Shown piece by piece: positions 1 to 40,378 of a DNA stretch of 40,378 nucleotides. Source of the DNA: Gammaproteobacteria bacterium (GTDB lineage: Bacteria; Pseudomonadota; Gammaproteobacteria; Arenicellales; Poriferihabitantaceae); assembly GCA_011523765.1 (NCBI GenBank), contig WTGA01000069.1, forward strand, positions 1-40,378. Reading direction: 5' to 3'. Position numbers and translations under genes: made by a program. The notes under the pieces were generated by a model. It ran no database searches, was not told the origin of the DNA, and saw nothing but the letters and a program-made list of their open reading frames with translations. How positions within the stretch are numbered: position 1 is the stretch's first letter; the number at the start of each line of letters is the position of its first letter.

Positions 1-196
1 TTCGGGCTTCCCGGCCTCGTAAAATCAATCGGTTAAGTCATCGATTCCTGGAAAAACCCCCTGAATTAATTGAAAACCGGGTTGAGTTGCGGAAGTCGGG
101 CTAACTGGTACCAGTGTTGCCGGTGAAAGTCCGGTGTGCCATCCCCATCCTGTCTACGATTTGGTCTGCTGCAACACCAAACCGCACCCCTCTTCG

Positions 197-1435
197 CTAT
201 TCAGGCCGACGATACACGGTGCAAGAGGCACCATTGGAGATGACAATTTGCCAAAGTTGCAGGTCTCGGGCCCGGAACGCCCCGGCACACACATGCAGAT
301 AATATTTCCACATCCGGTAAAACCGTTTCGAATACTTGTCTTTCAGTCCCGGCCAGGCCGCATCAAAGTTGTGAAACCAGGCCAGCAATGTCCGGTCATA
401 ATCCGGTCCGAAATTGTGGACATCTTCAATGATCATGAGGTTTTCCAGAGACCCGGAAATCTGGCGAAGCGACGGGATCTCACCATTCGGGAAAATGTAT
501 TTGGCAATCCACGGGTCGACACCCGGACGGGAGTGATTCTTGCCGATGGTGTGAAGCAGGAACCGTGATTGCTCCTTCAGGCACCTTTTCGCCGTTTCCA
601 TGTACGTCCGGTAATTTTTATGCCCGACATGTTCAAACATTCCCAGGGATACGATGGCATCGAATTTTTCATCAATGTCACGATAATCCTGCAGCCTCAA
701 TTCCACCGGCAGCCCCTTGCAGCGTTCCTGCCCAAGTTCAACCTGGTTCCTTGACACGGTAATCCCGACGACTTCAACACCATAGTTGGCCGCAGCATAT
801 TTCGCAAAACTCCCCCAACCACAACCGATATCCAGCACTTTCATGCCTTTCTTCAGATCCAGCTTTCTGCAAACCAGATCCAGCTTCTCAATCTGTGCGT
901 CATCAAGGTTGTCCGCTCGTGCCCAATAACCACAGGTATAGACCATGTTGCGGTCGAGCATGGCCGTGTATAAATCGTTGTCGATATCGTAGTGCTCTTC
1001 ACCCACCTGGAATGCCCTGGCGGAGCTTTGCAGATTAAAGAGCCTGGACTGTACCCAGGTGACGAAGTGGCTTAAAAACCGGTGGTTTTCCCCCAGCGGT
1101 GACCGCAGTATATGATGAATGAATTCATCAATCTGACGACATTCCCACCACCCGTCCATGTAGGATTCTCCCAGGCTTAATGAGCCGTTTAACAGGACTC
1201 GCCGGTAAAAGGATGCATTCCGGATTTGCGGGTCCCAGGGATTGGGTCCATCAAGGGTAACCCCTGCCTCGGCCAGCATGCTTTGGACTTTGCCACGTGC
1301 AAAGCCAGAAGGGCGATTCTCAAATTGATCCGGTGTGGAATGCGCCAAACCAGGTTTCCCGCCGAATAGTTCTACAATCTTGTTGTAAATTTGTCCCCAA
1401 TACTGCCCCAGCGAATGTCGAGGAGCAACGACCAC
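197..1435 (-). CDS. cfa: Cyclopropane-fatty-acyl-phospholipid synthase
   Basis: The enzyme transfers a methylene group from S-adenosylmethionine to the double bond of unsaturated acyl chains in membrane phospholipids, releasing S-adenosylhomocysteine; it acts at the inner face of the membrane. The 412-residue ORF has the family's N-terminal region (LGESYMDGWWE around residues 90-100) and a class I SAM-binding loop VLDIGCGWGSFAKYA near residue 200. Later family blocks such as SLGMFEHVGHKNY and FLLHTIGKN are also present, and the length fits the family. The listed start is GTG (CAC on the plus strand at 1433-1435) without a convincing Shine-Dalgarno sequence, so the first residues are uncertain. 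It lies downstream of polA on the same strand, 284 nt away, and is probably transcribed independently. Its by-product is the substrate of AhcY encoded at the other end of the window. Confidence 0.93.
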   Translation of the reverse strand: MVVAPRHSLGQYWGQIYNKIVELFGGKPGLAHSTPDQFENRPSGFARGKVQSMLAEAGVTLDGPNPWDPQIRNASFYRRVLLNGSLSLGESYMDGWWECRQIDEFIHHILRSPLGENHRFLSHFVTWVQSRLFNLQSSARAFQVGEEHYDIDNDLYTAMLDRNMVYTCGYWARADNLDDAQIEKLDLVCRKLDLKKGMKVLDIGCGWGSFAKYAAANYGVEVVGITVSRNQVELGQERCKGLPVELRLQDYRDIDEKFDAIVSLGMFEHVGHKNYRTYMETAKRCLKEQSRFLLHTIGKNHSRPGVDPWIAKYIFPNGEIPSLRQISGSLENLMIIEDVHNFGPDYDRTLLAWFHNFDAAWPGLKDKYSKRFYRMWKYYLHVCAGAFRARDLQLWQIVISNGASCTVYRRPE

Positions 1436-1719
1436 AGGGAGAATGATAACCGTTATTTTAGTCCTGTTCCATAGTTTGAAGCACCTCCATTACCGCACTT
1501 TTCCCGAATGGGCCCATCGGTCCCGGCCGTCCTGAGTGTTCCCGGGCCGGTGGTGGATGGGACGCGGGATTGCGGTGCAAAGTCCCGTTGGAGACCCCTG
1601 TTGCTGTTGCCTTGCCGCATGGCAGGGATTCTCCCGGCGATGCAACCACCTCCTCCCGGTACATCCCCGCACTGGAACAAAATTTTGCATTGCTTCCGCC
1701 CGCTTCGTGGGACAGCAGC
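1436..1719. other. 284-nt intergenic region, GC-rich, unassigned
   Basis: This gap lies between the polA stop and the cfa start, both on the minus strand. It holds a 7-bp hairpin with a four-base loop (CCTTGCC/GGCAGGG, 1610-1627) and a CCGGCC/GGCCGG pair at 1523-1550, but neither is followed by a T-run on either strand. Open frames of 68-101 codons cross it, but they overlap one another and resemble no protein I know. The region presumably contains the cfa promoter. I cannot assign an RNA gene. Confidence 0.3.
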
Positions 1720-4434
1720 CTAATGGGCCTCTTTCCAATTTCGACCAGTGCCGATATCCACGATCAGCGGTACTTTCAACTCCGTGACACCACACATCAG
1801 TTCCCTGGCCACATCGGACATTTCTGCAGCCTTGCTTTCTTCGACTTCGAAAACGAGTTCATCGTGCACCTGCAAAATCATCCTGCTGGATGACCGGTTA
1901 CGGACAATCCAGTGATCAAGAGCCACCATGGCAAGTTTGATTAGGTCTGCAGCCGTCCCCTGCATGGGGGCGTTGATGGCGGTACGCTCGGCGTACTCAC
2001 GCAGGGTCCGGTTTCTGGCGTTGATTTCGGGTAAATTGAGTCTTCGTCCAAACAAAGTCTCGACATACCCCCGGGCCCTGGCGTTTTGCTTGGTGCTCTC
2101 CATGTACCGTTTGACACCGGGATAACGGTCGAAATAGATATCGATATAACCCCGGGCCTCTTTTTGGTCGATCTTGAGTTGGCGTGCCAGGCCAAATGCC
2201 GACATGCCGTAGATCAATCCAAAATTGATCGCTTTTGCCCTGCGGCGCTGTTCGTCATCCACTTGGTCTGGCGGGACCATGAATACTTCGGCCGCCGTCG
2301 CACGGTGGACATCAATGCCATTCCTGAACGCGGTGACAAGCCTTTCATCACCAGAGAGATGGGCCATGATCCGAAGTTCAATCTGGGAGTAGTCTGCAGC
2401 CACCAGCACCTTCCCGTTTCCCGGAACAAACGCTTCACGAATCTTGCGCCCTTCTTCAGTCCGTATGGGGATGTTCTGTAAATTCGGATTCACCGAAGAC
2501 AATCGACCCGTCGACGCGACCGCCTGGTGATAGGATGTATGGATGCGTCCCGTTTTCGGGTTGATCAATTCAGGCAATTTGTCCGTATAGGTGCTTTTCA
2601 GTTTAGCAAGGCGCCGATGCTCCAGAATCGTGAGGGGCAATGCGTGTTCCTCCGCCAGCCTCTGCATGACACTTTCCGCGGTCGAAGGTTGACCCTTGGG
2701 TGTTTTCCGGTAAACCGGCAATCCCAGCTTGTCATACAGTATTGTCTGGATTTGTTTTGGCGAGGCAATGTTGAAGGGTTCCCCGGCGATTTCGTGGGCC
2801 TCCTCTTCCAACCTGATCAGGCGCTGAGCGAAATCCGCACTCAGCCTGCGAAGCAGGCCGGCGTCAATGCCTACACCGTTCATTTCGGTACGGGCCAACG
2901 CCGTCATCGTCGGCATTTCAATTTTCCGGAACAACGCATCCAGGCCTTTTTCCTTTTCCAGCTCCGGCAACAGCACCTGGTGCAACTGCAGGGTAATGTC
3001 CGCATCTTCCGCGGCGTACGGTGTGGCAAGAGCCAGGTCGACCTGGTCAAATGTCAGCTGGTTTCTGCCCGACCCGGCCACCTCAGAGAATTTTATGGTC
3101 TTCCTGCCAAGGTGTTTCAATGCCAGGGAATCCATATCGTGGTGCGAATTGCCCGCATCTAGGAGATACGACATCAGCATGGTGTCATGCGTGATGCCCT
3201 GCAACGCAATGCCATGGTATTGCAGGACTTCCAGGTCGTATTTCAGGTTCTGCCCGGTCTTGGGAATCTCCGGGTTTTCCAATACGGGCCGCAATTCTTC
3301 CAGCGTTTCCTCCAGTGGAAGTTGCCGGGGAACCCCGGCATAAGTGTGACCGAGGGGAAGGTAAGCAGCTTCTCCGGAGGTCACAGCGAAAGAGATCCCC
3401 ACCAAATGGGCCTGATGGGCATCCAGGCTGGTTGTTTCGGTATCCAGGGCAAAAATGCGGGCGTTCCGGAGCCTGTCGATCCATCCATGCAGCGATTTCC
3501 TGTCTAGAATGGTTTGATAATCGACCACATCGTCCTGTACTGGCCGCACGTCCACTGCTCTCGCATGGCCGGCCGGTCCATCCATTTCTTCCAACCAGGA
3601 CCGGAATTCCAGGTCCGTGTAACAGGCACGCAGGGTTTCATGGTCCGCCTGCCGAAGGGTCAGCGTCTCGGGAGTGTGGGCAAGTTCTACATCGCATTTT
3701 ATGGTGGTCAGCTGCCTGGACAGGGCCAGCTGGTCCAGGTTGTCACGCAGATTCTCTCCCACCTTTCCCTTGATGTCCGCTGCGTTTTCCACAATACCAT
3801 CCAATGTGCCGTATTCACGGAACCACTTCACTGCCGTTTTCGGACCCACCTTGGGAATACCGGGAATGTTGTCTGAAGCATCTCCAATCAGCGCAAGGTA
3901 CTCGATGATCCTTTCGGGCGGGACACCGAATTTGTCCACCACTCCCTGGTGGTCCAGGCGCACCCTTTTCATCGTATCCACCATTTCCACCCTGTCATTG
4001 ACCAGCTGTGCAAGGTCCTTGTCCGAACTCACAATCAATGTGCGGAATCCCTGTGCCGTGGCTTCCACCGACAATGTCCCGATGACATCGTCGGCTTCCA
4101 CGCCGGGAATCGAGATCAAGGGAAGCCCCATCGCCGGAACAATTTTCAGGATATACTGGAGTTGCTCGCGCAGGTCATCGGGCATGGGAGGGCGGTTGGC
4201 TTTATATTCCTTGAACAGGTCATTGCGAAATGTTTTTCCCTTGGCATCCATCACCACCGCAACATGGGTGGGGTGATATTCTTTTAGCAGGCTGCGCAAC
4301 ATGTTGATCATGCCAAATATCGCCTGTGTCTGGCGGCCATCCGAAGTGGCCAGCCGGTCACGTCCCATGGCATGGTAGGCACGAAACAGGAACGAGGCAC
4401 CATCTACCAGAATGAGCTCTTTGTCAGGGTCCAT
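1720..4434 (-). CDS. polA: DNA polymerase I
   Basis: This 904-residue protein is the repair and Okazaki-fragment-processing polymerase. All three domains are visible. Residues 1 to about 290 form the 5'-3' exonuclease (start MDPDKELILVDG, then VEADDVIGTL and DKDLAQLV). A 3'-5' exonuclease domain around 315-510 keeps its acidic residues in LDTETTSLD near residue 330, so proofreading looks intact. The polymerase domain carries motif A (DYSQIELRIMAHLSGD, about 680), the O helix (RRRAKAINFGLIYG) and motif C (QVHDELVFEV, about 855). The ATG start matches the family N terminus. The gene is divergent from the DUF2782-like gene, about 250 nt away. No clear terminator was found downstream. Confidence 0.98.
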   Translation of the reverse strand: MDPDKELILVDGASFLFRAYHAMGRDRLATSDGRQTQAIFGMINMLRSLLKEYHPTHVAVVMDAKGKTFRNDLFKEYKANRPPMPDDLREQLQYILKIVPAMGLPLISIPGVEADDVIGTLSVEATAQGFRTLIVSSDKDLAQLVNDRVEMVDTMKRVRLDHQGVVDKFGVPPERIIEYLALIGDASDNIPGIPKVGPKTAVKWFREYGTLDGIVENAADIKGKVGENLRDNLDQLALSRQLTTIKCDVELAHTPETLTLRQADHETLRACYTDLEFRSWLEEMDGPAGHARAVDVRPVQDDVVDYQTILDRKSLHGWIDRLRNARIFALDTETTSLDAHQAHLVGISFAVTSGEAAYLPLGHTYAGVPRQLPLEETLEELRPVLENPEIPKTGQNLKYDLEVLQYHGIALQGITHDTMLMSYLLDAGNSHHDMDSLALKHLGRKTIKFSEVAGSGRNQLTFDQVDLALATPYAAEDADITLQLHQVLLPELEKEKGLDALFRKIEMPTMTALARTEMNGVGIDAGLLRRLSADFAQRLIRLEEEAHEIAGEPFNIASPKQIQTILYDKLGLPVYRKTPKGQPSTAESVMQRLAEEHALPLTILEHRRLAKLKSTYTDKLPELINPKTGRIHTSYHQAVASTGRLSSVNPNLQNIPIRTEEGRKIREAFVPGNGKVLVAADYSQIELRIMAHLSGDERLVTAFRNGIDVHRATAAEVFMVPPDQVDDEQRRRAKAINFGLIYGMSAFGLARQLKIDQKEARGYIDIYFDRYPGVKRYMESTKQNARARGYVETLFGRRLNLPEINARNRTLREYAERTAINAPMQGTAADLIKLAMVALDHWIVRNRSSSRMILQVHDELVFEVEESKAAEMSDVARELMCGVTELKVPLIVDIGTGRNWKEAH

Positions 4435-4690
4435 AGCGTTTTGGAGGAGTTCTGTATGTGCGGTATTATGTCACTATTTGTCCCTATTGTATGGACAAGA
4501 GCAGGGACTTCCGGTTTGGCAACCCCTCTGTTTCCTGATCGAACGCCGGGAGAGCCGGGGAGAATTGAGCCATTGTGCTCATCCGGGCAAAACGCCCCCG
4601 GCCTGTTGTGTTACTATCCATGGAACCGGTATCGATGATATCGGGATGGTTGTCCTGTAATGATAATGATGTTTTGACGAGAACGTGGAA

Positions 4691-4999
4691 ATGAAATGGA
4701 TTCGTTTGGGCACCGCTGGCCTTATCGCAACCGGCCTGTTCATGTCTGTCGCCAGTGCCCAGGAAACAAATGAAACGATCCCGCTGCTTGTGCCGGAAGA
4801 GCTGACGATCGAAAGAAGGGGGGAATTTGAGATCGAGGAGTACCGGGTGGGCGGGCGTCTTGAGAGACTCGTGGTTCGCCGGGATGACGGGGTTACAGAA
4901 ATCTACCGTAACCAAAGAAACGACACATTGTGGTCCGCGGACGAGGCGGAAATTGGAGATGTGCAAAACACCAGGCAATGGCGAATCAGCGGTTGGTGA
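4691..4999 (+). CDS. Small exported DUF2782-like protein
   Basis: This protein of about 102 residues starts with a typical cleavable signal peptide (MKWIRLGTAGLIATGLFMSVASA, then QETN), so it is predicted to be exported to the periplasm. The mature part is short and charged, with IERRGEFEIEEYRVGGRLERLVVRR and a C terminus ending QWRISGW. This pattern matches the DUF2782 family of gammaproteobacteria, which is often encoded next to polA; the function is unknown. The track starts at an in-frame GTG (4685), but ATG at 4691 gives the more usual signal peptide and is preferred. Here the gene is divergent from polA rather than downstream of it. Confidence 0.75.
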   Translation: MKWIRLGTAGLIATGLFMSVASAQETNETIPLLVPEELTIERRGEFEIEEYRVGGRLERLVVRRDDGVTEIYRNQRNDTLWSADEAEIGDVQNTRQWRISGW

Positions 5000-5248
5000 C
5001 GGCATTCTGCAGACGAATACTTCCCATTCATTTTTCCGGTATCCGGGGCCGTTATCGGGCAGACTGACGCGATTTCACCCCATGGCACCGCACAATCCGC
5101 CGGTTACGGGGAACAGCCGGGAAGAACAGGCCGGATGACCGGGAACCGCGGATATTGGCAGAATCCTGCCGTACACCCGGTTATCGTGCGGAATCAAGTG
5201 GCGATTGCAACGGCGGGGCATGCATCCGGTCATGATCCCGAAAAACAA

Positions 5249-7432
5249 TCATTGCAGGAGGTGGGCATTGCTGGTTGGAATCGACACGGTCACTGCGACA
5301 CCACGCCTGTCCCGGCGGTTTTCCGCCCAGGCGATCCCTTCATGGTATTCGGCAATCAACCGGACAATAAAAAGTCCCAATCCGAGGTGAGAGTGCTTGG
5401 CATTGGTCTTCCCGTAGGAAACCATCGGATCAAACAACCGTTCCGCAATCTCCTCGGGTATTTCAGGCCCTTCATTCAAAACCGTAATTTCTGCATTGCC
5501 ATTTGACTTGCGGGTCCTGACCAGAATGGGGGTGGAGGTTTCGCTGAACTGGACCGCGTTGTCCACCAGCTTGTCCAGCATCTGTGCCAGGTGGTCCGGA
5601 CTGCAGTTGACAATCAAAGGCGAAGAATCCGTCTGGATCAGGAACTGGTAGTCCGGGTAACTGTTGCGGTAACCATCGACATATTCTGAGATCAATACGG
5701 GCAGATTGAGAGGCTTTTTGGATTCACCCTTCAGCGCCTCTTCCAGATTGGCCGCTTCAGTCAGGTTGTTGAGCAATGACCGCAGCCTGCTTACACCGTT
5801 CCGGGCTCTTTGCATATGCTTGTTCTGGTCAATTTCCGGCGATTCGGCTTCGAGAATTTCCAGGGAGGAGCTCACCACATTCAACGGGTTGTTCATTTCA
5901 TGGGCCAGCGTGTCCGGCATCCCTTCAAGATAACGGGTATAACTGGAAAGGCGCTTCAACATGCTGGTAATACTGCGGCCCAGGTCACCGAGCTCATCAG
6001 CGGCGTATATCCGGTCGGGAATTCTTTCCTCCAGCACTCTGCCCTCGTTGGTAATGGCCTGTTCCGTCGTCGTGCTCAACCGCCTGATCCGGACGGTAAG
6101 CCTCCAGGCAAAGATAAACAACGTGAGCACCACGAAACAAAACACCAGAATGGTCACGATGGTAAGGCTCCTGAGCAGCCGGAACTGGAGGGCGAGGACC
6201 GCATAACTGCTTTGCTCCACAACGACCGCCCCCATAATTTCTTCCCCTGACTTGATGGGATAACCGGCAACAATGATTTCCGTTTTCTTGTCCAGGGAGG
6301 GGCGCTCTTCAACTTTGGGGGTTCCTTTCAGAACGGCCGTAAAGATTTTATCCGGACGATGGGTAACCTCTGGCAGGATGTCGGTGAATTGATCTGACGG
6401 ACGTTTGAGCAAGGCATCGATGTGCCCCTTGGTTCTCTGGTACATCCTGATCAGCCAGCCTTTTTCCTCCTCGACATCGGAATCTGCCGGGGGCTGGGCA
6501 GAAAGACCACCCACGACAGCACGCACCCGCTGCAAATTGTCCAGTATCCAGATTCGGGACTGGGGCCGGTCAAGCCCTTTGAGGATCTTCGTGAGCTCGG
6601 GAGAAGTGATAAACAGCTGGCTGGGTTCTTCCTTGCCTGAGATTTCAGGCGCCATTGAATACACGGTCTTGATTTCACCGGTCTCCGGGTCGTCAACATC
6701 GACCGCGAAAAAACCGATGCGGGAACGGGGACCGACCATGTCTCTTTCGATTCTCAGTTCAATCCGGTATCCCCATTCCGTTTCTGCCATTTCTGCGGTA
6801 AATTGGGTGACATCCTCTCCGGTGACGGGAAGTTTCCATTCTTCATCCACGAGAAAAACGCTCATGCGGCCCGGCTTTGAAACAACGATGAGATAGTGTT
6901 CCAGGTCTCCATTGGGGAGCTGCCGCAGCATCCTGATGTGATCGCTGGCATCCAGTGCAAGCTTGTCCAGATCGCGGTAGATGACATGCTCATCATTGAT
7001 TTCGAACAGCGCATACAGGTACTGGTCGAAATAACCCATCACGTTCATGAGCGAAAACGACCCGGGATCATAATCACTGTTGCAAATAAACAGGGTGTCT
7101 CCGGTATAGAAATTTACATGCTCCTTGACCGCTTCCCAGTCATTTGCGTTTCCATCGAGCTGTATGAAATTGTCCAGCTCATGGGCGTACAGGTCACTGC
7201 TCTCACCCAGCACTTCCGGAACACCTGTTTCCGGATTGAACAGGTCGGACCGGTCATGCAGTACTGTCGCAATGCCGTTTGCAGTCAAAAGCAGTGCATC
7301 CTTCTGGCCCTGGACAAGAAATTTCTTCATTTCCAGTACATAGTAATACCCCATCCAGGGAATGATCAGAAGCGCCAGTACCAGCCACAACAGTTTTGTA
7401 CGGATGCTCAGTGTACGCAACGATGTCAGCAT
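5249..7432 (-). CDS. pdsS: Membrane sensor histidine kinase, dedicated-sortase-system type (PdsS-like)
   Basis: A 727-residue sensor kinase. A transmembrane segment near residues 14-32 is followed by a large periplasmic part (about 35-415) that includes a CBM9-like stretch beginning IQLDGNANDWEAV (about 90-102). A second membrane segment (about 422-443) leads into a HAMP-like linker. The phosphoacceptor His lies in LAHEMNNPLNVV (His511), followed by an ATPase domain with DKLVDNAVQFS (Asn625) and HLGLGLFIVRLIA. The N terminus (IPWMGYYYVLEMKKFLVQGQ) and domain order match my memory of the TIGR03785 family, the kinase that accompanies a proteobacterial sortase and its LPXTG target. It is 12 nt downstream of its response regulator and surely co-transcribed. 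No sortase gene is present in the window, so the symbol rests on family resemblance. Confidence 0.8.
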   Translation of the reverse strand: MLTSLRTLSIRTKLLWLVLALLIIPWMGYYYVLEMKKFLVQGQKDALLLTANGIATVLHDRSDLFNPETGVPEVLGESSDLYAHELDNFIQLDGNANDWEAVKEHVNFYTGDTLFICNSDYDPGSFSLMNVMGYFDQYLYALFEINDEHVIYRDLDKLALDASDHIRMLRQLPNGDLEHYLIVVSKPGRMSVFLVDEEWKLPVTGEDVTQFTAEMAETEWGYRIELRIERDMVGPRSRIGFFAVDVDDPETGEIKTVYSMAPEISGKEEPSQLFITSPELTKILKGLDRPQSRIWILDNLQRVRAVVGGLSAQPPADSDVEEEKGWLIRMYQRTKGHIDALLKRPSDQFTDILPEVTHRPDKIFTAVLKGTPKVEERPSLDKKTEIIVAGYPIKSGEEIMGAVVVEQSSYAVLALQFRLLRSLTIVTILVFCFVVLTLFIFAWRLTVRIRRLSTTTEQAITNEGRVLEERIPDRIYAADELGDLGRSITSMLKRLSSYTRYLEGMPDTLAHEMNNPLNVVSSSLEILEAESPEIDQNKHMQRARNGVSRLRSLLNNLTEAANLEEALKGESKKPLNLPVLISEYVDGYRNSYPDYQFLIQTDSSPLIVNCSPDHLAQMLDKLVDNAVQFSETSTPILVRTRKSNGNAEITVLNEGPEIPEEIAERLFDPMVSYGKTNAKHSHLGLGLFIVRLIAEYHEGIAWAENRRDRRGVAVTVSIPTSNAHLLQ

Positions 7433-7444
7433 GTCCCGAAATTT

Positions 7445-8155
7445 CTAATTCACGGACCCATCATCCGACTGCCAACGATACCCCACGCCGAATACCGTTT
7501 GAATCTTCGAGAACGAATCGTCGATTTCCTTGAATTTTTTCCGGATGCGGCGAACATATCCGTTGATCGTGTTTTTCTCCACATAGCTTTGTCGTGTTGT
7601 TTGCATCAACACCTCGTAAGTCTTGACGTGGCCGGGATTCCGGGCCAGTGTCTCAATCAGCCAGAACTCGGTCAGAGTCAAACTCAGCAATTTTCCTTTC
7701 CATTGGATCGACATGCTGTTCTGGTTGACTTCTAGGTCGCCCAGGACCAGTGCGGGAGAGGAAGTGGAATCGCCCTGCACGGAAAAAGCAATTCGAAACA
7801 GTGAAGAAACCCGTTCCGCGAGGAACTGGAGATTGACGGGTTTGGTAATGTAGTCCCAGGCATCCAGTCTCAGGCCGGACACCCGGTCGATATCATTGTC
7901 CCGGGCAGTCAGAAAAATAATGGGCATTTGCGGGCTTTTCTGACGCAGTTCCCTGCAGATATCAAACCCGCCATCCATTTCATTCTCCAGCATGATATCC
8001 AGGATGACAAGATCCGGCAGTGACCTGGCGAACCCGAGCAGTGCTTCGGACTTGTTCCCGTAGGACTGCACGATGTAGCCCTGGGCAATCAACGCATCCG
8101 AATAGTTTTCTCTCTGGTCGGTGTCGTCTTCGACAATTGCAATGATTCTGGACAT
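7445..8155 (-). CDS. pdsR: OmpR/PhoB-type response regulator, dedicated-sortase-system type (PdsR-like)
   Basis: This 236-residue response regulator has a receiver domain at residues 1-120 and a winged-helix DNA-binding domain at about 145-236. The acidic pocket is IVEDDTD (residues 7-13), the predicted phosphoacceptor is Asp53 in VILDIMLE, Thr83 lies in FLTARD and Lys105 in YITKP. The usual GADDYITKP is changed to LDAWDYITKP, so the switch surface is slightly atypical. The insertion NEMDGGFDICRELR after the phosphoacceptor strand is characteristic of the TIGR03787-type regulators as I remember them. It is the first gene of a two-gene operon with the histidine kinase. Its regulon cannot be read from the window. 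Confidence 0.82.
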   Translation of the reverse strand: MSRIIAIVEDDTDQRENYSDALIAQGYIVQSYGNKSEALLGFARSLPDLVILDIMLENEMDGGFDICRELRQKSPQMPIIFLTARDNDIDRVSGLRLDAWDYITKPVNLQFLAERVSSLFRIAFSVQGDSTSSPALVLGDLEVNQNSMSIQWKGKLLSLTLTEFWLIETLARNPGHVKTYEVLMQTTRQSYVEKNTINGYVRRIRKKFKEIDDSFSKIQTVFGVGYRWQSDDGSVN

Positions 8156-8291
8156 GGACTTGGAACAGTTTGCCGATGGGTAAAAGACAGTATAACGGAT
8201 TCGGCCGGGGTATGAATACCTGGCGGTGTTTCAGGATATGGCCCTGCGTCATATCGTCATAACATTACCACTAGTTTCCCCCCTTGATACC

Positions 8292-8297
8292 ATTATA
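8292..8297 (-). promoter_or_regulatory. Candidate -10 element for the pdsRS operon
   Basis: The minus strand reads TATAAT here, a perfect sigma70 -10 hexamer in an AT-rich gap. It lies about 140 nt before the pdsR start codon. No good -35 hexamer is found at 16-18 nt, so the call is tentative. Confidence 0.25.
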
Positions 8298-8346
8298 AAA
8301 AGGTGTAATTGGATTCTGGTGAATAACTGGCAGAAAATTATTTCTA

Positions 8347-8574
8347 ATGAATCATAAATTGTTCATACCCATCACTGATGAAGTCCTCTATGATTATCCG
8401 GAACTGATCACCTCACCACTGCTTCCGTATCACGTCGACAATCCCTGTTTCCATTGGATGGCAACCATTGAATCCGCTGACGACGCCAATGACAGCGAAG
8501 TCCAGTCCAAGCGGTACGGCAATACACCGGCTGCAGACCAGACCACGACTCAAATCGGCTCCAGATTGGCATAA
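8347..8574 (+). CDS. Small hypothetical protein, 75 residues
   Basis: The first 40 residues (MNHKLFIPITDEVLYDYPEL and a segment ending PCFHWM) look like a genuine folded or conserved motif, with ordinary codon use. The tail from about residue 45 is low in hydrophobic residues and rich in D, S, T and Q. There is no signal peptide, membrane segment or nucleotide-binding motif. It is divergent from the pdsR operon and converges on uvrD, sharing 25 nt with the uvrD 3' end. No clear Shine-Dalgarno sequence precedes the ATG. I do not recognise a named family and give no function. Confidence 0.5.
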   Translation: MNHKLFIPITDEVLYDYPELITSPLLPYHVDNPCFHWMATIESADDANDSEVQSKRYGNTPAADQTTTQIGSRLA

Positions 8575-10718
8575 GAGCAGATTAACCACTTCATCCCGGC
8601 GTCGGCAAAGTGGACCTGTACCCTGGCATGGATACCCTGGCCCTCCATTCCGACCACGGTACCGGCCCCGAATTTACGGTGGCGGACCTGGTGTCCCAGC
8701 CGGATTCCGTCAAACCCGGCAGTCTGTGGCGGGGTTCCTCCGCGGAAAAGCACCTCGCCTGATTCCGCCCCGTCCCATCCCGGCGAGCGGATTCTCTCAA
8801 CATATTCCCCGGGTATTTCAGCAAGAAACCGGGAGGCCGGATTGACATGGGATTGCCCGTACTGCCAGCGGCGCCTGGCACGGCTCATGACCAGTTGTTG
8901 CATCGCCCGGGTCATGCCCACATAGCAAAGACGCCGCTCTTCTTCCAGGGAACCCTCCTCCAGGGATTTCTGGTTGGGAAACCGGCCCTCTTCCATCCCG
9001 CAGATGAAAACCAATGGAAATTCCAGTCCCTTGGCGGAGTGCAGGCTCATCAGTTGTACACAATCCTCCCATTCCTCCGACTGGCCTTCTCCGGCCTGCA
9101 GTGCCGCACTGTCCAGGAACGCCGATAAATCATCCTGCGTCTCGTTTTCCTCCCGAACAAAGTTTTCCGCGGCACTTACCAGTTCCTGCAGGTTCTCCAC
9201 CCGCCCCCGGGCCAATTCGCCCCGTTCATTTTTGTGGTGAGCAAACAAGCCACTTTGCTTGAGCACATGACCGGTCAGTTCCCCCAATCCAAGCCCCGCC
9301 GTGTCTTCGGCCATTTGCATGATCAGGTTCTGGAATCCGCTCAATGCCGCAAGCGCACGGGGTGAAATCCCCCTTTCGGCAATCAGTTCGGCCCCGGCCT
9401 GCCACATCGAAACCTGCTTGAGGCGGGCGTGCTCCAGAATGATCCCCATCGTCTTGTCTCCAATCCCCCGTGCCGGCAGATTCACAACCCTTTCAAAAGA
9501 ATGGTTGGAATCCCGGTTTGACAGCAACCGCAGGTAGGCAAGCGCGTTCTTGATTTCCGCCCGTTCATAGAAACGAAGACCACCATAAACACGGTACGGG
9601 ATATCCTGCCGGACCAGTTCCTGTTCGAAGACCCTGGATTGTGCGTTTGACCGGTAAAGTACCGCCGCCTCGTCCCGGCGGTGGCCCTGGCGTATCCAGC
9701 TACGCAACTGTTCCACCACAAAACGCGCTTCGTCATCTTCGGTGTGGGCATCATAAAGCCGAATGGGGGAACCCTCTGACCCCTTGGTCCAAAGGTTCTT
9801 GCCAAGCCGTCCCGAATTATGTGCAATGACCGCGTTCGCCGCGGTCAGTATCGTGCCCGTGGAACGATAATTCTGTTCGAGCCTCAGAACATTGGCCCCG
9901 GGAAAGTCCTTTTCGAAACTCAGGATATTTTCAACTTTTGCGCCTCTCCATCCGTAAATCGACTGGTCATCATCGCCGACCACGAACAAGTTCCTGTGCC
10001 GGGCGGAAAGCACTTGAAGCCATTGATACTGGACCGTATTGGTATCCTGAAACTCATCCACCAGGATATGCTGGAACCGCTGCTGGTAGGTTTCACGAAT
10101 CGCCTGGTTATTCTGGAACAACTCCAGTGTGCGCAGCAATATTTCCGCAAAATCCACCAGCCCGGATTTTTGGCAGACCTCCTCATAATCGGCATACACC
10201 CGATGCAGCATTTTTTCCCATATGCCGCCGTGTCCAGACGGCAGCCTTGCCGAGCGCCTGGACGCATCCTTGTGCTGGTTGATCATCCACTGCATCTGCC
10301 GCGGAGGCCAGTCCTTTTCATCCAGGTCGAGATTCTTCAGGACGCGGCGGATCAGCCGGAGCTGGTCATCGCTGTCCACGATTTCAAAGTTTTCAGGCAG
10401 GCCGGCCGCCTCCGGGTGCAACCGCAGTATGCGGTGGCACAACCCGTGGAATGTGCCCAGCCACATCCCGTGAAACGGGGCCTGCAACAGGGTTTCGATC
10501 CGCCCGTGCATTTCCCGGGCGGCCTTGTTGGTAAAGGTGGTGCCAAGAATCATATGGGGTGAAATCCCATGTCCCCGGACCAGGTACGCGATGCGGTGTG
10601 TCAGCACCCGGGTTTTCCCGCTGCCGGCGCCGGCGAGAACCAGCGATGGTCCGGAAGGGGCCGCCACCGCGGCCCTCTGGGCCTTGTTCAGGGGGTCCAG
10701 GATGTGGGAGATATCCAT
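8550..10718 (-). CDS. uvrD: DNA helicase II (UvrD), superfamily 1 3'-5' helicase
   Basis: UvrD unwinds DNA with 3'-5' polarity in nucleotide-excision and mismatch repair and removes proteins such as RecA from DNA. The sequence contains the SF1A motifs in order: Q-motif LNKAQRAAV, Walker A AGAGSGKT (residues 29-36), DEFQDT, VGDDDQSIYGWRGA, LEQNYRST, LMSLHSAKGLEFP and VGMTRA. The C terminus (HRKFGAGTVVGMEGQG, then WLICSYANLEPI) is the RNA-polymerase-interacting tail typical of UvrD rather than Rep. The track ORF begins at 10754, but MDISHILDPLNKAQ at 10718 aligns with the family start and is chosen (722 residues). It is divergent from the aminotransferase gene. Confidence 0.96.
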   Translation of the reverse strand: MDISHILDPLNKAQRAAVAAPSGPSLVLAGAGSGKTRVLTHRIAYLVRGHGISPHMILGTTFTNKAAREMHGRIETLLQAPFHGMWLGTFHGLCHRILRLHPEAAGLPENFEIVDSDDQLRLIRRVLKNLDLDEKDWPPRQMQWMINQHKDASRRSARLPSGHGGIWEKMLHRVYADYEEVCQKSGLVDFAEILLRTLELFQNNQAIRETYQQRFQHILVDEFQDTNTVQYQWLQVLSARHRNLFVVGDDDQSIYGWRGAKVENILSFEKDFPGANVLRLEQNYRSTGTILTAANAVIAHNSGRLGKNLWTKGSEGSPIRLYDAHTEDDEARFVVEQLRSWIRQGHRRDEAAVLYRSNAQSRVFEQELVRQDIPYRVYGGLRFYERAEIKNALAYLRLLSNRDSNHSFERVVNLPARGIGDKTMGIILEHARLKQVSMWQAGAELIAERGISPRALAALSGFQNLIMQMAEDTAGLGLGELTGHVLKQSGLFAHHKNERGELARGRVENLQELVSAAENFVREENETQDDLSAFLDSAALQAGEGQSEEWEDCVQLMSLHSAKGLEFPLVFICGMEEGRFPNQKSLEEGSLEEERRLCYVGMTRAMQQLVMSRARRRWQYGQSHVNPASRFLAEIPGEYVERIRSPGWDGAESGEVLFRGGTPPQTAGFDGIRLGHQVRHRKFGAGTVVGMEGQGIHARVQVHFADAGMKWLICSYANLEPI

Positions 10719-10884
10719 GGGTTGATTGTATCCGGGAAAACCAATAGCATACATGCAATCCGCCGGGAAAAGCGGATTTTTCGGGGTGGCCCGGTTTCGC
10801 CGGATGAATTGGTTCTATTGTAAATTCCAATTGGGAGTAAGGTTCAACAGGACAGCCACCAACCCTAACCACCGGTAACCATAC

Positions 10885-12270
10885 ATGAACAGAATCCTCA
10901 CAAATACCGAAACCGCCGCTGAAGTAGTCAGCAGTGACAAAGATCACGTCTGGCACCATATTGTCCAGCACAAACCCATGCTGGAAAGCGAACCCATGGT
11001 GATCGTTGAGGGAAAGGGACTGAGAGTCAAGGACATCCATGGCCGGGAATACCTGGACGCGGTCTCCGGCGGTGTCTGGACCGTGAATGTCGGTTACGGT
11101 CGGGAAAGCATCGCCAATGCGGTTCGGGACCAGCTCGCAAAAATGTGTTATTTCGCCAATTCCGCAGGCAATATCCCGGGTGCCATGTTTGCGAACCGGC
11201 TGACCGAGAAAATGCCCGGATTGAGCCGGGTGTACTTTTCCAATTCCGGGTCGGAGGCCAATGAGAAAGGATTCAAACTGGTCCGTCAGCTGTCAGCATT
11301 GAAGAACAACGGCCGGAAGCACAAGATCATTTTCCGGGAACGCGACTACCACGGCACAACCATCACCAGCTTGAGCGCGTCGGGACAAATCCAGCGCAAG
11401 GACCAGTACGGCCCGTTTACCCCCGGATTTGTTGAATTTCCCCATTGCCTGGCGTACCGGGCGCCAAATGGAGACGACCCGGACTATGGCGTACAGGCGG
11501 CCAGGGAACTGGAACGCGTCATACTCGAAGAGGGCCCGGATACCGTGGGGTCCGTCATTCTTGAGCCGATCACAGCCGGCGGAGGGGTGATCCCGCCTCC
11601 TGAAGGCTATTTTGAAACCATACAGGAGATTTGCACGAAGTATGGCGTGCTGCTTCACATTGATGAAGTGGTTTGTGGAATGGGACGAACCGGCAAGTGG
11701 TTCGGATACCAGCATTACGGGGTCAAACCGGACATTGTGACCATGGCAAAAGGGGTCGCCAGCGGATATGCCGCCATTTCCTGCACGGTAACCACTGAAG
11801 AACTGTTTACCGAGTTTCTTGCCGAACCCAGTGAAACCCTGCAATATTTTCGTGACATCAGCACATTCGGAGGCTGTACCGGCGGGCCATCGGCAGCACT
11901 CGAAAATATGCGGATCATCGAAGAGGAAAATCTCCTGGAAAATGTCACGCAAATGGGAGATTACCTCATGGATGCACTGCATGGGCTCAAGGACAAGCAC
12001 GAAATGGTGGGTGACGTACGGGGCAAGGGGCTGTTTGTGGGCGCTGAACTGGTCAGGGACAGGCAATCCCGTGAACCGGTGCACGAGTCGGTGGCGGCGG
12101 GGGTTGTTGCCGACTGCCTGCAACAGGGCGTCATGATTGGACGCACTACCCGGAGTTTTCCGGAATTCAACAATACATTGTGCCTGAGCCCGGCACTGGT
12201 TTGCACGAAAGATGATATTGACCAGATCGTCAGTGCGATGGACAACGCCCTGACGAGGAGCCAGCCCTGA
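10885..12270 (+). CDS. tpa: Taurine--pyruvate aminotransferase (class III, PLP)
   Basis: The enzyme transfers the amino group of taurine to pyruvate, giving sulfoacetaldehyde and alanine. The 461-residue protein matches the Bilophila-type Tpa closely from memory, with blocks such as HVWHHIVQHKP, AVSGGVWTVNVGYGRE, YFSNSGSEANEKG, RERDYHGTTI and IDEVVCGMGRTGKWFGYQHYGVKPD. PLP would be bound to Lys289 in TMAKGVASGYAAISC, with Asp260 contacting the ring nitrogen. A related omega-amino acid transaminase is the main alternative. No sulfoacetaldehyde acetyltransferase or taurine transporter is nearby, so the pathway must be completed elsewhere. A strong intrinsic terminator follows 74 nt after the stop, and the gene appears monocistronic. 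Confidence 0.85.
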   Translation: MNRILTNTETAAEVVSSDKDHVWHHIVQHKPMLESEPMVIVEGKGLRVKDIHGREYLDAVSGGVWTVNVGYGRESIANAVRDQLAKMCYFANSAGNIPGAMFANRLTEKMPGLSRVYFSNSGSEANEKGFKLVRQLSALKNNGRKHKIIFRERDYHGTTITSLSASGQIQRKDQYGPFTPGFVEFPHCLAYRAPNGDDPDYGVQAARELERVILEEGPDTVGSVILEPITAGGGVIPPPEGYFETIQEICTKYGVLLHIDEVVCGMGRTGKWFGYQHYGVKPDIVTMAKGVASGYAAISCTVTTEELFTEFLAEPSETLQYFRDISTFGGCTGGPSAALENMRIIEEENLLENVTQMGDYLMDALHGLKDKHEMVGDVRGKGLFVGAELVRDRQSREPVHESVAAGVVADCLQQGVMIGRTTRSFPEFNNTLCLSPALVCTKDDIDQIVSAMDNALTRSQP

Positions 12271-12343
12271 AAACCGCCTTCGCCACTGCGGGGAACTTCC
12301 GAATACGGATTCAACCGGGTGGGGGGAAATCCGCGTCACGGGT

Positions 12344-12364
12344 CCCCGGCATGCCGGGGTTTTT
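12344..12364 (+). terminator. Intrinsic terminator of the taurine aminotransferase gene
   Basis: A perfect 6-bp GC stem (CCCCGG/CCGGGG) around a CATG loop is followed directly by TTTTT. It sits between the tpa stop and the convergent tRNA gene, as expected for a rho-independent terminator. Confidence 0.8.
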
Positions 12365-12444
12365 CGGGACTGCGGACAATGACGGCGTTCCGGTTTCACC
12401 CGGGGTCCGATGCCGAATGGCGGCCCCGGGTCGACAAGGGAAAA

Positions 12445-12521
12445 TGGTGGCTACGCCCTGACTCGAACAGGGGACCCCATCATTATGAGTGATGTGCTCT
12501 AACCAGCTGAGCTACGTAGCC
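12445..12521 (-). tRNA. tRNA-Met (CAU), elongator type
   Basis: The minus strand folds into a complete 77-nt cloverleaf: acceptor GGCTACG/CGTAGCC, D arm AGCTCAGCTGGTTAGAGC, and an anticodon loop CTCATAA with anticodon CAT. The T arm is CCCTG-TTCGAGT-CAGGG and the 3' CCA is encoded. The acceptor starts with a G-C pair and the sequence is nearly the E. coli elongator tRNA-Met, not the initiator. A CAU anticodon could also be a TilS-modified tRNA-Ile2, but the body matches tRNA-Met. Confidence 0.95.
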
Positions 12522-12658
12522 GTGATCAAATTTGCGGGGTGCGCAGGTTAACCCAATTGTCATACCGAAGCAATAGCGGTGTATCGCGTGCCAGAGGCAA
12601 AGCAGTCCTGTCCCGTTTGAGCAGCGCTGAAATGTTCCTGTTTTCCTGAAAGCACACC

Positions 12659-15600
12659 ATGGACCTATTCCATCCAACGGTTTCCAGGTGGTTTCGGGAA
12701 TCATTCGAATCCCCCACCCGGCCCCAAATGGATGCATGGAATGCCATCTCCAGCGGCAATCATACCCTGGTTTCGGCTCCCACCGGCTCGGGCAAGACAC
12801 TGGCTGCGTTTCTGATTGCCATTGACGGATTGGTGAAGCAGGCAGTTCAGGGCTTGCTTGAAGAGAAGGTGACCGTCGTATACGTGTCTCCGCTCAAGGC
12901 CCTTTCAAACGACATTCATCAGAACCTGGAGCAACCACTGCAGGCCATTCAGGAAAACCTGGCGGAGGATGCCGCATTGCCGGGTCGGAATCTAACCAGA
13001 ATCCGCTCAGCCGTCCGTACCGGGGACACCTCGCAGTGGGAACGGACCAAGATGATCCGGACCCCCCCGAATATTCTCGTCACCACCCCCGAATCCCTGT
13101 ATATCCTGCTGACTTCAGATTCCGGCCGGAAAATTCTGGCCACCACCAGGACGCTGATCATTGATGAGATACATACCATGGTTTCCAGCAAGCGCGGGGC
13201 CCATCTCGCCTTGAGCATGGAACGGCTGCAACGCCTGTGTGCGGAGCCACTCACCAGAATCGGCCTGTCTGCAACCCAGGAACCCATTGAGACCGTTGTG
13301 CAGTTTCTGACCGGTGCGGGCAACCGGAATCGCTGCAAGGTGATCGACAGCGGGCATCTGCGGGACTGTGATTTGCAAATCTGTCTGCCGGACTCTGCAC
13401 TGGAAGCGGTCATGGAGGGAGAAGTCTGGTCCGAACTGTACCGCCAGCTGGAAGAACGGATAGTCTCCCACCAGACCACCCTGATCTTCGTCAACACCCG
13501 CCGACTTGCCGAACGCATGTCCAAGGCACTGGGAGAGCGTCTCGGAGAAGATGCGGTGACCTCCCATCATGGCAGCTTGGCCAAGGAGCACCGCCTTTCT
13601 GCCGAACACCGGCTGAAAACAGGACAGCTGAAGGCCCTGGTCGCCACCGCTTCGCTCGAACTCGGCATCGATATCGGCGATATCGATCTTGTCTGCCAGA
13701 TCGGGTCCCCCAGGTCAGTGAATGTTTTTCTCCAGCGGACCGGGCGGTCCGGCCACCGTTTGGGAGCAACCCCAAAGGGAGTCCTGTTTCCGCTTTCCCG
13801 CGATGACCTGGTTGAGTGCGTTGCCCTGCTGGGAGCGGTGAGAGCGGGAGACCTCGACCAGTTGTCCATCTATCCTGTACCGCTGGATGTGCTGGCCCAA
13901 CAGGTCATTGCAGAAGTCTCTGCGGGGAAGATGAAAATCGATGACCTGTTCCGGATGGTAAAACAGGCGGCCCCCTACGCCGGGCTGGAACGTGTCCAGT
14001 TCGATGATGTGGTCAAAATGGTGGCGGACGGATTCAACACACATCGTGGCCGTCGTTCTGCCTACCTTCATCTTGATACTGTCAATGGATGGATAGGACC
14101 GAGAAAAGGCGCCCGGTTGACGGCCATTACCAATGGCGGAACCATTCCGGACCAGTTTGATTACGATGTGGTCCTGCAGCCTGACGGCCTGAAAATTGGC
14201 ACCCTGAACGAGGATTTCTCATTCGAATCCCTGCCCGGGGATATTTTCCAGTTGGGGAACACTTCCTACCAAATACTGAAAGTCGAGACGGGAAAAGTCT
14301 TTGTGATGGATGCACGGGGACAACCCCCCAATATTCCGTTTTGGTTCGGAGAGGCACCGGGTCGGACAGACGCTGTGAGCCATGCCGTTTCCCGGTTGAG
14401 AAAATTCGTGGAAACCGCCCTGTCCGGCGGGCGGCAAAGTGCCCGGGAGACCGTGCAGAAGTATTACAGGATATCGGACCATGCAGCGGATCAACTCCTC
14501 GACTACCTGGGGACCGCGCAGGCCGCACTGGGGGCTCTGCCGACCCGGGACACCATTATTTTCGAGCGGTTTTTCGATGAAGCGGGGGACCAGCACCTGG
14601 TCATTCATTCCACTTTCGGGTCACGCGTAAACCGCGCCTGGGGCCTGGCATTGCGCAAAAGATTCTGCCGAAAGTTTAATTTTGAGCTCCAGGCCGCCGC
14701 ACTGGAAGATGCGATTGTGCTCTCACTGGGTAGTACCCACAGTTTTCCCCTGAGTGATCCGGCAGGATATTTGAACCAACACTCCGTAGAGGAAATACTC
14801 ACCCAGGCGCTGCTGGATGCCCCGATGTTCCCGACACACTGGCGCTGGAATGCGTCGATTGCCCTGGCGGTCAAACGTTTCTCGAACGGCACCAGAACCC
14901 CCCCGCAGTTTCAACGCAGCCACGCTCAAGACTTGATGGCGCTGGTGTTTCCAGACCAGATTGCCTGCGCGGAAAATCTTGCGGGACACCGGGAAATTCC
15001 CGACCATCCGCTGGTGACGCAGACACTGTACGATTGCCTGAACCGCCTGATGGACGTGAACAGGTTGAAGGAAGTCCTGGAAAATCTTCATGACGGGAAC
15101 ATTCGGCTGATTTGCAGGGAGTTGACGGCCCCCTCGCTGCTGGCCGAAGAAATTCTGGTTGCCAAACCCTATGCCTTTTTGGACGATACCCCCGCAGAGG
15201 AACGGCGGACATCGCTGGTCCGCACCCGGCAATTCCTGCACCCTGAAGATGCGGCCTCTCTTGGCGTGCTCGACCAGCAGGTGATCGATGACACCAGGAA
15301 GGAAGCATGGCCGGATGCCAGTACCCCGGATGAGTGCCACGATGCCCTGCTGATACTGGGCGGCATCACTGCCCGGGAGGCGGCGGCTCATGGATGGCTG
15401 GACTGGCTGGGCCGGCTTGACCAGGACAATCGGGCCTGTGAACTGACTGTGCAGGATACGGTATTTTGGGTCGCAACGGAACGATTGCATTTGTGGCAGG
15501 GTGTTTACACGGATATCCCGGTACCGGTCACGGCCGGGGGAGCCGCCAATCCGGAGCCCTGCGATGCGGGCTATGGATTGACGGAACTGGTTCGAATGCG

Positions 15601-16987
15601 GCTCCAAGGAACGGGCCCGGTTACCGGGAAACAGCTGTCCCGGTTTTTCGGGGTCGCTGAAAAAGACATCGGGGCCAGCCTGTTGTCGCTGGAACAGGAA
15701 GGGTACGTCCTGTCCGGCAATTTCGAAGCCGGTCCGCATCCGGACGGGAATGAAATGCAGTGGTGTGAACGGGGGATACTGGCCAGAATCCATCGTCGAA
15801 CCATCCGGAATCTGCGCCAACACATACAGCCGGCTTCCGTCACGGGATTCATGCGATTTCTGTTCCGATGGCAGGGGCTGGATGGAGACAATGATTCCGT
15901 GCAGGACAACCCGGAAGCCCTTGCCGTGGTTCTCAAGCAACTGGAGGGGGTGGAAGTGGCTGCGGGAGCCTGGGAGGAATCGGTGCTGCCGGCCCGGTTG
16001 CATGACTACCGGCCCCACTGGCTGGACATCCTGTGCGCCAGTGGCCGGGCAAGCTGGCTGCGATTACGCCGATCAGGCAATCAGATTTCGGTGAGCCCGA
16101 AAATCAACAAACAAAGCCCCGTTGCCCTGCTTTCCAGGGCAACCAGGGAGCACTGGCTGGGCCTCAGCCCTGTACAGGAAGACCATCATTTGCTGTCCCA
16201 CCGTGGAAGAAAAGTCCAGACATTGCTGACGACTCATGGACCACAATTTTTCGATGACCTGCTTCACCATGGTGAGATGCCCTGCGATATCGAGCAGGGA
16301 CTGGCGGAACTTGCCGGACTGGGGATGGCCAGCAGCGATAACTTCGCCGGTCTTCGCGCACTCGTCCAGCCCTCTTCACCATCCCCCGCCCGGCTGAACC
16401 GGAAACGGACCCGTAAAACGGCCATGCTGCATGCGGGGCGCTGGGCACCGACCAAATTCCAGGCCACCCAAAACGATGAACCGCGATGGGATTCCATCGA
16501 ATACATCGCAGGCGTGTTGCTTGGCCGGTACGGGGTGGTTTTTCGCCGTTTGCTGGACCTGGAACCCGGCCTTCCCAACTGGCGGGACCTGCATTACGTT
16601 TACCGGCGCATGGAAGCCCGGGGGGATGTCCGAGGCGGCCGCTTCGTCAATGGATTTTCGGGAGAACAATTTGCCTTGCCTGAAGCGGTTGGATTGTTGC
16701 GCAAGATGGAGAAGAAGGACGGGGAACCGGCACTGGTTTCCATCAGCGCGGCCGACCCCCTGAATTTGGCTGGAACAGTACTTCCGGGGGACCGGGTTCC
16801 CAAAACAGGGAAAAACCGGTTGCTGTTTCAGCATGGCGAACTGGTGGCAACACTCATCTCGGGAGAGATCCAGTGGCTGAGGACGGTCGAGCGAACGCGG
16901 AAATGGCAGGCACAGCAAAAACTGACCGGGTTTGCAACGACAAAAAACACCCGGCCCGGGTCCCGCCGATTTCCGTCCATACACTGA
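12659..16987 (+). CDS. lhr: Long-form Lhr ATP-dependent helicase
   Basis: A 1442-residue superfamily 2 helicase of the Lhr (large helicase-related) family, 3'-5' DNA-translocating enzymes linked to DNA repair. Visible motifs are Walker A APTGSGKT (residues 40-47), Walker B DEIH (169-172), SATQEP, FVNTRRLAERM and the arginine-finger motif QRTGRSGHR near residue 360. The Lhr-core winged-helix and barrel region follows to roughly residue 850. The remaining part is the Lhr C-terminal domain seen only in long bacterial forms, with SRATREHWLGLSPVQEDHH. Its length is close to that of the E. coli protein (about 1540), so it appears complete. It starts downstream of the divergent tRNA gene and converges on soxG with a 32-nt gap. 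No partner exonuclease gene is adjacent. Confidence 0.93.
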   Translation: MDLFHPTVSRWFRESFESPTRPQMDAWNAISSGNHTLVSAPTGSGKTLAAFLIAIDGLVKQAVQGLLEEKVTVVYVSPLKALSNDIHQNLEQPLQAIQENLAEDAALPGRNLTRIRSAVRTGDTSQWERTKMIRTPPNILVTTPESLYILLTSDSGRKILATTRTLIIDEIHTMVSSKRGAHLALSMERLQRLCAEPLTRIGLSATQEPIETVVQFLTGAGNRNRCKVIDSGHLRDCDLQICLPDSALEAVMEGEVWSELYRQLEERIVSHQTTLIFVNTRRLAERMSKALGERLGEDAVTSHHGSLAKEHRLSAEHRLKTGQLKALVATASLELGIDIGDIDLVCQIGSPRSVNVFLQRTGRSGHRLGATPKGVLFPLSRDDLVECVALLGAVRAGDLDQLSIYPVPLDVLAQQVIAEVSAGKMKIDDLFRMVKQAAPYAGLERVQFDDVVKMVADGFNTHRGRRSAYLHLDTVNGWIGPRKGARLTAITNGGTIPDQFDYDVVLQPDGLKIGTLNEDFSFESLPGDIFQLGNTSYQILKVETGKVFVMDARGQPPNIPFWFGEAPGRTDAVSHAVSRLRKFVETALSGGRQSARETVQKYYRISDHAADQLLDYLGTAQAALGALPTRDTIIFERFFDEAGDQHLVIHSTFGSRVNRAWGLALRKRFCRKFNFELQAAALEDAIVLSLGSTHSFPLSDPAGYLNQHSVEEILTQALLDAPMFPTHWRWNASIALAVKRFSNGTRTPPQFQRSHAQDLMALVFPDQIACAENLAGHREIPDHPLVTQTLYDCLNRLMDVNRLKEVLENLHDGNIRLICRELTAPSLLAEEILVAKPYAFLDDTPAEERRTSLVRTRQFLHPEDAASLGVLDQQVIDDTRKEAWPDASTPDECHDALLILGGITAREAAAHGWLDWLGRLDQDNRACELTVQDTVFWVATERLHLWQGVYTDIPVPVTAGGAANPEPCDAGYGLTELVRMRLQGTGPVTGKQLSRFFGVAEKDIGASLLSLEQEGYVLSGNFEAGPHPDGNEMQWCERGILARIHRRTIRNLRQHIQPASVTGFMRFLFRWQGLDGDNDSVQDNPEALAVVLKQLEGVEVAAGAWEESVLPARLHDYRPHWLDILCASGRASWLRLRRSGNQISVSPKINKQSPVALLSRATREHWLGLSPVQEDHHLLSHRGRKVQTLLTTHGPQFFDDLLHHGEMPCDIEQGLAELAGLGMASSDNFAGLRALVQPSSPSPARLNRKRTRKTAMLHAGRWAPTKFQATQNDEPRWDSIEYIAGVLLGRYGVVFRRLLDLEPGLPNWRDLHYVYRRMEARGDVRGGRFVNGFSGEQFALPEAVGLLRKMEKKDGEPALVSISAADPLNLAGTVLPGDRVPKTGKNRLLFQHGELVATLISGEIQWLRTVERTRKWQAQQKLTGFATTKNTRPGSRRFPSIH

Positions 16988-17019
16988 CCACCCCACGTCC
17001 GTGGAATGTGCATGGAAAG

Positions 17020-17595
17020 TCAATCGCTGGCCGCCAGTGCCCGCATTCCACTGACCAGGTAGTCCCAGACGTACTCTGCAAAACTCCACCTTACCTGGAT
17101 TTCAAACGAAGGAGCGTTGCTGATCTTGTGCAGGAAGATGCTCGCATGCCCGAACCGGGTTTGCGCGCACGCTCCCTTGCCAAATACCGAGGGATGCAAA
17201 TCCAGGGGGCAGGCCCTGGACAATAAGGCGGCGGAGTGGGAGCCATCCAGCCTCAGGACCGTGTAATAGTCACTGACCTCCACGACCGCACAGTGCAGGC
17301 CGTCCAGACCCGACCGGAGGTCTGCGATGAGCGTTTCGGTCTGTGAAATTTCACAATGGCACAACCACTCATCCGGACCGAGCCAGAACAGGGTCGTGGT
17401 GCTTCCCATGTGACGGGTATTCGGCTGGATGGGCGGAACCATTCCGAGGACGGATGCCGTCGCCGTCAGGAATTGCTTGTTCCGGGGGTTCCCGCGCAAG
17501 TTTATTTTTCCGCACAGCGGTAATTCGCTGAGCCTGGTCGGTCCATCAATCCGCACACGGTTGTAGACCGGCGATGTGATTTTGGTGTCGTTCAC
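17020..17595 (-). CDS. soxG: Sarcosine oxidase, gamma subunit
   Basis: This is the small, non-catalytic subunit of heterotetrameric sarcosine oxidase, distantly related to the GcvT fold. The 191-residue protein has the usual opening (KITSPVYNRVRI, then LSELPLCGKINLRG) and the block TTLFWLGPDEWLCHCE. It also has YTVLRLDGSHSAALLSRACPLDLHPSVF, which is typical of the family. The start is GTG at 17595, 15 nt after the soxA stop. It is the last gene of soxBDAG. A short 32-nt convergent gap separates it from lhr, and no terminator is visible there. Confidence 0.92.
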   Translation of the reverse strand: MNDTKITSPVYNRVRIDGPTRLSELPLCGKINLRGNPRNKQFLTATASVLGMVPPIQPNTRHMGSTTTLFWLGPDEWLCHCEISQTETLIADLRSGLDGLHCAVVEVSDYYTVLRLDGSHSAALLSRACPLDLHPSVFGKGACAQTRFGHASIFLHKISNAPSFEIQVRWSFAEYVWDYLVSGMRALAASD

Positions 17596-17610
17596 GCGTG
17601 TATGGTCCGT

Positions 17611-20610
17611 CTATGGCAAAAATACGGTATCGGTGACGGTTACCTTTTGACTGGACCCGTCCATCAACGGCACGTCCAGCGTTTGGCCTTTTCGATTGAA
17701 TCCATCCTTGAGCAGGGCCAATGCGATCGAACGACCGACATTCGGGCTCATATAGCTTGAACTGACGTGGCCCAGCATTTCCATCGGGGGACTGGGCCTG
17801 AGGTTTTCAACCACGTGTGCCCCTTCCGGAATCACGAATTTAGGGTCTTCCGTCAACAGCCCGACCAGCTGTTTCCTGCCTTCCCGGGATGTATCGGCTC
17901 TGGAAAAGGAACGCCTGCCCAGGAAATCACTTTTTTTCCTGGAGACAATCCAGTCCATGCCAAGATCCATTGGCGTAACCGTTCCATCGGTATCCTGACC
18001 AACGATAATGAACCCTTTTTCTGCCCGCAGTACATGCATGGTTTCCGTACCATAGGGGCACAATCCGTTTTCGTCCCCGGCTTCCATCAGTGCCTCCCAC
18101 AGCGCAAGCCCATATCTTGCCGGCACATTGATCTCGAAAGACAGCTCGCCGGTAAAGCTGATTCGGAATATCCGTGCCGGAATGCCCGCGACATCGGCGT
18201 GCGCCATGGTCATGAACGGCATGGACCGTTCATCCAGTGGATGATCCGTCAGTTTCCCCAGGACCTTGCCTGCATTGGGTCCGCTCAAAGCGGCCACGGC
18301 CCATTGTTCCGTTACACTCGTGGCGTAGACTTCCATATCCGGCCATTCCGTTTGCAGCCATTCTTCTATCCAGTTCATTACCCGGGCAGCCCCGCCGGTG
18401 GTGGTGGTCATGTGGTAGTGGTTTTCCCCCAGGCAGGTGGTCACACCGTCATCAAACACCATGCCGTGCTCATTCAGCATCAGCCCATAGCGGCAACGTC
18501 CCGGTGCCAGCTGGTCCCATGCATTGGTGTACAACATGTTCAGCAGCCGGATACTGTCCTTGCCCTGCAAATCGATTTTTCCCAGTGTCGTGGCATCCAG
18601 CAGGCCACAATTCTGCCTGACCGAAACACATTCCCGCTGGACCGCAGCATGCATGTCTTCTCCCATGTTGGGAAAATATCTGGGTCGTTTCCAGTCACCG
18701 ACATCCTCATAGACGGCACCGTTCCGGTCATGCCATGAATGCATGGGGGTTTTGCGTCTCTGCATGAAAAGTTCCCGCCGGTCATGGCCGACGATGGAGC
18801 CGAAACTGAGCGGGGTATAGGGAGGCCGGAATGTAGTGGTGCCGACTTCCTGTATGGTGGTATTGCGAATATCCGCCATGACCGCCAGGGCATTGACACT
18901 GGAGGTCTTGCCCTGGTCAGTGCCCATCCCCGTCGTGGTATACCGTTTCAGGTGTTCCACGGATTCGAACCCTTCCCTTGCAGCCAGTTCAATATCCCCG
19001 ACGGTTGAATCGTTATGGAGTTCATGAAAATGCTTTTTTCGGCCCCGGCCGATAGGATGATCACAGGGCAGGATCCAGATAGGACGGGGAGAGCCCGGCA
19101 CCGGGTCGGTCGAGGTTGCATCCAAAGCCAGGTTGCCAGTATCAAATCCTGCCGCCTGTGCCGCCGAGCAACCCGCATCGAATCCCTCGGCCAGACAGTC
19201 ATTCAATTGGTCGGAACCGCCACACGACCCGGCGACGGATACCGGGTTGTTGGTCCAGGGGCGGTCCGGGACAAAACAGTGCTGCTCATCAACGAATTTC
19301 AACCTGCCCTTAGCCTGGCTGAACAGATGCACGGTGGGGGTCCACCCCCCGGACACGCCAACCACCTCACAATCGATGGTTTGCACCTGGCCGGTCACCC
19401 CTTTTCCGCTCTCATCGATTTCCATGACCTGCACTTTCCGGATCCGGCCCCGGGAATACTCGATGCCGGTGATCGTCGAATGTTCCATAATCCTGATTCG
19501 AAGCTCCCTGGTTTGCTGCACGAGCGCTCCCTGGGGGTCCTTTCGGACATCGACGATGTGCACCTCTATGCCCGCTTTTTTTGCATCCATTGCGGTCCGG
19601 TAGGCACTGTCGTTGTTGGTGAACAGGGTAATTCGCCTTGACGGGGCAACCGCGTAACGGTTGATGTAACTGCGTATGGCACTGGCGAGCATGACCCCCG
19701 GGCGGTCATTGTCTGCAAAGACCAGGGGACGCTCGATCCCACCGGTTGCCAGAACGACCTGTTTCGCCCGGATTTTCCACAATCTCTCCTTGACTGCCTT
19801 GCCGGCCGTATTGGGCCCGATGTGTTCATTCACCCTTTCATTGGCCACCACAAAGTTGTAGTCATAATATCCGGTCGCCGTGGTTCTTGGCAGGAGCCTG
19901 ACTTCCGTCATGCGCTGCAATTCGGCAATCCTCTCGCTCACCCAGCGGTCAGCGGACTGATCGTTGATTTGGGCGGTGTCACTCAGCAATGCTCCGCCGA
20001 ATTCGTTCTTCTCGTCAATGAGCACCACCCGGGCGCCGGCCCTTCCGGCCGCACAGGCGGCCTGAAGGCCTGCCGGACCGCCACCAATCACGAGCACATC
20101 ACAATGGGCATAGGTCTTGTCATAGAAATCCGGATCCACGTCCGTCGGGGACTTTCCAAGTCCGGCCGCCCGGCGGATATACTTTTCGTACGTCATCCAC
20201 AACGAAGAAGGCCACATAAAGGTCTTGTAGTAAAATCCTGCCGGCAGAACCCGGGAAACCCAGGAGGCGACGACACCGATGTCAAAACCGACGGAAGGCC
20301 AACAGTTCTGTGAACTGGCATGCAGCCCGTCGTACAGCTGGATTTCGGTCGCCCGGCGGTTGGGCTCGGTATAGGCACCGCTTTCAAGTTGCACCAGGGC
20401 GTTCGGCTCTTCCGGTCCGGCAGAGTAGATCCCCCTCGGCCGGTGATATTTGAAACTTCTTCCAACCAGCGTCACACCATTGGCAATCAATGCGGAAGCC
20501 AGGGTATCGCCGGAAAACCCCTCGTACGCCTTGTCGTCATACCAGAATCGAATGGGTTTGTTTCGGTCTATGCGGCCTCCCTGCCCAAGGCGGTTAACCT
20601 GTGTACTCAT
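17611..20610 (-). CDS. soxA: Sarcosine oxidase, alpha subunit
   Basis: The alpha subunit (999 residues) binds NAD and a folate. It transfers the methylene unit from the sarcosine-derived imine to tetrahydrofolate, or releases it as formaldehyde. An N-terminal Fer2_4-like domain (residues 15-100, with FWYDDKAYEGFSGDTLASALIANG) precedes a dinucleotide-binding domain starting CDVLVIGGGPAGLQAA near residue 170. The last 400 residues are a GcvT-like aminomethyltransferase domain, with YGTETMHVLRAEKGFIIVGQDTDGTVTPMDLG. The length is standard. The ATG overlaps the soxD stop by 4 nt (ATGA), showing translational coupling. Confidence 0.97.
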   Translation of the reverse strand: MSTQVNRLGQGGRIDRNKPIRFWYDDKAYEGFSGDTLASALIANGVTLVGRSFKYHRPRGIYSAGPEEPNALVQLESGAYTEPNRRATEIQLYDGLHASSQNCWPSVGFDIGVVASWVSRVLPAGFYYKTFMWPSSLWMTYEKYIRRAAGLGKSPTDVDPDFYDKTYAHCDVLVIGGGPAGLQAACAAGRAGARVVLIDEKNEFGGALLSDTAQINDQSADRWVSERIAELQRMTEVRLLPRTTATGYYDYNFVVANERVNEHIGPNTAGKAVKERLWKIRAKQVVLATGGIERPLVFADNDRPGVMLASAIRSYINRYAVAPSRRITLFTNNDSAYRTAMDAKKAGIEVHIVDVRKDPQGALVQQTRELRIRIMEHSTITGIEYSRGRIRKVQVMEIDESGKGVTGQVQTIDCEVVGVSGGWTPTVHLFSQAKGRLKFVDEQHCFVPDRPWTNNPVSVAGSCGGSDQLNDCLAEGFDAGCSAAQAAGFDTGNLALDATSTDPVPGSPRPIWILPCDHPIGRGRKKHFHELHNDSTVGDIELAAREGFESVEHLKRYTTTGMGTDQGKTSSVNALAVMADIRNTTIQEVGTTTFRPPYTPLSFGSIVGHDRRELFMQRRKTPMHSWHDRNGAVYEDVGDWKRPRYFPNMGEDMHAAVQRECVSVRQNCGLLDATTLGKIDLQGKDSIRLLNMLYTNAWDQLAPGRCRYGLMLNEHGMVFDDGVTTCLGENHYHMTTTTGGAARVMNWIEEWLQTEWPDMEVYATSVTEQWAVAALSGPNAGKVLGKLTDHPLDERSMPFMTMAHADVAGIPARIFRISFTGELSFEINVPARYGLALWEALMEAGDENGLCPYGTETMHVLRAEKGFIIVGQDTDGTVTPMDLGMDWIVSRKKSDFLGRRSFSRADTSREGRKQLVGLLTEDPKFVIPEGAHVVENLRPSPPMEMLGHVSSSYMSPNVGRSIALALLKDGFNRKGQTLDVPLMDGSSQKVTVTDTVFLP

Positions 20611-20888
20611 TCTTCCACCTCAGGACGCACATCACCCGGCTTGTAGGTGGCATAGATATGATCCGTGATTGTGCAGCGTGCGACATTGAACCATCTCCGG
20701 CAGCCATGACTGTGGACCCAGCGCTCATAATGCAGGCCTTTGGGGTTCTTCCGGAAGAACACGTAATCCCCCCATTCCTCATCGGAAAGCTTGTACGGGT
20801 CCCCGGGCCGGGCGATATGGGCCTCTCCATGGGCCGTGAATTCCGATTGATCGCGCTTCCCGCACCAGGGGCATTCAATGATCAGCAT
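20607..20888 (-). CDS. soxD: Sarcosine oxidase, delta subunit
   Basis: This 93-residue subunit binds zinc and helps hold the heterotetramer together. It begins [17 protein letters not shown] with the CPWC pair (Cys6, Cys9), followed by FTAHGEAHIARP. A later HSHGCRRWFNVARCT segment supplies the other metal ligands and ends with the conserved aromatic block. The start codon overlaps the soxB stop by one base (TGATG) and its stop overlaps the soxA start by four. Confidence 0.95.
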   Translation of the reverse strand: MLIIECPWCGKRDQSEFTAHGEAHIARPGDPYKLSDEEWGDYVFFRKNPKGLHYERWVHSHGCRRWFNVARCTITDHIYATYKPGDVRPEVEE

Positions 20889-22132
20889 CAGTGCGCCACC
20901 GCGGCTGCGGCTCCCTCATCAATCAACGCACCGCTGTGGAACCGGTTGATTGAAAATGGCTGGGCAATGGGGTGCATCTCTCCGCGGGCAATCGAGTGGG
21001 CGAATACATGGCCGGACCCGGGGGTCGCCTTGAACCCGCCGGTCCCCCAGCCGCAGTTGAAATACAGGTTCTGAACGGGAGTCTTGGAGACAATGGGTGA
21101 CCGGTCAACGGTCACATCCACAATTCCGCCCCATTGCCGTAACATTTTCAACCGGGAGAAAATGGGATACAGTTCAATGACCGGGCCCACCGTTTCTTCG
21201 ATCACGTCAAAACCGCCACGCTGCGAGTACGAATTGTAGGCATCGGACCCCGCACCAATGACCAGTTCCCCCTTGTCGGACTGGCTGATGTATGCATGGA
21301 TGCTGCCAGACATCACCACACAATCCAGAATTGGCTTGATGGGCTCGGATACCAATGCCTGCAGGGGAAACGACTCGATGGGAAGGCGGAAACCTGCCAT
21401 TTCAGCCAGGACCGAACAGTGTCCTGCCACCACACACCCCACTTTTTTTGCACCAATGGTTCCTCGGGTGGTCTCCACTCCCTGAACGGTATTGTGTTCT
21501 ATCCTGAATCCCGTGACTTCGCAATTCTGAATAATGTCCACTCCCCGGTCATCCGCGGCCCGTGCATAGCCCCAGGCCACCGCATCATGACGGGCCGTGC
21601 CCCCTCTGCCCTGCAGGACCGCTCCAAGAACCGGGTAACGGCAATTTAGATTGATAAATGGCACCCGCTCCCTGACCTGCTCCGGCGACAGGAATTCAGA
21701 GTCAATGTCATTCAGGTAAATGGCATTCCCCCGCCTTCCTATTTCCTGGAGGTCGTGTACATTGTGCGCAAGATGAAGCAGTCCACGCTGGGAAAACATG
21801 ACGTTGTAATTCAGGTCACGGCTCAAGCCCTCCCACAACTTCATCGCGTGTTCATAGAGACGGGCGGATTCATCCCACAGATAGTTGGAACGCACGATGG
21901 TGGTATTTCGACCCGTATTGCCCCCTCCGAGCCAGCCTTTTTCAATCACGGCCACATTGGTGATACCGCATTCCTTCGCCAGATAATAAGCGGTGGCAAG
22001 GCCATGTCCGCCACCCCCGACAATCACCACGTCATATTCCTTTCTGGGGTGTGGGCTGCGCCAGGCGCGTTGCCAGTTCTGGTGATAGCTGACCGCATTG
22101 CGTATCAGGCTGAAGATCGAGTAACGCTTCAT
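20888..22132 (-). CDS. soxB: Sarcosine oxidase, beta subunit
   Basis: The 414-residue beta subunit carries the sarcosine dehydrogenation site with FAD and, in characterised enzymes, a covalently attached FMN that reduces oxygen to hydrogen peroxide. The FAD-binding fold begins [22 protein letters not shown] near residue 33. It is followed by the diagnostic [20 protein letters not shown]. The C-terminal [19 protein letters not shown] is typical of the family. It is the first gene of the soxBDAG operon. The gap of about 190 nt to cobO upstream could hold a promoter, but none is obvious. Confidence 0.97.
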
Positions 22133-22324
22133 GAATCAGGATAATTTCAGTTGGGTCATTCGGGTCGCGGTCCCTGGCTGGATTATATCAACCCTGCGGG
22201 CCAGATATCGACCGCATTATCAGACCCCGGACCCCCAACCAAAGTGCCGACCGGCACCCGAGTACCTGGACTGGCACGCCAGGAATGTATTCAGGGATCC
22301 CCGGTTACGGTGAATGCCAGGAAA

Positions 22325-22861
22325 TCAGAATTCAACTCCCTGGGCGGCCAGGATGCCCCGGTCAAAGGCATGTTTCACTTTCGTCATTTCAGTCACCGTG
22401 TCGGCAACGTCCATCACTTCCCTGGCCGCATCCCGGCCTGTCAGTATCAGATGCAACCAGGCCGGTTTCTGGTTCTGGACAAAATCCGCAATTTCCCGGC
22501 CCGTCAGCCAGCCTAAACTGCTGCAGTAATTGATCTCATCCAGCAATACCAGGTCATATTTTTTGGATGTGATCTTTTCTTTGCTGAACTCCCAGATTGC
22601 ACGGCTGGTTTTGATGTCCTGGACGGGGTTATTGGTATCCCAGGTAAAGCCGTCTCCCAGGACATGCCACTCGATGTTGTCAAATTTTTTTGCCGCCAGC
22701 TGCTCTCCGGTTTTCCACTTTCCCTTGATATACTGGATGACACAAACCTGCATGTCCCATCCGGCAGCGCGAAATACCACCCCGAATGCGCTGGAAGATT
22801 TTCCTTTTCCATCCCCCGTGTGGACCAGGGTGATCCCCTCTCTTCGTTCCCGTGATTTCAT
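22325..22861 (-). CDS. cobO: Cob(I)alamin adenosyltransferase (CobO/BtuR family)
   Basis: The enzyme transfers the adenosyl group of ATP to cob(I)alamin in the corrinoid pathway, giving adenosylcobalamin. The P-loop is LVHTGDGKGKSSSAFG (about residues 12-27), followed by QVCVIQYIKGKWKTGE, the Walker B-like YDLVLLDEINY and a C-terminal LILTGRDA and TEMTKVKHAFDRG. The track ORF runs from 23122, but the extra 87 residues resemble nothing in the family. MKSRERREGITLVHTGDG at 22861 gives the normal length (178 residues) and is chosen. It is on the same strand as soxBDAG and 192 nt upstream of it. A small GTGCC/GGCAC hairpin followed by TTT (22243-22257) may attenuate read-through. Confidence 0.93.
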   Translation of the reverse strand: MKSRERREGITLVHTGDGKGKSSSAFGVVFRAAGWDMQVCVIQYIKGKWKTGEQLAAKKFDNIEWHVLGDGFTWDTNNPVQDIKTSRAIWEFSKEKITSKKYDLVLLDEINYCSSLGWLTGREIADFVQNQKPAWLHLILTGRDAAREVMDVADTVTEMTKVKHAFDRGILAAQGVEF

Positions 22862-23232
22862 TGCATTGTGGATAACAGGCAAAACAGGCCAATTGCAGGA
22901 GAACCGAGTGTACACACAGTGCACGGTTCTTGCGAGTCCAAAGTTTCCGGTCCGGCCATGCATGCTGTCTGCAGGGACGGCAGTGCGGAGAAATGTCCCC
23001 GGCATCCGGGTGATTCCCGTCACCCGCCACGACCCAATCAAGCCAAAAAGCAACGTCTTGCGGGCATCTCCCCATCGTGGACCGGAGAAACGGGGGATGG
23101 GTTCTCCCTGGAGAGACACCATGCCGGGCCGCGCCGATGCCCGTGTTCTCCTGTCATGGCACTTTCCTCCGAATATCCATAACAGTCATTTCAGTATACG
23201 GTAAACTCCATCTGGTAAACGGGGTAACGACT
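22862..23232. other. 371-nt divergent control region between cobO and coaBC
   Basis: No gene is supported here. Both flanking track ORFs extend into it, but their extra N termini look non-coding. It contains a 6-bp hairpin GGGTGA-TTCCCG-TCACCC (23008-23025) and several short GC-rich inverted repeats on the cobO leader side. The 80 nt before coaBC are more AT-rich (TCAGTATACGGTAAACTCC) and probably hold its promoter. I searched for a cobalamin riboswitch on the cobO side and could not align the conserved core. Confidence 0.4.
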
Positions 23233-24438
23233 ATGCATAGAAATACAAGAATCATACTCGGCATTACCGGCGGCATTGCCGCGTACAAGTCGCCTGACCT
23301 GGTTCGACGCCTGATCGAACGGGGCGCGGAAGTCAGGGTTGTCATGTCCCGGGCCGCCATGGAGTTTATTACGCCGTTGACACTCCAGGCAGTGAGCGGG
23401 CATCCGGTACACCAGCATCTCCTGGATTCGGATGCTGAATCCGGAATGGGGCATATCGAACTGGCCCGCTGGGCCGAAATCATCCTCATAGCCCCTGCAA
23501 CAGCCCATTTCATGGCAAAAATTGTTCATGGGGAAGCAGACGATTTGTTGTCCGCCCTGGTTGTGGCAAGTGAAGCCACCCTGGCGATCGCACCGGCGAT
23601 GAACCGGCAAATGTGGCAGAACCCGGCGACCCGGCACAACCTGAAGACACTGGTTGACCGGGGGGTCTCCATCATCGGCCCCGGCGAGGGAGACCAGGCC
23701 TGTGGTGAAGTGGGCGTTGGGCGAATGACCGAGCCCGACGAGATCGCCCAACAGCTGCTCGGTGATGGGATTCCACAGCTGTTCTCAGGGAAAAAGATCC
23801 TGGTGACTGCGGGCCCGACGTGGGAGGCAATCGATCCGGTACGCGGAATCTCCAATCGCAGTTCCGGAAAGATGGGATTTGCCATCGCCAGGGCAGCCCG
23901 TGATTTCGGGGCAACCGTGACCATGGTGCGGGGACCGGTGAACACAACCCCGCCTTCAGGGGTGGAGTGCATCGGTGTGCAGTCGGCAAGACAGATGCGC
24001 GATGCGGTCATGTCGCGTGTCTCGGGCACCGATATTTTTATCGGCGTGGCGGCGGTGGCCGATTATCGGCCCGCCTTGCAGGAAGACCAGAAAATCAAGG
24101 CAAAGGAGCCTGAAATCGTCCTGAAGCTGATCAAGAATCCGGACATTCTGGCCGAAGTGGCGGCTCGGGAGGACCGGCCGTTTACCGTGGGGTTTGCTGC
24201 GGAAACCCGGGACCTGCTGGCCAATGCGAAGAAAAAACTGTGGGACAAGAAAATTGATGTCATCGTGGCCAATGACGTATCCGGAGAGGACGGTGCGATC
24301 GACAATGACACCAATGCCGCATCCCTGATTCACCAGACCGGGGTGGTCCAGCTGGAACGGGCGGACAAGTACCGCCTGGCCATAAGCATCCTGGAAAAGA
24401 TTTCCGTTCTCATGAACCCGGAACCAAGCACAGCATGA
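23233..24438 (+). CDS. coaBC: Bifunctional phosphopantothenoylcysteine synthetase/decarboxylase
   Basis: CoaBC joins cysteine to 4'-phosphopantothenate (CTP-dependent) and then decarboxylates the product to 4'-phosphopantetheine, in coenzyme A synthesis. The N-terminal flavoprotein domain (1 to about 180) has [17 protein letters not shown], the catalytic His74 in [10 protein letters not shown], the PAMNRQMW motif and Cys157 in the substrate flap CGEVGVGRM. The synthetase domain begins [30 protein letters not shown]. The track ORF starts at 23077, but [14 protein letters not shown] at 23233 fits the family (401 residues). Its stop overlaps the dut start by 4 nt, a common gammaproteobacterial pairing. 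Confidence 0.96.
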
Positions 24439-24893
24439 AGAAAAAAATCGACGTAAAAATTCTTGACGAACGAATCCGGAAAACGTACGGCTTGCCCGGC
24501 TATGCCACCGAAGGTTCTGCAGGCCTGGATTTGAATGCCTGTATCGACGACCCGGTGCATCTCCAGCCCGGACAAACCGCGCTGATTCCGACGGGGATCG
24601 CCATTCATCTTGCCGACCCGAACCTGGCAGCAGTCCTGATCCCGCGTTCGGGGCTGGGGCACAAGCACGGGATCGTCCTGGGAAATCTCACGGGGTTGAT
24701 CGATTCGGATTACCAGGGCCAGCTGTTTGTATCCTGCTGGAACCGGGGAAGCCGGAATTTTACGGTCCGTTCCGGTGACCGGATTGCACAGATGGTCGTG
24801 GTACCCGTTGTACAGGTCGAATTCAATATCGTGGACGATTTCGAGTCTTCGGGCCGGGGGGGCGGCGGATTCGGATCGACCGGAAACACCTGA
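24435..24893 (+). CDS. dut: Deoxyuridine 5'-triphosphate nucleotidohydrolase
   Basis: The trimeric dUTPase hydrolyses dUTP to dUMP and pyrophosphate, keeping uracil out of DNA and supplying dTMP synthesis. All five family motifs are visible in the 152 residues: [37 protein letters not shown] with its catalytic Asp, [12 protein letters not shown] and the C-terminal [11 protein letters not shown]. The ATG lies inside the coaBC stop (ATGA), so the two are translationally coupled. Confidence 0.97.
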
Positions 24894-24911
24894 CCGATGC
24901 CGGGTCCGCGA

Positions 24912-24947
24912 GGATGGCTTCGTCTCCCGACAGGGAACCTGCCATCC
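24912..24947. terminator. Possible bidirectional hairpin between dut and gloB
   Basis: An outer 7-bp stem (GGATGGC/GCCATCC) encloses an inner TCCC-GACA-GGGA stem in the 66-nt gap between two convergent genes. There is no T-run, so classical intrinsic termination is doubtful. Confidence 0.3.
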
Positions 24948-24959
24948 CCGTCGTCCACT

Positions 24960-25751
24960 TCACCAGCGGTTCCTGAGTTCCCGGAGTTTCAGAAAGACTG
25001 TCCGTGAATCCGGAGACTTCCCTATTTCAGGAAAGGCCCGGCGAAGCTGTTCCATCACATCCGGATGCTGCAACCGGAAGAAGGTGTTGATTTCCTTTTC
25101 CTGGGCCAGCGTGGTTACGAGAGCGTTGGCAGGGTCCTGGTCGAAAGTTTCTTCCAACAGGGCTTTCGCGGCGTGGTTTTCCGGTTCCCGGTCCAGTGTA
25201 AACTGAAGGTTGTTTTGCAGATAGTCGTGCCCCGGATAGACCAGTGTATTGTCCGTGAGCGGGGCGAGTTGACCGATGAACGTGTCATAGAGTTCATCGG
25301 GATGTCCACCATGGTGGCAATTTCCCGCTCCGGCGTTGAACAGGGTATCCCCGCAGAACAATGCCGGATGATCGGTCCTGGAGAGCAGGCAGACGTGGCT
25401 CATGGTATGGCCCGGGGTATCCAGGGTTTCCAGTTCCACGGTATGGCCGACCCGGACGACATCCCCGGCGGACAACCCCTGGGACATCTCCGGGATCGAG
25501 GCTCCGGCACCATGGTGGGCCAGGACTTTCGCTCCTGTCGCCGCCACCATCTTCCGGTTGCCGCCCGTGTGATCACCGTGCTCATGGGTATTCACAATCT
25601 GCGTGATATTCCATCCCTCTTCGCTGGCCACCGCCAGGCATTTCCTGTGGTCCAGCGGGTCAACGGCCAGCGCTTCCCCGGTTTCCGGACAGGCAATCAG
25701 GTAATTGAAATTCCGGTAGGCATTTCCGGTCCAGATTTGTTTTACAATCAT
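24960..25751 (-). CDS. gloB: Hydroxyacylglutathione hydrolase (glyoxalase II)
   Basis: This metallo-beta-lactamase-fold enzyme hydrolyses S-D-lactoylglutathione to D-lactate and glutathione, the second step of methylglyoxal detoxification. The binuclear metal site is THEHGDHTGG (residues 55-64). Further ligands lie in LDTPGHTMSH, LFCGDTLFNAGAGNC and LVYPGHDYLQNNL. The C-terminal HAGH domain carries QEKEINTFFRL, the glutathione-binding block. The length of 263 is normal. A TATAGT hexamer on the minus strand at 25793-25798, about 40 nt before the ATG, could be its -10 element. Confidence 0.93.
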   Translation of the reverse strand: MIVKQIWTGNAYRNFNYLIACPETGEALAVDPLDHRKCLAVASEEGWNITQIVNTHEHGDHTGGNRKMVAATGAKVLAHHGAGASIPEMSQGLSAGDVVRVGHTVELETLDTPGHTMSHVCLLSRTDHPALFCGDTLFNAGAGNCHHGGHPDELYDTFIGQLAPLTDNTLVYPGHDYLQNNLQFTLDREPENHAAKALLEETFDQDPANALVTTLAQEKEINTFFRLQHPDVMEQLRRAFPEIGKSPDSRTVFLKLRELRNRW

Positions 25752-25939
25752 AATCGTCGTCCGCTTGGAGAGAAATGGAAGGACAGGGGATAACTATACA
25801 ACAAAACCGGGGAAGCGAATCTCTCCGGCGTGGCCGGGCAATCCTCCCGATACGGGTGCGCATTGGCAGCCTGGGTTTCCTCAAGAAGGCGTCCGGAGAG
25901 GTTTTCAGGGCCAATCATCCCGTTGCGTCCGGGGACCGA

Positions 25940-26692
25940 TCAGGGGTGACCGCCATTGGCCTGATGCAGGAAACTGTCGACCCAGCCCAGGATGGTGCCG
26001 GCATGAACATCCTTTTCCGCCAGGGAATGCAGTGTCGATTCGTAGAGCTCCTGACCGATGGTCTCTTTCCTGAATTCCGCCCGGAAGGCACAAAATTCCT
26101 TGCTGAACTCAGGATGGCCCTGAATGCCCAACATGGTATTCCCTCCAACGATCATGCTGTTCGGGCAGAAATCGTTTTTCGCCACCGCCCTGAAGTGCGG
26201 CGGGATTTCCAGCACCTGGTCCTGGTGAATCACAACCAGATTGTAGTGGTCGCCGTTCAGGTCGCCGAAGTTCGTCATCCACGGCTGTTTTTCGGTGACG
26301 GCAGCGCTTTGAATGCCAAACCCCCAACCCGCATCCGCTTTGACTGTTTTTCCGCCCAGGGCATGGGCGATGAGCTGGTGTCCAAAACAGATGCCGACCA
26401 TTTTCACGTTCTGGTCCCAGCAGTCCCGGACAAATTGCATTAACCTCTTTATCCAGAACCGGTCTTCATACACACTGTAACGGGACCCGGAAATGACATA
26501 ACCGTCGTATTGCTCCGGGACGGGAAGGGTTTCCCCCTCAAAACACCGGATCGGCTCCAGCGCGATGGACTGGGCATCCGGGTCCAGACTATTCTGAAAC
26601 ATTTCCGTGTAAGTGCCATATTGTGGCTGGTCATCCGGGGCCACATCATCACACAACAGCAATCCTATCTTCAAGATGTCGGTATCGGCCAT
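25940..26692 (-). CDS. Class I glutamine amidotransferase-like protein
   Basis: A stand-alone 250-residue protein with the triad glutaminase fold. The nucleophile is Cys102 in MVGICFGHQLIAHALGG, and His193 and Glu195 lie in GIQGHPEFSKEF. The early block YDGYVISGSRYSVYED corresponds to the oxyanion-side loop of GMP-synthase-like amidotransferases. No synthetase domain is attached, so it belongs to the GMP-synthase-related amidotransferases whose acceptor is mostly unknown; gamma-glutamyl hydrolase activity is another possibility. It is divergent from dapA and sits 188 nt upstream of gloB on the same strand. I cannot name the substrate. Confidence 0.85.
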   Translation of the reverse strand: MADTDILKIGLLLCDDVAPDDQPQYGTYTEMFQNSLDPDAQSIALEPIRCFEGETLPVPEQYDGYVISGSRYSVYEDRFWIKRLMQFVRDCWDQNVKMVGICFGHQLIAHALGGKTVKADAGWGFGIQSAAVTEKQPWMTNFGDLNGDHYNLVVIHQDQVLEIPPHFRAVAKNDFCPNSMIVGGNTMLGIQGHPEFSKEFCAFRAEFRKETIGQELYESTLHSLAEKDVHAGTILGWVDSFLHQANGGHP

Positions 26693-26881
26693 GTCGGTTC
26701 AGGGCAATTGGATTGTCAGCGGTATCGGGAAACGGGCCTGTCGATACTAACCCAACCGTCCCTCATTTGAAACGACTGATCAGGGAGGGCAGGAAGCCGG
26801 CCGTGATAATTCACTTGTGAAATCGACGCGCTAACAGTACCATCCCCTGATGCTAAATTCATATCCATAACGGTTCAAGAA

Positions 26882-27757
26882 ATGCTTACAGGCAGTTTGG
26901 TCGCAATGATTACTCCCATGGACGAAGAGGGCGGCATCGATTACCACGGACTGCGGAAACTGGTCGATTTCCATGTCGAAAACCAGACCGATGCCATCAT
27001 CGCTACGGGAACGACAGGAGAATCCGCGACTCTGGACATTGACGAACAGATTGATGTCATCGGCAAGACCGTGGACTTTGCGGCGGGACGGATTCCCATC
27101 GTAGCCGGGACAGGAGGCAATTCCACCTCGGAGGCGCTGGAATTGACCCAGCGAGCCGCCGCATTGGGCGTACACGCGTGCCTGCTGGTGGTCCCGTACT
27201 ACAACAAACCCACCCAGCATGGTCTGTACCTGCACTTCAGGCATCTTGCCGAAGCCGTCGATGTGCCCCAGATCCTCTACAATGTTCCGAGCCGGACCGC
27301 CCTGGACATGGAAAATGATACCGTTGTGAAATTGGCACAAATTCCAAACATTGCCGGCATCAAGGATGCCACCTCGGATATTCCCAGGGTGGGAGATTTC
27401 AAAGCCCGGTGTGGCGACGACTTCGCCATCTACTCCGGGAATGATGATACCGCACTGCAACTGATCGAAGCGGGCGGGCACGGCTGTATATCCGTAACCG
27501 CCAATGTGGCCCCGGGAATGATGCATGAAATGTGCAGCGCTGCGGTTTCCGGGGACCTGGAACGTGCAAGGAAATTGAATGCCCAGCTGGACCCCCTGCA
27601 CGATGCCCTGTTTCTTGAATCCAACCCGATCCCGGCAAAGTGGGCATTGCATGAGATGGGTTATGTGGCAAAGGGCATCCGATTGCCGTTGACCGTTTTT
27701 TCCGGGCAATACCACGAGCAGCTCCGGCAGGCGATGAGAACGGCTGGGGTTCTATAG
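26882..27757 (+). CDS. dapA: 4-hydroxy-tetrahydrodipicolinate synthase
   Basis: DapA condenses pyruvate with aspartate-4-semialdehyde at the entry to lysine and diaminopimelate synthesis. The 291-residue TIM barrel shows GTTGESATLD (residues 43-52), the catalytic tyrosine Tyr133 in ILYNVPSRTALD and the Schiff-base Lys161 in IAGIKDATSD. The ATG at 26882 gives the standard start MLTGSLVAMITPM. It is 53 nt upstream of purL on the same strand, so co-transcription is possible although the pathways differ. Confidence 0.97.
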   Translation: MLTGSLVAMITPMDEEGGIDYHGLRKLVDFHVENQTDAIIATGTTGESATLDIDEQIDVIGKTVDFAAGRIPIVAGTGGNSTSEALELTQRAAALGVHACLLVVPYYNKPTQHGLYLHFRHLAEAVDVPQILYNVPSRTALDMENDTVVKLAQIPNIAGIKDATSDIPRVGDFKARCGDDFAIYSGNDDTALQLIEAGGHGCISVTANVAPGMMHEMCSAAVSGDLERARKLNAQLDPLHDALFLESNPIPAKWALHEMGYVAKGIRLPLTVFSGQYHEQLRQAMRTAGVL

Positions 27758-27810
27758 CCACTCCCTCCGTCCCCCCAATTTCCCGGTTTGGCCCCCGAAA
27801 TCTCCCTGGC

Positions 27811-31770
<3,960 letters not shown>

Positions 31771-31986
31771 AGGCCCCGGTCCGGCTATTCGGGGAGTGGT
31801 TTTACATCCGGTTGCCCGTCACAGCGGCCGGCACCGCACGGTCTGGAATGCACCCGGAACATCACGGGCTTCGGAACCTCGCCGTATCCCCGGAAGACTT
31901 TCCCGGCCAGCCTGAACGGGATGCCTCCGGATACGCAGGCCGTCGACGGAATCCGGGACATTGCCCGGTTGCTTCGGGGATGTGTT

Positions 31987-33642
31987 CTACATGTTCGCGT
32001 AGTTGGGACCGCCCCCTCCTTCGGGGGCAACCCAGTCAATGTTGCCGACCGGGTCCTTGATGTCGCAGGTTTTGCAATGCACACAGTTTTGGGCGTTAAT
32101 CTGCAATTCCGGACTGGTCTCGGTATTCAGGAATTCATAGACACCTGCCGGGCAAAACCGCTCTTCCGGTCCGGCATAGAGCTTGAAGTTGGTTTCCACG
32201 GCCAGTGATTGCTTGCGCAACTTCAGGTGGACGGGCTGATTTTCCTCATGATTCGTACTGGAAAGGTAAACCGAGGAAGTCTTGTCGAAACTTATTTTGC
32301 CATCCGGTTTGGGATATTCGATCGGTTTGAGACCGGAGGCCGGCTTCAGTGCCTGATGATCCGGAACCGGGTCGGTAAGATTGAATGGCAATTTCCCGGT
32401 AAACCAGTTCTGGTCAATGTAATTGTACGCACCACCCAGCCAGCTCCCGAATTTGTGTATGGCCGCACCAAAATTCCGGGAACGGTGCAGTTCTTCATAG
32501 AGCCAGGAACGATTGAAATTTTCCTCGTAATCCGCCAGGGACCCGTCACCATGGATGGCATTGAACGCCGTTTCCGCGGCCAGAAGGCCTGATTTCATGG
32601 CAGTATGGGTGCCTTTTATTTTGGAAAAATTCAATGTGCCGGCATCACAGCCGATGAGCAATCCATTGGGCAGGCACATTTTCGGAAGCGCATTCAAGCC
32701 CCCCTTGGTAATCGCCCTGGCACCGTATGCAATCCGCTCTCCACCGTCCAGGTATTGCCGGATCCGGGGATGGTGCTTGAAACGTTGGAGCTCGTCGAAT
32801 GGACTCAAATACGGATTTTCATAAGACAGGTCCGTGATCAGCCCCATGGAAACCAGGTTGTCACCGAAATGGTAGAGGAACGACCCTCCGGTTGCACCAT
32901 GTTCCGATAAAGGCCATCCAGCCCCATGAACGACCAGTCCGGGCTGGTGCTTGTCGGAACCGATTTCCCACAATTCCTTGATTCCAATACCGTAGTGCTG
33001 CGTCTGTGTTTCCTTGTCAAGCTCAAATTTGTCGATTAACTGCTTTCCGAGATGGCCCCGGCATCCTTCGGAAAAAAGGGTAACGCTGGCATGGAGTTCC
33101 ATACCCGGCTCATAGGATGCCTTGGGTTTTCCATCCGAATCCTTTCCCATTTCTCCGGTGGCGACGCCTTTAATGCCCCCGTTGTCGTGATAAAGGACTT
33201 CTGAAGCGGGGAAACCCGGAAAGATATCCACGCCCAGGCTTTCAGCCTGCTCCCCGAGCCAACGGCACAATTCGCCCAAACTGATGATGTGGTTACCGTC
33301 GTTGTGCATCGGTTTGGGCACCATCCACAGCGGGATGCTGATTGCTTTTTGATGGTCCCGGAACATCAGTACCTCGTCTTGCTGCACCGCGGTGTGCAGT
33401 GGCGCGCCCCGGTCTTTCCAGTCCGGAAACAGTTCGTCCAGGGCCCTGGACTCAAACAATGCCCCGGACAGGATATGCGCACCCACTTCCGAGCCTTTTT
33501 CCAGCACAACCACGGACAGTTCCTTTTTGTTTTTCTGGGCCAGCTGCATCAATTTGCAGGCGGCAGAAAGCCCTGCAGGCCCGGCACCCACGATCACCAC
33601 ATCCACTTCCATCGACTCACGTTCAGGTATTTGCTCAGACAT
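31987..33642 (-). CDS. Electron transfer flavoprotein-ubiquinone oxidoreductase
   Basis: ETF-QO passes electrons from reduced ETF to ubiquinone at the membrane, linking flavin dehydrogenases of fatty acid, amino acid and methylated-amine breakdown to respiration. The protein of about 551 residues begins with the FAD motif DVVIVGAGPAGLSAACKL. It has the internal blocks GAHILSGALFESRALDELFPDW and HTAMKSGLLAAETAF. It ends with the cluster-binding segment NCVHCKTCDIKDPVGNIDWVAPEGGGGPNYANM (three Cys here, with the fourth ligand in RFCPAGVYEF). The track starts at TTG 33648; ATG at 33642 (MSEQIPERESMEVDVV) with an upstream GAGA is preferred. It is divergent from argD. Confidence 0.96.
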   Translation of the reverse strand: MSEQIPERESMEVDVVIVGAGPAGLSAACKLMQLAQKNKKELSVVVLEKGSEVGAHILSGALFESRALDELFPDWKDRGAPLHTAVQQDEVLMFRDHQKAISIPLWMVPKPMHNDGNHIISLGELCRWLGEQAESLGVDIFPGFPASEVLYHDNGGIKGVATGEMGKDSDGKPKASYEPGMELHASVTLFSEGCRGHLGKQLIDKFELDKETQTQHYGIGIKELWEIGSDKHQPGLVVHGAGWPLSEHGATGGSFLYHFGDNLVSMGLITDLSYENPYLSPFDELQRFKHHPRIRQYLDGGERIAYGARAITKGGLNALPKMCLPNGLLIGCDAGTLNFSKIKGTHTAMKSGLLAAETAFNAIHGDGSLADYEENFNRSWLYEELHRSRNFGAAIHKFGSWLGGAYNYIDQNWFTGKLPFNLTDPVPDHQALKPASGLKPIEYPKPDGKISFDKTSSVYLSSTNHEENQPVHLKLRKQSLAVETNFKLYAGPEERFCPAGVYEFLNTETSPELQINAQNCVHCKTCDIKDPVGNIDWVAPEGGGGPNYANM

Positions 33643-33748
33643 TTTCAATTCTCGGTCATTACAGGGTCAGCAAAACATACAGGCTGATATTCTCCTACCG
33701 ATACAGGTAAAATTCTAGCCTTTTCTATCGGCAACCCTTTTGGTCCAG

Positions 33749-35044
33749 ATGAGCAAAATCACACCATCGAATCCGGAAACATCCGCCATGGCGTCCATCC
33801 GCCAGCTGCATGACCGGTACATGACACCCAACTACGCGCCCATGGCCATCATTCCCGACCATGGGTCGGGATCGTATCTCTGGGACATCGCAGGCAATGA
33901 ATACCTCGATTTTGCATCGGGGATTGCCGTTTGTGCATTGGGACATGCCCACCCGGAACTGGTCAGAGTGCTGGCTGAACAGGCCGGCCGGTATTGGCAC
34001 GTCAGCAATGTGCTCACCAGCCAGCCGGCAATCCAGCTCGCACAGAAATTGTGCGGACTCACTTTCGCCGAACGCATATTCTTTGCGAATTCCGGGTCTG
34101 AGGCAAATGAAGCCGCCCTGAAACTGGCAAGACGGTATGCATTCAACCGGTATGGCAGGGAGAAACATGAAATTCTGGCCTTTGACCAGGCGTTTCACGG
34201 CCGCACCCTGTTCACCGTAAATGTCGGTGGCCAGCCCGCTTACAGCAGTGGTTTTGGCCCGAAACCTGGAGGCATTTCCCACCGGCCTTTTAATGACATT
34301 GGCTCCCTGAGACAGTTTTTCGAGGAAAAGGGGCCGACCACCTGTGCCGTGATCCTGGAACCCTGCCAGGGAGAAGCCGGGGTCGTGCCGGCCAGCGTGG
34401 AGTTTGTCAAGGTGGTCCGGGAGTGCTGTGACCAGTACAACGCGTTGATGATTCTTGATGAAATCCAGACCGGGGTTGGACGCTCCGGGAAACTCTATAC
34501 CTATCAAAAAATGGGCGTGACTCCGGACATCCTGACAACGGCCAAGGCACTGGGGGGCGGTTTTCCAATCAGCGCGATGCTCACAACCGAAGAAATTGGA
34601 AACGACCTGGTTGTCGGCTCCCATGGCAGCACCTTCGGCGGCAATCCCATGGCCTGTGCCGTTGCCGGAAAGATACTGGATATCGTCAGCCAGCCCGCCA
34701 TGCTCCGGTCGATTGAAGCGCATGGCATCCATTTGGCAAGTGGCCTGAAATCAATCAATGACCAGTACGGCGTGTTCCAGGAGATCCGGGGGACCGGTTT
34801 GCTGCTCGGTTGTGAGCTGGTGGGCCGCTACAGGGGAGAGGGGAGAAGATTGCTCGCCACCTGCGTATCGGATGGGTTGCTTGTTCTGGTTGCCGGGCCC
34901 GATGTCATCCGACTGGCACCGCCATTGAATATCAGCACGGCCGAACTTGACCAGGGACTGGAACGGTTTGAAACCGCCGTCAGGAATTTCATTTCCGATT
35001 CGGAACCGTCATCGGAATGCATGGGCTCCATTGTGCAGAAGTGA
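33749..35044 (+). CDS. argD: Acetylornithine aminotransferase (class III, PLP)
   Basis: ArgD converts N-acetylglutamate semialdehyde to N-acetylornithine in arginine synthesis, and in many bacteria also serves in lysine synthesis as succinyl-DAP aminotransferase. Family blocks include NYAPMAIIPDHGSGSYLWDIAGNEYLDFASGIAVCALGHAHPEL, FANSGSEANEAALKLAR, FHGRT, LDEIQTGVGRSGKLY and the PLP lysine in LTTAKALGGGFPISAML (around residue 265). Closely related AstC or GabT cannot be fully excluded, but argB lies nearby. The track begins at TTG 33740; ATG at 33749 is chosen, and ATG 33788 (MASIRQLHDRY) is also possible. The promoter must lie in the 106-nt divergent gap with ETF-QO. Confidence 0.92.
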   Translation: MSKITPSNPETSAMASIRQLHDRYMTPNYAPMAIIPDHGSGSYLWDIAGNEYLDFASGIAVCALGHAHPELVRVLAEQAGRYWHVSNVLTSQPAIQLAQKLCGLTFAERIFFANSGSEANEAALKLARRYAFNRYGREKHEILAFDQAFHGRTLFTVNVGGQPAYSSGFGPKPGGISHRPFNDIGSLRQFFEEKGPTTCAVILEPCQGEAGVVPASVEFVKVVRECCDQYNALMILDEIQTGVGRSGKLYTYQKMGVTPDILTTAKALGGGFPISAMLTTEEIGNDLVVGSHGSTFGGNPMACAVAGKILDIVSQPAMLRSIEAHGIHLASGLKSINDQYGVFQEIRGTGLLLGCELVGRYRGEGRRLLATCVSDGLLVLVAGPDVIRLAPPLNISTAELDQGLERFETAVRNFISDSEPSSECMGSIVQK

Positions 35045-35194
35045 AGGGTGAAACGGGACCCGGGTCCGATACCCCCCTGCCTGTCCGCATTCCCAGGGAG
35101 CCGTATGGTTGTGGCGACAGGACCGGTGCCGCGAAAATGCCGGGAGGAAGAAGGGGAAAAGGGTTCCGGCCCCTCCTGCACACCCCCTGTGCGA

Positions 35195-35965
35195 TCAGTT
35201 CACAAAGGCGCGCTCAATGACATATTCCCTGAAATCGCTTTTCCTGGTTTCTGCAAATCCCCGCTCTTTCAGGATGGCACCCAGGCTCTGAAGCATGCCT
35301 TTGCTTCCACACAACATGAAGCGATCATCCTCCCGGTTCAATTCCGGCATGCCGATATCCTTGAGCAGTTTTCCGGATTCCATCAAAGTGGTGATGCGGC
35401 CATAGTTTTCAAAGGGTTCCCGGGTCACTGCGGGATAATAGATCAGTTTTTCCCGGACACGGTCCCCGATAAATTCGTGGTCAATCAGTTTGCGGGTAAT
35501 CAGCTTTTTATACGTCAGTTCGTTTTTGTAGCGGCAGCCATGCACGAGAATGACCTTGCTGAAATGATCATAGATATCGGGATCCTTGATGATCGAGAGA
35601 AATGGAGCGAGCCCGGTCCCGGTACTGAGCATGTAAAGGTGTTTGCCAGGCCGTAAACGGTCCCACAGAAGAGTGCCGGTCGGTTTCTTGCTCACCAGCA
35701 ACTTGTCACCGACTTCAACATACTGCAATCTCGAGGTCAGGGGCCCGTCCTGCACTTTGATACTGTAGAATTCCAGGTAATCCTCGTAATTCGCACTCAC
35801 CATGCTGTATGCGCGGAGCAGCGGTTTGCCGTCCACTTCCAGCCCCATCATGACAAACTCGCCGTTTCGAAAGCGAAGGGCCGGGTCGCGAGTGGTCCGG
35901 ATCGTGAACAGCTTTTCCGACCAGTGATGAACACCAATGACGGTTTCAGTATGCGCTTGAGCCAT
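35195..35965 (-). CDS. fpr: Ferredoxin--NADP reductase
   Basis: A flavoenzyme moving electrons between NADP(H) and ferredoxin or flavodoxin, important for redox balance and iron-sulfur assembly. The protein of about 256 residues has the FAD-binding block LLRAYSMVSANYEDYLEFYSIKVQDGPLTSRLQ, the NADP-binding loop LSTGTGLAPFLSIIKDP, and a C-terminal FREYVIERAFVN. The last resembles the Azotobacter/Pseudomonas (bacterial subclass I) enzymes rather than the E. coli type. The track uses TTG 35974; ATG at 35965 (MAQAHTETVIGV) fits better. A 41-codon ORF ends 5 nt before this ATG, suggesting coupled translation. No strong Shine-Dalgarno sequence is present. Confidence 0.94.
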   Translation of the reverse strand: MAQAHTETVIGVHHWSEKLFTIRTTRDPALRFRNGEFVMMGLEVDGKPLLRAYSMVSANYEDYLEFYSIKVQDGPLTSRLQYVEVGDKLLVSKKPTGTLLWDRLRPGKHLYMLSTGTGLAPFLSIIKDPDIYDHFSKVILVHGCRYKNELTYKKLITRKLIDHEFIGDRVREKLIYYPAVTREPFENYGRITTLMESGKLLKDIGMPELNREDDRFMLCGSKGMLQSLGAILKERGFAETRKSDFREYVIERAFVN

Positions 35966-35970
35966 GAATT

Positions 35971-36096
35971 TCAATAAACAGGGTTAATCGTGTGTGATGC
36001 GTACTCCCGCAACCAGACCGCGGAGCAGCGGTCGCAGAGATTCTTGCGGTCCAGGTCCAGAACGTCCAACACTTCCCGCCGCAGACTGCGTCCCAT
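35971..36096 (-). CDS. Unlisted 41-residue ORF with a CxxC pair, upstream of fpr
   Basis: This ORF is too short for the supplied track. Reading the minus strand from ATG at 36094-36096 gives MGRSLRREVLDVLDLDRK, then NLCDRCSAVWLREYAS and a short tail ending NPVY before TGA. Codon use is GC3-rich (CTG, GAC, CGC, CGG) like the real genes here, and the predicted helix with one CxxC pair does not look random. The stop lies 5 nt before the fpr ATG, the spacing of translationally coupled genes. A weak GGGG precedes the ATG. The open frame continues a further 22 codons upstream without a usual start codon, so it could also be the remnant of a longer gene. No function is proposed. Confidence 0.45.
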   Translation of the reverse strand: MGRSLRREVLDVLDLDRKNLCDRCSAVWLREYASHTINPVY

Positions 36097-36336
36097 CCAG
36101 GCCCCATGATATCTGTGGCCGGGTGTGCATCCAAAGCTGGTTTGCAGGAAACAACGGCATCAAAACTACTACAAGATCCTGTTTTTGTCTATTTGATTTG
36201 TGCGGGCGGGAAACAGGCAGTATTGAATGTTACCGGCAGCGGTCCGGCCAGCAACCGGAAAACCGTTTTCCTTGGCAGGTGGAATGGAAAGCATTACGGC
36301 GGTCAGGGATGGTCATCCTGCGGATTCCAATCCGCC

Positions 36337-37383
<1,047 letters not shown>

Positions 37384-37476
37384 TCATAATACAGGGTGTT
37401 GTATCTTTGCCATTGCCCTTTTCGGCACCTGGCCCCTCTTTCAACCATAACATTCCTAGTTTGAGGATCACATACC

Positions 37477-38643
37477 ATGACAAAGTCTTATCTGTTTACC
37501 TCGGAGTCGGTTTCTGAAGGCCACCCGGACAAAGTGGCAGACCAGGTCTCAGATTCTATTCTGGATGCCCTGATTGCCCAGGACCCCAAATCCAGGGTCG
37601 CCTGTGAAACACTCATCAATACGGGAATGGTGATTGTTTCCGGCGAAATCACGACCAATGCGGTATTGGATTTCCCCGGCATCGTGCGCAACACCATCCG
37701 GGAAATCGGGTATAACTCCTCTGAAATGGGGTTTGACTGTGAAAGTTGTGCGGTACTTGTCTCACTGGACAAGCAATCACAGGACATCGCCCAGGGTGTA
37801 AACGAAGGCGAAGGACTGGACCTTGACCAGGGTGCCGGTGACCAGGGATTGATGTTCGGTTATGCCTGCAACGAAACGGATGTGCTGATGCCGTTCCCCA
37901 TCACCTATGCCCACCGCTTGGTCGCGAAACAGTCTGAAGTACGCAAGGCGGGGATATTGCCCTGGTTGCGTCCCGATGCCAAATCCCAGGTCACGGTCCG
38001 ATACGAAGGGGACAAACCCGTATCGGTGGATACGGTTGTCCTGTCCACACAGCATGATGATGACATTTCCCATGATGACCTGTCCCAGGCAGTGATCGAG
38101 GAAATCATCCGGCCAGTCCTGCCGGCAGACATGGTCACCGCCCAAACCCGGTTTCTGGTCAATCCAACAGGACGGTTTGTTATCGGCGGTCCCGTTGCAG
38201 ACTGCGGCCTTACCGGCCGTAAGATAATCGTGGATACCTACGGCGGCTCTGCTCACCATGGTGGCGGTGCATTTTCCGGAAAAGACCCTTCCAAGGTAGA
38301 CCGGTCGGCTGCCTATGCGACACGGTATGTCGCCAAGAACATTGTTGCGGCGGGCCTGGCGGACCGATGCGAGGTGCAGGTGGCGTATGCAATCGGTGTG
38401 GCCAGACCCGTGTCGGTAATGGTGGACACCTTCGGGACCGGGAAAATTGATGATGACCGGATCGGGGACCTGGTCAACGAGCATTTTGACCTGCGCCCCA
38501 AGGCGATTGTCCAGGAACTGGACCTGTTACGGCCCATCTACCGCCACAGTGCCGCATACGGGCACTTTGGCCGGACGGAAGCCGCGTTTACCTGGGAAAA
38601 AACCGACAAGGCCGAAACCTTGAAAGCGGCGGCCGGACTTTAA
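37477..38643 (+). CDS. metK: S-adenosylmethionine synthase
   Basis: MetK makes SAM from methionine and ATP. The 388-residue protein has [25 protein letters not shown] at the start, [16 protein letters not shown] in the middle, and the phosphate-binding loop [21 protein letters not shown]. The C terminus ([18 protein letters not shown]) is the usual one for proteobacteria. A GAGG Shine-Dalgarno sequence lies 10 nt before the ATG. It is the first gene of an operon with ahcY (32-nt gap). A perfect palindrome upstream suggests repression tied to SAM-cycle state. Confidence 0.98.
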
Positions 38644-38675
38644 GCAAAGCATTTTACATCAAGAAGGTAACCATT

Positions 38676-40094
38676 ATGTCTACACAAACTGCGGAAATGA
38701 TCCAGGCGGACTACCATGTCGCGGACCTCGGTTTAGCCGATTGGGGCAGAAAGGAAATTCGCATCGCGGAAACAGAAATGCCGGGACTGATTTCCATCCG
38801 GGAAAAATATGCCAAGGAACAACCCTTGAAAGGCACCCGCATTGCGGGGTCTTTGCATATGACCATCCAGACTGCCGTGCTCATTGAATCCCTGATCGCC
38901 CTGGGCGCTGAAGTGCGATGGGCGTCCTGCAACATATTTTCGACACAGGACCACGCTGCCGCGGCGGTCGCGGACCAGGGCATTCCGGTTTTTGCCTACA
39001 AGGGGGAATCTCTCGATGAGTACTGGGCCTTTACACACCAGATCATGGACTGGCCCAATGGTGCCGGGCCCAACATGATCCTCGATGATGGTGGCGATGC
39101 CACGCTGTTGCTGATTCTGGGCTCCAAGGCAGAGAAGAATCTTTCTGTTTTGGATCATCCGTCCAGCGAAGAGGAGGTGGCGTTGTTCAGCGCAATCCGG
39201 TCCAGACTCCGGGAGGATGCAACCTGGTACAGCCGGCGTCTGTCGGAAATACGGGGCGTGACGGAAGAAACCACTACGGGAGTTCACCGGCTTTACCAGA
39301 TGGCGGCAGAAGGCGGACTGCCTTTCCCGGCCATTAACGTCAATGACTCGGTCACCAAGTCAAAGTTTGACAACCTGTATGGTTGTCGTGAATCACTGGT
39401 GGACGGAATCAAGCGTGCAACCGATGTCATGATTGCGGGCAAGATTGCCATTGTACTGGGTTACGGGGACGTCGGCAAAGGCTGTGCCCAATCGCTGCGG
39501 GGACTGGGGGCCACTGTCTGGGTCACGGAAATCGACCCCATTTGCGCTTTGCAGGCTGCAATGGAAGGCTACCGGGTCGTACACATGGACGAGGTCTGTT
39601 CCCAGGGCGACATCTTCGTGACCACGACGGGAAATTACCACGTCATTACCCATGAGCACATGATACAAATGAAAAATGAATCCATCGTGTGCAATATCGG
39701 GCATTTTGACAATGAAATCGATATTTCTTCCATGAAGAAATACGAATGGGAAAATGTAAAACCCCAGGTTGACCAGATTCTTCTTCCAAACGGAAACCGG
39801 ATCACCCTGCTGGCCGAAGGCCGGCTCGTGAACCTCGGTTGTGCAACCGGTCACCCGAGCTATGTCATGTCCAACAGCTTTACCAACCAGGTCCTGGCAC
39901 AAATCGAACTGTGGACGGATGGGGATAAATACGACAACAACGTGTATGTACTGCCCAAGCATCTGGATGAAGAAGTGGCGCGCCTTCACCTGGGGAAGGT
40001 GGGTGCAAATTTGACCACCCTTTCCAAACAGCAGGCCGATTACATCAATGTCCCGGTCGAAGGACCGTACAAGGCAGACCATTACCGGTACTGA
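38676..40094 (+). CDS. ahcY: S-adenosylhomocysteinase
   Basis: AhcY reversibly hydrolyses S-adenosylhomocysteine to adenosine and homocysteine, using bound NAD. The 472-residue protein has [34 protein letters not shown], the NAD-binding fold [25 protein letters not shown] and the C-terminal lid ending [10 protein letters not shown]. The length includes the insertion (around [24 protein letters not shown]) seen in many bacterial forms. An AAGAAGG Shine-Dalgarno sequence lies 9 nt before the ATG. Its pairing with MetK shows that this organism uses the one-step SAH hydrolase route; no Pfs or LuxS gene is visible. Confidence 0.98.
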
Positions 40095-40188
40095 CCACCC
40101 GGTCTTCCGCCGGGCAGGGACCGGCCGCACCGCCCATACGCGTCCTGACGGCGGGGTCGCTTCCCCGGAAACCGCGGGAGGGTTTTTC

Positions 40189-40216
40189 ATGCCGGGTGAC
40201 CGGAGTCGCCCGGCAT
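40189..40216. terminator. Hairpin after ahcY, possible terminator
   Basis: A 12-bp stem with one G-T pair (ATGCCGGGTGAC/GTCGCCCGGCAT) closes on a CGGA loop, 95 nt after the ahcY stop. Only TTT follows on the plus strand, so efficiency as an intrinsic terminator is uncertain, but the stem is the strongest in the gap. Confidence 0.45.
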
Positions 40217-40343
40217 TTCACCGAAAATACCACGGAAGCGGGCCCATCAATGGGTGCAGGATGCCCCCTGCCAGGTCACGCGGATACCAACCCGACTTCC
40301 GCGATTCAGCACCAAAAAAATATAACTGATTGATTTGATTGGA

Positions 40344-40360
40344 CCGACCCCAAAGGTCGG
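40344..40360. repeat. Short hairpin at the window end
   Basis: CCGACC-CCAAA-GGTCGG is a perfect 6-bp stem with a 5-nt loop, followed by CACTAC. It may be one copy of a dispersed palindromic repeat or part of the next gene's control region. I did not find another copy in this window. Confidence 0.25.
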
Positions 40361-40378
40361 CACTACAAGCCTGGAAAC

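Follow-up and report, generated by a model that had tools for sequence, protein, structure and literature searches.

The kinase–regulator pair at positions 5249–8155 of the window (the whole 40,378-nucleotide stretch of DNA analysed here) probably represents a branch of the PdsR/PdsS two-component systems that has no sortase and still uses the ancestral divergent promoter, which now drives one small gene alone. The product of this gene is designated SmDP (small divergent protein). The features of the locus are listed below.

1720–4434, minus strand: polA, a conserved flank in the family, context outside the system
4685–4999, plus strand: gene for a DUF2782-like protein, a conserved flank in the family, context
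5249–7432, minus strand: sensor histidine kinase of 727 aa, PdsS-like (TIGR03785 relative)
7445–8155, minus strand: OmpR/PhoB-family response regulator of 236 aa with Asp53, PdsR-like (TIGR03787 relative)
8249–8292, minus strand: predicted operator of 11-bp-spaced direct repeats, TGGTATC / GGGG-AA / GTGGTAA / ATGACG, found with a position weight matrix (PWM)
8304–8309, plus strand: predicted -10 element TGTAAT, starting 11 bp past the operator end, towards SmDP
8347–8574, plus strand: SmDP, 75 aa (MNHKLFIPITDEVLYDYPELITSPLLPYHVDNPCFHW…), between the regulator and uvrD and divergent from the regulator
8550–10754, minus strand: uvrD/rep helicase, a conserved flank in the family, context outside the system

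Both the SmDP gene and the operator were overlooked in the original prediction.

The kinase and regulator genes are intact and adjacent to each other. The kinase matches TIGR03785 with 566.2 bits over profile positions 1–703 of 703, below the cut-off of 612.2 bits, and the regulator matches TIGR03787 with 274.9 bits over positions 2–227 of 227, below the cut-off of 335.7 bits. These are the best matches among all NCBIfam models, and the runner-up families, CreC for the kinase (157 bits) and CreB for the regulator (142 bits), are far behind. Being full-length best matches under the cut-offs, the two proteins are nearest to the PdsS/PdsR family and fall short of curated membership. The original assignment of the pair to TIGR03785 and TIGR03787 was right in this sense, and no unrelated kinase family gave a better match. 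The kinase consists of a periplasmic CBM9-like fold within a Cache-type sensor, a HAMP-like domain, HisKA and HATPase_c. The Pfam models HisKA, HATPase_c, Response_reg and Trans_reg_C all exceed their gathering scores. The motif AHEMNNP with His511 and the regulator Asp53 are present, and the catalytic domains are complete. The window kinase groups in the tree with the sortase-linked kinases of G343, G174, G090 and G409 (SH-aLRT 100; the tree is unrooted), in a broad PdsR/PdsS-like family.

The proteobacterial dedicated sortase system comprises the kinase PdsS (TIGR03785), the regulator PdsR (TIGR03787), a class GN sortase (TIGR03784), its target (TIGR03788) and PdsO (TIGR03789). The window resembles it in the full-length homology of kinase and regulator, in the kinase–regulator order accompanied by a divergent gene, and in the direct-repeat operator and -10 spacing, which are similar in the divergent promoter of many loci. 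It differs in that both scores are below the cut-offs, that sortase and target are not found in the genome, and that SmDP is the sole divergent gene.

The genome (3.09 Mb in 177 contigs, 96.48% complete) was searched with profiles. It contains no TIGR03784 sortase at E up to 0.001, and neither a TIGR03788 LPXTG target nor a PF04203 (Pfam) sortase at E up to 10. The missing sortase and target, first noticed in the window, are thus missing from the full assembly as well, and the suggestion that the sortase lies elsewhere in the genome fails.

The pair is not a lone orphan. Absence of the sortase is the rule in the order of the window and not peculiar to this genome; related loci bear Arenicellales and Acidiferrobacterales labels in public records. 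Among 60 relatives, the kinase is present in 46 and a sortase in 14, all of which also have the kinase. The sortase of these 14 relatives sits apart from the kinase, except for a second, divergent kinase copy in G056. Four of the 24 same-family genomes have a sortase, never adjoining the pair. In several relatives, the sortase is accompanied by another, shorter kinase–regulator pair. In G056 (L087:6188-9048 and 361-2541), a second TIGR03785-like pair, a divergent one, adjoins the sortase locus; a short kinase–regulator pair is present too, and the sortase loci of several relatives have the short pair only.

In the whole class (370 genomes), the kinase is seen in 78 genomes and the sortase in 50. 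Both are present in 41 (linked within 15 kb in 27), the kinase only in 37 and the sortase only in 9 (Fisher p 4e-24, uncorrected for phylogeny). The co-occurrence of kinase and sortase is strong, and there is a large kinase-only branch. In a tree of 105 kinases, the window falls in a group of 48, of which 47 are unlinked to a sortase (SH-aLRT 93). This group is nested in a 57-row group (SH-aLRT 100) that also holds sortase-linked members. The tree is unrooted.

The order polA–DUF2782–kinase–regulator–uvrD–aminotransferase is kept across the family of the window, with the exception of one genus. A stable, vertically kept locus had been proposed from the polA and uvrD flanks, and the conserved gene order of the relatives bears this out within the family.

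SmDP represents an apparently undescribed small-protein family. It has no family match in Pfam, NCBIfam or PHROGs at E up to 1, and only two chance-level matches in PDB. No membrane segment is seen by hydropathy, and the AlphaFold model is of low confidence outside residues 11–30. The 3' end of the gene overlaps the 3' end of the convergent uvrD by 25 bp. In the first 45 codons, pooled pS is 0.59 and pN is 0.07 in 19 pairs, indicating strong purifying selection at the protein level.

By six-frame HMM search, almost all loci of the window's type have SmDP in divergent orientation to the regulator. A scan of 85,000 genomes with SmDP as the only seed yielded 59 loci. Of these, 54 have the regulator in divergent orientation within 520 bp, 2 have it a few kb off, 1 has no regulator and 2 lie at contig ends. 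The 60 relatives include 43 with both SmDP and the kinase, 3 with the kinase only, 3 with SmDP only and 11 with neither (Fisher p 3e-7, uncorrected for phylogeny). Two of the three SmDP-only genomes retain the regulator beside SmDP, and the third is cut at the contig end. Class-wide, all SmDP matches below E 1e-7 fall in kinase-bearing genomes. Orphan-type loci of family f99 and of one g3 genome have neither the operator nor SmDP; SmDP is therefore not a strict requirement. In G006 (L244:7604-8392), the regulator, operator and SmDP are kept, and the gene after the regulator is not the kinase.

The full operator motif has four half-sites with an 11-bp period. The operator of the window, whose second TGG half-site is degenerate (TGACG), scores 29.7 bits with the PWM, compared with a training median of 33.3; the next best site in the window scores 13.0. 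The pattern TGGY-N7-TGGY, with spacing 11, is found upstream of the regulator in 38 of 49 relatives of the window's type, against about 1 in shuffles. Outside the PWM training set, 33 of 34 loci have the operator, and the background is 6 matches in 310 kb elsewhere. A TNTAAT -10 box is located exactly 11 bp beyond the operator in the SmDP direction in 48 of 55 loci. In class II activation by OmpR/PhoB regulators, a pho box with 11-bp repeats is in place of the -35 element, about 11 bp upstream of the -10 element. The promoters described here are alike in having direct repeats of 11-bp period that end about 11 bp upstream of the -10 element, and they differ in the half-site, which is TGGYA here and CTGTCAT in the pho box. 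The geometry of operator and -10 element is typical of an OmpR/PhoB-activated promoter and suggests that the regulator binds and activates here.

Two natural separations support the operator serving SmDP. In genus g6, SmDP has remained next to uvrD with its operator, whereas the relocated regulator–kinase pair has none in its promoter. In genus g7, inserted genes part the regulator from SmDP, and the operator is present at each. The g7 insertions (L071:11938-13746 and L072:12774-14346) carry esterase-like and acetyltransferase-like genes, named by eye.

Genome-wide scans for the operator used IUPAC patterns only. In the family, 69 sites were found, versus 31 with a reversed-pattern control. 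About 19 of the 69 belong to the SmDP/regulator promoter; several of the rest come from a single repeated element (in G020) or a recurring coding-like sequence. No convincing further regulon member was found in the family by this IUPAC scan, whose patterns weaker sites could escape. The repeated operator-like element (TGGATCATTAATGGCCTAACCATGGTATTTCCATGG) lies on contigs C29, C82, C102 and C114 of G020; it could be a mobile repeat or a real regulon.

In the sortase-linked members of the 57-row group, SmDP is directly upstream of the target and sortase. The order is SmDP–target–sortase in L145 and G135, PdsO–SmDP–target–sortase in L162 and X–SmDP–target–sortase in L163; in L285, SmDP is directly upstream of target–sortase. 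In more distant sortase-linked systems, PdsO, the target or the sortase usually takes the divergent position; SmDP is missing from most sortase-linked loci outside the 57-row group. The same type of repeat is present in the intergenic region of 19 of 52 sortase-linked loci (1.9 in shuffles), and a -10 element at 11 bp in 14 of 52 (1.1 in shuffles). Spacing-11 TGGY repeats alone under-count this group, where spacing 10 also occurs.

The simplest history, and the most likely one from these sequences, is that a conserved regulator-activated divergent promoter lost its sortase-side cargo in the lineage of the window and SmDP was left. Since the kinase tree is unrooted, the choice between loss and gain of the sortase genes rests on gene-order parsimony, and the opposite direction, a gain of sortase genes, is the less likely alternative. 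It had also been suggested that the pair was rewired to another envelope output. This is half right: the architecture of the promoter looks ancestral, and the gene left under it, SmDP, immediately precedes the target where related loci bear a sortase.

The periplasmic domain of the kinase covers residues from about 39 to 417. The periplasmic region was modelled with a pLDDT of 86. Its best PDB matches by Foldseek are CBM9 modules (1i82, E 9e-6; 7nwo, 6e-5), and the histidine kinase sensor region 2ykh ranks slightly below them. The periplasmic insert shares its fold with the CBM9 module of Thermotoga maritima Xyn10A (1i82), and differs in that it sits inside a Cache-type kinase sensor and has only 16% identity. 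Pfam CBM9_1 matches 15 of 46 kinase homologues, as does Cache_WalK; the window kinase alone gives no match to either model. The CBM9-like fold, seen in the model and in the profiles of homologues, makes a glycan ligand plausible, and it is plausible that the kinase senses a glycan through this fold set in the Cache domain.

The following mechanism can be proposed. PdsS would sense a periplasmic signal, probably a glycan, via the CBM9-like fold set in its Cache domain, and would phosphorylate the OmpR/PhoB-type regulator. The regulator is expected to bind the operator between the divergent genes, recognized by comparison, at its four half-sites of 11-bp spacing. It would then activate the SmDP gene in the class II manner, with the operator replacing the -35 element and the -10 element eleven bp away, and would probably also modulate its own operon. 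The divergent gene of related loci with a sortase is PdsO, the target, the sortase or SmDP, and SmDP, if present, directly precedes the target. Most likely, an ancestor of the window's order lost the target–sortase part of the locus and retained the regulator, operator and SmDP. For SmDP, two roles are most likely, with roughly even chances: it may work in the cytoplasm on the two-component system itself, as a feedback or connector protein, or it may be the one effector left. PmrD and MgrB are small connector proteins induced by response regulators, and MgrB is membrane-bound. SmDP is like them in being a small protein from a promoter controlled by the regulator of its own system, a control that is predicted for SmDP. 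The likeness is one of size and control; SmDP is predicted to be soluble whereas MgrB is membrane-bound. A broader proposal can be put at about an even chance: SmDP is a new cytoplasmic family and an integral third component of PdsR/PdsS (feedback/connector or effector), glycan sensing by CBM9–Cache drives an essentially single divergent promoter, and the sortase genes are an optional module appended or shed.

Could the pair instead be an ordinary envelope-stress system of the CreBC/ChvG type, its sortase name a database artefact and the sortase secondarily recruited by an ancestral sortase-free regulator? This is unlikely but deserves some weight. Kinases without any sortase are common (37 of the 78 kinase-bearing genomes of the class), and unlinked kinases are among the top TIGR03785 scorers. 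In most of the order, moreover, the sortase is apart from the pair, and in several loci it is with the different, shorter kinase–regulator pair. However, CreC and CreB score far lower than TIGR03785 and TIGR03787, and 41 of the 50 sortase genomes of the class contain the kinase, 27 of them linked, an association given above with its uncorrected p value. SmDP is also directly upstream of target–sortase in linked members of the same group.

It is improbable that the operator only autoregulates the regulator–kinase operon, with SmDP merely located by chance in an intergenic region that is conserved. In most loci, the operator is about 90–120 bp ahead of the regulator start, a position that would suit autoregulation, but in 48 of 55 loci the -10 element is on the side of SmDP, 11 bp away. 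When the regulator of g6 was displaced, the operator remained at SmDP and did not follow it, the separated genes of g7 each have their own operator, and the SmDP family is under protein-level selection. Still less probable is that the organism does have a sortase and target, hidden in assembly gaps of this metagenome-assembled genome. Its 177 contigs and 96.5% completeness leave some room for this, but most of the 24 same-family genomes also have no sortase (4 have one, none beside the pair), and the locus is contiguous and syntenic with them. The reading of a sortase-less PdsR/PdsS branch with SmDP under the ancestral promoter is preferred over these three.

The regulator named for a dedicated sortase is thus not tied to one: in most of a bacterial order, the sensor, regulator and promoter persist without a linked sortase. 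Automatic annotation as sortase-system proteins would mislead for the kinases of sortase-less genomes. With the operator and promoter defined, at the level of prediction, the class GN sortase regulon becomes testable. That the SmDP family was retained after the sortase genes were lost suggests that it functions in the core of the signalling system. SmDP and the pair have remained together across an order of bacteria that are mostly uncultured.

Other genes are found around the pair in related loci. In families f3, f6, f8 and f12 of the order, a bactofilin gene (PF04519) is located close to the regulator end of the pair (L057:6698-7234, L080:11696-12301, L104:12956-13633 and relatives). The bactofilin of the window genome itself sits on a different contig. 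Bactofilin was dropped as a candidate partner of the system because the linkage is absent in f1, f2 and f10. On the kinase side, families f3, f6 and f8 have a phosphoribosyltransferase gene. Between the DUF2782 gene and the kinase, L068 (8566-8970) and L071 (8204-8674) encode a small, conserved and probably exported protein of about 135–155 aa (VRIYKLNSKDQPVKARWVK...). Not noted in the window, such a small exported-type protein is seen in several family members.
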